64,000 nt of DNA from Haloarcula sp. H-GB4 (lineage in GTDB: Archaea; Halobacteriota; Halobacteria; Halobacteriales; Haloarculaceae): the NCBI RefSeq assembly GCF_030848575.1, contig NZ_JAVDDX010000003.1, forward strand, positions 124,001 to 188,000, written 5' to 3'. The position numbers were made by a program, and so were the translations under genes. This document shows positions 1 to 64,000 of the stretch, piece by piece. Below the pieces are notes generated by a model. That model was not told the DNA's origin. It did no database searches and was given only the letters and a program-made list of their open reading frames with translations. Position 1 is the stretch's first letter, and each line of letters starts with the position of its first letter.

Positions 1-862
1 CGGCCAGTAGAGCCACAGTCCCAGGGCCGTTTTTCCGCTCGCCATCGCCGAACTCTATATACGGATGGGAGTCATCATCCGGATCAAGATTGAGCTGTCG
101 GACATGGAGCGATGCGACTTCGCTCGGTCGCAGTCCCCATCCACAACATGCGACCACGATGAATCGGTCGCGTAGCTCAGTCGCCGCTGCATAGAGGCGC
201 TGGACGGCATCTCTGTCGAGTGCTTTGTTGTCCCAAGATGGAGTCTTATCCCACCCAAATCGAGTTTCAAGGTCGGCGAGTGGGTTGTACGCGGCATTAC
301 CGAACATCACCAGGTGCTTGTAGAACTGCCGTGTGTCCTGAACGTATTTACGCCGGGACGCAAGCGTCGTCAGGGCCTCGTCCAACTGGTCAAGTGCGTC
401 GAATGTCGCTGCAACCCGATCCATTTCTGCAACGCGTTCACTAGGCTTCTCCAGTGGTGCGAGCAAATCTTTTGTATCGTGGATATTGGTATATACTTTC
501 GCGTAGCGTCGCAAAATCGACCGACGTGTGTCGATTGTCGCATCAGCACGCCCACGCCGGGTCGAAAGTTCGATGAGGTAATCCTCAATGGCGCGCTGCG
601 TGTTATCAGAGAGGAAATCGAATGGCTCCGGTGTCTGCTTATCTTCTATCGCTTCGATCTCGTCGTAGAACTGCCCGGGGGACAGATCAAATCGCCGCTG
701 GAGATGCTTGACGAATCCCGGAAACTGTCCGTTCAGCCACGCATATGTGGGGGTTTCAGTGGTTGGATTGAGGCCGTCGTCTTTCATCGCCGGCACAACG
801 GTCTCATGGTAGAATGCTTTGCAGTCGGCCAAGTCCATCGTTGAGTAGCGGGTTTCAGTCAT
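1..862 (-). CDS. Tyrosine recombinase / phage-type integrase, C-terminus off the left edge
   Basis: The open frame runs from an ATG at 862 off the window edge, giving 287 residues without a stop. Residues about 85-200 look like a helical SAM-like core-binding domain. The catalytic domain starts near residue 213. The first catalytic arginine is Arg245 in GLRPSEVASL, and a likely catalytic lysine is Lys277 in FGDGERKNGPG. These are hallmarks of tyrosine recombinases (XerC/D, phage integrases), which cut and rejoin DNA through a covalent phosphotyrosine. The His-x-x-Arg and Tyr motifs would lie beyond base 1, so activity cannot be judged. Haloarchaea carry many such genes, some in integrated elements and some free-standing. 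No attachment repeat is visible inside the window. The family call is confident; the role is not. Confidence 0.85.
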   Translation of the reverse strand, partial: MTETRYSTMDLADCKAFYHETVVPAMKDDGLNPTTETPTYAWLNGQFPGFVKHLQRRFDLSPGQFYDEIEAIEDKQTPEPFDFLSDNTQRAIEDYLIELSTRRGRADATIDTRRSILRRYAKVYTNIHDTKDLLAPLEKPSERVAEMDRVAATFDALDQLDEALTTLASRRKYVQDTRQFYKHLVMFGNAAYNPLADLETRFGWDKTPSWDNKALDRDAVQRLYAAATELRDRFIVVACCGWGLRPSEVASLHVRQLNLDPDDDSHPYIEFGDGERKNGPGTVALLA

Positions 863-1402
863 TGATCTGAGTATGTGGACAGCGTAACCGACGTACTGTC
901 CTTACTGGTACTCTGAGTCTCCGGAATTTCGTATGTAGCGTGTTTCCGTCGTACCACTAATAATTTGTCTTGTATTGTTTTCTCATGCAGAAACCCACAA
1001 CAAGACAAGCACTGGTGGTTGTATTACCATAACACATAAACTGTATGTGGCTATATCAAAATCTCAGCGGAGCCAGTCCGGAGAAAGTCCGATTTTATGC
1101 GATATGGTTCATTTGCATGCAGATTCCGCATACCGTGCGAAGAGTCAGGCACTATCTCCCGACACACCCATGCTGAGGACAACCACTCTCCATCGTCTTT
1201 CACAGAGCACTGGTGGGCAGGAACCCGCAACAGTGATATCATATTCCGAGTACGCACAGTAGCTCCTGCGACTGCGACCGTCGTGAGTCCATGAGGAATT
1301 TCGCCACCCGGGATGGAAGTCTTATGCAGTGGCCACATCTAACAGCACAGAAGAGGATTCAGCAGTTCTGAAGGACGGATTTGCTTGGGACCCAGCCCGT
1401 TG
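863..1402. other. Intergenic stretch, no supported gene
   Basis: It lies between the recombinase promoter side and the coiled-coil gene. Open frames of up to 95 codons exist on both strands (975-1262 plus, 1051-1338 minus), but they overlap each other, lack the acidic composition of haloarchaeal proteins and show no motif. I see no repeat, tRNA or convincing hairpin. Confidence 0.5.
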
Positions 1403-1840
1403 TCATTCACCGGGACCAAACTCTTGACAGCCGAACCGATCCCTGTTCTCTGGCTGTGCGCAGAGGTAATCAAGCCGTTTTTCCATTTCGGATCGCGACA
1501 TACCCGCTTGATCTTCTCGGGACTCTGCGAGCCGGGCTTGACTGGCGTTTAGCATCTTTTCTTTCGTTTCTAGTTCCGAAACAAGTGTGTCTACGTCCTC
1601 GTTACGGGTTTCTAACTGTCTGTTGAGCTCTTCAGCGCGGGCTTTTGCGGCTTGTTGGTCTTCCTGAGTCTCGTTCAGTTGTTCACGCAATTCCTCGTTT
1701 TCAGCGCGGAGGGCTTCGTTCTCTGTCTGTATGTCCTGTGCAGAATCCTGAAATGCAACCGTTGTCCCGACTGTCCCACTAGTAGCGACCACAGTGACGA
1801 TGAGTAGCCAGGAACTGATGTTACGTGCAAGAGTGCTCAC
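1403..1840 (-). CDS. Short exported or membrane-anchored coiled-coil protein
   Basis: The product has 145 residues. Residues 9-30 form one hydrophobic segment (WLLIVTVVATSGTVGTTVAF) that could be a signal peptide or an N-terminal anchor. Residues about 33-110 are a long heptad-like stretch rich in Glu, Gln, Leu and Arg (for example ENEALRAENEELREQLNE), so a rod-like coiled coil outside the membrane is likely. The C-terminus has two cysteines (Cys at LDYLCAQ and FGCQEF) in a small non-coiled cap. I recognise no named family. No same-strand partner is close, so it appears to be transcribed alone. The coding call rests on the amphipathic heptads and acidic composition; the function is unknown. 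Confidence 0.65.
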   Translation of the reverse strand: MSTLARNISSWLLIVTVVATSGTVGTTVAFQDSAQDIQTENEALRAENEELREQLNETQEDQQAAKARAEELNRQLETRNEDVDTLVSELETKEKMLNASQARLAESREDQAGMSRSEMEKRLDYLCAQPENRDRFGCQEFGPGE

Positions 1841-2228
1841 CGGTGAGCCACCTCTGGCGTAGCCGGAGTACTGTACGGGTGTCTGCCCCGGTGCAGCAGA
1901 ATTGAGGGTTGAGTCATCATGTTCCAGCTTGATTGGTATGTGCTACTAATAGTAGTTTCCAGTTGATTACGTTTGAATAGCGATAGATATCTAATAGTAA
2001 GCTAGTACGGACATAGAATGTAATTGAAATAACCAGTTATACCACATCCGATAGCAACATGATTTATTTCCGTCACGTTGCTGCGCGGTTTTGATGAATT
2101 TCGGTTACTACGCTGCTGGCGGAAGTCTTCAAATAGAAGTATGGGGTGGAATACGATGGAAAATTGAGCAACAAGATCTCTTTCGCAGTACAGCAACAGG
2201 AGTACTTATTCGCTCGAACATTTTGTCG
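1841..2228. other. AT-rich intergenic stretch, no supported gene
   Basis: It lies upstream of both the coiled-coil gene and the transporter gene, which are divergent. It holds AT-rich runs such as those near 1940-1990, suitable for promoters. The open frames here (2002-2196 minus, 2091-2333 plus) have no protein-like features. Confidence 0.5.
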
Positions 2229-2252
2229 AAGGTCGGTACCGACCTTGGTACC
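2229..2252. promoter_or_regulatory. 18-bp perfect palindrome with an added GGTACC repeat, upstream of the BASS transporter
   Basis: Bases 2229-2246 read AAGGTCGGTACCGACCTT, which is its own reverse complement. A second GGTACC at 2247-2252 makes a further overlapping inverted repeat (GGTACC-GACCTT-GGTACC). It lies 64-88 bases before the ATG at 2317. A dimeric regulator site is the natural reading. No regulator gene is adjacent, so the binding protein is unknown. Confidence 0.45.
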
Positions 2253-2316
2253 AACAATCGCATAGCTTACCGACGAACCACTTGCCGCCCCTCACCACGG
2301 GTCGGAATTCAGCATT

Positions 2317-3348
2317 ATGACGGTCCAGAGTAAACTTTTTCTATGTTGTTCATCATCCAGATATGTGACTTCGATATCGACGCTTCGAGCGGTGAGTCGC
2401 GCTGCGAGCAAATACTTCGTTGTCTGGGTAATCATTCTGGCAGGACTCGCTCTTGTCAGGCCGGACCCGTTTGTCCCAGTTCTAAACTACGTGTCCCCGC
2501 TACTCGGGCTAATTATGCTTGGGATGGGTTTGACGCTCCAGCCGGCGGACTTTCGCCGGCTAATTGAGGAACCAGTGGATATTGGTATCGGCGCTGCCAC
2601 GCAGTGGCTGGTGATGCCTGCCGCTGCGTACGGGCTGTATGTCCTGCTCGATCTTCCAGATGCGGTCGGTGTCGGCCTCATTCTGGTTGGTGCCGCCCCC
2701 GGTGGGACTGCATCGAACGTGATGACGTATCTCGGTCGGGGCGATGTGGCCCTTTCCGTCGCGATCACGACTCTCACAACCCTTGCAGCACCGATCGTGA
2801 TGCCGGCCTGGGTGGTGCTTACTCTCGGTGAACAGATCAACGTCACTTTCGCGGAGATGTTTCAGAGCATCATTCAGATCGTCATTATTCCGGTGTTGTT
2901 CGGGTTCACGATCCGGTATCTGCTGGACCGCTATTCGCCCAAAGCCGCTGAAATCGGTACCGATGTGTTCCCCGTTATCAGTGTCGCCGCCATCGTCGCG
3001 ATCGTCGCTGGCGTCGTTGGTGCGAACGTGGACAATATTCTCACTGCTGGTCTGCTTGTGCTGGTGGCAGTCGTTACTCACAACGCTATCGGACTCGGCT
3101 CGGGATACGGTGTCGGTCGGGCAGCCGGGATGCCGAAAGACCGCGTTCGGACCTGTGCGTTCGAGGTCGGGCTCCAGAACAGCGGGCTGGCCGTTGCGCT
3201 GGCGACGACCCTGTTTGATCCTGCGGCCGCACTCATTCCCGCACTGTTCAGCGTCTGGCACAACATCACGGGACCGGCGCTGGCAAGCTTCTTCAGCTGG
3301 CAGGACGAGGGGCAGGGATCCGTTGACGCTGTGCCGAGCGACGACTAA
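2317..3348 (+). CDS. BASS family (bile acid:sodium symporter type) transporter
   Basis: The 343-residue product is almost all hydrophobic helices, about nine or ten from residue 32 on. It matches the bile acid/sodium symporter superfamily through the phrase GMGLTLQPADFRRL near residue 70, the Gly/Pro-rich VGAAPGGTASNVMTYLGRGDVAL region around residues 125-145, and the later FEVGLQNSGLAVALA motif. The last two correspond to the crossed discontinuous helices that bind Na+ in this fold. Substrates in archaea are generally unproven organic anions such as pyruvate, pantothenate or keto acids. The first 25 residues are not membrane-like, and a GTG at 2392 (Val26) is a possible true start. It stands alone, with a palindromic site upstream. 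Family confident, substrate unknown. Confidence 0.88.
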   Translation: MTVQSKLFLCCSSSRYVTSISTLRAVSRAASKYFVVWVIILAGLALVRPDPFVPVLNYVSPLLGLIMLGMGLTLQPADFRRLIEEPVDIGIGAATQWLVMPAAAYGLYVLLDLPDAVGVGLILVGAAPGGTASNVMTYLGRGDVALSVAITTLTTLAAPIVMPAWVVLTLGEQINVTFAEMFQSIIQIVIIPVLFGFTIRYLLDRYSPKAAEIGTDVFPVISVAAIVAIVAGVVGANVDNILTAGLLVLVAVVTHNAIGLGSGYGVGRAAGMPKDRVRTCAFEVGLQNSGLAVALATTLFDPAAALIPALFSVWHNITGPALASFFSWQDEGQGSVDAVPSDD

Positions 3349-3360
3349 GAGAGCAACTAC

Positions 3361-3960
3361 CTACTCAAAGACCAGCAGCTCGTTAGCAACTCGCTGAAAT
3401 TCGAACGGGACCACTCGGTAGTCGGGTCGACGCCGCGCCACACCGCAATGACGGAGGCGCTCATCTTCCGGCAGAAAATAAGACCGGATGGTCTGGTAAA
3501 TTTGTCGTGCAGCGACTCCAGGCCTGATGCCGTACCTGGCGCTGGAAGGTTGCCGCCATTTTCTCGAAAACGTCGTAGAGTTCGTAGTAGGTATCCTGTT
3601 CATTCCCAGAGGGTGTTCAAGGCCGAAACGGATCGCCGACGCAACAAGCGGGCCGGTGGCTGTTTCAATCTCCAAGATGTCGGAGTCCGCCCAGTCAGTG
3701 TACCGTTTTAATCTCCAAGGGTCGGTGAGATTGACATCGGGGTCGGCAGCGTAGAAGTTCGCCTTGTCGTAGCCGGACTCGGAGCCGCCGCCAGTGCCAT
3801 GATGTCGTCCTCGTTGAAACGTACAACCGGGAGAGTATCGTAGAACTTCGGTGGCGCGCGTGCCATATCGGTCGCGGCGGTGGGCGGGGTGCCGAGTACC
3901 ATCCCAATATCGAGGTATACGCTGGGAATGACAGTGTACGTCTCGGAATTTCTTCGAACG
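3361..3960 (-). pseudogene. Decayed gene of unknown family, with several frameshifts
   Basis: Protein-like segments lie on the minus strand but in different frames. A first segment (about 3960-3790) carries YTVIPSVYLDIGMVLGTPP. A second (3805-3620) carries HGTGGGSESGYDKANFYAA and WRLKRYTDWADSDILEIE. A third (about 3610-3500) carries NEQDTYYELYDVFEKMAAT, and a fourth ends at a TAG at 3361. Joined across the shifts they read as one acidic haloarchaeal protein, which suggests a gene broken by small indels. I do not recognise the family. Sequencing errors would look the same. Confidence 0.4.
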
Positions 3961-4003
3961 TGAACGTTCGAGTCGCTATACGTCGTCCGTTCTCTGCTCA
4001 GGA

Positions 4004-4186
4004 TTATCGGCGGTTGGAAACGCCGAACGAGTGCTGACATCGTGGGCAGTGATAGCGGGTCGTTCGTTCGGTGCTCGAAACATCCCAGTCTCCACCGACC
4101 ATCCCGCTCTCAAAATCACAGTCCGGACAGAACAGTACCATCTTCGAGAGTGTCCCAGTAGTGTCTGTAGTTTCCTTCCGTGCCAT
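4004..4186 (-). CDS. Small zinc-ribbon protein
   Basis: The 60-residue product starts with MARKETTDT at 4186; 12 further upstream codons are open but hydrophobic and untypical. It holds two knuckles, CPDC (FCPDCDFE) and CPRC (YHCPRCQHSF), separated by about 27 residues. This is the usual spacing of a haloarchaeal zinc ribbon or treble-clef miniprotein. The segment between them, ESGMVGGDWDV, is short and acidic. Such proteins are very common in haloarchaea and mostly unassigned; a role in nucleic-acid or protein binding is an inference from the fold. Its 3' end adjoins the decayed gene on the same strand. Confidence 0.7.
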   Translation of the reverse strand: MARKETTDTTGTLSKMVLFCPDCDFESGMVGGDWDVSSTERTTRYHCPRCQHSFGVSNRR

Positions 4187-4477
4187 TTGCATTGATAGTG
4201 TAACATGATGAATGGAGAGCAATATATGCTACCCCCCGGTTTTCAGCAATTGATATCACAGCCACCCCTGCTGTGTACGGACAGAGTCGAGTCCGACCGC
4301 ATCGGGGAAGGAACGATTTGAATCCAGAGAACGGTGTTCACAGAGGTTCCAGCCGCATATTACAGCCTGTCTGAGGATGGAGTATCACCGATGTAACTAC
4401 CTGACACCGGTGTCCGCGAGGATTTTTGGGCTAGGTACGCCTTCGTGTTGATGCTGATACACCTACCGCCAAAGAAT

Positions 4478-5134
4478 ATGTCTCAACAGAAATCAGATTA
4501 CGTAGACGACGCGGATATCGACGAATCACTGGACGAACTGCCCTCCGAAGAAACCATCGAGGAGACCGTCGAGAACTTGGAGGCAAACGGGTTCGAAGTC
4601 ATCGTCGTTGACTCGGCCGATGATGCGCTCGCGGAACTGCAATCACTCATTCCGGCAGAAGCGTCTGTCATGAACGGCCACTCAACGACACTCGAAGAGA
4701 TCGGGTTCGACGAGTACCTGAGTGATGGGGACCACGATTGGGAGAGTCTTCCCGACAAGATCTGGAGTATCGACGACGACGCAAAGCGCCAAGCTGCCCG
4801 GCGGGAGTCACAAACGGCCGACTACTTCCTCGGGGGCATCAACGGCATTTCCCAGACCGGTGAACTCGTCGCGGCGGATCGTTCGGGAAGCCGCATCGGT
4901 GCGTATCCGTTCGCGGCCAGTAACGTCGTCATCGTCAGTGGCGCGAACAAGATCGTGCCGACGCTCGAGGACGCGCTCGACCGACTGGAAACTGTCGCGT
5001 ACCCTCTGGAAAACGAGCGTGCGAAGGAGGCCTACGGCGTCGACTCCGCGATCGCCAAGCAACTCATCCTCCGCCAAGAGCTCGAAGAGGATCGCACGAC
5101 CGTTGTTCTCATCCGCGAACACCTCGGCTACTAG
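4478..5134 (+). CDS. LUD-domain (LutC/YkgG-like) protein
   Basis: The 218-residue product starts at MSQQKSDYV; an earlier in-frame ATG at 4445 gives an untypical leader. The N-terminus is strongly acidic. The core resembles the LUD domain (DUF162) of LutC-type lactate-utilisation proteins: the SVMNGHSTTLEEIGF segment, DYFLGGINGISQTGELV around residue 120, and SNVVIVSGANKIVPTLEDAL around residue 160. In known systems LutC works with the LutA and LutB iron-sulphur subunits to oxidise L-lactate. Here no lutA or lutB is adjacent, so this may be a stand-alone LUD protein with another role. Family confident from the G-I-x-x-T-G and S-G-A-N-K-I-V patterns; pathway role uncertain. Confidence 0.82.
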   Translation: MSQQKSDYVDDADIDESLDELPSEETIEETVENLEANGFEVIVVDSADDALAELQSLIPAEASVMNGHSTTLEEIGFDEYLSDGDHDWESLPDKIWSIDDDAKRQAARRESQTADYFLGGINGISQTGELVAADRSGSRIGAYPFAASNVVIVSGANKIVPTLEDALDRLETVAYPLENERAKEAYGVDSAIAKQLILRQELEEDRTTVVLIREHLGY

Positions 5135-5312
5135 CTGCAGTAATTCGGGGCTGAACGGTGTCGGCTCCGCTACCCTTCCTTTCAGGTTAGAAATACACTA
5201 TCGAGAAACAGCAGTTGTCGATACTTTCCCAGCCTTCGTAGTCTCCGGGAGGACATCCTGTTAATCAGCTTGATAAAATTGTGTAGCAGAAATAGTTGAT
5301 AACTGACAGGAG

Positions 5313-5909
5313 CTACGAAACCAGATGCGAATCGATATACGAGAACAGAGACGCTTTCGCTGCGGTCGTCGCGGCTTCACGGTTGGTCGTGAGGCGGCTA
5401 TACATGGTTCCTTTAATCGTTGCTAGAATATGCTCGGCCGCGTGCGTCGGATCGACATCGCGAAACACATCCGCATCAACGCCCCGGCGAACAATTTTTT
5501 CGATGATTGTAACGAGTCGAGTATCGATTTCGGTGAACTGCTCGCGAAATACCGCCCGTTCCAGCGCTTGTGGGGAGAGCGTGACTAAAACGCTGTGTAG
5601 CTGGCGTTTCTCCTCCGTTAGCTGGCACGGGAGGAGTGTTCTGATGATGTGGTTGAGGTCTTCTTTCGGGTCGTCACCGATGCTGGTCGTGATTGTCGCC
5701 TCGAATCGGTCAACGGTGAATCTGAGGAACCGAAGTAGCAGTTCGTCTTTTGAGTCGTAATAGTGGTATATCGTCGACTTAGCCTTGTCAAATTCATCGG
5801 AAATACGCGATATCGAGAGCTCAGCGTACCCGCTGTTAACAAGCGCTCTGTGAGTTGCGTGCATAATTTCCTTTTCAGTTGCGCACAGTGCATCGCTCTC
5901 TTTAGTCAT
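5313..5909 (-). CDS. TetR/AcrR family transcriptional regulator of the RND operon
   Basis: The product has 198 residues. The N-terminal helix-turn-helix is clear: residues about 12-60 contain HRALVNSGYAELSISRISDEF and KSTIYHYYDSKDELLLRFL, the signature of TetR proteins. The remaining helical part (LLPCQLTEEKRQLHSVLVTLSPQALERAVF) would be the ligand pocket and dimer interface. It lies on the same strand as, and 146 bases downstream of, the RND permease gene, with an inverted repeat at 5988-6011 in between. TetR repressors next to efflux pumps usually silence the pump until a substrate binds. A related TetR gene (11003-11602) sits at the other end of the unit. Family certain; the target is inferred from position. 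Confidence 0.9.
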   Translation of the reverse strand: MTKESDALCATEKEIMHATHRALVNSGYAELSISRISDEFDKAKSTIYHYYDSKDELLLRFLRFTVDRFEATITTSIGDDPKEDLNHIIRTLLPCQLTEEKRQLHSVLVTLSPQALERAVFREQFTEIDTRLVTIIEKIVRRGVDADVFRDVDPTHAAEHILATIKGTMYSRLTTNREAATTAAKASLFSYIDSHLVS

Positions 5910-5987
5910 AGAGACAGTCGTCCCCCCTGACTGTAGCTGGGCTGGCAGTACGGTATCGCTTGCTCAAACGCAGTACCCGAACGATTC

Positions 5988-6011
5988 TGACCAACTCGTT
6001 CAGTTTGGTCA
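5988..6011. promoter_or_regulatory. Inverted repeat TGACCAA-N10-TTGGTCA, possible TetR operator
   Basis: The 7-base arms are perfect. The site sits 79 bases before the tetR start at 5909 and within 70 bases of the RND stop. It overlaps a second inverted repeat, GAACGA-N11-TCGTTC at 5979-6001. Part of the sequence (TGAC-n-AA-n-CGTTCA) recurs at 10600-10613 upstream of the COG1361 gene, which would suit one regulator acting at both ends. It could instead be a transcription terminator hairpin, though no T-run follows on the minus strand. Confidence 0.4.
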
Positions 6012-6054
6012 CGGCGGGCCTCAGGTGAGCAGGAGCCAAAGTGAGTGGACCGCA

Positions 6055-8547
6055 TTAGTTTGCGCTCCGCGATTGGCGCGACGAGAGCAGTTCCCCAAGC
6101 GGTCCACGGCTGCGGTCCCAGATGACGATCGAGGTCGGAAGCACCAGTATGGACGCTGTGAACGAGTAGAGGACACTGAGGGCGATCAACAACCCGAACT
6201 GACCCAGGATCGGGACGACCGCGAGGACGAGCACTCCAGTGCCGGAGGTCGTGGTGACCATACTGCCGGCCAACGCGCCACCTGTTCCCCGGACGCTAAT
6301 GTCGAGTGCTTCAAGCAGCTGGGTGTCGCCACGGTACTCCTCAGAGAACCGATGGACGAGGTGGGCGGAGTAATCGATACCGAGCCCGATTCCGATCGAT
6401 AACGTCGTTCCGGTGAGGACATTAAATGGGATATCCAGATATCGCATTGTCGCAGCCAAGGCGGCAATGGTGAGCAGTATCGGGATGAGGTTCGCAATCC
6501 CAAGCCCGGGACGGCGTTCGAGGAGCCAGTACGCGAACAACAGGAACACTGCAGACGCGAGGATGGCGAGACCCAGGCTTATGTACGCCGATTCTGCGAT
6601 TACGTCCGAGACGGCTTTGAGTACCACAACGCTGCCGGTTGCGGTCGCCTCCATCCGGAACTCATCAGCAACGGCCCTTGTGTCGTCTGTCACTTCCTGT
6701 TGACTCGCATCGGACTCGACAGAGTACACGATTCGCGTGCGCGTGTAGTCGTCAGTCATGTACGATGCCGCGCGGTCACCGTACGGTGAGTCATACAGCG
6801 CGTTGTAGATGGTCGGAAGGTTCTGGTCGGGGACGCCGTTACCGTTCTGATCGTTCTGTGCGACGAGTTGTCGGAACTCCGGTGAATCACGCTCGTAACG
6901 GTTAATCACCGTAAGGATGCTTGTCGAATCTGCACTCCCACCGGCTGTGACAAAGGAGCCCGGTGGGTCCCGATTCGCTCGGTATATCTCCTCTAGCGCT
7001 ATTCCGTCCTGCATCGATCCTTCGACGTATATCGTTACTGTATCACTCTCGCCGCTCTCGAAGTTGTCCTCAAGGTAGTTTATCTGTTTCGTGACTGTGT
7101 ACTCACTCGGAGCCACAGCTTCCGGCAGGACCTCGACGTATCCGGGGTTCTCCTCCGGTGGGAGGAAGTCCTCAGTGGTAAACCGGGTATCGATTCCAGT
7201 TCCATACGCCCCCATAGCCGCCGTAGAGACCAGTACAAGGGCGAAGAATACGTACGGGGCTCGGCGAGCGACTGTGACACCGACAGTCAGCGATTTGCCG
7301 ACTGCGGAGTCCTCAGAGCCGATTGGAGCGGTACTGAATTCGGGGAGATCATATCGCACCCGCTGCTGGTCCGTGAAGTGCTTCAACGCCGGCAGGAAGA
7401 TACCGAAGATGAGAAACGTAAATAGGATTCCGACGCTGGCGACAAACCCGAGGTCACGGATCGGACCAAGCTGACTGGTCCCGTTGGCGGCGAATCCCAG
7501 CACTGTCGTGCCAGTCACGATGAAAAACGCCGGGAGTAACTGGTCTGTCGCGGTCCGCATTGCAGGCGTCGGTTCAATGCCCTCGACGCGTTCTTCACGA
7601 TATCGATTCACGGCGTGAATCCCGAAGTCGATTCCAACGGCGAGAAGCAACGGCGGGACTGTGATCAACATCTGCGTGAAGGGGATACCGGCCCATCCCA
7701 TGAACCCGAATGTCCATATAATTGCCATCGCTAGGGAGATGAGGCCAATGAGTAGATCAAACGGGTCCCGGTACGCGATAATGAGGAAGAACAGAATCAG
7801 GACCACGGCAGCTGGGACGACGAGTCCCAGCGAATCAGAGATGACACTGCTCAGTTCTGCAGAGATGATCCCACTGCCGAAGACAGAGATATCACCGTCG
7901 ACCGAGCTGACGATAAACTCAGCTTCCTGCTGAATGGGCGTCAGTGGTGATGTCCCCTCTGTCCCGGCACTGCTTGAGACACCTGGCACCTCGTGTGTCA
8001 CAGTCGTCAGTGTTGCCGATGCCGACGGATCTTCCGTGTTTAGGTCGTTGCTGAGAAGTCCTGCAACTGCCGGCTGGCGCTCGAGCGTCGTTCGAGTGGC
8101 CGATTTGATTTCCGACTGTGAGGCTGCTTCTACGGCATCGATCTGTTCAGGCAGTGTCTCCGCCTCCGGGTCAAGCGTCTGTGCGACGGCCTGTGCGACA
8201 CTCGTCGTTCCGACAACGTCCTGTGATTCGCGCTGTGTCAGCCGATTCTGGGCTTCCAGCATATTGAGGATCGCTGGCTTCGAGAGGACGTTCTGGTCCT
8301 TCTGGATTAGCGTCGTAGAGCCGGTCCCTTCACCGAACGGTTCGCGCTCGAAGTTGTCGTTGACCTCGTCGAAGGCTTCCTGTGCAGGAACGCCGTCGGT
8401 GAACTGTGATGTCCCAGAGTCGGTTGCGGTCATGCCGAACCCTGCCGACAGAATGAGGGTCATCACGATGAACGCAGCAACGACTGTCTTGTCACGGTTG
8501 ACAATCCAATCGTCTAGGACGTCGATATATTTCTGGTAGTCTAACAT
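6055..8547 (-). CDS. RND superfamily (MMPL/HpnN-like) exporter
   Basis: The 830-residue product has two similar halves. Each has one hydrophobic helix, a large external domain, then a bundle of about five helices. TM1 is near residues 20-42, the first bundle at about 225-400, TM7 near 430-455, and the second bundle at about 640-815. Each bundle carries the conserved acidic motif in its core helix: VGIDFGIHAVNRYREER in the first and GLGIDYSAHLVHRFSEEY in the second. In this family these Asp residues carry protons. The length and layout fit MMPL/hopanoid-type RND proteins, which move lipids or hydrophobic compounds outward. It lies 27 bases downstream of the COG1361 gene on the same strand, so they are almost certainly co-transcribed. 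Substrate unknown. Confidence 0.92.
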   Translation of the reverse strand: MLDYQKYIDVLDDWIVNRDKTVVAAFIVMTLILSAGFGMTATDSGTSQFTDGVPAQEAFDEVNDNFEREPFGEGTGSTTLIQKDQNVLSKPAILNMLEAQNRLTQRESQDVVGTTSVAQAVAQTLDPEAETLPEQIDAVEAASQSEIKSATRTTLERQPAVAGLLSNDLNTEDPSASATLTTVTHEVPGVSSSAGTEGTSPLTPIQQEAEFIVSSVDGDISVFGSGIISAELSSVISDSLGLVVPAAVVLILFFLIIAYRDPFDLLIGLISLAMAIIWTFGFMGWAGIPFTQMLITVPPLLLAVGIDFGIHAVNRYREERVEGIEPTPAMRTATDQLLPAFFIVTGTTVLGFAANGTSQLGPIRDLGFVASVGILFTFLIFGIFLPALKHFTDQQRVRYDLPEFSTAPIGSEDSAVGKSLTVGVTVARRAPYVFFALVLVSTAAMGAYGTGIDTRFTTEDFLPPEENPGYVEVLPEAVAPSEYTVTKQINYLEDNFESGESDTVTIYVEGSMQDGIALEEIYRANRDPPGSFVTAGGSADSTSILTVINRYERDSPEFRQLVAQNDQNGNGVPDQNLPTIYNALYDSPYGDRAASYMTDDYTRTRIVYSVESDASQQEVTDDTRAVADEFRMEATATGSVVVLKAVSDVIAESAYISLGLAILASAVFLLFAYWLLERRPGLGIANLIPILLTIAALAATMRYLDIPFNVLTGTTLSIGIGLGIDYSAHLVHRFSEEYRGDTQLLEALDISVRGTGGALAGSMVTTTSGTGVLVLAVVPILGQFGLLIALSVLYSFTASILVLPTSIVIWDRSRGPLGELLSSRQSRSAN

Positions 8548-8574
8548 TGTGACATATAGGTTAGCCTCGGAGGG

Positions 8575-10509
8575 TTACTGTCGGCTGTACCAGACCGCAC
8601 CGCCAACGACTACGAGGAGTCCAACACCACCGATCAGCCACAGTGGCGTCCCGCCGCCTCCAGACTGGTCCGTGACTTCTATCGGGAGACTGTAGGTGTC
8701 TGAAACCCGTTTGTCCCCGTCAGGCGTCTCATACTGGAAGTCAAGATTGAGCGGATACGTCTTGTCCAGCGCATTACTTCCCGCTGAGAGCTGGATGGAG
8801 ACCGTTTCTGACTCACCGGGCTCCAGCTCAGCGATAAACGTTTCATCGTCACTGCTGCTGAGCGGGTCATTGACGAACGCCTTCCCCTCAATGCTGCTCA
8901 GCGTCTTGTCTTTCGTATTCGTTATCGTAAACGTAATCGACCGGTCTTGTCCCACACCGAGCGTTGAATTCTGCACTTCGATGTCGAATTCGTCCTGACT
9001 GCCATCGACTGTTGAACGAACCTCAAGTGTGTCTGCGTCAACCCTGTCACCGTTATCGTCGCGATAGCTCACGCCGAAGTCAAACTGCCGAGCGCCTGCC
9101 TCCGCGCTGTTAGACACGTCAACGCCAAAGCTGAAGTTGGCTGATTCGCCCGCATCGAGATTTCCGACAGCGTACTGCGTCTCTTTTGGCGATAGCGTCG
9201 ATTGCTGGCTTTCCCACGCGATGACAACGTTCTCGACATCACGCGTTCCGGTGTTTGTGAGAGTTGCACTCAGTGATCCGTCTTCGCCGGCCTGAAGTGA
9301 GGTATCAATATTAGACACGTCGAAGTTCTGTTCAGGTGCCGGGCTGAGGCTCAACTGTACATCGTCATAGGTGCTGGTATCGCCCTCTTGATCATCGTAC
9401 TGGACGTTGGCCGATAGCGCGTAGCTTCGTTCCTCAGCATCGGGGCTCGCTGTTGTATCGACTCGGACGGTTCGAACTTCACCGGGTTCCCAGTCGCCCA
9501 CATATGCTATTGTTGAGGAACTCTTGCCGAACGTTATATCGGCGTTCTGTGAGACAAACGTAACAGATGCGTCATCAACAGTCAACGGACCCGTGTTGCG
9601 GAGTTGAACCTCGTACGTTCCCGTGTTGCTGACGGCGACAGAACTGCTTGAATTGACGACCGAGAACCGCTGTTCCGGATCAGGTTCGACCGCGACAGAT
9701 TGTCCGACTGATTGTGTTCGGAGGCCGTCCTCGTTGTCAAATGCGACCGACAGCTCAAACCCGTATGGCTCCGGCTCCGCGGATTCAGCGGAACTTACAC
9801 GATAGTTGAACGTCCGGACTTCACCCGGCTCCCACTTATCAACAAACCGTGAAGTCGCCTCGCCACCACTTACTTCGAGGTCTTGATTCTGAGATGCCAG
9901 CGTTACCGCGGCGTCCCGTGCAGAGCCGTCTCCAGTATTCTCGACGCTAACCGCCACCGTGCCTGTAGAGTCAACACGGGCATTTGATTCAACATCAGTC
10001 ACATTGAATGTGGCGTCATCGGTGACATCGATTTCGATGTCAATAGTTCGGGTCTTCGTCTCTTCGTCCCGTGATCCTGTTCCTTCGGAAATGTAGCTCG
10101 TGTGCTTGTAGTTTAGTTTCAGTTGTGCCTCGTACGTTTCAGAGGAAGCGTCGTCATCCACGCTGATATCAAACGGCACTGTCGCCTGCGGTCCGGTTTG
10201 GAGAGTGCCAATACTTCGCTTTGAGTTCTTGACCGATATCGGCGCGTCGCCAGAGATAAGTTTCACAGTGAGTCCTTTTGCCGTGGTTACCTCACTGTTT
10301 AACGCCGGGTTCTGGGTGGAGCCGCTGTCAAGATCACCAGTGTTGACCAGCGAAATTTCTATTGTCTTTTGCTCACCAGGGGAGACAGTGTCGTCTTCAA
10401 GCGTTGCAACGATATCGGGGCTCCCAACAATCGCAGCGGTTGCCGTTCCGCTAGTTACGACAACGCCAACTACGGCCAGGAGTAGCAGCTTCTGTGCGTT
10501 AGATGCCAT
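8575..10509 (-). CDS. COG1361-type exported surface protein with CARDB-like repeats
   Basis: The 644-residue product starts at MASNAQKLLLLAVVG; an ATG seven codons earlier is less likely. It has a signal peptide (residues 1-26) and then a series of Ig-like beta domains with the CARDB/NEW3 pattern. These include VSVENTGDGSARDAAVTL, VQLRNTGPLTVDDASVTF, ATLTNTGTRDVENVVIAW and FTITNTKDKTLSSIEG, each followed by a phrase like WEPGEVRTF. The C-terminus is a Gly-rich stretch, one membrane helix (WLIGGVGLLVVVGGAVWY) and a short basic tail (SRQ). It is therefore anchored with its repeats outside. Its tight coupling to the RND permease recurs in haloarchaea, and an adaptor-like role outside the membrane is plausible but unproven. 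Confidence 0.88.
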   Translation of the reverse strand: MASNAQKLLLLAVVGVVVTSGTATAAIVGSPDIVATLEDDTVSPGEQKTIEISLVNTGDLDSGSTQNPALNSEVTTAKGLTVKLISGDAPISVKNSKRSIGTLQTGPQATVPFDISVDDDASSETYEAQLKLNYKHTSYISEGTGSRDEETKTRTIDIEIDVTDDATFNVTDVESNARVDSTGTVAVSVENTGDGSARDAAVTLASQNQDLEVSGGEATSRFVDKWEPGEVRTFNYRVSSAESAEPEPYGFELSVAFDNEDGLRTQSVGQSVAVEPDPEQRFSVVNSSSSVAVSNTGTYEVQLRNTGPLTVDDASVTFVSQNADITFGKSSSTIAYVGDWEPGEVRTVRVDTTASPDAEERSYALSANVQYDDQEGDTSTYDDVQLSLSPAPEQNFDVSNIDTSLQAGEDGSLSATLTNTGTRDVENVVIAWESQQSTLSPKETQYAVGNLDAGESANFSFGVDVSNSAEAGARQFDFGVSYRDDNGDRVDADTLEVRSTVDGSQDEFDIEVQNSTLGVGQDRSITFTITNTKDKTLSSIEGKAFVNDPLSSSDDETFIAELEPGESETVSIQLSAGSNALDKTYPLNLDFQYETPDGDKRVSDTYSLPIEVTDQSGGGGTPLWLIGGVGLLVVVGGAVWYSRQ

Positions 10510-11002
10510 ATTAGTAAGACTTCCATTCAATCCGCGGTTCGTTAGTAGTCGTAAACGGCTTCGAAATTCTTCGGTTACCAGTCGTCATGTTCCTGAAGTT
10601 GACTAAACGTTCAATCACATATAGTGCTTTCGTATCTCTTGGGATCGGATCGGAACATCCAATCAATCACAGTCCGCGCTACTCGGTTTCGGTTCTTCGG
10701 TCTATTTGCCTCAGAACGGCCGTAAAGGCCCCAAGTGGACTTAGAGAGACGATACACAAACCGATCTACGAACACGGAGAACTGGAATGCAGTCCAGTTT
10801 ACCCCTTGATGTAGGAGGCAACAGTACGCTTAAGTTTATTGAATGTATAATCAACAGTATAGCTATCTACGAACAGCTGCCCCGACTCAATCCAGTGATG
10901 AAAACGAGATCCCAGACAGGCCACGTGGCCGACAACGAGGAAACAGTAAAACCGTGAGTCATTTGAACCGTACCGCTCAAGCAGGGAACGGTCGATGTAA
11001 CG
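10510..11002. other. Divergent promoter region between the COG1361 gene and the second tetR
   Basis: This 493-base region must hold promoters for both directions. Two candidate regulator sites are visible: TTGACTAAACGTTCAA at 10599-10614, and the palindrome listed at 10919-10930. A minus-strand frame at 10799-11089 overlaps the tetR start and has no family features, so I do not call it. Confidence 0.5.
10919..10930. promoter_or_regulatory. 12-bp perfect palindrome GGCCACGTGGCC upstream of tetR
   Basis: It is its own reverse complement and lies about 73-84 bases before the ATG of the second TetR gene. TetR genes often carry their own operator upstream. There is no independent support, and a 12-base palindrome can occur by chance in a window of this size. 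Confidence 0.3.
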
Positions 11003-11602
11003 ATGACTAACGAGATATCCTTTTTCCGGAATCCGGATGGAACCCGCGAGGAGATCCTCGAGGCTACTTTCTATGCACTGCGTCGGCACGGATACGCGGA
11101 TTTGACTATCTCAAAGATAGGCGATGAGTTCGGGAAGAGTCAGTCGCTGATATATCACCACTACGACAATAAAGACGAGTTGCTGGTAGATCTTCTTGAT
11201 TACATGCTTGAGCAGGTCGAAAACCAGGTTCCGCTTCCCAACCAGTCCCCTGAAGCGTACATCGACGTAATCGTCGACGAAATATTTGGGACCAGCAGCA
11301 ACAGTGATATCGAGTTTTCCCAGGCTGTGATTGAGCTGCGAGCGCAGGCAGCACACGACGAGGATTACAACCGTCTCTTTCGCAGGAGTGATGACTTTAT
11401 TCGAAAGCAGATCGCCCGTGTCATCCAGGCGGGTGTTGATGCCGGCGCATTTGCTGTCGAAGACCCATCGCAGACAGCCGCACTGTTCCACACGGTTTTA
11501 GTTGGGATCCAGGCGGAGCGGATTACCAGCGACGAGGACACAATCGACGACGTGAGAGCCGAATTTCGGCGGTATATCGAGAACTGTTTACTCTCCGAGT
11601 AG
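11003..11602 (+). CDS. TetR/AcrR family transcriptional regulator
   Basis: The 199-residue product has a typical TetR helix-turn-helix. ATFYALRRHGYADLTISKIGDEF and SQSLIYHHYDNKDELLVDLL span residues about 18-65, followed by a helical ligand domain. It resembles the TetR at 5313-5909 in the same positions (Y-A-x-L-[ST]-IS-[KR]-I, IYH-YD-KDELL), so the two are paralogues of one subfamily. It is divergent from the COG1361/RND unit and convergent with the lipoprotein gene, whose 3' end is 28 bases away. The likely role is control of its own gene and of the divergent export unit, an inference from gene order. Family certain. Confidence 0.9.
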   Translation: MTNEISFFRNPDGTREEILEATFYALRRHGYADLTISKIGDEFGKSQSLIYHHYDNKDELLVDLLDYMLEQVENQVPLPNQSPEAYIDVIVDEIFGTSSNSDIEFSQAVIELRAQAAHDEDYNRLFRRSDDFIRKQIARVIQAGVDAGAFAVEDPSQTAALFHTVLVGIQAERITSDEDTIDDVRAEFRRYIENCLLSE

Positions 11603-11630
11603 CCCCGCCAAGTCACGTCTAGCTGAACGA

Positions 11631-12359
11631 TTAACTGCCACCGTCAGCCATCGTGCCGCCACCGGGCATCGACTGGCAGTCTTCTTCGGGTTTCTGGATC
11701 GGGTCAACCGTACCCCATGAATGGAAGTCCCACCGCATTGACTCGCCTTCAATGCGTCGCGGATATCCGGAGTCCGCGAGGATATAGTATGTCAGCGGCT
11801 CCTGAGAGCCTCCCTGAGAGATTTCATACACCAGCACTGCCTCACCATCGATAGTATCCCGACCGGCCGGCGTGATTTCCGGGTTTTCCTCCGGCTGATC
11901 GGAGAAACGGCCTGGATCGACCGCGTCACGATTCATCCCCTGTTGCATCGTTCCCTGGAGACACTGCCCTCCAGTAACAGTGTACGTGCTGTTCCCAATG
12001 TAATACATCTCCATCTGTTGTCCCTGCTGGTCGAACGACCAGTACATATCCCCTTGATAGAAACGGCCAGACATCTCGACGGTCCGCCCTCCAGACTGGA
12101 CTGTGGCTATCATCGCATACGAATCGGGGAATCGTGTAACCTGACCGAACTGTGTCGATCTGTCGTCGTTACCGCGAGCCGTTGATTTATCTGTAGTGGT
12201 TGTCGAGGCTGAGTCAGGCGTTGGTTCGGCACCGCCACCACTCTCGGTTTCACCAGGGCCACCGCTTTGACTGCTGCCACAACCGGCAAGTACAGTCAAG
12301 CCCGAACACACGGCTCCGAGTAGCTGCCGCCTGTGTAGTTGGTGCATGGATACAGACAT
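11631..12359 (-). CDS. Tat-exported lipoprotein, LolA/LppX-like fold possible
   Basis: The 242-residue product starts at MSVSMHQLHRRQ; the ATG at 12347 is equally possible, and codons upstream to 12560 are not leader-like. The twin-arginine stretch HRRQLLGAVCSGLTVLAGC ends in a lipobox (LAG-Cys), so it should be exported folded and lipid-anchored. A Ser/Thr/Gly/Glu linker of about 45 residues follows. The mature part holds repeated beta-strand phrases (MSGRFYQGDMYWSFDQQGQ, MYYIGNSTYTVTGGQC, VLVYEIS, PRRIEGESMRWDFHSWG) that suggest a half-barrel like LolA/LppX carriers. It has two further Cys. No partner is adjacent. Export call confident; fold tentative. Confidence 0.8.
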   Translation of the reverse strand: MSVSMHQLHRRQLLGAVCSGLTVLAGCGSSQSGGPGETESGGGAEPTPDSASTTTTDKSTARGNDDRSTQFGQVTRFPDSYAMIATVQSGGRTVEMSGRFYQGDMYWSFDQQGQQMEMYYIGNSTYTVTGGQCLQGTMQQGMNRDAVDPGRFSDQPEENPEITPAGRDTIDGEAVLVYEISQGGSQEPLTYYILADSGYPRRIEGESMRWDFHSWGTVDPIQKPEEDCQSMPGGGTMADGGS

Positions 12360-12560
12360 CCTCAACTGACGTGTACCACACAAAATACCATGTTTATTGT
12401 TACCATTTGTGTGCCAATCTGGCTGTAAGTCGGATCGGCGTATGTGTATGGGCTGACTGCTGAAGGCTGTATAGCTATATAGTATAGCTGATTCGAGTAG
12501 ATATGAATTCAACCCAGTCAGATTGGAGAAAGTAAATATCGTACCCGAATATTCATACAT

Positions 12561-12571
12561 GTATTATATAT
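12561..12571 (+). promoter_or_regulatory. TATA element of the HalOD1 gene
   Basis: The sequence GTATTATATAT lies 25-35 bases before the ATG at 12596. This is the standard archaeal TATA-to-start distance for a leaderless transcript, and it supports the chosen start. Confidence 0.55.
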
Positions 12572-12595
12572 GCATTCCAGTTGTTTGCTAGATAA

Positions 12596-12952
12596 ATGAC
12601 CGACAACAGCCAGAATCATGAGGCTGACCAGGATGCGGGCCTATTCGCGGCGACAAGCGGCACCCCAACTGAAGTTCGGTACGACCCAACTGGCGATCAA
12701 GAGCTTGCTGCAGTTATTGTTCAAGCCATCGCCGACCAGACGAGAACAGAAACATATCATGAGTCTCCACTGCACGACTACATTGATGTCGGTGCAATTG
12801 AGACACTACTGTTCGGCACGCAGCCAAACGAGTCAACCGGATCAGCGACCCAGACCATCACGTTTCAATACCAAAACTTTCTGGTGACAGTTCGCGCTGA
12901 CGGAGTAATCCAGTTGTCGGGCACTGACAGTTGCAGTCCAAGACGGAACTAA
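12596..12952 (+). CDS. HalOD1 output-domain protein
   Basis: The product has 118 residues. The core (residues 28-110) follows the HalOD1 pattern: an acidic start, a helix LAAVIVQAIADQTRT, the phrase LHDYIDVGAIETLLFG, and a final hairpin ITFQYQNFLVTVRADGVIQLSG. HalOD1 is a haloarchaea-specific domain found after response-regulator or GAF signalling proteins, and as single-domain proteins such as this. Its biochemical action is not established to my knowledge. It stands alone here. The related protein at 53858-54121 lies next to a large REC-GAF-Bat regulator. Confidence 0.82.
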   Translation: MTDNSQNHEADQDAGLFAATSGTPTEVRYDPTGDQELAAVIVQAIADQTRTETYHESPLHDYIDVGAIETLLFGTQPNESTGSATQTITFQYQNFLVTVRADGVIQLSGTDSCSPRRN

Positions 12953-13342
12953 TCGCAGGGCTATAGGACATCTTAGCCGGTCTGATAGCTTCTCTGTGTG
13001 TATACCTCACTGACGATCAATCTCAGAGTCTTCACTTACTGAGTTGGAGAATCTCACACCATCAAACGGGAACACCACGACAGGCTGCAGTAATCAGGCC
13101 TGTAAAACTGTGCAGACAGAGGATTTACGGAATGACCAGATGAAAGATCCGATTCATGTAGTAGGCGAGATCGTTTTGAATTTTCGAACAAGCAATCATT
13201 TGACGGGGAAAACTACTATCCAGCCATTCCTTCCTGAAAGATGGTTTTGAATACACACATCACACGTATTTGATTCTCAAAAGCAATATCAGTAGATTTC
13301 ACAGGAAGTATAGTCGCAGCAACGGGAGAATCGTCACTATGA
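12953..13342. other. Intergenic stretch before the left origin repeats
   Basis: No supported gene. The short frames at 13044-13250 (plus) and 13216-13398 (minus) look non-coding. The sequence becomes AT-rich towards the initiator-binding repeats that begin at 13343. Confidence 0.5.
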
Positions 13343-13489
13343 GACACCACCGTGTCCGGAGTTATTCGCGCTACTAAAGTAAAAATAGACGATTCCAATT
13401 GTCGGCGACGACACCACTGTGTCCGCTGTTCTATATCCTGAAAACCACTCCGTATTAGTCGGTTTCGACACCACCATGTCCGCTGTTCC
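13343..13489 (+). repeat. Origin recognition boxes, left cluster (three copies)
   Basis: Three direct copies of one 23-24-base element lie at 13343-13366, 13410-13432 and 13467-13489. The common form is GACACCACnNTGTCCGCTGTTC; the first copy ends GGAGTTATT. The same element recurs on the other side of orc1. This fits archaeal ORB elements bound by Orc1/Cdc6. The last copy abuts the orc1 stop codon. Confidence 0.85.
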
Positions 13490-14733
13490 TACGTGGACTG
13501 GAAGTCCGAGAGTGTCGCTTCGCTGTCAACAAGGTTAGTGACGGATTTGTGGATTCCAACATCATCAACAGTCTTCTCAAGCGCCGCGAGAATCATTTCC
13601 GGATCCATCTCGAGAGAGTACTCACGGTAGGTCCCTCCACGCCGTCCCTCGTTCCGCTCGATTGCCGAGATGATACCCAACATCGACAACTCACCGAGGT
13701 GGTCACGCATCCGGCGTGGAACAAGGGGGTCGATCCCTGCTTTTTCCGCGAAGTTCGTGTATCGAGGTCTGATATCCCGTGTTCGGGCCGGCGTCTTCCC
13801 TTCCTGATCAAGTGTCACCATCGCGTATACGACCAGATGACCGTGTTGGGTCAGTCCCGAAATACCTTCCTGAATCCGGCCCCGTTCCAGAACGTCGCGT
13901 GCCTCCCGAACAAGGTCTTCTGAAATCGTGTCTGTGTCTTTATCCCGGGCCAGATCGCCCGTTTTCATAAGCAAGTCAAGTGACTGTCGTGCGTCACCAG
14001 CGTCTTTCGCACCGTACGCAGCGCACAACTCGATGACGCCGTCTTCGAGGACACCGTCATGGAACGCTACGTCAGCGCGTTGTTGTAGGATCTGTATCAA
14101 CTCCTTCGCGTCGTATGCAGGGAACTGGATTTCCTCTTCACAGAGTGAGCTCTTGACTTTTGGGGAGAGGTCATCACGGAAAGAGAAGTCGTTCGAGATG
14201 CCGATGATCCCAATCTTCGCAGAACTAAGGTTTTCATTTGCTCGCGCACGCGGGAGTTGATAGAGGATACTGTCGTCTTCGATGTGATCAACTTCGTCGA
14301 GAACAATATAAATAGTACCACCACAGGAATCGAGTTCGGTCCACAGCATATCATACACCGTCGCGCGGGGATATCCTGTCGTACTGATCTGGCTCGTTTC
14401 GTCCCTGAATTCGTTGACGAGTCGGGTAGCGATTTGATAACTACTGGAGAGGCCATCACAGTTTAACATCTTCACCGTGAGATCGATATCCTCGTACTTT
14501 GCTGCGTCTTCTTCGAGATGATCGATTAGATACCGCGTGCCAGCAGTCTTCCCAACCCCCGTCTTACCGTATAAGAAGATATTGTTGGGCTGCTCACCGT
14601 TGATTACGGGCTGGAGAGCGGCTCGATACCGGTTTAGCTCGGTATCACGCCCGACGAGATTATCAGGCTGGTAATCTTCTCGAAGAGCGTCCCGATCCAA
14701 GTAGATCTCGGTGTCGCGTTCGAACATCCCCAT
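13489..14733 (-). CDS. orc1: Orc1/Cdc6 family replication initiator
   Basis: The 414-residue product starts at MGMFERDTEIY; the upstream in-frame ATG at 14781 adds a hydrophobic leader not seen in the family. The AAA+ core carries the Walker A loop GKTGVGKT at residues 56-63, Walker B IVLDEVDHI at about residues 142-150, and a sensor-1-like IGISND at about 177-182. The second half is the winged-helix ORB-binding domain (GHLVVYAMVTLDQEGKTPARTRDI and later). Such proteins bind origin repeats, melt DNA and load the MCM helicase. It is flanked on both sides by copies of one repeat, as expected for an initiator and its cognate origin. Haloarchaea carry several orc genes, each with its own repeat type; which one this is cannot be told here. 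Confidence 0.95.
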   Translation of the reverse strand: MGMFERDTEIYLDRDALREDYQPDNLVGRDTELNRYRAALQPVINGEQPNNIFLYGKTGVGKTAGTRYLIDHLEEDAAKYEDIDLTVKMLNCDGLSSSYQIATRLVNEFRDETSQISTTGYPRATVYDMLWTELDSCGGTIYIVLDEVDHIEDDSILYQLPRARANENLSSAKIGIIGISNDFSFRDDLSPKVKSSLCEEEIQFPAYDAKELIQILQQRADVAFHDGVLEDGVIELCAAYGAKDAGDARQSLDLLMKTGDLARDKDTDTISEDLVREARDVLERGRIQEGISGLTQHGHLVVYAMVTLDQEGKTPARTRDIRPRYTNFAEKAGIDPLVPRRMRDHLGELSMLGIISAIERNEGRRGGTYREYSLEMDPEMILAALEKTVDDVGIHKSVTNLVDSEATLSDFQST

Positions 14734-14770
14734 AGTCGTTGCTTGACGTATTGGAAGGAACATATATAAA

Positions 14771-15423
14771 ACCACCCCCATCCGCAGTGTCCGGAGCGTC
14801 CGCTGTTCTTTTCTTTATAAAGAATTGGGGGGACCCTCCCACCCCACTATGTCCGCAGTAACCAGAGAAGGGTGGGAGGGGGTGAAAGAAAGGAAGGATA
14901 AATTATAGAAAGGTTTATTACAGTCTATGAAGAGCTAGACCGTAATGCAATTTGATAGCTGTAAGCGACAGCACTATAGTATTACTCTAGAGCATTCCTA
15001 GCCTAGGCAAACCATATTTCACCCAAAAATTGCTGTTTCTCTCTCCCCCTCTCGCCTCATCGCGAAGAACAGCGGACAAAGTGGGGTGGGAGTGTTCTCT
15101 CCAATTACTGACCTAGTTTGCGGCTCTCAGACTCCCTTTAAGCGATTCATAGCATTTCTATTGTCTAAGCACACACCGCTGTGTCCGCTGTTCTCCTCTC
15201 TAACCCACCAGAACAGCGGACATCGTGGTGTTATTCCGTCGTAGCCACACCACGATGTCCGCAGTAACTGACCCCGACTTCTCAAGCGCTCAGTAGAACA
15301 GCGGACATCGTGGTGTCCACTTAGAGTTATGCCCTGTCTTCTTCGGTCAGACGCCACAATGTCCGCAGTAATTCGGCAGTAGATACCATCTAATACGGTG
15401 TTACTGCAGACACTGTGGTGTTC
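14771..15423. repeat. Origin recognition boxes, right cluster (about ten copies, alternating)
   Basis: Forward copies lie at 14787-14809, 14841-14863, 15171-15194, 15247-15269 and 15351-15373. Reverse copies lie at 15066-15088, 15210-15232, 15295-15317 and 15401-15423. A degraded partial copy lies at 14771-14788. The common forward form is ACACCACnATGTCCGC, then TGTTCT or AGTAAT. From 15171 on, forward and reverse copies alternate strictly, at about 36-56-base spacing. Confidence 0.85.
14834..14880. repeat. Perfect 11-bp inverted repeat enclosing an origin box
   Basis: CCCTCCCACCC at 14834-14844 is mirrored by GGGTGGGAGGG at 14870-14880. The box at 14841-14863 lies between and overlaps the left arm. 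It could form a GC-rich cruciform at the edge of the AT-rich core. Confidence 0.7.
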
Positions 15424-15528
15424 TCAATGACCAACAATCCACTCGCTACGTTCTACTGCTTTCCATCCGTTCAAGCAATTCAAACACGGGAGTGGCGCAC
15501 TGATATCTAACTGCCTCTGTGGTAGCTG

Positions 15529-16221
15529 TCATCTGAACACGCGTTCAACAAGCTGTGCCTCCGCTTTTCTGAGATGATTCGATGCAGTACTTGGGGCACA
15601 ACCGAGTTCTTCGGCAACGTCCTTGACGCTCCCGTTTCGTGGGACGTCGTAGTAACCAACTTCCTGTCCTGCGGCGAGTGCCTCGCGCTGGCGTGAAGTA
15701 AGGCCGCTGGCGAATGTTCCGGGACTGGCATCGTATTCGCCGACTTTCCGGACAGTTACCGTAATTCCGTCGGGGAGTGCATTTCGGACCTGTTCGAGAG
15801 CGGCAGGCTCCCCGACGACATCGAATAACACTACCCCATGCGGTCGGTAGGCAATCGGCGGGACCACCATTAGCGTCGGCTGTTCGAACGCCGTGTAGAA
15901 CTGCTGTGATTGGTCGGTCTCTTGGCCACGGACAAATGCGTAGAACGCCTCGTCGCGAACGGGTGTAATATCGTAGCTTTCCATGGTTTCGACAGCAGAA
16001 AGCGCCGATTCGTAGGGATCGCGATCGCCGACGACATAGAACAACGTATAGGCAATTCCGTCTTCGACGCCGACTTTCCATGTAACGAGCCATTCGCGCT
16101 TGATTGCCTCACTTTCGGTTATAAAGCGGTGCATCGGACGCTGATACTCCGGTGCATACTGAATCTCCAAGCGGAGATATCTCACAGGCGAGTCCTGGAG
16201 GTGGCTTCTAAATAAAGACAC
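15529..16221 (-). CDS. HTH_10 (Bat-type) transcriptional regulator
   Basis: The 230-residue product has the two-part layout of small haloarchaeal Bat-family regulators. An N-terminal alpha/beta sensor-like domain comes first (RYLRLEIQYAPEYQRPMHRF, then VEDGIAYTLFYVVGDRDPYE and TLMVVPPIAYRPHGVVLFDVVG). The C-terminal HTH_10 domain (residues about 172-230) has LTSRQREALAAGQEVGYYDVP, then VKDVAEELGCAPSTASNHLRKAE. It is divergent from the nuoB-like gene with a 53-base gap between start codons, so the two share a promoter region and this protein may control that gene. Family confident; signal and targets unknown. Confidence 0.88.
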   Translation of the reverse strand: MSLFRSHLQDSPVRYLRLEIQYAPEYQRPMHRFITESEAIKREWLVTWKVGVEDGIAYTLFYVVGDRDPYESALSAVETMESYDITPVRDEAFYAFVRGQETDQSQQFYTAFEQPTLMVVPPIAYRPHGVVLFDVVGEPAALEQVRNALPDGITVTVRKVGEYDASPGTFASGLTSRQREALAAGQEVGYYDVPRNGSVKDVAEELGCAPSTASNHLRKAEAQLVERVFR

Positions 16222-16274
16222 TAGTGTGTACGACAGTTCGCGTATTCGCCTCCACTATCTATCACCATCTGGTC

Positions 16275-16961
16275 ATGAGTAGTGATCGGCGAAATGTGGA
16301 CGATGCACAGTCTGCTGAGCGGGCACGCTGCGGCAGAAACACGAACAACCGATTTAATTCTACACTTCGAGAGGTGCTTGGTTCATCCCCGTTCATACTC
16401 ACGAAATTTGACTCGTTCCTGAACTGGGTTCGGGGGTCTTCCATGTTCGTGCTGCAGTTCGGCATCGCCTGTTGTACCATTGAAATGATGGGCACTCTCG
16501 CAATGAAACATGACCTTGACCGCTTTGCTGCCGGAGTCCCTCGGGCGTCACCGCGACAGGCGGATCTGATTATCGTCCCGGGGACCATTGTTTCGAAGTT
16601 CGCGCCGCGGATGAAGCGCGTCTACGACCAGATGCCCGAGCCGAAGTTCGTCGTTTCGATGGGATCCTGTACTATTTCCGGTGGCCCGTTTCAGGAAGGA
16701 TACAACGTGATCAAAGGTGTAGAGCAGGTCATCCCGGTCGATATCCACGTGCCGGGCTGTCCGCCACGTCCCGAGGCACTCATCTACGGCGTCGCCAAAC
16801 TGCAAGAGCGAATCGCTGAGGGTGAGTCCTCGCCGGTAACGGTCAAGCCATACGAACTGGAGCGGTTCGGCAATCTCGAACGGGATGAAATCGTAGATAA
16901 ACTCGCAAGTGAAATCGACGAGGACGACCTCGTCATGCGGTACGACTGGAATGCGCCATAG
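16275..16961 (+). CDS. nuoB: NADH dehydrogenase-like complex subunit B (NuoB) paralogue
   Basis: The 228-residue product starts at MSSDRRNVDD; the upstream in-frame ATG at 16224 would overlap the divergent promoter. It is a complete 20-kDa subunit of respiratory complex I. All four ligands of the N2 4Fe-4S cluster are present: adjacent Cys66-Cys67 (FGIACCTIEMM), Cys132 (SMGSCTISGG) and Cys162 (PGCPPRPEAL). In haloarchaea NuoB normally lies in a nuo operon and passes electrons to quinone. Here no other nuo gene is near; the neighbours are a Bat regulator and an iron-type binding lipoprotein. It is therefore probably a second copy, either a replacement subunit under certain conditions or part of another hydrogenase-like module. 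Family certain, role open. Confidence 0.93.
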   Translation: MSSDRRNVDDAQSAERARCGRNTNNRFNSTLREVLGSSPFILTKFDSFLNWVRGSSMFVLQFGIACCTIEMMGTLAMKHDLDRFAAGVPRASPRQADLIIVPGTIVSKFAPRMKRVYDQMPEPKFVVSMGSCTISGGPFQEGYNVIKGVEQVIPVDIHVPGCPPRPEALIYGVAKLQERIAEGESSPVTVKPYELERFGNLERDEIVDKLASEIDEDDLVMRYDWNAP

Positions 16962-16985
16962 GCTTCGGACGCCGGCTTGACTACA

Positions 16986-18200
16986 CTATCCGTCAGTAAT
17001 GATCTTGGCAACCCGGTCACGGCTGAAAAGCTGTTCATCCGTCGGGATCTCCGGGTAGTGATCTCCGTTTTCATAGGTTGGCCACTCACCAAAGATCTCT
17101 GGGTAGAGTTGTTTCGCGGTCATCTCGATCTGGAACAGATTCATGATCGGGCCGTGGTATCGCATTCCGTGTGCGTACACACGGTCGGCTTGGACTGCGG
17201 CGAGCTCTTTCCCAACGCTGTGTGATGTGAGGCTTTCACGGACATCGTCCATGTTGTAGCGCGGTGTCATTCCCCAGAGGTGGAGGATTACATCAGGGTC
17301 TGCCGCCAGCATTGTTTCATAGCCGACCGAACCCCAGAGACCGTCCCACGTTGCATCCTCGAAAGCATCGTTGGCTCCGAGCGGACGCGTGTCGGCGAGC
17401 CAGAAGCCAGGGCGGTTCAGGTGATACGTCCAAAACTGGCCGTCGCCAAGTGTAACCCGAACCGCTGTCGGTCGGTCTTCTTCCGGTGGAAGGTCCGTCT
17501 GGATGGTATTTATGAGCTCATTGTGAACGGCTCTGAGCTGTTGGTAACGCTTTCGCTCCCGAAACACGGTGGCAACACGACCGAAAAGTTCCCACAGCGT
17601 GTAATACTGGTAGTTCCCACTGTAGGGTTCCTGCGGGTCACCGTGTGTTCCGCTGTAGAAATTTCCGAAAAAGGGTCCAATGTTGTCGACAATTTCCTCG
17701 ATATCGCCCATATTCCAGTTCTCTTGGGTAATCGCCCATGCAGGATCGAGGAAGTGAACGTCGCTACCGAGGCTGTAGAAGAACTCCTTGCTGAAATTAT
17801 CGTAGGGATTCGGAAGGTCTTCCCACTCAAAAGAGACACCAGAAAGTCTCTCGTAGTAGTGGTTCATTGCTGGCCCAGCCATATCCGGTACGAACATCGA
17901 ATTGACCGCGTTACCGTGATTGAGCGCAACTAACATATCTGCATACTGATTGTACATCGTGAAGACGTTCTCCGGGACGGAGTCGAATTCGACTTCCCCG
18001 ACAGGAGAAAGTGAGGCAGTGTAGAGGCCGCTATCTGATGGGGTTGATGTGCCCGTTTCACCACTGTCCGATGTAGCTGTACTGGATGGTTCGCCACCGT
18101 CACTGGAACAGCCAGCGAGTATCGACGTGCCAAGCAGCACACTACTGCCGGAAAGGTAGTCGCGCCGTGTGAGACTACCCGTGTCGCCTGTCTTATCCAT
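16986..18200 (-). CDS. ABC transporter substrate-binding lipoprotein, iron/siderophore type
   Basis: The 404-residue product starts with a twin-arginine signal (TRRDYLSGSSVLLGTSILAGC) ending in a lipobox cysteine near residue 31, then a Ser/Thr/Gly linker. The mature part follows the helical-backbone periplasmic binding fold of Fe3+-siderophore and cobalamin receptors: VPENVFTMYNQYADMLVALN, a middle helix with YTLWELFGRVATVFRERKRY, and YETMLAADPDVILHLWGMTP in the second lobe. It would hand substrate to an ABC permease that is not in the window. A DtxR/IdeR-like box sits 4-17 bases before the start codon, consistent with iron control. It converges with the nuoB-like gene (24-base gap). Confidence 0.88.
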   Translation of the reverse strand: MDKTGDTGSLTRRDYLSGSSVLLGTSILAGCSSDGGEPSSTATSDSGETGTSTPSDSGLYTASLSPVGEVEFDSVPENVFTMYNQYADMLVALNHGNAVNSMFVPDMAGPAMNHYYERLSGVSFEWEDLPNPYDNFSKEFFYSLGSDVHFLDPAWAITQENWNMGDIEEIVDNIGPFFGNFYSGTHGDPQEPYSGNYQYYTLWELFGRVATVFRERKRYQQLRAVHNELINTIQTDLPPEEDRPTAVRVTLGDGQFWTYHLNRPGFWLADTRPLGANDAFEDATWDGLWGSVGYETMLAADPDVILHLWGMTPRYNMDDVRESLTSHSVGKELAAVQADRVYAHGMRYHGPIMNLFQIEMTAKQLYPEIFGEWPTYENGDHYPEIPTDEQLFSRDRVAKIITDG

Positions 18201-18203
18201 ATT

Positions 18204-18217
18204 TTAGGTTGTCCTAA
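18204..18217 (-). promoter_or_regulatory. DtxR/IdeR-like iron box TTAGG-N4-CCTAA
   Basis: The sequence TTAGGTTGTCCTAA is a perfect inverted repeat with a 4-base centre and closely matches the first 14 bases of the DtxR consensus. It lies just before the start codon of the binding lipoprotein and downstream of a TATA-like stretch (about 18221-18231), where a bound repressor would block transcription. DtxR-family regulators (Idr, SirR, TroR) exist in haloarchaea; which one acts here is not known. Confidence 0.65.
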
Positions 18218-18257
18218 TCCTGTGTATATGACTTTCGAATTAATCGGACATCTGCAG

Positions 18258-18432
18258 CTAGGTATACGAAAGGATCTTGACGGTGAGGAAGAAACCAAGT
18301 CCGAATGCGGTGAGATACAACCACGCTCCCGACGACAACGTTGATTACTGACAGGGCGACCCAGAACACCCAGACAGCACCACTACTCACCGAGGACGTT
18401 CCATGATGACTCCCGAACGGCGGGTTACGCAT
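18258..18432 (-). pseudogene. Possible frameshifted small membrane protein
   Basis: The minus strand reads MRNPPFGSHHG, then a hydrophobic helix (SGAVWVFWVALSVINVV). After a frame change near 18335 it reads a second helix (AWLYLTAFGLGFFLTVKILS) up to a TAG at 18258. Together they look like one two-helix miniprotein broken by an indel. It may equally be chance. Confidence 0.3.
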
Positions 18433-19207
18433 CGTCAGCTCCAGTTAGCCTCCGACAGGTAATCGGTTCCACTGTGGATGTTCTGTGCCTTGCTTGCAGT
18501 ACGAGTGACTGACCACGTTATTACTGCAGTAGATGTTGATCAATTTCAATCTGTGACAGAATTCCTCGGTATTTTGCTGTGCCTACTATATCTCCCCACT
18601 TTTTACTTGTAAACATACCACCGCATAATCTCTATAGGACAAATACGATCATAACAGTGGTAACGGCAAAAAATGAGTATGCGGGGTCAAAATATCAGGC
18701 TGGAATAGATAACTTTGAAACCATACTCGTCATTTATATCTACAGATAGTAATATCTTGAAGATAGGTTGACTTAGATGATAACAGATAGGTAAATTCAA
18801 CCCTATATGGTGCCTGTAGAATCAAATCAGTAAGGCTCTATATCAAACACAATTGTCAATACACGGCTTTCGAGGGTTTGTCGAGCTCGCTGGGATATAT
18901 ATAACATCTGTACAGATGTTATTACGCTCCGGCTTTATGCCTAGGCCACAGCTTTTTAAATGACACCTGGTGCGCTGTATTGTAAATCTTCGTTAGGCCT
19001 CTCAGCTAACTATGGCTCGCAAAAACAGATCTTCAATCCCGGATAGGTGAGCGGAGTGGTGCCTCTTCTGGAAATCCATTCGAAATACTATCTGTGATCA
19101 CGCTGTACTCAGTCCTGACTGGGATGACATAACAACCGTTATCGGCACATAACTCAGTCTCAAGACAATGAGCCAGCGGTGGGATTAGATAAATCCGAAC
19201 GATTCTG
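18433..19207. other. AT-rich intergenic stretch with a long palindrome
   Basis: No supported gene. The sequence is notably AT-rich, with the 22-base perfect palindrome at 18901-18922 and a weaker inverted repeat GTTAG-N9-CTAAC near 18994-19012. The minus-strand frame at 19033-19299 overlaps the next gene and looks non-coding. Confidence 0.5.
18901..18922. repeat. 22-bp perfect palindrome
   Basis: ATAACATCTG followed by TACAGATGTTAT is its own reverse complement over 22 bases. Chance expectation for one this long in 64 kb is about 0.015. It lies in an AT-rich gap about 1.4 kb from the nearest start codon on its right (20278, minus strand) and 700 bases from the one on its left (18200). It could be an operator, a recombination site or a hairpin; no T-run terminator follows. 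Confidence 0.8.
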
Positions 19208-20278
19208 TTACAGCTCGACGATATCGCCGCTCTCCGCGGCTTCGTGAATTGCTCGGATAACTCGCATATCTTGGAGCCCATGGCGGCCGTCCGGGACAAT
19301 GTCAGCGCCAGTCAGAACGCGATCAGCGAAGTAATCGAACTCCTCCCGCATTTCGTCCTCTGCGTCAACGTTCTCGTGTTCGACAGTTACTGTGGTCTCG
19401 TTCCGAGACAGGTGGAGGTTTACTTTCCCGTGGAATGCTGGACGGAGCTCAATCTGCCCGTCCGTTCCAGTTATCTTCAATTGCGTATCACTGTGGGCGT
19501 TCTGGCTATCGGTCGTAACCATCTTCACACCGTCTTCGAGCACAAGCAATGCCCCAGAGCGCTCATCAGGCACGTCTTCGAAGGCCTCTCCATGAGATTC
19601 CATCTGTGACTGCACCGCCAGTGGTTCTCGTTCGAGCAAGAAGCGAGTCGTATTAATCGAGTAAATCCCTAGGTCCATCACTGAGGTGCCATATCCTGAC
19701 AGGTCCGGATCGAGCCGCCACTGGTCTGTGTCCGGATTCATTTCAAGCAATGGCTGGCTGTTGTTGCCGTAGACGGATACTGGCTCGCCGATGAATCCGT
19801 CTTCGATGAGTTCTTTTGCACGCCTGACCGCGGGGTCAGTCTGCATTCGATAGGCAATCATCAGCGGCACAGCGGCGTCCTCACATACTTCAACCATTTC
19901 CTCCGCCCGTTCGACTGTTGACTCCATCGGTTTCTCACATAGGACTGCCTTGTCTAACTCCGCGGCTGTCTTTGCGTATTCTAGGTGCAAAGCGTTCGGT
20001 GTCCCAATGTAGATGGCATCAAACGCGTCGGACACCTCCCCGTCATGGAACTCTTCGTAACTGATCCCATGGTCCACACCGTTCTCGTTGGCGAGACGTT
20101 TAGCTTTCTCCGAGGAACTACTCACAAACGTCGTGACTTCACCCAGATCAGAGTCTTGGATTGCGGGGAACGCTAGATCGATTGTCCACCAGCCGAGGCC
20201 CAATAGTGCGTACCGGACCGTTCCGTCCGTTGTAGTTTCCCAGTCACGCTCGTTATAGGTGTCAACCCAATCTTTCAT
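19208..20278 (-). CDS. gfo6: Gfo/Idh/MocA sugar dehydrogenase, Gfo6/XacA (D-xylose dehydrogenase) type
   Basis: The 356-residue product starts at MKDWVDTYNERDW; codons upstream to 20479 are not Rossmann-like. The N-terminal NAD(P)-binding part begins YALLGLGWWTIDLAFPAI and continues with VTTFVSSSSEKAKRLA. The catalytic lysine motif is LCEKPMEST, and the C-terminal beta-sheet dimer domain includes QWRLDPDLSGYG and SVMDLGIYSINTTRFLL. From memory this pattern closely resembles the haloarchaeal D-xylose 1-dehydrogenase (Gfo6 of Haloarcula, XacA of Haloferax), which oxidises xylose to xylonolactone. No other pentose gene is adjacent, so it could be a paralogue acting on another sugar. It is monocistronic, with long gaps on both sides. 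Confidence 0.82.
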   Translation of the reverse strand: MKDWVDTYNERDWETTTDGTVRYALLGLGWWTIDLAFPAIQDSDLGEVTTFVSSSSEKAKRLANENGVDHGISYEEFHDGEVSDAFDAIYIGTPNALHLEYAKTAAELDKAVLCEKPMESTVERAEEMVEVCEDAAVPLMIAYRMQTDPAVRRAKELIEDGFIGEPVSVYGNNSQPLLEMNPDTDQWRLDPDLSGYGTSVMDLGIYSINTTRFLLEREPLAVQSQMESHGEAFEDVPDERSGALLVLEDGVKMVTTDSQNAHSDTQLKITGTDGQIELRPAFHGKVNLHLSRNETTVTVEHENVDAEDEMREEFDYFADRVLTGADIVPDGRHGLQDMRVIRAIHEAAESGDIVEL

Positions 20279-20969
20279 ACGAATTTGTTTTAAACGCTCA
20301 GCGCTAAAAACTTCGGATTCCGGACACGCAAACACCACGCTGGCAGTAGAAACACGTAGACTTTCGGTACAACTCCGACCGACCGAGTCCTTCTTGATGG
20401 CGATACTTGATGGTGTTCCTGGTTTTGATCGATTCCGCGTTTGATCTGCTGGCGAGTGAATTGATGCCGCCGGAGTCAATCACTACTCGGTACTGTGATG
20501 TCGTTACAAGCGACTCTGTCCTTTACTCAGGTGCCATTATACTCTTTCTCACTACGGGAAAAGTAGGGAGAAATCACTGGTCAAACACTCTCGTTCAGAC
20601 AGTTAAGGTGGTATTATGTGAGTAGGTGTAACCTAATAAATATGAATCTGCCAAAATCATCCGTATCTTGTTCACTCTGTGAAGGTATTATATAAATATA
20701 ACTTAGAACATGTGCTCGACTGACATATGAATTAATACTTGGTATGTTACGTGGTGTCGAATTCTGTGGATCGCATCTCCACGAATTAATAGTGGGCTTG
20801 ACGAAGGTCTCCGATTATTTTATTCCGCATAACTCTCAGCTACAACCGTCTCTCACATATAAATATAAACTCTATATTCGACCGTGGTGTAGCCGTAGCA
20901 AGCTCATATTCATGTTTCGAGGAAGTGGATCATTACCACACTGATACATCTGACAGGGAGCCACAGTGA
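20279..20969. other. AT-rich intergenic stretch
   Basis: No supported gene. The part from 20600 to 20960 is strongly AT-rich, unlike the coding DNA around it. Short frames at 20407-20625 and 20744-20944 lack acidic composition or motifs. I see no repeat or RNA-like fold. Confidence 0.5.
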
Positions 20970-22115
20970 ATGAACGACAACGCAAACCAAACATCGATCT
21001 CAGGAGGAAATGTTGTTACGCCAACAGCTGTAGTAGAGAACGGGACAGTGACGTTCTCTGACGGAAAAATAGTCTCAGTGGAAGCAGAATCTCATGCCAA
21101 CCCCGATATTGATGCGACGGGTAAATATATTCTACCTGGATTGGTAGATCTCCATGGTGATGACATCGAACGGCACCTTTTTCCAAGAGAAGGGGAGCGC
21201 GTCGATACAGCTATCGCTCTAGATCGATGTGATATTGCTAATGCCAGCGCTGGCGTTACGACAAAATATCACGCTATCTCGTTCGAAGACGTTCCAGATG
21301 ATAACCGGAGTATCGAATTAGCCCGCCGCCTCGCAGAGCAGATACGAAATTTCAACTCCGAAACTGGCGCCCGAGTCGATAATAGACTCCATATGCGGTG
21401 TGAGATAACTAATGAAACGGCAGTTGAGGCTGTTTCGCAAGAAATCAAATCAGGGGGCGACCTCGTTTCCTTGGTCTCACATGTTCCCGGAACAGGTCCG
21501 CTCGCTAGCGAAAATACACTTGCGCAACGCTATGACCACCCTGACGGGGAATTAGAAACCAGCCTTCAAGCCCTCAAAACACGCCGTAGTGGTGTCTCCG
21601 AGGCAGAACTGATATCGCGCGCACGAGGGATCACAGAATTAGCACGGAGTAGAAACATGCCGGTCGCCTCACACGACGATGGAACTGTTGCGAGTGTAGA
21701 TAACGTCGCTGCCATCGGGGTCGACATCAGTGAATACCCGCCATCTCACCGTGTTGCGCAGCGTGCAACCGAGCTAAATCTGACCGTTGCGATGGGTGCG
21801 CCGAATGTGGTTCGCGGTGGGAGCCTGTGTGACGGGCCCGATGCGTCTCAGGCAATCAAAGACGACGTCGTCGACATCCTTTGTAGCGACTTTCGTCCGC
21901 AGTCACTGCTCAGCTCTGTTTTCATTGAAAACGATGAGCCGCTCAAAGACCGGGTGTTACGTGTTTCTACTGCGCCAGCTGCTGCTGCCGGCCTGTACGA
22001 CAGAGGACGGTTGGAGTGCGGGGCAAGGGCAGATATTATTATCGCTGATCCAGATCCGTCTCCATCCATAGTACGAACATATGTTGCCGGCGACGAAGTG
22101 TATTATTCGGCATAG
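20970..22115 (+). CDS. phnM: PhnM-like amidohydrolase (RPnTP diphosphohydrolase family)
   Basis: The 381-residue product is an amidohydrolase-fold enzyme. The metal site begins LPGLVDLHGDDIERHLFPREG (residues about 54-74), where PhnM has His-Gly/Asn-Asp-Asp. Further family phrases are AGVTTKYHAISFEDV, MPVASHDDGT, and MGAPNVVRGGSLCDG near residue 275. In the C-P lyase pathway PhnM cleaves ribose 1-methylphosphonate 5-triphosphate to the 5-phosphate and pyrophosphate. No phnGHIJKL or transporter gene is near, which is odd because PhnM alone does not use phosphonates. Its codons end in A or T more often than those of its neighbours (GCT, GAT, AAA), which hints at acquisition. Family confident, pathway role doubtful. 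Confidence 0.85.
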   Translation: MNDNANQTSISGGNVVTPTAVVENGTVTFSDGKIVSVEAESHANPDIDATGKYILPGLVDLHGDDIERHLFPREGERVDTAIALDRCDIANASAGVTTKYHAISFEDVPDDNRSIELARRLAEQIRNFNSETGARVDNRLHMRCEITNETAVEAVSQEIKSGGDLVSLVSHVPGTGPLASENTLAQRYDHPDGELETSLQALKTRRSGVSEAELISRARGITELARSRNMPVASHDDGTVASVDNVAAIGVDISEYPPSHRVAQRATELNLTVAMGAPNVVRGGSLCDGPDASQAIKDDVVDILCSDFRPQSLLSSVFIENDEPLKDRVLRVSTAPAAAAGLYDRGRLECGARADIIIADPDPSPSIVRTYVAGDEVYYSA

Positions 22116-22174
22116 CTAATCGGTACGCGTACTGCGTGAAAATTAGGTTCGGAACCAAAACGTTGTTATTTGAG

Positions 22175-22813
22175 CTACCCGCTGTCCGGCGCTTCCCGCT
22201 CAACTGACCAGTGATACACGGAACACGCGCCTGCAACACCCACAACTAGGGAGAACAGTCCTAAAACCATGCTCCCGGAAAGTGAGAACGCGATAGAGGC
22301 AGCGAGGACCATTGCACCCAGCACCGAGACAGCTGCATAATACTGATACCACGGTCGATTATCTACCTCCTCCCCCTCAGAGCGGTCGAGGTACTTTTCG
22401 AAGTCGTTGGCCTTCTCGGTAAGGGTAATATGCCCACGGTCTTGGTTAAAATCGACGACACCGATATCGTCCATCTTCGGGAGATGGCACTGGTAAAGCC
22501 CTACGTACACGCGCTTGCGCTCGCTCGATGTCAGCGCATCAGTTGTGGTCTCGTTCTCGATGGCCGCGACGTGTTCTGCAAGTTCTCCAAGAGAGACCTG
22601 TTCATCTCGTTCTCGAAGAAAATGGAGGACCTCTCTACGGCGGCTGTTTTTCAGTATCTCAAAGATAACGTCCAGAGATGCACTAGGGTCGTCCTGCTTT
22701 TGTGATGCTGCTTGGTCGGCACTGTTTTCGTTCTCCTTTGGCGCTGGGACGGAATCATCGCTTAGTTCATTATTCGGTTCTGCTTTCGTTTGTGCGGTGT
22801 CTTTGACTCCCAT
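22175..22813 (-). CDS. Membrane-anchored winged-helix protein (DUF7344-like)
   Basis: The 212-residue product starts at MGVKDTAQTK. After an acidic, disordered leader of about 45 residues comes a winged helix (residues about 47-140) with SRRREVLHFLRER, LGELAEHVAAIEN, ERKRVYVGLYQCHLPKMDDIGVVDF and a wing with GHITLT. Two membrane helices follow (YYAAVSVLGAMVLAASIAF and MVLGLFSLVVGVAGAC). It shares its order of parts and many residues with the protein at 52484-53038, so they are paralogues of a family numerous in haloarchaea. The DNA-binding part faces the cytoplasm while tethered to the membrane; targets are unknown. Confidence 0.8.
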   Translation of the reverse strand: MGVKDTAQTKAEPNNELSDDSVPAPKENENSADQAASQKQDDPSASLDVIFEILKNSRRREVLHFLRERDEQVSLGELAEHVAAIENETTTDALTSSERKRVYVGLYQCHLPKMDDIGVVDFNQDRGHITLTEKANDFEKYLDRSEGEEVDNRPWYQYYAAVSVLGAMVLAASIAFSLSGSMVLGLFSLVVGVAGACSVYHWSVEREAPDSG

Positions 22814-23601
22814 ATTTACCCACTTCCTGTGTGCTGCGACATCGTCCACCCGTCTGGAATTGCGCTCACACAGCCCCCCGGCTGTATCGACGGAGCGTTA
22901 CGCTGTCTGCCAGCATTTCAAATCAACATCACCTTGCCACTTAATACTTTGTTATGTAATATATTGAATAGTTTTTCTCTGATTACCATCGGGGATAGTC
23001 AGTAGCTGCGTTGGTATTCTGGGAGTAACAGTGTTCTTGGAATCAATCTCCGGTGATCCACGGTAAGACGCCGTTTCGGAATGTGTTGAGACACAATAGA
23101 GATATAGAATGGACGTTTCAATTCCTGAGGGGCGGATATATTACCGTTATACGCTATCACTCTGTCTATGATTGTACAGGATAAATCATCGCGTATACCG
23201 TCTATTGCTGTCGGCTGTTCAAGTAACGTAATCCTATGCATCGCAATTGAACGGCTACCTCCACCGCTAAATGCCTTCTACGTACGAACCCTTGATGGAA
23301 CTTTACTTGGCTGGTCGTCAGCAATTGGAACCTCACGAACTCTGCAGTGTCTGCTGTAGATCGGTTGTTGACTGGTTGCCGAATACGCAGGTGAAACGCG
23401 CGATCTGTGAACCAGAGGGGAGGGAGACATTACTCACCATATACTCAGTATGCAGGGTAATCAACCGAAATGGTGTATGGCTACGAAGCGATACCAAGCG
23501 ACACGAGCGAAACAATTAACCACAGGCACATGGAATATCACTGTACACGAGTTTGTGTCCAAGAAAAGTAGTTGGTACACTCGTGCATACGAATAGATAC
23601 G
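22814..23601. other. Intergenic stretch, no supported gene
   Basis: The 788 bases hold several overlapping short frames (22999-23241 minus, 23168-23359 and 23271-23519 plus, 23333-23515 minus), none with acidic composition or motif. They could be remnants of decayed genes. No repeat or RNA is seen. Confidence 0.45.
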
Positions 23602-23883
23602 ATGGCAGACTTTGATCAGTGGGACGAAGTGAGCTACGTAATCAGCTCACGGTATCGAGTCGAGACTCTCCGACGGTTGTCAGAAGGCCCTGCGACACCG
23701 TCGTTAATCGCGGACGATAGAGAAATGAGTATTGCTCACGTTTCACGCGCCTTGCAAGAGCTTCGTGAGTCGGAACTGGTTGATCTACTAGTTTCGGAAG
23801 ATCGGAAGAAAGGCCGTGTGTACGACATTACTGAGAAGGGTGTCGATATTTGGGAAACAATCGAACGGAAGAATATGGCATAA
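23602..23883 (+). CDS. Small winged-helix DNA-binding protein
   Basis: The 93-residue product starts at MADFDQWDEV; the ATG 10 codons earlier is less likely. A single winged helix fills it: ISSRYRVETLRRLSEGPATP (helix 1-2), ADDREMSIAHVSRALQELRE (recognition helix), then a wing with DRKKGRVYDITEKG and a final helix. It is of the ArsR/MarR-like type common as stand-alone regulators in haloarchaea. No cofactor or metal ligand is evident. The neighbours do not tell its target. Family-level call is good; function unknown. Confidence 0.78.
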   Translation: MADFDQWDEVSYVISSRYRVETLRRLSEGPATPSLIADDREMSIAHVSRALQELRESELVDLLVSEDRKKGRVYDITEKGVDIWETIERKNMA

Positions 23884-23937
23884 CCGTCGCGGCTCGGACT
23901 CATACCGATATGATCGTACAGGTGCGCCGACTTAGAA

Positions 23938-24291
23938 TCATCCCTGTCCTTCTTCGGTTCGAATTGAGATTGTAACTGTAGCCGGAGCTGGATAGCCCGA
24001 GTACACGCGACTCTGTGAGATCAATTCCGGTATTGAGTCACAACTTGGTGTGATTTCCACAGGTCCAGCTAACGACCGTCGGTTAATTGAGACGCCAACG
24101 AACGATATCGATTCACTACGACTGTGGCTGTCAGTTCGCATTTTGACGGATGCGTCTGGTGGTAAACGAATGCTACCCATTCCAAGATATCGCCGAACGA
24201 AAGCCGCTCTTCGATCTTGAATGCAAAGGGTCTCTACCGGCGGGTATAGCGGTCGTAACAATAATGATTTGTAACCTACCTGCGTACGCAT
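23938..24291 (-). CDS. Doubtful hypothetical protein
   Basis: The 117-codon frame starts within two bases of the divergent CARDB gene start. The C-terminal half (SISFVGVSINRRSLAGPVEI, YSGYPAPATVTISI) reads like beta strands of a secreted domain, but the N-terminal half is basic and not protein-like. It may be a fragment of a lost secreted protein or simply non-coding. Confidence 0.25.
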   Translation of the reverse strand: MRTQVGYKSLLLRPLYPPVETLCIQDRRAAFVRRYLGMGSIRLPPDASVKMRTDSHSRSESISFVGVSINRRSLAGPVEITPSCDSIPELISQSRVYSGYPAPATVTISIRTEEGQG

Positions 24292-26137
24292 GTTGTCAAT
24301 AGGTTATGGAAAATTACTGATTGGGTGCGTCGCTGGACTGTTAGTCCTTGGAGGCGCTACGCTAGGGCTTGGAATCGGTGGCTTCGCCGATGTGCCGGCA
24401 GATTCGGCGACCACTGTGGACGAGGACGAACTGGAAATACGTGCTGTGCAGACTCCGACCGAAATTCGGCCGGACGAGCCACTGCATGTACAACTTCGGA
24501 TTACAAACACGGGGTCGGAACCGACAACGAAACAAGTAAGACTACGATTGAACGGGGACGGAGATCAACAGCCTCCCGAAACAGTAGCAACAAAACAAGT
24601 AGAGGCTTCGGCAGCTGAACTGACGAACGTGACTCTGGCTGTCGAGCCTGAGCAACTCAGTTCCGGAGAGTACACGTACGGTGTTGCTGTCGGTGAATCA
24701 TCGTCCCCGAAGGCAACTGGGAATGTGGCTGTCCTCACCCCTCCTACGTTTGTACTCGAGGATACCACTGAAAACGCGACTATCGTCCGTGGAACGAACG
24801 CTTCAGTCCGAGCAAACCTGACCAATGTCGGTGCATATCGTGGCGTCCAAACCGTTCGAATCGCTATCGACGAGGACCAAAACGGCCAATACACCGATGC
24901 TGAAACGCTGAACGAGAGCGTATACTCGCTTGCGGGCGGCCAGAGTCAGGTGAGTACTACCACGGTCCACACCACTGATATGTCTCCTGGGCAATATCAG
25001 TACAAGATCACCACGGAAAACACAACAACGACTGGCACACTCTCTGTCCAGCAACCGGCGACGTTCAAAGTGCAGAACACGACCACACCGGCCAACGTGA
25101 CAAAAGGCGAAACCGCCAATGTCTCCGTAGTCGTCAAGAACGTTGGTGATGTGGACGGCACCGACAACGTCACAATCCGCAGTGATGCGCTAAATACCAC
25201 CTATTCACGCTCCGTTTCACTTGCTGCCAACGAAACGACAACGGTGTCTATTGGCGTGAATACGACAAATTTGAGCCGTGGGACACACAACCATTCTCTC
25301 GGAACTGGTACCGACACAGAAGCTGTCTCCATGACAGTCGAAGATAGTCATTTTGAGGTGTCGGATCTGGATGGACCAAATGTTCTGTACGTCGGCGATG
25401 TGGCTGTGTTCTCCGCGGACGTAACGAATACCGGTAACATAACTGGAGCCCAATCGATCCAGCATCGGATCGACAGCGATGACGATGATCGACCGGAGGC
25501 CTATGGAGTCGATAGAAACGTCACGCTTGCACCCGGCGAGTCGACTCGCGTTCAGTTCGAGATCGAATATACGGTAACTGACTCGACAGAGTACCCCGTA
25601 GAACCCTTGAGGCTGCAGACGTACGTCTATGGAATTTATTCAGAAGACGCGCGTGCGTCCACAGCTATGTCGGTCAAGCCGTCTTGGGCAAAAGACGGAG
25701 GGTCAAGCGGTTCCGGTGGAAGTACCAGTGTCTCTGAGGGTGATCGTGCTTCGCTTGACGAAATAACTCAAGACAAGTACGGACTCTACTATGATGAGGT
25801 GAGTAGTGAAACGAAGCGCCAAGTCGAAGAGATCCACGAACGCCAACCGTTCGCAGACGGTCTTGCAGCCGCAGAGGTGCGGACGCGTGAGGAAATAGCT
25901 CGGCAAGAGTATGATGCCGATGTGAAAGCCGGCGAGAAGTTTAATTTCACTAAATTAGAAATCGAAACTCAACAGAATGTCGAAGCGGACTTCGATGCAC
26001 AGTTCCAGACCGATTCTGGCGACCGAATTGAGTCATGGGACGAACTGGCCAACGATACATATGGGTCGTCATACGAAAATCTAACCGCTAGTCGCCAGGC
26101 GGACATCAGGACGACGTATCAGGACCAATTCGAGTAA
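24290..26137 (+). CDS. Secreted CARDB-repeat surface protein with a C-terminal helical repeat
   Basis: The 615-residue product starts with a hydrophobic signal or anchor (LLIGCVAGLLVLGGATLGLGIG, residues 9-30). About four CARDB-type Ig domains follow, with the repeated phrases LRITNTGSEPTTKQVRLRLN, RANLTNVGAYRGVQTVRI, VVVKNVGDVDGTDNVTI and ADVTNTGNITGAQSI. It is rich in N-glycosylation sequons (N-x-S/T). After a Gly/Ser linker (about 466-480) the C-terminus turns helical and acidic. It holds two related 34-residue units at about 488-521 and 582-615 (common pattern DE-x4-D-x-YG-x2-Y-x3-S). No C-terminal anchor is seen. It stands alone and is probably external; partner unknown. Confidence 0.8.
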   Translation: MLSIGYGKLLIGCVAGLLVLGGATLGLGIGGFADVPADSATTVDEDELEIRAVQTPTEIRPDEPLHVQLRITNTGSEPTTKQVRLRLNGDGDQQPPETVATKQVEASAAELTNVTLAVEPEQLSSGEYTYGVAVGESSSPKATGNVAVLTPPTFVLEDTTENATIVRGTNASVRANLTNVGAYRGVQTVRIAIDEDQNGQYTDAETLNESVYSLAGGQSQVSTTTVHTTDMSPGQYQYKITTENTTTTGTLSVQQPATFKVQNTTTPANVTKGETANVSVVVKNVGDVDGTDNVTIRSDALNTTYSRSVSLAANETTTVSIGVNTTNLSRGTHNHSLGTGTDTEAVSMTVEDSHFEVSDLDGPNVLYVGDVAVFSADVTNTGNITGAQSIQHRIDSDDDDRPEAYGVDRNVTLAPGESTRVQFEIEYTVTDSTEYPVEPLRLQTYVYGIYSEDARASTAMSVKPSWAKDGGSSGSGGSTSVSEGDRASLDEITQDKYGLYYDEVSSETKRQVEEIHERQPFADGLAAAEVRTREEIARQEYDADVKAGEKFNFTKLEIETQQNVEADFDAQFQTDSGDRIESWDELANDTYGSSYENLTASRQADIRTTYQDQFE

Positions 26138-26460
26138 CCACTCCTTCTCACAGGAGTAATCGCCGTACATGGGTGCTTTTCAGAATTAATCTAACGCGAT
26201 ATTTATCGACCCAACAGTTCACTGTATATAACCGCTAACCCTGGAAAGTAAGGAATAACAATAGATTGATTTCTCCAACATGGCGACAGAGAGGGCCCTA
26301 TTGGTGGCCGGTGAGTGGCCCTACGAACCTACCATGACTATCACTGAATCAGAGGTTGCTATTGGCGCGTGGGTCTGGCATGAAAGCAGACCCGAGATGA
26401 GTAGCTCACTTTCCGGTAACTCTGTGTGTCTCGTAGCGGATTCACTCCAGCAATGCAACC
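26138..26460. other. Intergenic stretch at the border of the glycan locus
   Basis: It holds AT-rich promoter-like sequence around 26180-26275. A plus-strand frame at 26280-26525 overlaps the start of the glycosyltransferase and shows no family features. Confidence 0.45.
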
Positions 26461-27357
26461 ATGCCGTGCAACTCACAGACGCGAAGCGACACGGCTCATT
26501 CTCAGGGGGGACAGAGCGTGTATAAGGGTTCGACGATTGGTGTTGTTGTCCCTGCATACAACGAAGAGGGGTTCATCGGTGATGTCATCGACTCACTCCC
26601 GGCGTACGTTGATCAGGTCTTTGTTATTGACGATTGCTCGACAGATGGTACATGGACCGAGATCAAAGAATACGTCGATACCGAGGTAAAACAGGCAGGT
26701 GTAACCAGTGATTCCGCAGAACAAATAGTTGTCGCCGACGGGGCCGGAAAAACGGTTTCTGAAAGCCAGACCTTCCTCGACAAGCGGATCGTCCCGGTCC
26801 GTCATCAGACCAACGGTGGTCGGGGGGCCGCCGTACAAACTGGATATGAGTTAGCGCTTATGAGCGGCATGGACGCGGTTGCAGTCCTTGATGGCGACGG
26901 TCAGATGGACCCGAACATCCTTGATGAGATACTTGACCCAGTCGTCGAGGGAGAAGCAGATTACGCGAAAGGTAACCGCCTGATATCGCGTCGCCACTGT
27001 ACTCAGATGTCTAACTGGCGGTTATTTGGGAATGCGCTGCTCACGATGCTGACAAAAATCGCGAGCGGACACTGGAAAATGCGCGACCCACAGAACGGAT
27101 ACACCGCGATTTCCGCGACGGCGCTCGAACAACTCTCTCTGAACGACCTGTTCGACGACTACGGGTTCCTGAACGATATGCTAATTCAGTTAGACGCCAA
27201 TGGAATGACTGTTCGGGATGTGCCGATGGAGGCGCTTTATGGTGACGAATCGAGCGGAATCAGATACAACTCATTCGTTCCGAAGCTATCGCTTCTGTTA
27301 CTTCGTGGGTGCGTCCGGCGGTTACAGCAAAAATACCTCTCCCGAACCGAGTCGTAG
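26461..27357 (+). CDS. GT2 glycosyltransferase, dolichyl-phosphate sugar synthase type
   Basis: The 298-residue frame has a 20-residue non-conserved leader; a GTG at 26518 (just before YKGSTIGVVVP) is a strong alternative start. The GT-A core carries VVVPAYNEEGFIGDVIDSLP, FVIDDCSTDGTW and the nucleotide-sugar/metal motif VAVLDGDGQMDP. The acceptor-side residues are in MRDPQNGYTAISATALE. The insertion between the first strands (about residues 70-100) is longer than usual. These features match DPM1/AglJ-like enzymes that load sugar onto dolichyl phosphate at the inner membrane face. It opens the glycan locus and is followed by a DUF1616 membrane protein, a common pairing in archaeal glycosylation regions. 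Confidence 0.88.
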   Translation: MPCNSQTRSDTAHSQGGQSVYKGSTIGVVVPAYNEEGFIGDVIDSLPAYVDQVFVIDDCSTDGTWTEIKEYVDTEVKQAGVTSDSAEQIVVADGAGKTVSESQTFLDKRIVPVRHQTNGGRGAAVQTGYELALMSGMDAVAVLDGDGQMDPNILDEILDPVVEGEADYAKGNRLISRRHCTQMSNWRLFGNALLTMLTKIASGHWKMRDPQNGYTAISATALEQLSLNDLFDDYGFLNDMLIQLDANGMTVRDVPMEALYGDESSGIRYNSFVPKLSLLLLRGCVRRLQQKYLSRTES

Positions 27358-27458
27358 GACTCATTCCGGACGGTTGTAGTCGTTTGATACCGCGATCGGC
27401 ATACTCAAAGACCGTTATGCGGCTGCTACTTATTATGACGTAGGCGCGAGCGGAACGT

Positions 27459-28394
27459 ATGGGAAGGTGGTCGGATACTTCGCTAGCGACTGTCGATTTG
27501 CTTGCTGTCGTGGGGTACACAGCGGTTGTGCTCCTCACAACACTGTCGTCTCTTGAAGGAATTTTCCTCGCTGCCATCGCGCTGCCGTTCTTGCTATTTG
27601 TCCCAGGTTACGCCGTGGTCGCGTCGCTTTTTCCGACTCGGAACCCAGAGTACGAGAGCCACCGGTTGATCGCCACGGAACGGATACTATACTCGGTTGC
27701 GGCAAGTATTTGCTTGGCAATCATCGTTGGCGTCAATCTTGAGTTCACACCGTGGTCGATTCGTCCAACACCAGTTGTCACTACCCTTGCTATCGTAACT
27801 GTGGTGGCAACTGGAATCGCGTGGTATCGCCGCCACCAAAGGACACCGACGGGTCTGGGCCAGACCTCAATGCCCTTCGGAAACTCACGAGCGGCGAGCG
27901 GAGGCTCCGAAGGGGAGGGGGTCCAGCTGGGGACTATAGTCGTTGGTGTGGCAATCCTCGTCGCGCTTGCCAGCGTAACATTGGTCGCGGCGCAGCCACA
28001 GCGTGGCGAAGCGTACACAGAGTTCGGACTGTTGACCGAGAATGAGACTGGTGATCTGGAGGCGAGCGGCTATCCGGAACAGATCACGATGGGCGAGTCC
28101 GAACAGATGTACTTCACTGTCACGAATCACGAGATGGCAACAACTGAGTACGTCGTCACCGTGCAGTTGGCCAGAACGGCGCCGACTGGAGAGGTGATTG
28201 AGCGCACACGTCTCGATACTTATAATAACCGGACAGCGGCTGGAGACCGTTGGCTGCAGCGTCACACGGTTACGCCGGTACTGGAGGGCGAACGCCTGCG
28301 GTTAACGTACTTGTTGTACAGGGGAGGTCTTCCGGATCAACCCACGGCTGAGAACGCGTACCGTGAGACGCATATCTGGATCGACGTAACGTAA
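27459..28394 (+). CDS. DUF1616 membrane protein
   Basis: The product has 311 residues. Its N-terminal half has four hydrophobic helices (VDLLAVVGYTAVVLLTTLSS, FLAAIALPFLLFVPGYAVVASLFP, RILYSVAASICLAIIVGVN, PVVTTLAIVTVVATGIAWY), and a fifth follows a hydrophilic loop (IVVGVAILVALASVTLVAA). The FVPGYA phrase after helix 2 is typical of DUF1616. The C-terminal 110 residues form a beta-rich external domain (FTVTNHEMATTEYVVTVQL). The family accompanies archaeal glycosyltransferases and is thought to help cell-surface glycosylation, without a proven activity. It follows the GT2 gene by 101 bases on the same strand. Confidence 0.85.
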   Translation: MGRWSDTSLATVDLLAVVGYTAVVLLTTLSSLEGIFLAAIALPFLLFVPGYAVVASLFPTRNPEYESHRLIATERILYSVAASICLAIIVGVNLEFTPWSIRPTPVVTTLAIVTVVATGIAWYRRHQRTPTGLGQTSMPFGNSRAASGGSEGEGVQLGTIVVGVAILVALASVTLVAAQPQRGEAYTEFGLLTENETGDLEASGYPEQITMGESEQMYFTVTNHEMATTEYVVTVQLARTAPTGEVIERTRLDTYNNRTAAGDRWLQRHTVTPVLEGERLRLTYLLYRGGLPDQPTAENAYRETHIWIDVT

Positions 28395-28460
28395 GCTATC
28401 GACGACAGGAGTCTGGGGTAGATTTTGCACAGTTCTGATGGCTGTTGTAGGCTGCGCCGC

Positions 28461-29639
28461 TCACGAAGGGGTGAGCGGCTCGGATCGTTTACCGGCACCA
28501 TCGGCGATATCCACTGATGCGAAACTTCGAATAAACGCTTCGTACTCGTCGATTACGGCTGTCGGGGCGAAATCGTTCGCACGTTCAACTAGCACGTCGC
28601 TCGGGAGTGGATCGTCAAGTGCCGTCTGGATTGCCGTTGCGAGTCCCTCGTCGTCATTGACATTCACGAGTGGGCCGTACTCACCATCTTTGAGGATCTC
28701 TGCCGGGCCGCTGGGACAATTGGTCGAGACGACTGGACATCCGCAGGCAAGTGCCTCGATGAGTACGGTCGGCAGCCCCTCGTGGACCGAAGACATTGCG
28801 AGGACATCCACACCCGCCATGTAGCCGTAGGGGTTGTCGACAAAGCCGGGAAACGAAACCACGTCGTCGATACCTAACTCGGCAGCGAGGGTTTCGAGTT
28901 TGGTTCGCTTTGACCCGCGGCCGACAATGATCGCACGTGTGTCCGGTCGGGCGGAATGGACCTTTTCGAAAGCGCGGAGGAACGATTCAAAATTTTTCGC
29001 TCTCTCTAGGCGACCGACACCGAGGACAACGTCAAGGTTCGCAGATTCGATCCAGGGATGATCCACCAACTCTCCTGCCCGCTCTTGGACCTCATTGACG
29101 GGGACCGGGTTATGGAGGACGGATACCTTCTCCCGGTTGATACCAACGTGTTCCACGACGCTCTCTGCAACACCCTCTGAAACAGCGACGAACTGGTCTA
29201 TCTGATGGGCGAGGCGACGTTGCAGCCACTGGACGAGTTTCTCTTTCGATTCCTCCTGCATCCCGAGTGTATTATGAATTGTAGCAATTGCGGTAGTATC
29301 GGTGCCCGATAGAATTTGCGAAATTATATGGATATCGTTAGCATACGTCATCTGAGAGAAGAGTACTTCGGGAGATTGTCGCCGCAGATATCGCACGAGA
29401 GCGGGAACGCTCGCACCGATTCCTATCCCTGGTATCCTCTGTGTTCCGAGGTCAACGACGTTCACGCTTCCGGCGACATCGCTCCGGAAATCTCCCTCAT
29501 CGTACGATACGACAAGGTCTACGTCATATCCGCGTCTAGAGAGTCCGTTCGCGACAGAAACTGTCACACGCTCGGCACCACCGATTGTCAGGGAGGGAAC
29601 GAAGAACGCTATCGGGCCAGTGTTTTCCATTAGTTTCAC
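28461..29639 (-). CDS. GT4 family glycosyltransferase
   Basis: The 392-residue product is a GT-B enzyme. The N-terminal lobe has the glycine-rich acceptor loop SLTIGGAERVTVSVANGLS. The C-terminal lobe has VLGVGRLERAKNFESFLRAF, DVVSFPGFVDNPYGYMAGVDV and the E-x7-E donor motif within HEGLPTVLIEALACGCPVVST. GT4 enzymes transfer sugars from nucleotide donors with retention of configuration. It is transcribed opposite to its neighbours (convergent with DUF1616, divergent from asnB), so it has its own promoter. The sugar is unknown. Confidence 0.92.
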   Translation of the reverse strand: MKLMENTGPIAFFVPSLTIGGAERVTVSVANGLSRRGYDVDLVVSYDEGDFRSDVAGSVNVVDLGTQRIPGIGIGASVPALVRYLRRQSPEVLFSQMTYANDIHIISQILSGTDTTAIATIHNTLGMQEESKEKLVQWLQRRLAHQIDQFVAVSEGVAESVVEHVGINREKVSVLHNPVPVNEVQERAGELVDHPWIESANLDVVLGVGRLERAKNFESFLRAFEKVHSARPDTRAIIVGRGSKRTKLETLAAELGIDDVVSFPGFVDNPYGYMAGVDVLAMSSVHEGLPTVLIEALACGCPVVSTNCPSGPAEILKDGEYGPLVNVNDDEGLATAIQTALDDPLPSDVLVERANDFAPTAVIDEYEAFIRSFASVDIADGAGKRSEPLTPS

Positions 29640-29897
29640 AGTCTGTGTGAGAGGGCTTGTTTATACTCACCCTACGCCGACCCTCGGAGCACGGTTCTGA
29701 CCTTCCTGCAGTGCTTTAGTTGATTCGAATAGCTTGACTCGTTTATTCAGGCAGCGTAATCGAATAGAGCTACGCTGTGGACGTTCAGCAGCGGACTGTC
29801 AGACTGCATAATGGTAGCGGTGAGCAAAAGAGAGTCAATCTCACTCCACACTGTAGGGAGGGTATAATTTTGAGCATTGGTGTCGATTACGCGAACA

Positions 29898-31787
29898 ATG
29901 TGTGGAATCTGTGGTCAGTATGTACAATCTGGCTCACCTGAAACTGATGTTCTTGAACGTATGAACGACTGTCAGTGCCACAGAGGTCCTGACGACGACG
30001 GGATTTTCAGAGATGGGAGTGTTGGACTCGCACACCGCCGACTCAGTATCATAGACCCCAAGAATGGCGGCCAGCCGATCCACAACGAGGACGGTACCGT
30101 AACCGTCATTTTCAACGGAGAGATCTATAACTACGGTCCTCTCAGGGAACGACTCACGTCTGTTGGACATAGATTTACCACTCAAACTGACACGGAAGTG
30201 CTGGTTCATCTCTATGAGGAAGAGGGTCCCAGTTTCGTCGACGAACTCGACGGAATGTTCGCGTTCGCTCTGTGGGACAGTAAGCGAGAACGTCTGTTAC
30301 TGGCGCGTGACCCGATGGGTATCAAGCCGCTTGTCCTTGCCGAAGCGGACGACACACTCGCGTTCGCATCCGAGCTCCCAGCGTTGTTTGAGAGTGAGAT
30401 GGACCTCGGTGGCATTGACCGAGACGCAATAGCTCAGTACTTCGCATTCGGCTATATTCCAGCACCGAAAACGGCCTTCCGTAACGTCTCGAAGGTGCGA
30501 CCCGGCGAGCGGATACTCATATCTGACGATGGTATTGACCGCCAGAAATACCACGAGCCATCCATCACGCTCCGTGACCCCGATATTGACACCGCTGCCT
30601 CACACCTACGTTCGCTTGTCGAATCAGCAGTCGAAAAACGCCTGATGGCCGATGTTGAACTCGGCGCGTTCCTCAGTGGTGGGATCGATTCGACGATAAT
30701 TGTCGGCACGATGGCACAGTTGCTTGATGAGCCCGTGAAGACGTTTACCGTCGGTTTCAATCAGGATCGGTTCGACGAATCTTGGGCGGCACGAGAGGTG
30801 GCTTCGTTCCACGACACTGACCACCACGAGATCACGCTCACAGCGAATGACGTACGCGAGTCCGTGCCGGATGTCCTGAATAAATTGGGGGAACCTTTCG
30901 CTGACCCGGCACTGATGCCGAGCTACGCTGTGTCTCGAGCCACGAGAAATAACGTCAAGGTCGCACTCTCAGGGGACGGTGCCGATGAACTGTTCGCTGG
31001 CTACGATAAGTACCGAGTCGAGTCCCTGTCAAAATACTATCGGGCGCTTCCATCTCAGATACGGAAATACGCCGTCGAACCGGCTGTAAATGCACTACCA
31101 GCCTCACGTGGGACTGCAATCGGCGACGCCGTATACAAAGGACAGTGGTTCATAAACCGAAGCGGAGAACGATCGGTTCCGGAACGTCACTTCGACTTAA
31201 TGCGCGTATCCGATGACCAAGCTATCCAGTCCGTGACGAACGTTGACCCAATCGAGGCTGGGCAGACCACTCTCCGGACACAGCATGCCGCGATATCCCC
31301 TGAGCTGACTGATAGAGAGAGTTTGGCACGGATACAGGCTGTCGATACCCGTTTATCACTCCCAGATCAGATGCTCACGAAAGTCGACCAGGCCAGCATG
31401 TACAACTCACTTGAGGTTCGTGTTCCGTTCCTTGATACTGATGTCGTTGAGTATGCACTCAGTCTCCCGACGGATCACAAACTAACTGGCCGCGATCGAA
31501 AACGTGTGCTGAAACGAGCCTTTGATGATGTGCTGCCGGAGTCTATCTTACAGCGAAACAAACACGGGTTCGATATGCCAATCGGTGAGTGGTTCAAACA
31601 CGAACTTGCTGATGAGTTCGTCTCGATGGTCCGCTCTACCGACCTGGGTATTCTCGATACTGCTGCGATTTTAGACCTATTCGAAGAGCACCTCGATGGA
31701 AACCATGATCACTCGCGGTTCCTCTGGACCGTATACGTTTTCAAACATTGGGCTGTGCGTATGCAAGAACAGGGAGTCCTCGAATAG
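29898..31787 (+). CDS. asnB: Asparagine synthetase B family glutamine-dependent amidotransferase
   Basis: The 629-residue product must start at 29898 (MCGICGQYV) so that Cys2 becomes the N-terminal glutaminase nucleophile; seven upstream codons are open. The class II amidotransferase domain carries HRGPDDDG, AHRRLSIID, FNGEIYNY and TDTEVL. The synthetase domain carries the pyrophosphatase loop FLSGGIDSTI and later VALSGDGADELFAGYDKY. Ammonia from glutamine is passed to an ATP-activated carboxylate. Within glycan loci such AsnB-like enzymes often amidate sugar acids rather than make free asparagine; that reading is an inference from location. The length is usual for the family. Confidence 0.93.
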   Translation: MCGICGQYVQSGSPETDVLERMNDCQCHRGPDDDGIFRDGSVGLAHRRLSIIDPKNGGQPIHNEDGTVTVIFNGEIYNYGPLRERLTSVGHRFTTQTDTEVLVHLYEEEGPSFVDELDGMFAFALWDSKRERLLLARDPMGIKPLVLAEADDTLAFASELPALFESEMDLGGIDRDAIAQYFAFGYIPAPKTAFRNVSKVRPGERILISDDGIDRQKYHEPSITLRDPDIDTAASHLRSLVESAVEKRLMADVELGAFLSGGIDSTIIVGTMAQLLDEPVKTFTVGFNQDRFDESWAAREVASFHDTDHHEITLTANDVRESVPDVLNKLGEPFADPALMPSYAVSRATRNNVKVALSGDGADELFAGYDKYRVESLSKYYRALPSQIRKYAVEPAVNALPASRGTAIGDAVYKGQWFINRSGERSVPERHFDLMRVSDDQAIQSVTNVDPIEAGQTTLRTQHAAISPELTDRESLARIQAVDTRLSLPDQMLTKVDQASMYNSLEVRVPFLDTDVVEYALSLPTDHKLTGRDRKRVLKRAFDDVLPESILQRNKHGFDMPIGEWFKHELADEFVSMVRSTDLGILDTAAILDLFEEHLDGNHDHSRFLWTVYVFKHWAVRMQEQGVLE

Positions 31788-31917
31788 GCATACGGAGCCC
31801 GGAGTTAGTGTGACTGCTCACCACAATCTGGTTTCTTGTACTCTCTATAGAGGCCTATTACTCAAAAAATCGGACTATTAACTATACCCGTCTACCTGTA
31901 AGAGTCGGGCGAAATAA

Positions 31918-33108
31918 ATGCACATACTCCGGGTCGCCCAAGACATCTTCCCTGAAACCGTCGGTGGTGCGCCATATCACATACATGCTCTGAGCCGTGA
32001 TCAGGCCGCGATGGGGCACGAGGTCACCGTCTTGACTGTCTCGGAAGATGTGGAAGAGCGAGAGGTCACTAACCAAGAGGGATACACTCTGATCAAACAA
32101 CCGCCAAAGCTAGAGCTCCTCGGCAATCAGATCTTCGCTAACACCGTCCGTGATTTGCGTGGTATGGAAGACTACGACGTGGTTCACACCCACTCTCACC
32201 TGTTCTTCTCCAGTAACGTGGCCGCGCTGTACTGCCGAATGGCTAACATCCCAATTGCAATCACGTGCCACGGCCTCAACTCACAACGAGGTCCGTTCTG
32301 GTTCTCACGTGCACACCTTCGCACGCTGGGTAAGTGGACATATAATTCGGCTGATGTTACGCTTTGCTACACAGATGTTGAGCAATCCAAACTCCGTAAT
32401 CTTGGTGTTGACGCTGACATCGCGGTTGTAAACAATGGAATCGATACCAACCGCTTTTCACCTGCTGGACAGGCCCATCCCGATATCGCGCACCAGAGTG
32501 GCCAGGCAATCGTATTTGTTGGCCGCTTAGTTGACGGAAAGCGGCCCCAAGACGTGTTAGCTGCATTCGATAGGATACAAGAGCGCTGTCCGGACGCATC
32601 GCTGTTTTTCTGTGGCGATGGCCCGCTCCGCGACAGTCTCGAATCGACTGTCGCTGATAAGGGGCTGACAGATGCTGTAACATTCCTCGGACGGGTCCCC
32701 TATCAGGCAATGCCTTCGGTATTCAGAGCAGCGGACCTATTCGTTCTTCCGAGTCGGACTGAAGGCTTTCCACGGACAGTTATCGAAGCTTTAGCCTGTG
32801 AAACTCCAGTAGTTGCCAGCGATCTCGAACAGACCTCAAAAATAGTCAATCAAACCGGAAAAACAGTCCAAGTTGGCAATGTCGAGGGATTCGCGACGGC
32901 GATTTCTGACTTACTCAGCGATCAGGGCCGTCTCTCAGAACTGGGAAAACACGGCCGCGAAATCGTAACGACACGTTACAACTGGGAAGAGACAGTGCAA
33001 GAAACAACAGAAATACTGGGTCAAGTGGCTGAAATCGGTGACTCTGTGATTCGAGACCAGAAGGAGTCGACCAGCAGCCCTACACCCGTGATCAAGGACG
33101 AGATTTGA
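31918..33108 (+). CDS. GT4 family glycosyltransferase
   Basis: The product has 396 residues. The N-terminal lobe has VAQDIFPETVGGAPYHIHAL (acceptor-side glycine loop) and VVHTHSHLFFSSNVAALY. The C-terminal lobe has VFVGRLVDGKRPQDVLAAF, FFCGDGPLRDSLEST, VTFLGRVPYQAMPSVFRAAD and the E-x7-E donor site in TEGFPRTVIEALACETPVVAS. It matches retaining GT4 enzymes of glycan assembly. The ATG at 31918 directly follows an AT-rich stretch with a TATA-like TTAACTATA near 31877-31886. It is on the same strand as asnB and the following membrane protein, with gaps of 130 and 234 bases. Confidence 0.92.
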   Translation: MHILRVAQDIFPETVGGAPYHIHALSRDQAAMGHEVTVLTVSEDVEEREVTNQEGYTLIKQPPKLELLGNQIFANTVRDLRGMEDYDVVHTHSHLFFSSNVAALYCRMANIPIAITCHGLNSQRGPFWFSRAHLRTLGKWTYNSADVTLCYTDVEQSKLRNLGVDADIAVVNNGIDTNRFSPAGQAHPDIAHQSGQAIVFVGRLVDGKRPQDVLAAFDRIQERCPDASLFFCGDGPLRDSLESTVADKGLTDAVTFLGRVPYQAMPSVFRAADLFVLPSRTEGFPRTVIEALACETPVVASDLEQTSKIVNQTGKTVQVGNVEGFATAISDLLSDQGRLSELGKHGREIVTTRYNWEETVQETTEILGQVAEIGDSVIRDQKESTSSPTPVIKDEI

Positions 33109-33342
33109 ACGAATGGCGAGTCGAGCCTCGACTGATTCAGGTTGCACAGTTCCACATCCATGCCGTGTTTTGTGGCCCAATCGACATTGCGGTTCAGACG
33201 GTCTATTGACACTGGTCGGAACATGATCTTGGTGAGGGCGATAGCCTCAGAAGCGTTAGTCGCTGATTACTTAATATCTACCCTACGCAAGGTTGGGCAA
33301 GACGTGGGTCTCACACTGCGTAGCGGGTCAGAAGGGTAATAA

Positions 33343-35133
33343 ATGAGTCACGAGACTGATCTTGACCGGGAATCGTTCGACAGCTTTGAGTTCGCCAACC
33401 GTGATATACAGGAATATCTGGTCATACTACTGTCCGGGGTCCTTGTCCTCGAGAGCGCGCTCTTCCTGTCCATTCAACCAGTAACTGGATATGAAACCTC
33501 TCTGGTCGATGGACTGTCCCAGATGTTCTGGTTCACTTTCTATTCGATCATGGTCGGTGGAATATTGACCCTGATAGCAGCAGCTATTACGCAAACGAGG
33601 TACTGGCGACATGGCCTTGGCCTCGTTCTTTCAAACTACGCGCTGTATTTCTTCCTCCCGAAAGCTCGCGGCTATCGGTTTTACGGACAGGGAACAGCAG
33701 ATGCACTGCAACACTTCGGCGATGTCAGGGCGATTCTCGAAACAGGATCACTTCCCGGAATCTGGTATCCTGGTGAACACGTGCTGATGGCCGAGATGAC
33801 GATGCTAGGTGTCCCGATTGACGCGATGCCATACCTGGCAGCGTTGTTGTTTACGACGCTCCAGATCATCGGCATCGGGGTCCTTGTGAAGACGCTCTCT
33901 GGCAAACGGGGGAGTCTAGCGGCCGGATTAGCAGCCGGAAGCACTCTCATTTATACGACTTTCCACCTCTCAAACCACCCGGCGATGAACTCATTCATGA
34001 TCGTTCCGGTTCTGCTTACGCTCACAGAACTCTACCGACGGAGTAACGACACCGAGTACCTTCTTTTGATTCTTTTGGTCGGCTTGTTCATCATCTACTC
34101 ACACCCGATGACAACTCTGTTTATGCTGGGTGTCTTACTGTTGACCTCTATCTATTCCGGGGTATTCGGACGGCTTTCCCTATCATCCACTCCGCAACTC
34201 AGCCCCCGGCTTGGCGTGGCCTTCCTTCCGCTCCTATTTGCCTGGCTCACAAACTTTGGTCAGACGCGCCAAGCTATAATAAAAATCGCCACGTCGCAAG
34301 ATGAGGTAAATCCAGCGGCCAGAGAGGTACAGCGAGCCGGCTCAGTCCAGTTTTCACCTCTACAACTCGCCGAGAAATTCATCACCCTATACGGGTCGAC
34401 TACAATTTACTTCGCTATCGCCGGGGTAGCCGTCCTCTTGACCTTGTACTGGTTTCTCTCCGAAGGGATGCGGTACGATTGGGGCTTCGCTTCGGTTCAC
34501 TTCGTTGCAGGACTCGGTATCGCAGCGACCTTCCTTCTGAGCAATCTCATCGTGAAGGGAATAATCAGAGTCAACAGATATGCCCTCCTGTTCGCTGCGG
34601 TCCTTACAGGGCTGGCACTGATCCATACCGCTGCTAGGCGCCATTCGGCCATCACCGTTGCCTTGACCGTACTCGTGCTTTTAAGCGCCTGTCTCGCTGC
34701 AAATGCTGCTTACGAGCCAAACCGTCACATGACATACGCCGAGTACGACGGGTCACAATTCATGGCAGCGAATATTGATGAAGGAGTTCCCATTCATGCA
34801 ATGGACACGTCACACAAGATGGAAGCGTTCGTCTTGGGCACAAACCATCCGCGCTACTACCCACAGAGTTTCAGTATGGACAATAACTTGCCACGGAACC
34901 TCGGCTATTTCAGTCCGGACATTATTGCCTCTGACACATTTGGACGAAGCTACGTCGTCACGAAGACACACGATGTCAAACAGCACACCGCATCATATTA
35001 TACAAAAGACCAACAGGATTATCTATTCCGATACGGCGAAGACAGTCTGGCGAGAATGCACAACGATCCAACGGCGAACAAGGTATACGCTAATGGAGGG
35101 TTCACCGGCTGGTCCGTGGCGCCCCAAAATTAG
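33343..35133 (+). CDS. Multi-pass membrane protein, GT-C-like, possible polymerase or ligase of the glycan
   Basis: The 596-residue product has about twelve hydrophobic helices over residues 25-460 and a hydrophilic C-terminal domain of about 130 residues. The first large loop contains YRFYGQGTADALQHFGDVRAI and IWYPGEHVLMAEMTMLG. The pattern of H/D residues in the first loop with a Tyr-Pro-x-x-His element recalls GT-C type and DUF6541/PMT-like proteins of haloarchaea. In a locus with a Wzx-type flippase, a membrane protein of this size could be the repeat-unit polymerase or a lipid-linked sugar transferase. No other Wzy-like gene is visible. Membrane topology certain; activity is inference. 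Confidence 0.7.
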   Translation: MSHETDLDRESFDSFEFANRDIQEYLVILLSGVLVLESALFLSIQPVTGYETSLVDGLSQMFWFTFYSIMVGGILTLIAAAITQTRYWRHGLGLVLSNYALYFFLPKARGYRFYGQGTADALQHFGDVRAILETGSLPGIWYPGEHVLMAEMTMLGVPIDAMPYLAALLFTTLQIIGIGVLVKTLSGKRGSLAAGLAAGSTLIYTTFHLSNHPAMNSFMIVPVLLTLTELYRRSNDTEYLLLILLVGLFIIYSHPMTTLFMLGVLLLTSIYSGVFGRLSLSSTPQLSPRLGVAFLPLLFAWLTNFGQTRQAIIKIATSQDEVNPAAREVQRAGSVQFSPLQLAEKFITLYGSTTIYFAIAGVAVLLTLYWFLSEGMRYDWGFASVHFVAGLGIAATFLLSNLIVKGIIRVNRYALLFAAVLTGLALIHTAARRHSAITVALTVLVLLSACLAANAAYEPNRHMTYAEYDGSQFMAANIDEGVPIHAMDTSHKMEAFVLGTNHPRYYPQSFSMDNNLPRNLGYFSPDIIASDTFGRSYVVTKTHDVKQHTASYYTKDQQDYLFRYGEDSLARMHNDPTANKVYANGGFTGWSVAPQN

Positions 35134-35197
35134 CCAGCAGAGCCACGCATAGCCAGACACTAACTTTACTTCGATACCGCAAATCACCACCAGCCAT

Positions 35198-36154
35198 ATG
35201 CCAAATCCGCTCGTCAGCGTTGTTCTCCCGACATACAAGCGACCGGACAAACTTCGAGGTGCAGCACGGAGTGTCGCGAACCAGACATACTCGAACATCG
35301 AACTCATTGTCGTTGATGATCATTCCCCGCAGCTGGCAGCCGATACACTTGCCGGAGAGCCGCTAGAGAGCATTAAGATCAACTGTGTCCGTCATCAAGA
35401 GAACAGAGGAGCGAACCAGGCACGGAACACGGGTATTGAGCGAGCAGAAGGCGAGTACATCGCGTTACTAGATGACGACGACGCCTGGGACTCGGAAAAG
35501 ATTGCTCGACAGGTCGCTGAGTTGGAAGATAGTGCTGACGGTGTCGGCGTAGTCTACACCGGATGCGAGTATGATTACGGAGACTACACACGTGACGTTA
35601 TCTTCACGGCGGAAGGAAATGTTACCAAAGATCTCCTATTGGGGGAATCGTTCGGTGAATTCTCGACGCTGATGGTTGCGGCCGATATCATTCCACAGGC
35701 CGGACTCCCTGACGAGCGGTTTCCCAGCTGGCAAGATAGAGAGTGGCTGATACGACTCTCACTACATACCGAGTTTCGCGTGATTCCAGAAGTGCTGACA
35801 TATCGGCACTGTCCTGAAGAGGCGGACCGAATCAGCAACAACTATGCTGAGAAACGGGATATCTCCTATCCGCTGATGGTTGAGAAACACCGGGAACTCG
35901 CTGCGAGATACGGACGAAAATACGAGCGGGCCTTTCTCGCGTCACTCCTGTTCATTCTTGGACAGGAAGCGTTACGTACCAGAGCATACTCAGATGCGAG
36001 AACGCACCTACTCAAATCAGTGTATTACTGGCCGTTTCGAACCGATAGGTGGCTGTTTGCACTTGCTTCGCTCGGGGGCAGATTTAGTTATATGCCGGCC
36101 AAAAACGCGATGAAGACGCTCAACTCAATCAAAAGTGAAGCAATTACGAAATGA
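35198..36154 (+). CDS. GT2 family glycosyltransferase
   Basis: The product has 318 residues. The GT-A core begins LVSVVLPTYKRPDKLRGAAR, then ELIVVDDHSP and the metal-binding motif YIALLDDDDAWD near residue 90. The catalytic-base region is SWQDREWLIRLSLH near residue 185. The C-terminal 90 residues are helical and basic, as in many EPS-type GT2 enzymes that dock on the membrane. It starts 64 bases after the membrane protein on the same strand. Sugar and acceptor are unknown. Confidence 0.92.
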   Translation: MPNPLVSVVLPTYKRPDKLRGAARSVANQTYSNIELIVVDDHSPQLAADTLAGEPLESIKINCVRHQENRGANQARNTGIERAEGEYIALLDDDDAWDSEKIARQVAELEDSADGVGVVYTGCEYDYGDYTRDVIFTAEGNVTKDLLLGESFGEFSTLMVAADIIPQAGLPDERFPSWQDREWLIRLSLHTEFRVIPEVLTYRHCPEEADRISNNYAEKRDISYPLMVEKHRELAARYGRKYERAFLASLLFILGQEALRTRAYSDARTHLLKSVYYWPFRTDRWLFALASLGGRFSYMPAKNAMKTLNSIKSEAITK

Positions 36155-36260
36155 GATATTCTCGATAGATCTCTCGTCTCTTGGTAGCGTTTTTACCTGC
36201 TGTTTCATACTTCGTAGGGGTATCTTTACTATATTGTTGTAGTAGCCACCCTCTGGTAGC

Positions 36261-37457
36261 ATGGAGATCGACGTAGAGAACGTCCTCATATACGTTGACG
36301 ACGCTGTCAGATATAACGCAGTTAACGATGATCTTGCGGAACTCGGGCAGACCCACAAAACGATTGCAGCATCAACGCACACCCCCACATCGTTTGGGAG
36401 TCTATTGACTGGGCTGTTACCACCGAACAGTAACATCCACAGCTTCAAGCATTCTGTACCTGCGAACGTCCGCTCGGTATTCGATATTGCGGACCACGAG
36501 GCTTCGATAGCTGCTCAAGGCGGCATGAACCACAGTATTGCGGAGATGTTTGCTGATCCCCCACGGAAATCGATTGACGATATTGAACCCCCCTTCGTTC
36601 ACGTTGCGCGTCGGCCTGGTGGCCACGCACCGTACAACGGATTTGACTGGGACGACTACGAATACCGCAACGAAACTGCTCTTGAATACCTCTGGCGCAT
36701 ATCCTCGGACCCGGAAACGGCACGCAGAGATTATTACGAGGGTGTAGACCGCTCGTTCGAAGAATTCAAGCGTGTCCTACGGACGCTTGAACGCAGAGGG
36801 CTCAGAGAAGATACTCTCGTCGTCTATACCAGTGACCACGGTGAGGTACTCGGAGAGTACGGGTACTTCGGACACACACATCTCGCGACGCCTGAAGTCG
36901 TATACGTTCCGACGAGCTTCATTCATCCGGACTTGGCTTCTTCGGGTGAGAACGGGCTCCTACACCATGTAGACATCCTACCGACAGTCGCCAGCGCGAT
37001 GGCCACGCAACCTGATTTCGGGAAGGTAGACGGGACCAACGAAGGAGCGGGTAGGACAACCGGCTACACGCACCTGAACCACATTCGATACGGTTCGTTA
37101 CCAGGGCCCGCCGAGAAGTTCGTCAGCCTCACTGGTGGGTTTGAGCGGACAATCAAGAGTCTCTGGGATGAACACGGTGGTCACACGTTCGTGGATGGAC
37201 ACAAAATAACGTCATCGATTATCTACATGGCACTACTACTGCAGAAACCCTTCGGACGACAGGTCTTCCACAACCGGAAGGTTCGAGACTCATACCGTCG
37301 GTTTCTGCCGGGACATCAGTCGTACGGAAACCCACAGTTTACTGCGGACGAAGCGCGGGTGGAGATAGCGGACCGCCTCTCCGGGGAGAGTGAGGAGACA
37401 GTACGTGACATTGACGACGGGACGACAGAACAGCTCGAAAACATGGGTTACCTTTGA
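36261..37457 (+). CDS. Alkaline phosphatase/sulfatase superfamily enzyme of the glycan locus
   Basis: The product has 398 residues. The N-terminal metal site is VLIYVDDAVRYNAV with Asp13-Asp14. The nucleophile region reads STHTPTSFGSLLTGLLPP, so the residue at the sulfatase Cys/Ser position appears to be Thr41 (T-P-T-S instead of C-x-P-S-R). The second metal site is YTSDHGEVLGEYGYFGHTH near residues 190-208. A Thr nucleophile favours a phospho- or phosphodiester transferase or hydrolase over a true sulfatase. There is no signal peptide, so it should act in the cytoplasm or on a membrane-bound intermediate. The position among glycosyltransferases suggests it adds or removes a phosphate-linked group on the glycan. 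Confidence 0.82.
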   Translation: MEIDVENVLIYVDDAVRYNAVNDDLAELGQTHKTIAASTHTPTSFGSLLTGLLPPNSNIHSFKHSVPANVRSVFDIADHEASIAAQGGMNHSIAEMFADPPRKSIDDIEPPFVHVARRPGGHAPYNGFDWDDYEYRNETALEYLWRISSDPETARRDYYEGVDRSFEEFKRVLRTLERRGLREDTLVVYTSDHGEVLGEYGYFGHTHLATPEVVYVPTSFIHPDLASSGENGLLHHVDILPTVASAMATQPDFGKVDGTNEGAGRTTGYTHLNHIRYGSLPGPAEKFVSLTGGFERTIKSLWDEHGGHTFVDGHKITSSIIYMALLLQKPFGRQVFHNRKVRDSYRRFLPGHQSYGNPQFTADEARVEIADRLSGESEETVRDIDDGTTEQLENMGYL

Positions 37458-37533
37458 GTATGACCGTTCGTATGAACATGAAGACCACACCTCATCTCAT
37501 AAATACCAGACAACTCAACGGAGTGATTCCCGA

Positions 37534-38715
37534 ATGACAGCAGAGCGTACGACTCTCTGGTACTTTATCGGCGCACTTGTAGTCGGTGGTGCCGAGCGAA
37601 CACTCGTTGATTTAGCGAATGAAGTTAATGGCAAGGAGTACGACATCACTATCTGGACGATATTCTCGACGAACCCACTCGAATCAGAACTCTCGGATGA
37701 AGTCACCGTTCGGTCGCTTACTGACGCTGGTCGTATTTCGAACGGGGCAATAGACGGAGTCGAAAGCCCGCTCGTCTATCTGTTCGCCCCGCTCAAGTTC
37801 TGCATCGTCGCCCGTCGTGAGCAACCCGATATCATACAGTCGTTTCTTTTTTACGACAACGTAATTGCCAGGATCGCCGGCGTATTCTGTTCTACAACCA
37901 TTATCACTGGGGTTCGCGAGGTGCCTAACGACGAACCGCTTGCACGCCGCGTTATCGACCGGATGACGATACCGCTCTCAAACGCGATTGTTTCGAACTC
38001 CACAGCGGGACGGGACTACGCTGTTGAACGCGGTGCAGAGGAAGAAAACGTGGCGGTGGTGTACAACGGCCGGAACATCGAACAGTACCGGACAACAGAC
38101 TCGGCGGACCTGCGATCAGAGCTGGACATCCCGACGGAGGCCACTGTAGTCGGAACCGTCGGCCGTCTTGTTGAGCGGAAGGGCCACTTTGATCTGCTTG
38201 ATGCGTGGCCCACTATCGTCGCTGAGATCCCTGACGCACATCTTGTATTCGTCGGTGATGGTGCCGATCGGGAGCGGTTGATGGAGCGGGTCAATTCACT
38301 CGGATGTGCTGATTCGGTTCATTTCCTCGGAACGCGGCAAGATGTCCCAGCGCTTCTCGGTTCGATTGACATCTTCGCCTTTCCCTCTCATTACGAGGGG
38401 CTTCCCGGTGCAGTGATCGAGGCGATGGCTGCGGAGCTTCCGATCGTCGCGACACCTGTGGACGGCACGAATGATCTGCTGGAGAATTACCAGACTGGGT
38501 TGTTCGTCGACGTACAGTCACCTGACGAAATTGCGTGGGCGACTATCCGTCTACATCAGCACCGGTCACTTGCTGAAACGCTTGGAACCGCTGCACGGCA
38601 GCGGGCGGCACGTGAGTTTACGATTGAATCGATGGTGGATGGCTTTGAGCGAGTGTATCGGGAACTTGAGACGAGACCCGAAGAGACCGCCTACGCACAA
38701 CCGCTGATTGAGTAA
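37534..38715 (+). CDS. GT4 family glycosyltransferase
   Basis: The 393-residue product is chosen to start at MTAERTTLWYFIGALVVGG; a longer frame from 37390 overlaps the previous gene. The GT-B lobes carry LVVGGAERTLVDLANEVN, VVGTVGRLVERKGHFDLLDA, LVFVGDGADRERLMERV, VHFLGTRQDVPALLGSID and the donor motif HYEGLPGAVIEAMAAELPIVA. It is the third GT4 enzyme in the locus. It starts 76 bases after the phosphatase-fold gene and is probably co-transcribed with it. Confidence 0.92.
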   Translation: MTAERTTLWYFIGALVVGGAERTLVDLANEVNGKEYDITIWTIFSTNPLESELSDEVTVRSLTDAGRISNGAIDGVESPLVYLFAPLKFCIVARREQPDIIQSFLFYDNVIARIAGVFCSTTIITGVREVPNDEPLARRVIDRMTIPLSNAIVSNSTAGRDYAVERGAEEENVAVVYNGRNIEQYRTTDSADLRSELDIPTEATVVGTVGRLVERKGHFDLLDAWPTIVAEIPDAHLVFVGDGADRERLMERVNSLGCADSVHFLGTRQDVPALLGSIDIFAFPSHYEGLPGAVIEAMAAELPIVATPVDGTNDLLENYQTGLFVDVQSPDEIAWATIRLHQHRSLAETLGTAARQRAAREFTIESMVDGFERVYRELETRPEETAYAQPLIE

Positions 38716-38784
38716 TAGCCCTGGGAAAATCCACCGGGAGAGTAGCAACAGTATATTTTACTTGCCTTGTGTAAAGTGACCGAT

Positions 38785-40086
38785 ATGGCTAAAGAGACAC
38801 CGAACCACAGCTACCAGCGCCCGGATCGCGGAGCACAGAACTGGCATGTCCCGTTGAACGAGAATTTTTCACGTATCGACACGGAAGTTGAGATCAAAGA
38901 TGCTGCTGAAAACCTAGATCAGTATCAACCAAAGGAGGGTGCCAAGTTCCTCGCAACAGATTCGCGACGTATATTTATCGGAAACGGAGAGGAGTGGCTG
39001 GAGTTTGGCAGCGCGGCAGGGCGCGCGCGTTCCGTCTCACTTACTGAGGGCAGCGAGAGAGCCACAGTAATGAGTGACGGCACGTTCGTCGCGCAACCAG
39101 GACAACTACAGGACGTTATCGATACCGCATCTACTGGGTCTGAGTTCGGACAGGCTCCTGCACAGACCGTCAAGCTGGTCTCCGGTGAGACGTACGAAGT
39201 ATCCGAGACGGTCCGTCTAAAGAGAGGTGTCAGACTGGAATGTAATGGGGCGAAAGTAGTCCCGACGGGTGACTTCAACGTCTTCGAACTCGCCCGTGAT
39301 ACAGTTCTAATTGACCCCTTTGTCGACACTCGGGGCAAGAGTTGGAGTTCGACACAGGTCGTTATTGGCCCTCAAAACGCACAGAAATTAGATACAGCCA
39401 ACCGTGCCTGGGTAAAAGACGCATACCTTCTTGGAGACGCAGGCAAGGGTATCGGAATACAGTTCCGTGGTGGTTCGAAACCCTGCTCGATGCAGGTCGC
39501 AAACGGGACCCTTGATGGGTTTGACCGGGCAGTAGACTTCTACGCTGCTGGTGAGAACCGCGATCCACAAGGTGACTGGTCGAACGGGAATCAGTTCTGG
39601 GGACGGATACAGGACTTCCGGATCGGGATTAGTATGCGGTCGGACGGTGCGGAGGTCAGTGGGAATACCGTTCGCATACAGACGCAGCCCGAACCAGAGG
39701 TAAGTGAATGGCTCTGGAAAATGGAGGCCGACCCACGAGAGTCCCGAGATGATAATAAATTCGTTATGAAAGGCAATACGGTAATGGCATATCCCTGGGA
39801 CGTATCGTCATTCAAGCGGAATAACTCATATTATTCGGAGAGCGATCGAGATGCGCCGTTCTGGTTTATCGGGCGTGGTCGCCGGTACGGAAACTCACTC
39901 TTAGATATGAGCGGGGTGCGTGGTAACCAATACGTGCTCAACAATTCAGATACGCCAGACAGGAACGGCATCTTCACTGCACATGGTGGCTTTGTCGTGG
40001 GTACAACAGAGTTTGAGACACAACCAGCATACCAGCAAAACGATAGCCGAAATTGGCATCCTCAGTCACGAAATGAGGCTGAGTAA
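38785..40086 (+). CDS. Right-handed beta-helix protein with a tail-fibre-like N-terminus
   Basis: The 433-residue product starts at MAKETPNHSYQRP. The N-terminus (residues about 8-45) reads YQRPDRGAQNWHVPLNENFS then RIDTEVEIKD, a pattern like the attachment domain of phage-type tail fibres and spikes. A short beta segment with FLATDSRRIFIGNGEEW follows. From residue about 110 the chain resembles the pectate-lyase-like parallel beta-helix: AQTVKLVSGETYEVSETVRL, VRLECNGAKVVPTGDFNVF, then VSGNTVRIQT, GNTVMAYPW and GNQYVLNNSD. No signal peptide is visible. It is the paralogue of, and convergent with, the next gene (46-base gap). Possible roles are glycan binding or cleavage; no catalytic residues can be assigned. 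Confidence 0.8.
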   Translation: MAKETPNHSYQRPDRGAQNWHVPLNENFSRIDTEVEIKDAAENLDQYQPKEGAKFLATDSRRIFIGNGEEWLEFGSAAGRARSVSLTEGSERATVMSDGTFVAQPGQLQDVIDTASTGSEFGQAPAQTVKLVSGETYEVSETVRLKRGVRLECNGAKVVPTGDFNVFELARDTVLIDPFVDTRGKSWSSTQVVIGPQNAQKLDTANRAWVKDAYLLGDAGKGIGIQFRGGSKPCSMQVANGTLDGFDRAVDFYAAGENRDPQGDWSNGNQFWGRIQDFRIGISMRSDGAEVSGNTVRIQTQPEPEVSEWLWKMEADPRESRDDNKFVMKGNTVMAYPWDVSSFKRNNSYYSESDRDAPFWFIGRGRRYGNSLLDMSGVRGNQYVLNNSDTPDRNGIFTAHGGFVVGTTEFETQPAYQQNDSRNWHPQSRNEAE

Positions 40087-40131
40087 ATAGTTTCCCTGTC
40101 GGCTACGAGCGCCTAAGTAGTCCTAATGGGA

Positions 40132-41391
40132 TTAGTTCTTCGAGTCTTCGTGCCACATCCGACTTTCGCTGTTCCGTTGGTACGCAGGCGGATGTGAGAA
40201 CTGCCTGGTGCCGGTGACCTTCCCACCATGATAGGTGAAGATCCCATTTCGATCTGGGTAATCAGAATTATTGACGATATACTGGTTTCCGAGCTTCCCG
40301 GATTGGTCAACGAGTGAATTACCGTAGTTTATCCCCTCGCCGATATACCACACTGGTGGCTTCCGATCGCCACTCTCAGCGAACGGATTGTTGTCCATAT
40401 AATTGTTGTTGTCCCACGGATACACCATCATGGTGTTCCCCGACTTCCGGTACATATTGTCGTCTCGATCGCTATCGGAGCGGGGATCGTCCTCCATGTA
40501 CCAGAGCCATTCGCTCACATCGTTGTCAGGCTGGACCATCAACTTGAAGACGTTCCCCGAGACTTCAGCTCCCTCAGAGCGCTGGTTGACGCCGACACGG
40601 AAGGCTTCCAGTGAGCCGTAGAACTGGTTCCCGTTCGACCAGTCGCCCTGTCCACTGTAATCGTTGCCGCTGGCATAGAGGTCGATCGCGATATCGAACC
40701 CGTGTATTGTTCCGCTAGCGACCTGCATCGAGCAGGGTTTCGAACCACCCAAGAACTGGAGTCCGATGCCCTCGCCGGGTGTTCCCCAGAGATAGGCGTC
40801 TTCAACGGTTGCGCGGTTCGCCAGCTCAATTTTGTCTGCGTCCGATGCGCCGACGACGACCTGTGTCGAATTCCAATTAACCGACCGGGTGTCAATGAAC
40901 GGATCGATGAGCTGCGTCCCGCGGTACATCTCAATGACATTGAAGTCGCCTTCCGGAATGATCCGAGCGCCGTTACATTCGAGCCGGACATTCCGCTTCA
41001 GTCTGATAGTATCCGATGGGAAGTAGTTCTCACCGGAGACGAGCTTCACAGTTCGGCTCGGGCCCTGTGCCCAGGTGTGTGACTTAGACGCCTGATCGAT
41101 TACGGACTGTACTTCGCCCGGCGGTGCGATGAGCGACCCGTCGTCGGCCTCAGAAACGGAATCGTCGGATGCACTGAGGCTCCCAACGCGGTTCCAGTTG
41201 CTGCCGTCGCCAATGTATACCGTACCGGTATCGGTCGCCAAGAACTTCGACCCCGTCTTCGGTTCGTACTGGCTGATATTGGACTCTGCATCCCGGAGTT
41301 CGACGTGGCTGTCGAGTTTTTCGAAGTTTTCGTTGAGCGGTACGTGCCAATCGAGCGTGCCCTCTGCGGGCGTGTTGTATCGTTCTGCCAT
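40132..41391 (-). CDS. Right-handed beta-helix protein, paralogue of the preceding gene
   Basis: The 419-residue product begins MAERYNTPAEGTLDWHVPLN and continues ENFEKLDSHVELRD, matching the N-terminus of its neighbour. The same landmarks follow in order: FLATDTGTVYIGDGSNWNRVG, QSVIDQASKSHTWAQGPSRT, VRLECNGARIIPEGDFNVIE, GSKPCSMQVASGTIHGFD, VSGNVFKLMVQPDNDVSEWL, GNTMMVYPWDNNN, GNQYIVNNSDYPDRNG. The proteins differ throughout, so this is an old inverted duplication rather than a recent copy. It lacks a signal peptide. It lies 12 bases downstream of the CBM lipoprotein gene on the same strand, which ties it to a carbohydrate-facing function. Confidence 0.8.
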   Translation of the reverse strand: MAERYNTPAEGTLDWHVPLNENFEKLDSHVELRDAESNISQYEPKTGSKFLATDTGTVYIGDGSNWNRVGSLSASDDSVSEADDGSLIAPPGEVQSVIDQASKSHTWAQGPSRTVKLVSGENYFPSDTIRLKRNVRLECNGARIIPEGDFNVIEMYRGTQLIDPFIDTRSVNWNSTQVVVGASDADKIELANRATVEDAYLWGTPGEGIGLQFLGGSKPCSMQVASGTIHGFDIAIDLYASGNDYSGQGDWSNGNQFYGSLEAFRVGVNQRSEGAEVSGNVFKLMVQPDNDVSEWLWYMEDDPRSDSDRDDNMYRKSGNTMMVYPWDNNNYMDNNPFAESGDRKPPVWYIGEGINYGNSLVDQSGKLGNQYIVNNSDYPDRNGIFTYHGGKVTGTRQFSHPPAYQRNSESRMWHEDSKN

Positions 41392-41403
41392 TGATTTGTC
41401 GCG

Positions 41404-43566
41404 TTACTGGGTACCCCCGTACCCACCCATCCCGTAGCCTTCACTGCCAAAGTCGTCAGTACCTGACTCGGTCGCTGTCTCGGTTTCAGTCGGCGTCTCA
41501 GTTTCCGTTGGTGTCTGAGTTGGTGTCTCAGTTTCCGTTGGCGTCTGAGTTGGTGTCTCCGTCTCGGTCGCTTCGCTGAATTCGAACCAGTTGAAATCAA
41601 TGCCGGAGCCAACTGCTTTCACTTGGATGACGTGCTCGCCATCATCTTGGACCGTCACGTCAGGAAGCGTCGCCGTTTCCCAGGTCGTCCAGCCGCCGGT
41701 GTTCGGGACATCTACTGTCCCAAGTTGCTCACCGTCGAGGCTGAACTGCAATTGCCTGTTATCGCGTGTCGTCGCGACGCGAACGTCGATGTCGTATGTT
41801 CCGCCCGGCACCTCCGCGGTGTATTCGAGCCATTCACCGTCCTCGAAATACCCAACGTTGTACGTCCCGGAACTGTCCTGCGTTTCTCGGATATCGACAT
41901 CAGAATCCCGATAGCCAAGACCATACTCACTGCCGGCAGTAGTATCGTGATACGACACGCCTTCTCCGCCAAGGTCGTATGCTTGTGACTGTATCCTGCC
42001 GGGAAGCGTCGGGATATCATCGAATGGCTGATTCCCGACGACCTCAAACTCGGCCCAGTTGAAATCGATGCCGGACCCGATAGCTTCGACCCGAAGCACC
42101 CGCTGTCCGTCGGCATCGATGGTCACGTCTTCCAGTGTTGCAGTCTCCCACGAGGTCCATCCGCCCGTGTTGGGAACGTCAACGGTTCCTAATTCCCGAT
42201 CGCCGAGAGAGAACTTGAGTTGTCTATCGTCTCGCGTTGTTGCAACACGAGCCCTGAGGTCGTATTGTCCTGGCGAAACATCGGCCGAGTATTCGAGCCA
42301 TTCGCCGTCTTCGAAGTACCCGATGTTGTATTCCCCGGAGTCGTCTTGGGTCTCTCTAATGTCGACATCGGTGTCACGGTAACTGGTGTCGTATTCGTTT
42401 CCAGCAGTCGTATCAGAGTATGATACCCCCTCACCACCCGTGTCGTAGTTTTGTGCCTCGATGCGTCCGGGAATCGTGGCTAGAGTCCCATTGTACGGCT
42501 TCTGTGCATCGACTCTATCGAATTCGACCCAATTGAATTCCACACCGGAATCTAGTGCTTCGACGCGAAGCGTCGATTGCTGCTCGGACTCGATTTCGAT
42601 GTCCTCTACGGTGACTGTCTCCCACGAGGTCCAGTCGCCTGTGTTAGGGACAGTGACGGTTGTGAGGGTACGATCCCCAAGAGACAGTTCGAGTCGCCCG
42701 TCAGAAAGTGCCGAGGCCACTCGGACCCTAACATCGTACGTTCCGGGTGAGACGTCGAGTGTGTACTCGAGCCACTCACCGGTCTGGAAGTAGCCGATAT
42801 TGTATTTCCCTGACTCGTCCTCTGTTGGCCGGATATCAACGTCTGTATCTCGGCTTGATGAACCGTAGATATTTCCACCAGACGTGTCATGGTACGCTTC
42901 GCCTTCGCCACCAAGGTCGAAATTCTGTGCCTGAATACGACCAGGAATTGCTCTGACAGTCCCCTCGTAGGGTGACTGAGACTGTGTCGTGCTGTCCGTC
43001 GAAATGGTTAGTGAGTAATCGCCACCGCTTCGACTGATATCCATTACTTGCAGGTAGTGCGTGCCACTGTCTGAGAGAGACTCCGGCAGATACACCGGGG
43101 CATCCGAACTCGCGTACGCCTGGGAGAGTAGTTCACCGTCGGGATTGAACATCCCAAGCGCCGCAGCACCCGTATCTGCACTTGGCGTAAATTTAACCGC
43201 TACATCTCCGCTGTCGGGCCTGAACGCAAAAAGGTCAGAGGAACCTGGAGACAGTGTTGTCGAGAGCGGTGAATCGATGCTGAGCCTGCTGACCGAACTT
43301 GCCATGCTGGTATCTTCGGCCACCTTCGAAACGTCGACTGCGGCGAGTTGCGTCGTAACTGCAGGCTCACCACCGTAGCCGAATTTTGTTGCCGCTCCCC
43401 CTGCGGTAGGATCATCTTTACCGGCACATCCTGCCAAGGACGCGGCGGCAACGCCTGCTATTTTCATGTACGTGCGGCGGTCTACGATGGTCGATCCCGT
43501 CGTACTACTTTCATCTCGCGACACCTCACCACTGTCGCACGAGCGATTCTGTTCTTCGTTGGTCAC
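41404..43566 (-). CDS. Tat lipoprotein with three CBM6-type carbohydrate-binding modules and a Gly-Tyr tail
   Basis: The 720-residue product has a twin-arginine signal (DRRTYMKIAGVAAASLAGC) with the lipobox Cys near residue 47. A domain at about 95-190 resembles PPC beta-sandwiches. Then come three repeats of about 150 residues (200-352, 357-510, 514-664). Each starts IPGRIQAQNFD-like with GGEG and a Y-x-D-T element, and contains DVDIR, NIGYFEDGEWLEY, VPNTGGWTSWET and F-N-W-x-E-F. These match CBM6/CBM35 modules with the W-x-x-W-E-T strand. A Thr/Pro/Glu linker (665-700) leads to the tail DDFGSEGYGMGGYGGTQ. No enzyme domain is present. It is a cell-surface glycan-binding protein, co-directional with the beta-helix gene. 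Confidence 0.88.
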   Translation of the reverse strand: MTNEEQNRSCDSGEVSRDESSTTGSTIVDRRTYMKIAGVAAASLAGCAGKDDPTAGGAATKFGYGGEPAVTTQLAAVDVSKVAEDTSMASSVSRLSIDSPLSTTLSPGSSDLFAFRPDSGDVAVKFTPSADTGAAALGMFNPDGELLSQAYASSDAPVYLPESLSDSGTHYLQVMDISRSGGDYSLTISTDSTTQSQSPYEGTVRAIPGRIQAQNFDLGGEGEAYHDTSGGNIYGSSSRDTDVDIRPTEDESGKYNIGYFQTGEWLEYTLDVSPGTYDVRVRVASALSDGRLELSLGDRTLTTVTVPNTGDWTSWETVTVEDIEIESEQQSTLRVEALDSGVEFNWVEFDRVDAQKPYNGTLATIPGRIEAQNYDTGGEGVSYSDTTAGNEYDTSYRDTDVDIRETQDDSGEYNIGYFEDGEWLEYSADVSPGQYDLRARVATTRDDRQLKFSLGDRELGTVDVPNTGGWTSWETATLEDVTIDADGQRVLRVEAIGSGIDFNWAEFEVVGNQPFDDIPTLPGRIQSQAYDLGGEGVSYHDTTAGSEYGLGYRDSDVDIRETQDSSGTYNVGYFEDGEWLEYTAEVPGGTYDIDVRVATTRDNRQLQFSLDGEQLGTVDVPNTGGWTTWETATLPDVTVQDDGEHVIQVKAVGSGIDFNWFEFSEATETETPTQTPTETETPTQTPTETETPTETETATESGTDDFGSEGYGMGGYGGTQ

Positions 43567-44239
43567 ACTCCGGTAATCCCTATTTACTATTTTATTCGTT
43601 GTTACCGGTTAGATCTCGTTTACATAGCTTGATCTCCATCCGTTACTTTCTTGCATACCACATTTCGAGAAAATCTTATGTTTGAAAATAGCAATTGAGA
43701 AATTATATCTTATCTGGTATAGTTGTGTTGCTGTATATTTGGAATATTAAGAGCGTCCTACCATCAGCTAGACCCCTAACTCGTGGCAATCAGATCAGTC
43801 TTGTTTGGAACTCAATAGACCTACATCACTGGGTCTTGTTTCAGAGACAACGAGGTCGTCCGCTCAAGTTCTCTTGTGGATTCAAGATGTTCGAGCCATT
43901 CGCAATAGGGTTCACAGCTCCTACCAGTCCGTCCGATGTACCAGCTATTCTCAGCAGTGATTAACGGATGGCTGTCACTCACATCTTTAGCTGTGGGATG
44001 TCAGGCCTCTTGAAGTATATTCGGTTTAGCAACTGCGCTATTGACTTCTAATATGGTGCTGATTGAATTTCTTGAACCACTCCGTCCGGTACTTCGGTAT
44101 TCAAGTTTGGGATGCATTCACTCGAAAACAAACCCTGCTGCTGGACCTGATGTAGCAGTATATTCACAGAGGAATATTCTGTGAAAAATGCGGCCACGCT
44201 CTACGCAATATTCCTGAACGAGTCTCTACGCTGGAGTGG
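43567..44239. other. Intergenic stretch, possible gene fragment
   Basis: No intact gene. On the minus strand, from about 43990 to a stop near 43821, a fragment reads SWYIGRTGRSCEPYCEWLEH then LESTRELERTTSLSLKQD. It looks like the C-terminal end of a lost protein, but no start precedes it. The plus-strand frame 43695-43964 runs over the same DNA and is probably its shadow. The part at 43640-43750 is AT-rich. Confidence 0.4.
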
Positions 44240-44740
44240 TCATTCCGTGGTCGGGTCTTCGACTCCGACTCGACACCGACGTTGTAGGGACTCCTTTTCG
44301 TTTGCCAGACACGACAGTGAGATGATGGTATCACCGTTCAGGAGAGATGTCTGAAACGAAATGTGGTCCCCCACTGTGGTACCGCTGTAGAGCGCTCTTG
44401 ATGTCCGGTAATCCATTGTTCCAGTCCGACTGAACAGTTTGAAACTGCTGTTGTGGTGATCGACTGTGACGTGGAACTGTATAGAGTCGTAGGTTTTTCG
44501 TATCGAAGTTGCAACCTCTGGCGGTATCTCCCCTGGTGACTGCCCGAGCTGTCCCTCATGCTCGGACGAAACAGTTGTCTCGTCATCGTCGATGACGGCG
44601 ATCTCAGTCGTCTCCCCTTCAGCGATGCCAACAAACCGTTTTTGAACTACCTCTCCTTGATTGACAAGCAGCAGCTGATCTAACCAACGCGTACCCTGTA
44701 AAAACGGGAGGACGCCAGCAAGCACTGTTCGTCGCTTCAT
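44240..44740 (-). CDS. Exported or membrane-bound hypothetical protein
   Basis: The product has 166 residues. It begins MKRRTVLAGVLPFLQGTRWL, a short twin-arginine-like signal without a lipobox. The rest is acidic and beta-rich (VVQKRFVGIAEGETTEIAVI, DSIQFHVTVDHHNSSFKLFS, GDHISFQTSLLNGDTIISLS). No family is recognised. It follows the flippase gene on the same strand with a 58-base gap, so it may be part of the surface-glycan unit. Coding is likely from composition and signal; function unknown. Confidence 0.65.
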   Translation of the reverse strand: MKRRTVLAGVLPFLQGTRWLDQLLLVNQGEVVQKRFVGIAEGETTEIAVIDDDETTVSSEHEGQLGQSPGEIPPEVATSIRKTYDSIQFHVTVDHHNSSFKLFSRTGTMDYRTSRALYSGTTVGDHISFQTSLLNGDTIISLSCLANEKESLQRRCRVGVEDPTTE

Positions 44741-44798
44741 CGCGCTTCACTCCTCTGTTCGCCAGGTCGATTGATTTGGATTGTCTGTCTCATTTTGA

Positions 44799-46304
44799 TC
44801 ACGCCAACGCATCGAATATTGATTCGAGGTTCTGCTTGACTTCCCAATTGAAACTAAACATGAGGGCCAGAGCCAGTGCGACATACACTCCGATACCCAC
44901 GAGAATTAACAGGATAAACTCCAATACCGGCGCATTAAGAGTCACTGTCTGATAGACGTAGGTCACTGCGGCTCCCATCCCAAGACTTGCCACCAGTGGA
45001 TACGAGACCTCCTTGAGGACTCGAATCGGAGACGCTTCGACAGTCCGGGCAATAAGATAGGTGTCTATCGGCATCATCGGGAAGATGTAGATGCCCGTAA
45101 TGAGGGCTGCGGTGCCCTCGATCCCATACATCATCGTGGCTGGGTAGATGAATATCGTAATGAGGGCGACACGTACAGCGGAGAGCTTAGCGATATAGTC
45201 AGGCCGTCCGACTGCCTTCCAGACCGGTCCCATCGTCGCACCCATTGAACGCAATAGCCCATAGATAGCTAGCAACTGCATTACCGGTATCATCGGCTGC
45301 CATTCGGGGGTAAAAAACGCCTCGACGAACGCGGGTGCGATTGCCGCGATCCCCATCGCTGCTGGGAACGAAGCCAATGTGGTCATTCTGAGCGTCTGGA
45401 AGTATCCGGACCGTAGCTTCTCGACATCGTTCTGCACCTTCGAATACGCTGAAAACGTTACACTCGAGATTGTCTGTGTGATTTCGGTCGCCGGCGCGTT
45501 CGAGAGCCGGTAAGCGAGCTGGTAAAATCCCAATGCACTTGCCATGAGCGCCCAGCCGACAAACGCATCGTCCCCTCTACTGTACAGGAAGTATAGGATC
45601 GAGTTGGCGGTAACCCATTTCCCGAAACTGTACCGTTTCTTCGCAACATCGACGTCAAACGACGGCCATGGCCGGTATCCGTCTGCGATATACGAGACGA
45701 GGAACCGGGCTGCGTCGCCGGCGATGTATCCGATTGCCAGTGCATAGACAGTTGGCTCATACAGAGCTATGCCTACAGTGACGACGAAGTACGCCACCGC
45801 GCCGCTGACTCTGTAGACGAACTCTTTGTGGAAATCTAAACTCTTCTGGAAATAGACGACAGCGGGGTTTCGTAACCCAACGATAAACGGCGAGAGGGCG
45901 ATGACCCGAAACAGGTCGGTCGCCGCAGGTTCGTTGAACAACGATGCAATAAACGGGGCTCCAAGGAACAGGATCACGGCGATTACGGTCCCCCTGGCTG
46001 TCTCGATTGTCCAGGCCGTGTTGAGCTCGTCGTCAACGTTGTCCTCCTCGGCCTGTATCAGAGCAGACTTGATACCCAACTCAGAGAACTTCTTGAGTGA
46101 GGAGAGTGTTAACAGCGCAATCCCCATCAACCCGAATGCACGCGGAGACAACAGTGAAGCAACGATGACCAGCAATAGCAACTCTAGCCCCCGCTCAGTG
46201 ACGTTCATTACGCCGACCCAAACGCCACTCTTCACAGCCTGCTCCATAATATCATCACTGGCTGGGAGCAGTCGCTTTATCAACTGTTTCAGTTTATCTA
46301 GCAT
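44799..46304 (-). CDS. Wzx/RfbX-type oligosaccharide flippase
   Basis: The 501-residue product has twelve to fourteen membrane helices in the MOP-superfamily order. Helix 1 starts GVWVGVMNVTERGLELLLLV, the next region is SLLSPRAFGLMGIALLTLSS, and typical polysaccharide-transporter phrases follow (IKSALIQAEE, ALGFYQLAYRLSNAPATEI, TFSAYSKVQND). These proteins turn lipid-linked oligosaccharides over to the outer face of the membrane; archaeal members include AglR-like proteins. As the only flippase here it is the natural exporter for the glycan built by the surrounding transferases. It reads opposite to most of the transferase genes, so a separate promoter is needed. Confidence 0.92.
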   Translation of the reverse strand: MLDKLKQLIKRLLPASDDIMEQAVKSGVWVGVMNVTERGLELLLLVIVASLLSPRAFGLMGIALLTLSSLKKFSELGIKSALIQAEEDNVDDELNTAWTIETARGTVIAVILFLGAPFIASLFNEPAATDLFRVIALSPFIVGLRNPAVVYFQKSLDFHKEFVYRVSGAVAYFVVTVGIALYEPTVYALAIGYIAGDAARFLVSYIADGYRPWPSFDVDVAKKRYSFGKWVTANSILYFLYSRGDDAFVGWALMASALGFYQLAYRLSNAPATEITQTISSVTFSAYSKVQNDVEKLRSGYFQTLRMTTLASFPAAMGIAAIAPAFVEAFFTPEWQPMIPVMQLLAIYGLLRSMGATMGPVWKAVGRPDYIAKLSAVRVALITIFIYPATMMYGIEGTAALITGIYIFPMMPIDTYLIARTVEASPIRVLKEVSYPLVASLGMGAAVTYVYQTVTLNAPVLEFILLILVGIGVYVALALALMFSFNWEVKQNLESIFDALA

Positions 46305-46539
46305 CGTCGCTTGAACTCCCCGTCACGTATGTGACGAGCCACGACATCTGGCCGATTACCGGACACCAGTTCGCTCTCCCGACTCAATACTCTGTATTGC
46401 TGTGCCTGCATAGACTCTCTGTTGCTACATACTTCGGATACCGTCTGTTTGTTATGGGCGGGGTAACTGTAACGCAGCCGACCTATGAGGGGGTATCCTG
46501 ACGGACCCTCTCAGTGTGCAACTGTTCGGTGCACTAGAT

Positions 46540-47676
46540 TTACTGATTGTCAGCTGTGAGCACTTGTCCGCTTTCGACCATTGATTCCAGCGGGTTGTCG
46601 TCAATCTCCAGCGGGAAATCGACTCGCCCGCACCGCCGAGCCGACTCCCAGCATCCGAATATAAGTTCCGTTGCCTGCAGTGCGTTGTCAGCTGAAAGTT
46701 CAGGTTCACGGCCTGTGGCAAGTGCGTCGACGGTGTCCGCTATGGCACGGTCGATATAGCTTTCGGGTCTCGCGTTTTCTACAGTGGCTCCCGGTATTCG
46801 AGCGCTGATCTTCTGTTTTGCAGCGTCGAATATTGTTTCGTTGGGACCATGTACGTCCTCTCCACCGGTATCGATCGTCGTCCAGCTTTTACCAGCTCGG
46901 ACTCGTAGCGGAACCTCACCACCGATTTCTATCGTTCCGTCTGAGCCCAGTAACCGCATATGACAGTCGACAATGCCACCGTCGCCTGTCGATGCAAGTC
47001 CGTCGACTCCGTTCGTGTACCGCCATTGCGCGATGGCTTGGTTCTCGTTGTGGGCCCCAAACTGCACGTTTTCCTCGCTGTATTCGATCCCAGCCATCAC
47101 CCATTTCGACATCGCCTGATCGGTGAAGTACCCACAGAGGTCAAACAGGTGCGACCCGTAATCAAATAGATTTTTCCCACCGAGTTCAATTCGCTCTAAC
47201 GAGCCTATCTTTCCGTTTTCAAGCAGCGACTTTGCTTTCCGGAACGGCTTTCCGAACCGCCGTTGATGATTGAATGTGAGTTGGATGCCGGCCCGCTTAC
47301 AGGCCGATGCCATTTTTTGGCAGTCCTCCCATCTCGTTGCCATCGGCTTTTCGCAGTGGATGGCGTCCATCACTCCGCTCTCCGCACACGTCATCACGAC
47401 AGGTGCGTGGATATGGGGCGGAACACAGACACTGACAATGTCGGGCTTGACAGCATTGAGCATTTTCTCAGTGTCCGTGTAGACGTTTCCATCTGGGAGA
47501 TTCCATCGTTCGCCGAAGTTTTTCGCGTTCTCTGGGACGACGTCAGCACAGGCGGTGAGTTCACACGAATCCAGCCGTTCGTACGCGCCTGCGTGTCTGT
47601 ATGCCATTGCGAACCCGTCGGTATCCGGGTCATCCGGATCCTCACCAGTCCCAATGACTGCGACAGTGTAAGTCAT
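46540..47676 (-). CDS. Gfo/Idh/MocA family oxidoreductase
   Basis: The 378-residue product starts at MTYTVAVIGTGEDPDDPDTD; nine upstream codons are open. The NAD(P)-binding motif VAVIGTGEDP is followed by an unusual acidic insertion, then CELTACADVVPENAKNFGE. The catalytic lysine motif is HCEKPMATRW, and the metal/substrate side has FNHQRRFGKPF and LFDYGSHLFDLCGYF, a D-x-G-x-H-x-x-D-L element seen in sugar-acting members. In glycan loci such enzymes make modified nucleotide sugars by oxidation or epimerisation. It differs clearly from the xylose-type enzyme at 19208. The substrate is unknown. Confidence 0.88.
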   Translation of the reverse strand: MTYTVAVIGTGEDPDDPDTDGFAMAYRHAGAYERLDSCELTACADVVPENAKNFGERWNLPDGNVYTDTEKMLNAVKPDIVSVCVPPHIHAPVVMTCAESGVMDAIHCEKPMATRWEDCQKMASACKRAGIQLTFNHQRRFGKPFRKAKSLLENGKIGSLERIELGGKNLFDYGSHLFDLCGYFTDQAMSKWVMAGIEYSEENVQFGAHNENQAIAQWRYTNGVDGLASTGDGGIVDCHMRLLGSDGTIEIGGEVPLRVRAGKSWTTIDTGGEDVHGPNETIFDAAKQKISARIPGATVENARPESYIDRAIADTVDALATGREPELSADNALQATELIFGCWESARRCGRVDFPLEIDDNPLESMVESGQVLTADNQ

Positions 47677-48201
47677 CGATGGAAGGTGGGTTAGTAGCCT
47701 CAATAGTAGTAACCTCGTACTGATTTACCCAGACAGTCCCCACCGACTGCCTGCTTTCTCACTACCATCGTGACAATATATATGAACTTCTGGCCGGTTC
47801 TATCTGAGAAGGGAGTAAGCGCCATCTCGTGTCGTTTTAGATCACGAACAGCGTGTTATATGACTCTTAACTACCCCAAACTTGGTGAATTCCAATGAGG
47901 ACAACCGGTTCTCCAACTAATTGGTCGTTCACCCGTGGACGAATCACAGTCACTCTGTGAGTGAACATACGAAGCCAGCCAAGCCGGCTACAGTCTAGTT
48001 TTGGGATCCCTCCATATCGGTAGTAGTTGGCCTTGTGTCCAAATCACAAAGTGGTCAATAGGGGGATATACTGTAGCGTGATTGACGGTATGGCCTGTTT
48101 ACTAAAACGGTCTCCGTCGTTGGATTCTCGATAACGATGGACCAAAATCGTCGCCGACAAAGCGTAGCTACGGTACCGAGGGAGACTATCTCACTGTACT
48201 G
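47677..48201. other. Intergenic stretch, no supported gene
   Basis: It lies between the oxidoreductase start and the 57-residue membrane miniprotein. AT-rich and GC-rich parts alternate. Only very short frames exist. No repeat or RNA-like structure is evident. Confidence 0.45.
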
Positions 48202-48375
48202 ATGTCTTCAGATGAAGAGACTAAGACTGTGGAGTCGGAGCAGGCGACCCGGCGGACCATTCTGACCCTCGTTGCGACTGGACTCTCGTTTGGTGCTGCA
48301 GTGCTAATGAAGCGGGAGATGTTGTATCGTGGGTACGGTGAAGATGGGTATGGTGAACAGGGCTTCGGCGAATAA
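48202..48375 (+). CDS. 57-residue membrane miniprotein with a Gly-Tyr tail
   Basis: The product starts MSSDEETKTVESEQATRR. A hydrophobic helix follows (TILTLVATGLSFGAAVLM, residues about 19-36), then a basic turn and the tail RGYGEDGYGEQGFGE to the end. An Arg-Arg pair just before the helix recalls a Tat-type or stop-transfer signal. The C-terminal pattern of G-[YF]-G repeats is shared with the end of the CBM6 lipoprotein (EGYGMGGYGG). The coding call rests on this shared tail, the acidic start and the clean helix. It may anchor or dock surface components of the glycan system; that is an inference. No named family comes to mind. Confidence 0.7.
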   Translation: MSSDEETKTVESEQATRRTILTLVATGLSFGAAVLMKREMLYRGYGEDGYGEQGFGE

Positions 48376-48472
48376 CTAGTACTGAATTTCTTCCAATTTT
48401 CTCTAATGAACGAGTTGAGACCAGAAGCAACTATCTCTCTAAACTCTCAACATCGAAGATCCCAGAGTAACG

Positions 48473-49279
48473 TTATCTCGACAGCTCTGCAGATTGGGAG
48501 GTCCGATCAATATCCGGCACCTCGCCTTTGTCTCCGTCGTGGTGGGTCTGATCGAGGACTCCTCGAAGACGTCCGACCGTCTTTGCAACAGTACTACCCG
48601 CTTCTATCACGGTAGCTACTGGCGTTATTCTGACGTAATTCAGCGGGTCAAGTACCTCACAGAAAATATTCTTGAGTTGATCCGCTTGCGAGATGTTACA
48701 CTTTGACCAGTAGTACGGACTCTTCGTTTCGAGTTTATACTGTTTTTTCCAGTAGTCAGTAATGGATGATGCATATGGATGGTCGACAATGAGTTCGGGA
48801 TCGTACCGAATGTCAAACTCGCTTCTGACTCGCCTGGCGAGTTCTTTTTCTTCGTGCCCCCACCCCATTTCTTCGTCCCACCCACCGACGGCCTCGAAAA
48901 CGTCCCTGTGAACGCCCATATTACACCCCCAGAAATGTTTGACGTAGCAAGCATCGTCTCCCCAGTCGTAATGCGTGGTGAAATGTCGAGCAAACACGTC
49001 ATCTGCAGGGTGGATAGTTCGACCGGCGTATGCCGCCTCTGTTTCAAGGACCTCGTTGGCTTTTTGAAGATACCCCGGTCGGGTTCGGGAATCGTCATCT
49101 AGAAACACGATTTTGTCGCTTGAGGCCCGTCTGATTCCCTCATTTCGTGCTCTGGTCACTGGGCTTTCGTCACACACGATAACCTCAAAGTCATCGAATG
49201 CCTGATCTTTGAGGCACTGTATCGCTTCAATCTCATCTCGCGTTTTCAATGTCGCGATGACAACACTAACCGATACCAT
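48473..49279 (-). CDS. GT2 family glycosyltransferase
   Basis: The product has 268 residues. The GT-A landmarks are VSVVIATLKTRDEIEAIQCL, FEVIVCDESPVTRARNEG, the metal motif IVFLDDDSRTRPGYL near residue 60, and the catalytic-base region GWDEEMGWGHEEKELARRVR near residue 145. The WGHEE element is typical of galactosyl/rhamnosyl-type GT2 enzymes. It is separate from the main transferase run and is read alone on the minus strand. Sugar unknown. Confidence 0.9.
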   Translation of the reverse strand: MVSVSVVIATLKTRDEIEAIQCLKDQAFDDFEVIVCDESPVTRARNEGIRRASSDKIVFLDDDSRTRPGYLQKANEVLETEAAYAGRTIHPADDVFARHFTTHYDWGDDACYVKHFWGCNMGVHRDVFEAVGGWDEEMGWGHEEKELARRVRSEFDIRYDPELIVDHPYASSITDYWKKQYKLETKSPYYWSKCNISQADQLKNIFCEVLDPLNYVRITPVATVIEAGSTVAKTVGRLRGVLDQTHHDGDKGEVPDIDRTSQSAELSR

Positions 49280-49365
49280 GAAATTCCTTCTATAAGGTTG
49301 CTCTCGCTTTCAAGATATTAGTATAGCCCCCCTTCATTATTAGGCAAGCCATTCACTTGCCCGGC

Positions 49366-49647
49366 CTACGCCGGCATGGTTGCAATGACTGCCTGGACCC
49401 ATGACACAACCCCGTAAATAAAGACCACAAACCCGCCCATGGAAATCCAGCGTAGTCGCCTGTGATTTTTTGGCCGGACACCATCTGGTTTACTGAGTTC
49501 GACCGCAAAGAGAAAGCCCGCGTAGCTGAGCAGGTAATACAATAACGGATTCCAACGACCAATAAATATCATCCCCCCCAGCGTCGTCGATAGCCAGACG
49601 ACAAAAACTCCCACAAACTGTTGGGCCCATCCAGCGCACATAGACAA
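49366..49647 (-). CDS. Small three-helix membrane protein
   Basis: The product has 93 residues and three hydrophobic helices: FVGVFVVWLSTTLGGMIFI, PLLYYLLSYAGFLFAVEL and MGGFVVFIYGVVSWVQAVIA. A polar loop with KPDGVRPKNHRRLRW joins the last two, giving a positive-inside pattern. I recognise no named family, but the layout is typical of small conserved haloarchaeal membrane proteins. The neighbours are glycan genes on the same strand; a role there is only a guess. Confidence 0.6.
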   Translation of the reverse strand: MSMCAGWAQQFVGVFVVWLSTTLGGMIFIGRWNPLLYYLLSYAGFLFAVELSKPDGVRPKNHRRLRWISMGGFVVFIYGVVSWVQAVIATMPA

Positions 49648-50038
49648 GTCAATACACGCCTTCCTGTTTTGTTATGCTACTACTAGAGTGCTATTGGGCG
49701 GTAATTTTGCTTGTGACAGTCGCTGTATCGGCAATTGCCGGCGCAAAATGTTCCAACTGGGCGCCCCGTCGATGTGCCACAGGAACATTGTTGCTGATAA
49801 GAGTAGACTCCGTAAACAATGAATCAAATAGCACTGGGATTCATCGACTCCCGGCCACCAAACAAAGCAGTTGATTGGAGATAACAGGGCAAAAACCGGT
49901 ACATGCGGCATGGCACAAATGTGACTCTCCCGTATACTCACCATGTGGCAGGGGAATAGGAACCAATGCTGAAAGCGCGATATAGCTAGTTGACCGGAAC
50001 TTCTGGAGCACATCAACTATCGTCTGTATTGGCCGGAT
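49648..50038. other. Intergenic stretch, no supported gene
   Basis: A plus-strand frame at 49674-49874 starts with a signal-like hydrophobic run (MLLLECYWAVILLVTVAVSA) but then loses protein character. It may be a remnant. Nothing else is seen. Confidence 0.4.
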
Positions 50039-50791
50039 CTATTGAGGGATGTTCCCGCCGTCAGAAGTTAGTGTGGCCGTTTCTCCTGAAAGACGTTGCT
50101 CTGCAGCATCCCTGTCTTCAGGATACCCAACGTCGATACGCCACCCGTTGAGACGAACAGCGTCGATTGTTCTTCCACTGTCCATCAGTAAATCAATAGC
50201 ATCGCTGAGTTCGTACTCGCCGCGATCAGAGGGCTGGACGAGGCTACAAGCTTTGAATATTGCCGGCGAAAACGTATAAAAGCCGGTCATGACCAGATTA
50301 GACGGAGGGTTGTCCGGCTTCTCTACTACATCGGTTATTTCACCGTATTTATTGGTCACGCAAACGCCATATCTAGACGCTTCCTTTTCTGGAACTTCCT
50401 CTACCAGAAACGCACAGTCGACCCGTTGTTCCCGTTGACGTTGCACAACTGTGCTGAGGTTTCCTCGAAATACATTGTCTCCCAGCATCAACATGAAATC
50501 ATCCTCAATTTCCGGTTCGGCCTGTAGCAAGGCGTGCGCTAGCCCAGCAGGTTCCTCCTGGTGGACGTACGTTATTGGGACACCATCGTACGAGTTACCG
50601 TAATAATCAATAATCTGCTTTTGACGGTATCCGACGGCGATAACAAACTCGTCTGCATCAAGTGAAACGAGCTCGTCAAGGCAGTGGGTTAGAAGCGGTT
50701 TTCCATCTACTTGAACTAACGCTTTCGGGAGGTCATCAGTCAATGGCTGAAGTCGTGTTCCCTTCCCGGCTGCGAGAACTACTGCTTTCAT
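50039..50791 (-). CDS. Nucleotide-sugar pyrophosphorylase (glucose-1-phosphate uridylyl-/thymidylyltransferase family)
   Basis: The 250-residue product starts MKAVVLAAGKGTRLQPLTDD, the nucleotide-binding signature of sugar-1-phosphate nucleotidyltransferases, with the catalytic lysine in LPKALVQVDGKPLL. The substrate loop has EPAGLAHALLQAEPEI, the metal motif is MLMLGDNVF, and VVEKPDNPPSNLVMTGFYTF gives the second conserved EKP motif. It makes NDP-glucose or a related donor from NTP and sugar 1-phosphate, as RmlA, GalU or AglF do. It lacks the C-terminal extension of longer bifunctional forms. It is the only donor-making nucleotidyltransferase in the locus and probably feeds the GT2/GT4 enzymes. 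Confidence 0.92.
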   Translation of the reverse strand: MKAVVLAAGKGTRLQPLTDDLPKALVQVDGKPLLTHCLDELVSLDADEFVIAVGYRQKQIIDYYGNSYDGVPITYVHQEEPAGLAHALLQAEPEIEDDFMLMLGDNVFRGNLSTVVQRQREQRVDCAFLVEEVPEKEASRYGVCVTNKYGEITDVVEKPDNPPSNLVMTGFYTFSPAIFKACSLVQPSDRGEYELSDAIDLLMDSGRTIDAVRLNGWRIDVGYPEDRDAAEQRLSGETATLTSDGGNIPQ

Positions 50792-50894
50792 CACTCACAC
50801 GCTTCTCCAGATGACACATTGTAATGCCGCTACTAATGCTACTCAGTTATCGGTGGATGAGCCACATATTCTTTCGGCTAGTAACGTTGTTCAG

Positions 50895-51092
50895 CTATCG
50901 GCGCAGATCTACAAGTGAATCTGAGTGAATAACAATGAACTCTTCTTCACCGAGCTGCGACTCATGCTCCGGTAAAAATATCAACTGTGAATCAGTCGAT
51001 GATTTGACGACGGTGAGTTCCTCCATTTCGTAGCCCAGGTCAGATTCCCAGTCTGGGTCTGTTGCTACGTCTTCCCACTCCTCTGAGGTCAT
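50895..51092 (-). CDS. Small acidic conserved protein
   Basis: The 65-residue product starts MTSEEWEDVATDPDWESDLGY and continues with alternating beta-type segments (LTVVKSSTDSQLIFLPEH, EEFIVIHSDSLVDL). It is very acidic. I recall similar haloarchaeal miniproteins with the D-P-D-W-E-x-D-L-G-Y start and a FLP-x-E middle, but no function is known to me. It lies on the same strand as the nucleotidyltransferase, 103 bases upstream of it. Confidence 0.65.
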   Translation of the reverse strand: MTSEEWEDVATDPDWESDLGYEMEELTVVKSSTDSQLIFLPEHESQLGEEEFIVIHSDSLVDLRR

Positions 51093-52321
51093 CATTCAGC
51101 CGCCACTCCATTCAACCATCTTGATCTTGACAAACTTAGCCACTTGTGTGTAAACCACGAATTCTGGCCCTGCCCTAATCCCAGATTAAGACAATGTTTA
51201 AACTTCCTCTCTGCTGCGCTGACATCGAGCATATCTCGGAAAGGAGTAATTACTGTATTAAAGATTGCGTCCCTATATCGCATATTTATATACCATTTGC
51301 AAAGCAGTTACTTACCAACTTTTCTTGCAATCTCGGACCTAACAAAGCCCCTGAAAACAGACTAATCTCTGATAGTAGGATAAAATTACCCTGCTATTCG
51401 ATAGGACGCCACTGGACAATGACACTACTTTGCGACGTACCCGAGCCAATGAACGCTGAGCGCAGCAACGGGATTCACCATCGATCAGGGTGAAGAACAT
51501 CTCCGAGTCCACCCAAATCAATACCACTGTTGTATCTGCGGATCCTAATCTGTAATTCTACACGTCTCGCCTAGCCGTGACCGTGGCTCCGAAGCTCCAA
51601 ACCGACACTCTTTCTCAAATGGTGCTACCACGTATCTTAGTCCTACCCAACATCTGAATAATTTGGTTAGCTACCGCTGCTCTACGTCCGTCTGGAGTGG
51701 TAAGCTTCGCCATGCCGAAATAACACGACTATAACAATACCCCCCTGCGCGTAAGACAGTGATGGAGAGGGCAGTTACCCGACACCCACAACACCGGCCC
51801 AATCCTTACCACCCCCCTCAGGGACGCTCGTGCCCTGTATAGTCGCTGTCGACTCGGATCGCTCTCTCCATTTGCAGTGAGCCGGAGCGGCTTCGGTCAC
51901 ACCGTCCTTTCCGGCTCATTCTGGCCTTGACTTTTTAGCTATGACGAGTGGACTCTAATCTTTCCCAAGACTTCGCCGATTCTCTTGACCAACTGTTGAG
52001 ATACTACCGAAAATTTCTCGAATTAGATGGAGCTATCAGAAAGCTACTGATGTCTGGTAGGCACAGTACAACTACACATCAGATGTAATGAACGTGAAAC
52101 TGATATTATAATCTTATTCAGATCCCTGATGAGCACTCTCATAGCTAATTTTTGGGTGGTACCTATTGTAGTCGAGAACTTCAGAGCGCTTTATAATACA
52201 AACTCGCAAGCTCGACACAAGTATACTTCAGGACATGGATAACTGGCAAGTGCTAGAAGAAGCCGACTACCTCAAAATATGAACTCAATTACTAAACTAT
52301 AACAGTTTCACGTAGCGGTGT
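51093..52321. other. 1.2-kb stretch without a supported protein gene
   Basis: Frames such as 51092-51283 and 51339-51527 (minus) and 51194-51493 (plus) lack acidic composition. GC-rich parts at 51740-51920 contrast with AT-rich flanks and include a long stem-loop (51878-51918) and a shorter one (CAGGG-N9-CCCTG near 51820-51840). An unannotated RNA is possible. A 15-codon frame at 52235-52282 is not claimed. Confidence 0.4.
51878..51918. ncRNA. Stem-loop with 9-bp arms, possible small RNA or terminator
   Basis: TGAGCCGGA at 51878-51886 pairs perfectly with TCCGGCTCA at 51910-51918. The 23-base loop can fold further through GCCG/CGGC. A run of five T follows at about 51932-51936, which would suit the end of a plus-strand RNA. 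No known RNA family is recognised. Confidence 0.3.
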
Positions 52322-52441
52322 ATGCCGGAACATATCTCCGACAGCGAAATGGAACGGATTTCGGAATTCGCGAGCACTCCGATGTACAAGCGGTCGCCCG
52401 ACCAGTTACTGCCGGACGGTGCGGCCGACGACGAAGAATAA
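52322..52441 (+). CDS. 39-residue conserved haloarchaeal miniprotein
   Basis: It reads MPEHISDSEMERISEFASTP, then MYKRSPDQLLPDGAADDEE. The core E-x2-R-I-x-E-F-A-x-T-P-x-Y-K-R-S-P-x-Q-L-L-P matches a type of very short haloarchaeal protein that I remember from several genomes, ending in LLP plus an acidic tail. It is likely helical and then extended; function unknown. It converges with the DUF7344-like gene. A start at 52322 follows an AT-rich stretch. Coding is supported by composition and the recognisable pattern. Confidence 0.65.
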   Translation: MPEHISDSEMERISEFASTPMYKRSPDQLLPDGAADDEE

Positions 52442-52483
52442 CACACCCTTGGGGGGTATTTTTCAGTTAGCATACGGTTCCAC

Positions 52484-53038
52484 TCACGGCTCACCGATAT
52501 CAAAGGACTTGTCGTTCTTCCCCCGTCGTCTGGAGACCGCGTGAGCAATAGAAAGCACGAGAAACGAACTCATGACGACTAATCCGATAACTAATGGACT
52601 AATCGCACCAAGCGGAGGCACACCGACGATTGCTGCTATGAGTAAAACGGCGTTCAACAGGGCCACGGCGCCATAGTACTGATACCATTTTGACTCGTCA
52701 TCGCCATTACTGATGAATGGTTCAACTTCCGGAGCATCCTCTCGAAGAGCTATCTCACCCGTGTCAGCGTCATAAGTTATCAGTCCTGCCTCTTGAAGCT
52801 TCGGAGCATGGGTCTGATACAGCGAGACATACACCCGCTTTCGCGCCTGCGAGGAGAGTTCTTCGACGGTTGTATCGTTTTCCCACGCAGCCAACTCCTC
52901 AGCTAGATCGGTTAGCTGGACTGGCTCCAGCTGCTGGCGTAGATAGTAAAGTGTATATCGACGCCTGGAACTGCTGAGGATATCGAACATTTGGTCTCGT
53001 GAGAGCTCTGGTTCTTCCTCTACCATCGGTGCACTCAT
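52484..53038 (-). CDS. Membrane-anchored winged-helix protein (DUF7344-like)
   Basis: The product has 184 residues. The winged helix at residues about 12-100 carries MFDILSSSRRRYTLYYLRQQ, LTDLAEELAAWENDTTVEEL and RKRVYVSLYQTHAPKLQEAG with a DTGEIAL wing. Two membrane helices follow (YYGAVALLNAVLLIAAIVGV and ISPLVIGLVVMSSFLVLSIA), then a basic tail. It is a paralogue of the protein at 22175-22813 but has a shorter N-terminus. A C-terminal basic patch (SRRRGKNDK) sits inside. It is read alone. Target and signal are unknown. Confidence 0.82.
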   Translation of the reverse strand: MSAPMVEEEPELSRDQMFDILSSSRRRYTLYYLRQQLEPVQLTDLAEELAAWENDTTVEELSSQARKRVYVSLYQTHAPKLQEAGLITYDADTGEIALREDAPEVEPFISNGDDESKWYQYYGAVALLNAVLLIAAIVGVPPLGAISPLVIGLVVMSSFLVLSIAHAVSRRRGKNDKSFDIGEP

Positions 53039-53857
53039 GACCTCGGTTGCTGCTTTGGTTGGTGGTCAGGCCGCGAGAGCGACATATATACACGAAACCC
53101 GGGGTACCGTTTTGTTACACCCCCGTTACCTTCTAATTCCTGAGTAAGAAATAGCTACTTGTATGACGTACTGGGCTCTTGTCCTTCCCTGATGGGCCAC
53201 AGTCGGTATATAATCTCTGAGTTTGCGATGGGAAGTGTTCTTGGTGTTATACCAACAAATAACAGCAACTGAGAATAAATAAAAATTGATATACGGGTGA
53301 AACCGCAGTACGCTGAGTTATTATTTGATCTTGGACAAGTCGCTGTATCACACTACTACGCTCCGGATCTCCTTCTATTAGCATATCTGCAAAGATTAGT
53401 GCTACGCGGTCGAACCCTAACGCGAATAGGCGGGAACTACGTAGTATCCTATTAATAATATATTGTGGTTATGCGGTATGCCCCTGTCACTTGATTATTA
53501 GATCGCTGAGTAGTAATTCAGTGAGACCAGTCTAAAAGGTAGCCGCGGCTGCGATAGCAATCCCAGAAATAGTATGTCCCATTCTCTGTGAACAGTTGGC
53601 CTTTTTGCAACTCTACTGATAACGCACGAATGTCGCATAGCTGTTATCCACGCTGAAATACCTGGCTTACCTCAGCCATAGAGGATATATCGCCAACCGT
53701 CGAGGTAAGAGCCTGACACCCCAAGTCTACTCACAAAATTCGGGCATCCCCTCTGCGGCTACTGTATTGCCCTTCCAGATCGTCTCCCCAGCATACTCTT
53801 TTACCGGGGCTGGTTATTAACCACTCACTTAAGAACTAGTAGAGGATTGTCAGCCGG
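53039..53857. other. AT-rich intergenic stretch, no supported gene
   Basis: The 819 bases hold no frame with protein-like composition. The part at 53240-53480 is strongly AT-rich. A 10-base palindrome (ACTACGTAGT near 53438) is of chance length. The stretch from 53600 to 53830 resembles decayed coding DNA but without a readable frame. Confidence 0.45.
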
Positions 53858-54121
53858 TTACGTGGGCGTGATCTCGATCGTCTCGCTGTCTCGAATGCGA
53901 ACGGTGTATCCACTGTATGTGAAACTGATTTGAATGTCGTCGTTGGACTGCCCTGCGACAAGCGTGTCGAGAGCATCTGGGTCAATTTGATTATACAACG
54001 GCGGGAGTTTGGTTTCCGTTACTGATTCTTTCGCCGCTATAGCGGTAACAATTGCTTCGCTCGGTGATTCGTACTGGTTTGCCCAAAAGACAGTTTCTGT
54101 CTCATTCCATTCCAGACTCAT
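53858..54121 (-). CDS. HalOD1 output-domain protein
   Basis: The 87-residue product is a single HalOD1 domain. It has a helix SEAIVTAIAAKESVTETKLP, the phrase LYNQIDPDALDTLVAG in the same place as DYIDVGAIETLLFG of the protein at 12596, and a closing hairpin ISFTYSGYTVRIRDSETIEI. It lies 70 bases downstream of the large REC-GAF-Bat regulator on the same strand, so the two may form one signalling unit. HalOD1 domains are found as output parts of haloarchaeal response regulators; here the domain would act in trans. Confidence 0.82.
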   Translation of the reverse strand: MSLEWNETETVFWANQYESPSEAIVTAIAAKESVTETKLPPLYNQIDPDALDTLVAGQSNDDIQISFTYSGYTVRIRDSETIEITPT

Positions 54122-54191
54122 TGTTCTTTGTATGAATCTACTCCCGTATCAGGATATACTCTATCAGACTAGCAAACTCAGACGACGGGCG

Positions 54192-57100
54192 CTATCTATC
54201 TAGATGCTGTGTCGTTCTCCCTTCGCCAAACAATTGCTCAAGTAGTTTTCGAACAGCTACCCGAAGGTGGTGGCTGAACGTCGGTTGTGATATATCGAGT
54301 GTATCAGCAATCTCCTGTCCGGTCTTGTCCCTGGGAGATTGGTAGAATCCGCTATAAAAGGCTGCGAGCAGCACCTCAAACTGCCGGGGGGTTAGCTGTG
54401 CTGTCAGTTCTGCGTAGAACGACTCACGGGTTTGGACACCACGTTCCCGTTTGTGACGACTGATGAGTTCGATGTCCGGACACGAACGCCGTAATTCAGC
54501 TATGAGTTGGCGAATATCGACGGTCTGTGGGACCTCAATCTGGATCTCCAGTGTCTTCCCGTCAGACTGGATTAACTGTGGGGCCCCTCCTTGTTCGGCG
54601 ACTGTCAGTGCGAGTTGTGTACCTGATACTGTCGCTTCGAACAAACTCGTGTCCTCTGTGTCGGTTAAACACTCTAATCGCTCAATGCGAGGGAGGGTGT
54701 CCAAGCACGCCTGCAGGTCTTCTGTGGGGGCATCAGTGCTGAAAAACACGATACAGCTGTCATCTCCCTGTGGGACGATCCCCTCGAACGTGATTTCTGT
54801 ATCGACGACCCCCGCGATCCGATGAAGGATATCGTCGGATTCGGTTGCTTCCAGTTGAAGCTCAACAGCTCGATCTGCCACGAGCCCCTGCTTCGTCTCA
54901 ATGCTGTTAATGGCGTATCCAACCGTTTCACTCACCTCTTCGAGTACTGACTGTGTCGGCAGATCGAAAACGTTCGGCGATTTCGCGTACACAGTCAGGA
55001 TTCCGTAGGAGAGCTGCTGATAGCTGAGTGGAATGCTGACGACTGACTGGAACCCCCGTTCCAATAGCCGCCGTTGCCATCCTTTCCCTCTGAGCCCGTC
55101 CGCGATGTTGTTGTTCAGTGTCTGCTCGTTCGTCCGGGCTGTCTGGACTGCTGGTGGAGGCGGTGTCTCATTTGAGGGCGTGCGGGATTCTTCCAGAAAG
55201 CCACGGTCGGTTCCCGCCCACGTCCGTGGCGTGACTCGGTCGGTATCGGATTCGTACTCACCGATCCAGGCAAACGAACAGATATCGGACGCGACCAACT
55301 GGTCACACACTGCCTGCTCTATTTCTGAGCGACTGTCTGCTCTGAGCACTCGCTCGTGAATCTTCTGACTCAGCTCTGTCAACCGATTCATCTGCTCGAG
55401 CTGCACCGTCTGCTGCTCTAGGTCGCGCTGCCTGTCCTCAAGTTCAGTCTCGTAGTTCAGCCTATCGAACGCTGTTCGAATTGTCGCCCCAAGGAGTTCG
55501 GTAATTCGACGGGTCTGAGTATCGAACTCGCCGCCGATTGTATCGCCCGCTCGAAGTACCCCATGGTCGCCCAGCGGGACAAACACGGCTTTTCGGTCAG
55601 TTGCCGTGTCCTCATCCGCTTCCGAGGCCGTGTTCTCGTCGAAAATTATAGTTTCCTCGGTAAAGAAGGCCGAACTCACGAAGCTATCACCGTCTGCTGG
55701 GATAGCTTGGTGTTCCTCAGTCTCCGTGGCCGAAAGCGGGCGAAAAGTGTTCGTCTCGCTGTCGAACGCGTACAGCACAACCTCAGGGAGACCGATGATA
55801 TCGCGGGTCCGTGATACCACAATTTGGGCGGCTTCCTCCTCTGAAGTAACACCCAAGAGATCTGTTGCCGTTTCGTACAACTGTGTAAAGCCCATTTCAG
55901 CTCGCTGTGTCTGTAGTTCGTTTCCGATCCACTTGCTCAGCAGATCCACGAGCGTTACGTCCCAGTCTGAAAACCCGGTCCCGCTCGTCTCGGACCCGTA
56001 GAAACAGAGCGTCCCGTAGATACTCCCACCCACAGTGAGTGGCGTTCCGAGATACCGATCGACTTCGTCATCCCATATATGATCTCGGCCACTGTCACCG
56101 CATTCGGCATCAACATCAGTCATCACGACCGTTTCCCCGTTTGCGATAGCTTTCGCGCAGGGGGTTTCCGACAACGGAATCGTTCCGCCTGAAAAAATCG
56201 TTTCCTCAGGTGTCTGGAGCACTTCGAAATCGTATTCCACCCCGTTGACATGAGAAAGTGTCGCATACTCGGTTCCAAGCACGCTGCGGCCGACTTGCAT
56301 GAGATCCGCTATCTGTTCTTGTAGCGCCCCATCCCGTGCTGTGAACACTTCTGTCATCGTCCGCAGGACTTCCTCCCGCATTTCGAGTTCGGCACGCGTT
56401 GCGGTTGAATGGAGCCCATCGGCGACAATCTCAGCAAGCTCTGTCAGCACTGTCTGCTCCGCCTCGTCAAACGCGAAGGGTGTGTCCGCGTATATCGAAA
56501 TCACACTCTGTACTGATCCCGTGTACTGGATTGGGAGAACGATCATTGACCGGAACCCATACTCCGATGCGAGTTCCTGCCATGGTTGAACAGATGTTCC
56601 AGTCCGGATATCCGACGCTACCTGTTGTTCCCCGGTTTCGATTGCATGGCCAAATGGCCCGTCATCGAACACTGAGCGGCCATAGCGGGAGAGCATCGCT
56701 TCCACGTATTCGAGTGCGTCGCCACCGCCAGCGGTGGGAACGACATCGCCTGACTCGTTTTTCTCGCCGATCCAGGCAAACTGGTAGGCATCCGACCTGG
56801 TCAGAATGTCACAGACAGCCGCTTTGATCTCATCGGCTGTTGACGCCCTCAGTACCTGGCGATTTATTTCTCGGAACAGGGAATTAATCCGCGATAACCG
56901 TGCTGTTTCTCGCCGGAACCGGTATGATTCGACTGCGTTCTCGATCCTGTTTGTGAGTACTGCGTACTGTTCCGGCCCACCACCTTTGACGAAGTAGTCA
57001 GTGACGCCAGCCGAAACCGCTTCGCTGGCGAGCTTCTCGCTCCCTTGGCCCGTTAACAGGATGAACGGGAGATCTCCGTTCGACTGTCGCACTGTTTCTA

Positions 57101-57356
57101 CGAATTCAATCCCGTCAGCTTCGGGCATCTCGTAGTCACTGACGATACAGTCGATCGACTCGGAATCGAAGTAGCTAAGCGCATCATCGACGCTTGCGGC
57201 CTCAATCACCTCGATCCGGTCATTTTCGTGTTCCAGCAGTTCCGCTGTCGTCTGCCGGAACTCTCCGTAGTCATCGACCAACAGCACCCTGATTTTCGAG
57301 GCTGCCGTTTCACTGTCCGTTGGCGCCGGTCCAGTCTCACCGGCCAACTTCCGCAT
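54192..57356 (-). CDS. Response regulator with tandem GAF domains and a Bat-type DNA-binding end
   Basis: The product has 1,054 residues. It begins with a receiver domain (about 22-145): acidic pair Asp28-Asp29, phosphoacceptor Asp74 in IVSDYEMP, Thr102 and Lys124. GAF-like sensor domains follow at about 165-325, 330-490, 500-650 and 675-815, for example AWIGEKNESGDVVPTAG, LPIQYTGSVQSVISIYAD and GTPLTVGGSIYGTLCFYGSE. Residues about 835-975 form the Bat-associated domain. The C-terminal HTH_10 (about 985-1045) has LTPRQFEVLLAAFYSGFYQSP and GQEIADTLDISQPTFSHHLR. No kinase domain is present, so a separate histidine kinase must phosphorylate it. It probably reads redox, light or small ligands and controls transcription directly. 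Confidence 0.9.
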   Translation of the reverse strand: MRKLAGETGPAPTDSETAASKIRVLLVDDYGEFRQTTAELLEHENDRIEVIEAASVDDALSYFDSESIDCIVSDYEMPEADGIEFVETVRQSNGDLPFILLTGQGSEKLASEAVSAGVTDYFVKGGGPEQYAVLTNRIENAVESYRFRRETARLSRINSLFREINRQVLRASTADEIKAAVCDILTRSDAYQFAWIGEKNESGDVVPTAGGGDALEYVEAMLSRYGRSVFDDGPFGHAIETGEQQVASDIRTGTSVQPWQELASEYGFRSMIVLPIQYTGSVQSVISIYADTPFAFDEAEQTVLTELAEIVADGLHSTATRAELEMREEVLRTMTEVFTARDGALQEQIADLMQVGRSVLGTEYATLSHVNGVEYDFEVLQTPEETIFSGGTIPLSETPCAKAIANGETVVMTDVDAECGDSGRDHIWDDEVDRYLGTPLTVGGSIYGTLCFYGSETSGTGFSDWDVTLVDLLSKWIGNELQTQRAEMGFTQLYETATDLLGVTSEEEAAQIVVSRTRDIIGLPEVVLYAFDSETNTFRPLSATETEEHQAIPADGDSFVSSAFFTEETIIFDENTASEADEDTATDRKAVFVPLGDHGVLRAGDTIGGEFDTQTRRITELLGATIRTAFDRLNYETELEDRQRDLEQQTVQLEQMNRLTELSQKIHERVLRADSRSEIEQAVCDQLVASDICSFAWIGEYESDTDRVTPRTWAGTDRGFLEESRTPSNETPPPPAVQTARTNEQTLNNNIADGLRGKGWQRRLLERGFQSVVSIPLSYQQLSYGILTVYAKSPNVFDLPTQSVLEEVSETVGYAINSIETKQGLVADRAVELQLEATESDDILHRIAGVVDTEITFEGIVPQGDDSCIVFFSTDAPTEDLQACLDTLPRIERLECLTDTEDTSLFEATVSGTQLALTVAEQGGAPQLIQSDGKTLEIQIEVPQTVDIRQLIAELRRSCPDIELISRHKRERGVQTRESFYAELTAQLTPRQFEVLLAAFYSGFYQSPRDKTGQEIADTLDISQPTFSHHLRVAVRKLLEQLFGEGRTTQHLDR

Positions 57357-57902
57357 ACTACACTACTTATACGACAGTCCGTATAAACGTTTGACTTAGT
57401 TGCAACGCCGCCATTGTTCTGCCTCCGGTCATAACCGTTTTTCTCGAGGAAACCGGCCCCCTCTAAATCAGTAAGTAACTTCTATTTTTACTAGTATACG
57501 GATACTACGTCCTCCGAAGCACTAATTCTTTTTGACCATACTTATTGGAATATATTATATTATAATAATCCTATATTTTGAATGGCCTTCGTCCGTAGAC
57601 TATTATACAGTTATCAACTGCCTTAAAAACCGCTCCTAAAGGAGCTGACTGACATCTGCATTTAGTTCAGGTACTATTGGGTGTATAATAGGGTGGCCGA
57701 AATACCAGATAATAGTGGTAATACATTTATTAGCACATGGATGATAGCAATTTCTATTTGCGACCAAATTTTTCCCACCCCTATTTCTCCATAGCTGAGA
57801 CACACACTAAGGGTGTGCATTTTATCCCAGTCTGGGATCATGTCCACTGCGCGTACACCGGCCGTCAAAAACTATTACTGAGTAGACTGAGATAACTCAA
57901 CA
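57357..57902. other. AT-rich intergenic stretch before rdfA
   Basis: The 546 bases between two divergent units hold no protein-like frame. The part at 57530-57600 is nearly all A and T. A TATA-like AAAACTATTA lies about 30 bases before the rdfA ATG. Confidence 0.5.
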
Positions 57903-58550
57903 ATGGTTGCTGACTCCAGTTGTAAAGTAGACGCGGTTATCGACAAGTACGGGTTGGCGTCGGCGGACCCCGTCTACGATTCCCTTGACGATGGCCTGCT
58001 CGCACGCTGGACGGGCGCTGATGACCGAACCGAAATGGGGTATCGGTCGTTGACAGCGTGGTTCAACAAACGACTACTTAAACAGGTGTATACTGAACAC
58101 GGTCGCGAATCCCTTGATACCCGTATAGACAGTGACTACGAGACATTGCGTGGTGATGCTGACTTACAACGGGACGAACTCATCGAGCGGCTGCAGGCTA
58201 CAGGTATTCCCGGTGCGTCGCTCCACGATGATATGGTCTCGTGGGGGACGATGCGAACGCATCTCAACGACTGTCTGGACGGTGAAAAAGAGCCACGGAA
58301 GGCGACAACTAACTGGGAGCGCGAAAGCGTGGCAACGGCCAAAACGGTTGTCGAACAGAAGGCCGAAACGGCACTGTCATCGCTCGCGAAGAAAGGCGAT
58401 ATCGACGGCGGTGACACAGCGGAGATCGAGGCCCAGATACAACTCGGATGCCCGGACTGTCCGACCCGTGTTCCGTTCGATGTCGCACTCGAGCGTGGGT
58501 ACGTCTGTAAGCAACATCGGAGTGCGAATCTATCAGCACACAACACATGA
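57903..58550 (+). CDS. rdfA: RdfA (rod-determining factor) family protein
   Basis: The product has 215 residues. The N-terminus reads VDAVIDKYGLASADPVYDSL then DDGLLARWTGADDRTEMGYR, the pattern I know from haloarchaeal RdfA proteins, followed by LTAWFNKRLLKQVYTEHGRE. The C-terminus carries a likely zinc site, CPDC then CKQH 15 residues later. In Haloferax volcanii RdfA is needed to form rod-shaped cells, and its gene lies beside an SMC-like gene (sph3). The next gene here is such an SMC-like protein and overlaps this one by four bases (ATGA), so the pair is translationally coupled. Haloarchaea may hold several copies, so this need not be the shape-determining one. Confidence 0.85.
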   Translation: MVADSSCKVDAVIDKYGLASADPVYDSLDDGLLARWTGADDRTEMGYRSLTAWFNKRLLKQVYTEHGRESLDTRIDSDYETLRGDADLQRDELIERLQATGIPGASLHDDMVSWGTMRTHLNDCLDGEKEPRKATTNWERESVATAKTVVEQKAETALSSLAKKGDIDGGDTAEIEAQIQLGCPDCPTRVPFDVALERGYVCKQHRSANLSAHNT

Positions 58551-60337
58551 CGTGGAACATCGATATCGAACGAATCGCGGGTATACTTGACGGGTCGGCA
58601 ACGATAGAGCAGGGAGTAAACGTCGTCCGCGGCTCAAACTGGCAGGGGAAATCGAGCTTTATCGAATCAATCAAAACGGCTCTTGGCACCTCGACAGAAT
58701 TGACGGAAGGAGCAGAAAGCGGTACAGTACATCTGGAAACACCAACAGGCGCCTACGACGTGACGCTCACCCGTGAGAACGGCACCGTGGTCAGACATGG
58801 TGAGCCGTATCTTAATGACGAGTACGACGTGATTCGCGTTGAACTGTTCGCGTGTTTGGACGAGCGGAACGAAGTCCGTCGTGCCGTCCGGGCAGGAGAA
58901 AACCTTGAGGACGTGCTGTTGCGGCCGCTTGACTTCCAGAACATCGACGCACAGATCGAGACGTTACAGCGAGAGCGCGAACAGGTTGAAACTGAACTCA
59001 CGCAGGCGCGTGAAGCGAAAAAGCGGATCCCCAGCGTGCAAGAGAAAGTGACACGGCTGGAAGACGAGATCGAAGACCTGCGGACCAAACGTGAGACAAT
59101 CGACGGTGAGGCAGGAGGCGACGACAGTTCGGGGTCGGCCCGCCGCCAACTCAGCCAAGCACGGACCGAACAGAATCAGGCGCAAAACCGCGTCGAACGA
59201 CTTAAGCAGAGCATCGAGCGGACGGAACAGCGTCTCTTGGAACGCCAAGACGCTCTCGATGCTCTCAAAATCCCGGAGTACGATGATGTTGAAGGCAAAC
59301 TCTCTGAGGCCCGGGAGAGGCTCTCACAAATAGAACGAGATGCCGAGGTACTCCAGTCCATCTACTCCGCCACCGAGATGGTACTCAGTGAAGACCGGCT
59401 GGACCTGCTTACCGAGGTGGAGCGTGATATTGACGGGGACACCGTCGCCTGTTGGACGTGCGGCAGTGAGACGACACGAGCGGACCTGGATGACCAACTG
59501 GACGCACTCGGGAGCGAACTTACGGCGCTCCGCGCTCAGAAGGAGACCTACCGAGATACTGTCGAGGAACTGGAAACACAGCGCGAGGAGATTAGCCAGA
59601 CTCGCCAGCGAAAAGCCGATCTAGAGGAAGACATCGCTGAGTTGAAGACGACGCTAGCCGACCGCAGACAGAGCCTCGACGCAGCCAGAGACAGGCTCGA
59701 ACAGGCCCAGGCGGACGTGGAGCGGCTTTCCGACCACGTTGATGCGGCCGTGGCGGAACTTTCGGATGTCGAAAGTGAGATCAAGTACCGCGAGGCCGAA
59801 CTCGAAGACACCGCCGACGAACTGGCGCAACTCGAAACGAGAGCGGCCCGCGTCGACACGCTCGAAACCGATCTTGAATCCCTTCGTGACGACCTCGCGG
59901 AACTCCGGGGCCGGAAAGACCGGCTCAAGCGTGAGGCACGGGAAGCATTCGACACGGCGATGCAGGACATTCTTTCCCGATTCGGGACTGGGTTCGAAAC
60001 GGCTCGACTCACCGCTGACTTCGATATTGTGGTCGCTCGCGACGGCCAGGAAGCGAGCTTAGATGCCCTTAGCGAGGGGGAGCTCGAACTCATCGGCTTT
60101 GTGGCAGCGCTGGCCGGCCGCCAGTCGTTCGATGTTGGCGACGCTGTCCCGCTCTTGCTCGTTGACGGCCTTGGCGGCCTTGACGACGACAATCTCCACA
60201 CGCTTATTGAGTATCTACAACAAGGAACGGAGTATCTGGTATTCACTGCGTACCCGGAATACACTGCGTTTGACGGACGCGATATCGACCCGACCCAGTG
60301 GACTGTTGCGAACGAGAAACAGGCCTCGGCCGACTAA
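58547..60337 (+). CDS. sph3: Archaea-specific SMC-related protein (Sph3-like) with a zinc-hook-like motif
   Basis: The product has 596 residues. The N-terminal ATPase half has the Walker A loop GSNWQGKSS near residues 29-37. Two long coiled-coil arms follow (about 135-275 and 310-465), folded around a CWTC motif at residues 302-305 that recalls the Rad50 zinc hook. The C-terminal half has the signature-like ALSEGELELIGFVAALAGRQ and Walker B VPLLLVDGLGGLDDDN, where the usual catalytic Glu after Asp is Gly. Known relatives in haloarchaea affect cell shape together with RdfA. It overlaps rdfA by four bases. Whether it hydrolyses ATP normally is uncertain because of the Walker B change. Confidence 0.88.
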   Translation: MTWNIDIERIAGILDGSATIEQGVNVVRGSNWQGKSSFIESIKTALGTSTELTEGAESGTVHLETPTGAYDVTLTRENGTVVRHGEPYLNDEYDVIRVELFACLDERNEVRRAVRAGENLEDVLLRPLDFQNIDAQIETLQREREQVETELTQAREAKKRIPSVQEKVTRLEDEIEDLRTKRETIDGEAGGDDSSGSARRQLSQARTEQNQAQNRVERLKQSIERTEQRLLERQDALDALKIPEYDDVEGKLSEARERLSQIERDAEVLQSIYSATEMVLSEDRLDLLTEVERDIDGDTVACWTCGSETTRADLDDQLDALGSELTALRAQKETYRDTVEELETQREEISQTRQRKADLEEDIAELKTTLADRRQSLDAARDRLEQAQADVERLSDHVDAAVAELSDVESEIKYREAELEDTADELAQLETRAARVDTLETDLESLRDDLAELRGRKDRLKREAREAFDTAMQDILSRFGTGFETARLTADFDIVVARDGQEASLDALSEGELELIGFVAALAGRQSFDVGDAVPLLLVDGLGGLDDDNLHTLIEYLQQGTEYLVFTAYPEYTAFDGRDIDPTQWTVANEKQASAD

Positions 60338-60495
60338 CACTCCCTCAAGTCGGAGTGTCCGCACCACCGATGCCGATGGCTTGCTTGACTGCATACCTCT
60401 GTTGTCCAAGAATGGAACACATTCTCTAAGAGTATTTTCAATTTTAGGATAATTATACAAAAATACTATTAGTAGTAGGGCTGTTCTACAATCAG

Positions 60496-61320
60496 ATGGC
60501 GACCATTCGGGTAAAAGATTGGACGAAAAATAAATTGCGGAAAATACGAAACGCGGAGTCACACTCGTCATACGATTCGGTCATCAAAACACTGCTCAAA
60601 GACCGCAAACTCGCGAAGTACACCGACGACGCCTCCAGTACAGCGACAAGCGAGCTCGGACAGCCACAGGACGCCGACATCGACAAGGCGTTCGACGATT
60701 TGACTGTGCTGGCGGAACTAACTGGGAGCCACGACGATGTGTTGTTCCTGTGGTGTCCGAACTGTGGGAACGAACTCGTCCATCTCACGGTCGAGCAACC
60801 GCTTGGCCTCTCCGTGTTTGAGATGGAGTGTCAGCGATGTCTTACCCATCTCGACAGCCACGCCATCGTCGCTATTGAACTGCGGTATCCCATCGAACAG
60901 AAGATGATCGAGGGACAGCTTCAGGCGGACCTGAAATCCTGCCTGATAGACTATTGGGACCGGACACTTGAGACGGCAGCTGATGATACGCTCGAAATAG
61001 AGACTTCTGCCGACCGTCTCGTGTGGCAGTTCGACCAGTACCACAAGCAGTTCGCTTGGGACTGGCCGACTGACGTTCCGGCTGTCAGCGTTGTCCCCGG
61101 CGTCACGTATCGTAACACCGTGACTGACGAGCGAATCGAAGCCGTCGAAGCTGTCACCGAGAATCGGAATGCGATTGATTCGTACAAAATCAGACGTAGC
61201 ACTGTAGACGGCGATGTCATCTTGGATAAGATAGACAGTAGTACGATTGTCGATTGGATTGTCAACCGTGAACTGGTTGTCACTGAGCGGTCCGTGGAAA
61301 CGACCAAACCAGCAACATAA
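60496..61320 (+). CDS. RHH-type N-terminus fused to a zinc-knuckle domain; third gene beside rdfA-sph3
   Basis: The product has 274 residues. The first 35 residues (MATIRVKDWTKNKLRKIRN, then SSYDSVIKTLLKDRK) match a ribbon-helix-helix DNA-binding unit of the antitoxin-like kind. Residues about 75-125 carry LWCPNCGNELVHL and MECQRCLTH, a pair of Cys-x2-Cys knuckles for zinc. The remainder is acidic and mixed alpha/beta. It lies 158 bases after sph3 on the same strand, with an AT-rich stretch between that could be its own promoter. A regulator of the shape genes would fit, but this is an inference. I recognise no full-length family. Confidence 0.78.
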   Translation: MATIRVKDWTKNKLRKIRNAESHSSYDSVIKTLLKDRKLAKYTDDASSTATSELGQPQDADIDKAFDDLTVLAELTGSHDDVLFLWCPNCGNELVHLTVEQPLGLSVFEMECQRCLTHLDSHAIVAIELRYPIEQKMIEGQLQADLKSCLIDYWDRTLETAADDTLEIETSADRLVWQFDQYHKQFAWDWPTDVPAVSVVPGVTYRNTVTDERIEAVEAVTENRNAIDSYKIRRSTVDGDVILDKIDSSTIVDWIVNRELVVTERSVETTKPAT

Positions 61321-61732
61321 GCGACCCTGATGCCTCGTGCTTTAGTTCATTGCTGGTGCATGTGGCGTCCTTCGCAGAACGTGGTCTACTGGATGCCGGG
61401 TTGAGTGGCTGGGTACATTTTCGCCTCGAAGTGCCCCTTCTACCTCCGTGATAAATCTAACGAGTGTACAATATTCTGAGTATTGTGGTGTGATCTGTCG
61501 GTTATGGGCCGTAGATTCTTTTGGTTTGATTTATAGAGTCGCCTATAATGTGAGATGGCTCGAGATAATATATAAGGTGTATTGAGGCTACTGAAGACAC
61601 CCATGACGTTTGTCGACAACAGTTATACGACATCAGTGACCTACTTTCCAGTATGATTAGGCTGGTTGGATGCACGCGCTTCGCTAGTTGCATCTCCGAG
61701 CATGTCCAGAGTTGCAAGCGAGGGAGTGACCT
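61321..61732. other. Intergenic stretch before nadE-like gene
   Basis: No supported gene. A minus-strand frame at 61502-61783 crosses the start of the next gene and is basic, unlike haloarchaeal proteins. A TATA-like run AGATAATATATAAGG lies at about 61563-61577. Confidence 0.45.
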
Positions 61733-62581
61733 GTGAGCAAAGCGACCCACCCTCACACGCTCAAACTCCCGCGTGAGGAACACGGATTGGCGACCTCAAA
61801 GGCAGCGACCAGACGGATACAGGGTATCCTTCCGGTGTTTCTGGAGAACAAGATCATGGAGGCGGAGGCCAATGGACTGGTCGTGCCGCTTGACGGCAGC
61901 ATCGAATCGACAGTTGCGGCGGCGCTAGCCGTCGACGGTATTGGGGCCGACTACGTGACCGGACTGGTGATGCCGGTACAGCTAAGCGATGAAGGGCCTG
62001 CCCGGACGGCTGAAACCGTCGCGTCGCTGCTGGATATCGACTTTCACCGGCTCAACCTGCAGCCGGTACTGACGGCGTTCCAGCGGGTCGTCGGTGAAAC
62101 AGGCGAGCCGACCGACGACCTCGTGGCGATGCAAAACGCCGGCGAACGCTTCCGGATGGCGTGTAAGTACTACGTCGCAAACACCAGAAACGAACTCGTT
62201 GTCGGGACAGTCTCCCGGACTGACCGGCTGCTGGGTTCCGTTGCGAAACACGGCGAGAACGGCGTTGACCTGTCGCTATTTGGCGACCTCTATCGAACTG
62301 AGATCGAGGTCCTTGCTGATGCGCTTGCGGTTCCATCGGACCTACTCGACCAGTCCTCACGTCCAATGGAGCACACTGGTGCAACTGATGCGGCGGAGCT
62401 GGGCATCGACCAGCAGGACCTCGACAGCATCCTCCACTTCGCGATTGATAGGGGCTGTTCCGCGTCGACAGTGGCCGACAAAGTCGGTGTTGGCGAATCT
62501 GTCGTTGAGCGAACGATTCAGTGGTGTGCCAGCACGCGGCACAAGCGACACACGCCACCAAAGCCCTCGATGGATAACTGA
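61733..62581 (+). CDS. NAD synthase (NadE)-like protein with a degenerate ATP loop
   Basis: The 282-residue product uses a GTG start. It follows NadE from end to end: the C-terminal half has NELVVGTVSRTDRLLGSVAK, HGENGVDLSLFGDLYRTEIE and ELGIDQQDLDSIL, matching GTSNKSELLLG, DINPIGDLYKT and ELGISYKDLD of true enzymes. The ATP pyrophosphatase loop, normally SGG-[IV]-DS, reads DGSIES at VVPLDGSIESTVAAALAV near residue 55. Loss of the first Ser, the second Gly and the Asp suggests reduced or altered ATP binding. A true nadE is presumably elsewhere in the genome. It may be a regulatory paralogue. Family confident, activity doubtful. Confidence 0.85.
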   Translation: MSKATHPHTLKLPREEHGLATSKAATRRIQGILPVFLENKIMEAEANGLVVPLDGSIESTVAAALAVDGIGADYVTGLVMPVQLSDEGPARTAETVASLLDIDFHRLNLQPVLTAFQRVVGETGEPTDDLVAMQNAGERFRMACKYYVANTRNELVVGTVSRTDRLLGSVAKHGENGVDLSLFGDLYRTEIEVLADALAVPSDLLDQSSRPMEHTGATDAAELGIDQQDLDSILHFAIDRGCSASTVADKVGVGESVVERTIQWCASTRHKRHTPPKPSMDN

Positions 62582-62714
62582 CGTCCGTCCGTGGCGTATT
62601 TGGCCACCTAGGGTGACAAACCTCTCGAAATAGGGACGGCCAACAGTATGAGCCAAACGGTGGTCTTTCTGTGAGCAAAGCAGTTAACAGCTATACTCCG
62701 CGATTCTCACATCC

Positions 62715-62912
62715 ATGCAGGCCGATCCCAAGGAGATAATCGACATCGGCGACAGGCTACTGTCGGAGTACCCTGAACTGTTTACTGAGCAGTACGAGAC
62801 AAACACTCGTCTCGTTCAGCGACTTGCCAGCGTGGATTCGTTTCGGACCCAGACTCGCCTCACCAGATATATCACCCGTGAAAAACGGACACGGAACGGC
62901 TCGCAAAGCTGA
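62715..62912 (+). CDS. Ribosomal protein S17e-like paralogue
   Basis: The product has 65 residues. It reads MQADPKEIIDIGDRLLSEYP, then ELFTEQYETNTRLVQRLASV and a TRLTRYITREKR end. Archaeal S17e has the same order: MAIKPxYVKxxGxxLLExYP, then FTxDFExNKxxVxELTxIES and RNRIAGYVTR. The invariant YP, the F-x-x-x-[YF]-E-x-N block and the YITR end are present, but many positions differ. It is therefore more likely a diverged second copy than the standard ribosomal gene. A TATA-like stretch lies near 62685-62695. Confidence 0.7.
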   Translation: MQADPKEIIDIGDRLLSEYPELFTEQYETNTRLVQRLASVDSFRTQTRLTRYITREKRTRNGSQS

Positions 62913-63011
62913 AGCCATTGCGAAGCACACGCGCCACACGGAGTGCCACACGTCTGTGGCCGGATTGTCTGCACTCGGCGGCCATCCCGATATGAGGACC
63001 TTCTTTATGTA

Positions 63012-63083
63012 GAGACCGTCTTGCAGGACGTATGCTACTCACTGGGACTGTCGTTGCGGATTCTGAGACCGTCCTGCAGGACG
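63012..63083 (+). repeat. Direct repeat pair around the amidohydrolase start
   Basis: GAGACCGTCTTGCAGGACG at 63012-63030 recurs at 63065-63083 with one change (C for T). The copies are 53 bases apart. The second is within the coding sequence (ETVLQDG), the first just before the ATG at 63032, which suggests a short tandem duplication that moved the start region. Confidence 0.6.
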
Positions 63084-64000
63084 GGGCGGTTGTCGTCTCC
63101 GGGGACCGTATCGAGGCCGTGGGTTCCCGGGCCGAACTCGAATCGCAGTACGCCGACCACGAACACCAGTCATACGACGTGCTGCTACCGGGACTTGTCG
63201 GCGGTCATATCCACTCCGTGCAGAGTCTTGGCCGCGGCATCGCCGACGATACGGAACTACTCGATTGGCTGTTCGACTACATTCTACCGATGGAAGCCTC
63301 TCTAACGGCCGAGGAGATGGAAGTCGCGGCGAAACTGGGCTATCTGGAAATGATCGAAAGCGGGACGACGACCTGCATCGACCACCTGTCGGTTGCTCAC
63401 GCGGACCGCGCTTTTGAAGCGGCGGGTGAGATGGGCATCCGCGGCGTGCTCGGGAAAGTGCTGATGGACCAGCGCTCGCCGGACGGCCTGCTGGAGGACA
63501 CACAGGCCGCATTGGACGAGTCTGAACGCCTCATTCAGCAATACCACGGTGCCTACAACGACCGGATTCGGTACGCCGTCACACCCCGTTTTGCCGTCTC
63601 GTGTAGTGAGGCCTGCCTCCGCGGGGTGCGCGAGCTCGTGGACAAATACGACGGTGTCCGCATCCACACCCACGCTAGTGAGAACCAGAGCGAAATCGAG
63701 ACGGTGAAAGAAGACACTGGGATGCGCAACATCCACTGGCTCGACGAGGTAGGTCTCACCGGCGAGGACGTCGTTCTTGCGCACTGCGTCTGGACCGATG
63801 AGAGCGAGCGCGAAGTCCTCGCAGAGACAGGGACTCACGTCACACACTGCCCGTCCTCGAATATGAAACTTGCCAGCGGTATCGCACCGATCTGGGACTA
63901 CCGCGACCGTGGTATCAACGTCGCAATCGGCAACGACGGACCGCCCTGTAACAACACGCTTGACGCCTTTACCGAGATGCGACAGGCGAGCCTCTTACAG
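63032..64000 (+). CDS. Amidohydrolase, nucleoside/5'-deoxyadenosine deaminase-like, cut by the right edge
   Basis: The open frame from the ATG at 63032 runs off the window, giving 323 residues. It belongs to the ATZ/TRZ-type cytosine/adenosine deaminase group. It has VLLPGLVGGHIHSVQSLGRG (first metal His pair), SGTTTCIDHLSVAHADRA, VRIHTHASENQSEIET, VVLAHCVWTDESEREVL, THCPSSNMKLASGIAPI and VAIGNDGPPCNNTLDAFTEM (Asp ligand in NDG). These supply all metal ligands. Known relatives deaminate S-adenosylhomocysteine, methylthioadenosine or 5'-deoxyadenosine in nucleoside salvage. The exact substrate cannot be told. It follows the S17e-like gene by 119 bases. Confidence 0.88.
   Translation, partial: MLLTGTVVADSETVLQDGAVVVSGDRIEAVGSRAELESQYADHEHQSYDVLLPGLVGGHIHSVQSLGRGIADDTELLDWLFDYILPMEASLTAEEMEVAAKLGYLEMIESGTTTCIDHLSVAHADRAFEAAGEMGIRGVLGKVLMDQRSPDGLLEDTQAALDESERLIQQYHGAYNDRIRYAVTPRFAVSCSEACLRGVRELVDKYDGVRIHTHASENQSEIETVKEDTGMRNIHWLDEVGLTGEDVVLAHCVWTDESEREVLAETGTHVTHCPSSNMKLASGIAPIWDYRDRGINVAIGNDGPPCNNTLDAFTEMRQASLLQ

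Follow-up and report, generated by a model that had tools for sequence, protein, structure and literature searches.

Tailspike-like proteins of a Haloarcula glycan locus may be docked on, and exported with, a tailed Tat lipoprotein

Two signal-less spike proteins encoded in a glycan locus of Haloarcula sp. H-GB4, here called A and B, share an N-terminal domain with other haloarchaeal proteins, and one of them is encoded directly beside a Tat lipoprotein with a GYG tail. The combination of a virus-type spike with a tailed Tat protein is well supported as a conserved two-part module. On balance, we favor the reading that A and B are domesticated tailspikes docked on the lipoprotein tail, displayed at the cell surface and probably Tat hitchhikers. 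The conservation of both modules, their adjacency, the Tat and lipobox signals of the partners, the Tat-signal homologues elsewhere and the viral counterpart were directly established, and docking, trimerization, export and surface location are what we infer. The analysis started from a window of 64,000 nucleotides (contig NZ_JAVDDX010000003.1, positions 124,001 to 188,000), in which the following features were located.

38785 to 40086, + strand: gene A, ATG start, 433 aa, signal-less tailspike-like protein
38812 to 38883, + strand: proposed docking peptide of A, residues 10 to 33, YQRPDRGAQNWHVPLNENFSRIDT, common to phage fibre N-termini
38887 to 39012, + strand: second half of the A N-domain, residues 35 to 76, predicted trimerization-type fold by homology to the B model
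39037 to 40083, + strand: beta-rich body of A, tail-spike family phrog_3783, E 1.1e-5
40132 to 41391, - strand: gene B, ATG start, 419 aa, signal-less tailspike-like protein, paralogue of A
40135 to 41139, - strand: body of B, tailspike/pectate-lyase-like by PHROGs, AF2 model and BFVD
41176 to 41304, - strand: compact beta domain of B, residues 30 to 72, modelled like phage-fibre and collagen XVIII trimerization domains
41308 to 41379, - strand: proposed docking peptide of B, residues 5 to 28, YNTPAEGTLDWHVPLNENFEKLDS, with an AF2 helix over WHVPLNENF
41404 to 43566, - strand: partner, Tat lipoprotein with three CBM6/35 modules (ORF and Pfam)
41407 to 41451, - strand: C-terminal GYG tail of the partner, FGSEGYGMGGYGGTQ, proposed docking site
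41575 to 42969, - strand: CBM6/CBM35 modules of the partner, approximate limits
43369 to 43383, - strand: FGYGG motif of the partner, shortly past the lipid-anchored Cys; a recurring feature of larger partners
43426 to 43479, - strand: Tat signal of the partner with lipobox, RRTYMKIAGVAAASLAGC, read from the sequence

Genes A and B are convergent paralogues, as a preliminary description of this DNA had stated: A lies on the + strand and B on the - strand, and their products share 55% identity over 424 columns (E 2e-173). The gap between them is short, as described, but measures 45 bases between the stop codons rather than 46. The same description was correct that 12 bases separate the stop codon of the CBM6/35 lipoprotein gene from the start of B, that a WHVPLNENF segment followed by an ID-x-x-VE element opens both proteins, and that neither has a visible signal peptide; the conserved domain starts 4 to 9 residues past the start Met. 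The assignment to a glycan locus was likewise borne out, with glycosyltransferases, asparagine synthase, sulfatases, a MOP flippase and an aglF-like nucleotidyltransferase encoded around A and B. The same gene order and neighbors were found on the megaplasmids pHH400 of Haloarcula hispanica (pair HAH_RS18950/18955, partner HAH_RS18945) and pNG700 of H. marismortui, and the pair is kept in many further Haloarcula genomes. This conservation of the pair with its neighbors indicates that the pair is not a product of chance. In two Haloarcula species, a methyltransferase-like ORF lies between A and B (L068:7261-8383 and L072:7261-8199), and this longer spacing indicates that closeness of the two genes is not essential. 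Contig C1 of the window genome encodes a 716-aa protein (L047:6643-8793) with two tandem elements, WHIPLNENF and WDNPLNENF, and without the trimerization domain; its gene adjoins sulfatase, glycosyltransferase and flippase genes.

The N-terminal domain common to A and B (N-domain) spans ~75 residues. Alignment of 27 diverse members gave the consensus TPxxGxxDWHVPLNENFxxID-DVExRD-N-Y-PKxGAKFLATDTGxVYxGDGxxW, in which P, G, W, N, N, F, Y, D, G and W are invariant. The domain is present in 109 of 392 Halobacteriales genomes (28%) and in 46 of 95 genera, and the 72 N-domain loci found by scanning GTDB contigs of 84,980 species genomes all belonged, by record title, to Halobacteria. In the AF2 model of the B N-domain, a helix over WHVPLNENF is followed by a confident compact beta domain (pLDDT 90-94). 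Foldseek placed this model near phage hyaluronidase fibres, Geobacillus virus E2 ORF18, Mtd and collagen XVIII/XV trimerization domains, with probabilities up to 0.97-0.99 yet E-values of only 0.1 to 2 (0.13-0.19 for the matches of highest probability); the best PDB matches were phage fibre proteins and collagen trimerization domains. Pfam Mtd_N was matched by 20 of the 27 members at E <= 1 (best 3.6e-5) and fell below the cut-off for B. A split version was also observed, in which a stand-alone N-domain protein of about 100-190 aa is followed by a separate signal-less beta-helix gene (L044:9998-12238, L045:10016-12296, L051:3240-4876 and L066:6421-8853). In Halogeometricum, Halobellus and H. 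mannanilytica (L133, L134, L135, L136 and L338), an ORF of 385-500 aa has the PLNENF element close to its C-terminal end, with a coiled-coil-like stretch after it; several of these loci carry GYG-tailed Tat proteins.

In the lipoprotein encoded beside B, the Tat signal with lipobox and the FGYGG motif are followed by three CBM modules, and a linker rich in Thr and Glu leads to the tail. Elsewhere among the loci read, the N-domain gene is usually preceded by one for a Tat protein with a like tail and a different body, such as LamG (L038, L043), PPC (L045), a carbohydrate-binding protein (L044) or almost nothing (L087, L090, L095). Minimal partners comprise a lipo-Tat signal and ~70 mature residues, which are linker plus tail. 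Among 54 distinct tailed proteins, a Tat-like signal was recognized in 50 and a lipobox in 39. The tail and the N-domain alone were constant; partner bodies and spike bodies varied. In Natronococcus sp. CG52, an unannotated short ORF (L040:9815, + strand) ends with NYGEYGYGGTKIERGSDR just before the N-domain gene and appears to be a missed partner gene. A variant operon, found outside any recognizable virus (L036:9532-11207, L104:2691-5322, L105:5523-7198 and L124:527-2501), encodes a T4 gp19 tail-tube-like protein (PF06841, E 6.5e-29 at L036), an N-domain fibre with Peptidase_S74 and, after these, a small Tat protein bearing (Y/F)Gxx(G) repeats.

For an unbiased test of the pairing, we used a DNA pattern for exact GYGxxGYGG. 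In the genomes of 98 relatives, 32 of 38 matches ended 7-68 bases upstream of the start of an N-domain gene of the same orientation, as did 47 of 74 matches in the 392 Halobacteriales genomes; the chance expectation, computed on the 98-genome set, was ~2e-5 per match. Tail and N-domain also co-occurred by genome among the 392 (odds ratio 47, p 1.5e-29; outside the own genus 28, p 1.6e-17), with p-values that are nominal because the genomes are not phylogenetically independent. In 12 regions inspected around non-adjacent matches, several tails again terminated Tat-signal proteins. The strict motif was absent from 54 of the 109 N-domain genomes, some of which hold looser tails (L079, L101, L113). 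No tail was seen near the N-domain gene at several loci, e.g., Halorussus L037, L039, L041 and L046, and no separate tailed partner accompanies A. In the open-access literature, to which our search extended, no description of the N-domain/GYG-tail pair was found.

The N-terminus had been likened to that of viral tail fibres, and this likeness was supported: the opening ~25 residues, TPxxGxxDWHVPLNENFxxID, are found again at the N-termini of phage tail fibres, and the PLNxNF segment lay near ORF N-termini in 67 of 68 pattern-found viral loci. Many phage fibres carry this short first half of the N-domain at their N-terminus without the second half. The full N-domain was found on only one viral contig, L139, and neither the whole of P0001 nor the N-domain matched any of 50,697 phage records. 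On the viral contigs L139, L140 and L141, a YGxxG-type repeat is carried by a phrog_1160 baseplate protein near a PLNxNF fibre. On L139, a Baseplate_J gene comes first, then the fibre with the full N-domain; the phrog_1160 baseplate protein encoded two genes further starts with MSHVGYGRGGYGSGTYGDGGY. On L140, genes for a gp25-like protein, Baseplate_J and a phrog_1160 protein that ends with YGYSEFGYNENGYGGVW / STYGYSEFGYNENGYGGVW are followed, ~33 bases on, by a WHIPLNENF fibre. A tail-bearing protein thus directly precedes the fibre gene, reproducing the layout of the cellular pair among virus tail genes. On L141, the repeat-bearing protein is Tail_P2_I/phrog_1160. Viral GYG triple repeats are mostly found on a ~700-aa phage tail protein, and a PLNxNF-like fibre was in reach at only 3 of 79 GYG-triple loci, indicating that the pairing is a particular docking solution rather than one that holds across phages. 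In dozens of viral contigs (L218-L296), the ~700-aa protein carries an invariant-looking GYGxGGYGxGGYG loop. A pattern fixed to particular TAC and ATG codons detected no YGG tail with an adjacent fibre start in viral contigs; in phi92 and Vibrio phage VnaP, a related baseplate protein lies beside a fibre, but with neither motif. The reversed-motif control of the viral scan was set aside, as it was confounded by the near-palindromic repeat.

These results suggest that cells took over a virus docking device for surface protein display. In tailed viruses, the conserved N-terminal peptide would fix the fibre to the YGxxG-repeat baseplate protein. In the cell, the same peptide of the N-domain would dock on the YGxxG-type C-terminal tail (FGSEGYGMGGYGG) of the adjoining Tat lipoprotein, and the lipoprotein, with its CBM modules, would keep the spike within the glycan coat, on the outer side of the membrane. 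A and B would be domesticated virus-type tailspikes, probably trimeric, and would cross the membrane assembled, as hitchhikers of the Tat lipoprotein. The Tat system moves folded proteins, and, since A and B have no signal, hitchhiker export is the most likely route. The preliminary description had spoken of an unknown export route, for which the adjacent Tat lipoprotein with its GYG tail is now a candidate. At 14 loci, a Tat-signal homologue of a signal-less N-domain body lies nearby and has no N-domain (about 45-59% identity, ~350 aa), indicating that one body type can come in two versions, one exported by Tat and the other signal-less and fitted with the N-domain; this pattern concerns other spike bodies, and no Tat-signal homologue of the A/B body itself was found in the data. 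Haloarchaeal lipoproteins mostly use Tat (PMC2945643), and Tat hitchhiking is established for PaoABC and HybOC (PMC4273604). The gene arrangement of such pairs, as in HybO/HybC and PaoABC of E. coli, is a signal-less folded protein beside a Tat-signal partner, and A and B likewise have no signal and a Tat-signal partner next door. Unlike HybO/HybC and PaoABC, however, A and B are not redox enzymes, and the proposed contact pairs a modular tail peptide with a viral docking domain, both of which are combined with many unrelated bodies. When the tail was joined to the N-domain by reading through the stop codon, AF2 gave a disordered tail (pLDDT < 50) and no docking pose, the monomer being a weak test. 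A search for experimental localization data found none.

Furthermore, we analyzed the bodies of the spikes, previously described as a pectate-lyase-like helix. PHROGs tail-spike families matched the A and B bodies with E-values of 1e-5 to 5e-5. The AF2 body model was beta-rich and of low confidence (pLDDT 61, pTM 0.54); its best matches among viral structures (BFVD) were phage pectate-lyase/tailspike models (E 9.7e-4, prob 1.00), and no significant match was obtained in the PDB, where the HK620 tailspike and capsule depolymerases ranked at the top. The weak PHROGs and structure matches are in line with a pectate-lyase-like body; the right-handed beta-helix is the weakest part of that description. 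No Pfam or NCBIfam family was found above cut-off in A or B, hence there is no curated catalytic family, and no CAZy-like Pfam family matched either protein. The bodies may be glycan depolymerases, as proposed earlier, but a binding or scaffolding role is equally possible. Among the bodies of other N-domain proteins, 12 of 49 carried Peptidase_S74, the chaperone of tailspikes, and polysaccharide lyase (a few), UspA1 repeat and Peptidase_G2 were also detected; such domains are compatible with trimeric spikes.

The glycan context, the tailspike/pectate-lyase-like bodies and the few N-domain proteins with polysaccharide lyase domains could also point to secreted glycan lyases or hydrolases of an EPS/N-glycan locus, in which the N-domain merely trimerizes, exit is leaderless and independent of the lipoprotein, and the adjacency is that of an EPS operon. 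We regard this as unlikely, because it does not explain why the last ~15 residues alone are conserved in unrelated Tat proteins beside N-domain genes, nor why some partners have ~70 mature residues and no carbohydrate-binding part. Alternatively, the N-domain and the GYG tail may not bind each other, and a third component, such as an envelope sorting or assembly protein, would recognize both. The N-domain loci without a nearby tail, the several tailed Tat proteins that stand alone and the lack of contact in the AF2 model are consistent with this quite improbable arrangement; by contrast, tail and fibre are neighbors among the virus's own tail genes on contig L140, and a conserved third gene was not noticed at the loci inspected. 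A further reading, in which the spikes are parts of a provirus or contractile injection system resident in the genome, or form a reservoir of viral fibres, is very improbable: viral counterparts exist, a T4 gp19-like tube gene occurs at some loci and T6SS-like systems, likewise derived from phage tails, are possible in haloarchaea (PMC11566945), but Baseplate_J was found in only 5 of 40 N-domain relatives and was not detected in the window genome, which makes a resident tail or injection system unlikely, and the locus itself, a glycan cluster, is conserved on megaplasmids. A search for the gp19 tube family gave no match in the window genome, with controls equally silent. The earlier suggestion of domesticated viral parts is thus supported, no baseplate gene being detectable in this genome.

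The reading of A and B as docked, domesticated tailspikes can be compared with known systems. In tailed-virus spikes and fibres (phage hyaluronidase HylP2, Geobacillus virus E2 ORF18, Mtd and the HK620 tailspike), as proposed for A and B, an N-terminal attachment peptide is followed by a trimerization-type domain and then by a beta-rich, glycan-directed body, and the S74 chaperone occurs in relatives of A and B. Unlike those spikes, A and B lie in a cellular glycan locus without a baseplate, and their partner is a Tat lipoprotein. PblA and PblB of Streptococcus mitis are signal-less phage tail proteins that act at the cell surface, released by lysis of prophage-bearing cells; here, in contrast, prophage tail genes were undetected and a lipoprotein partner is encoded. 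Cohesin and dockerin form a modular docking pair that tethers varied catalytic and binding bodies at the surface, both partners having their own export signals. The N-domain and the GYG tail resemble them in the proposed modular docking but differ in sequence, and A and B are signal-less.

We tentatively propose that haloarchaea possess a modular display system in which a viral baseplate-fibre joint serves as a combined secretion and anchoring tag for many bodies. In this system, a Tat-exported and often lipid-anchored protein with a terminal GYG tail would take preassembled trimeric spikes that lack a signal through the membrane and afterwards tether them. If true, this would explain how spike proteins without a signal arrive at the archaeal surface, it would be a case of a virus assembly joint put to cellular use in secretion and anchoring, and it would mark a two-part signature that many Halobacteriales possess. 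The predictions are testable in the genetically tractable Haloarcula and Haloferax, and the finding bears on the joint evolution of glycan coats and virus receptors.
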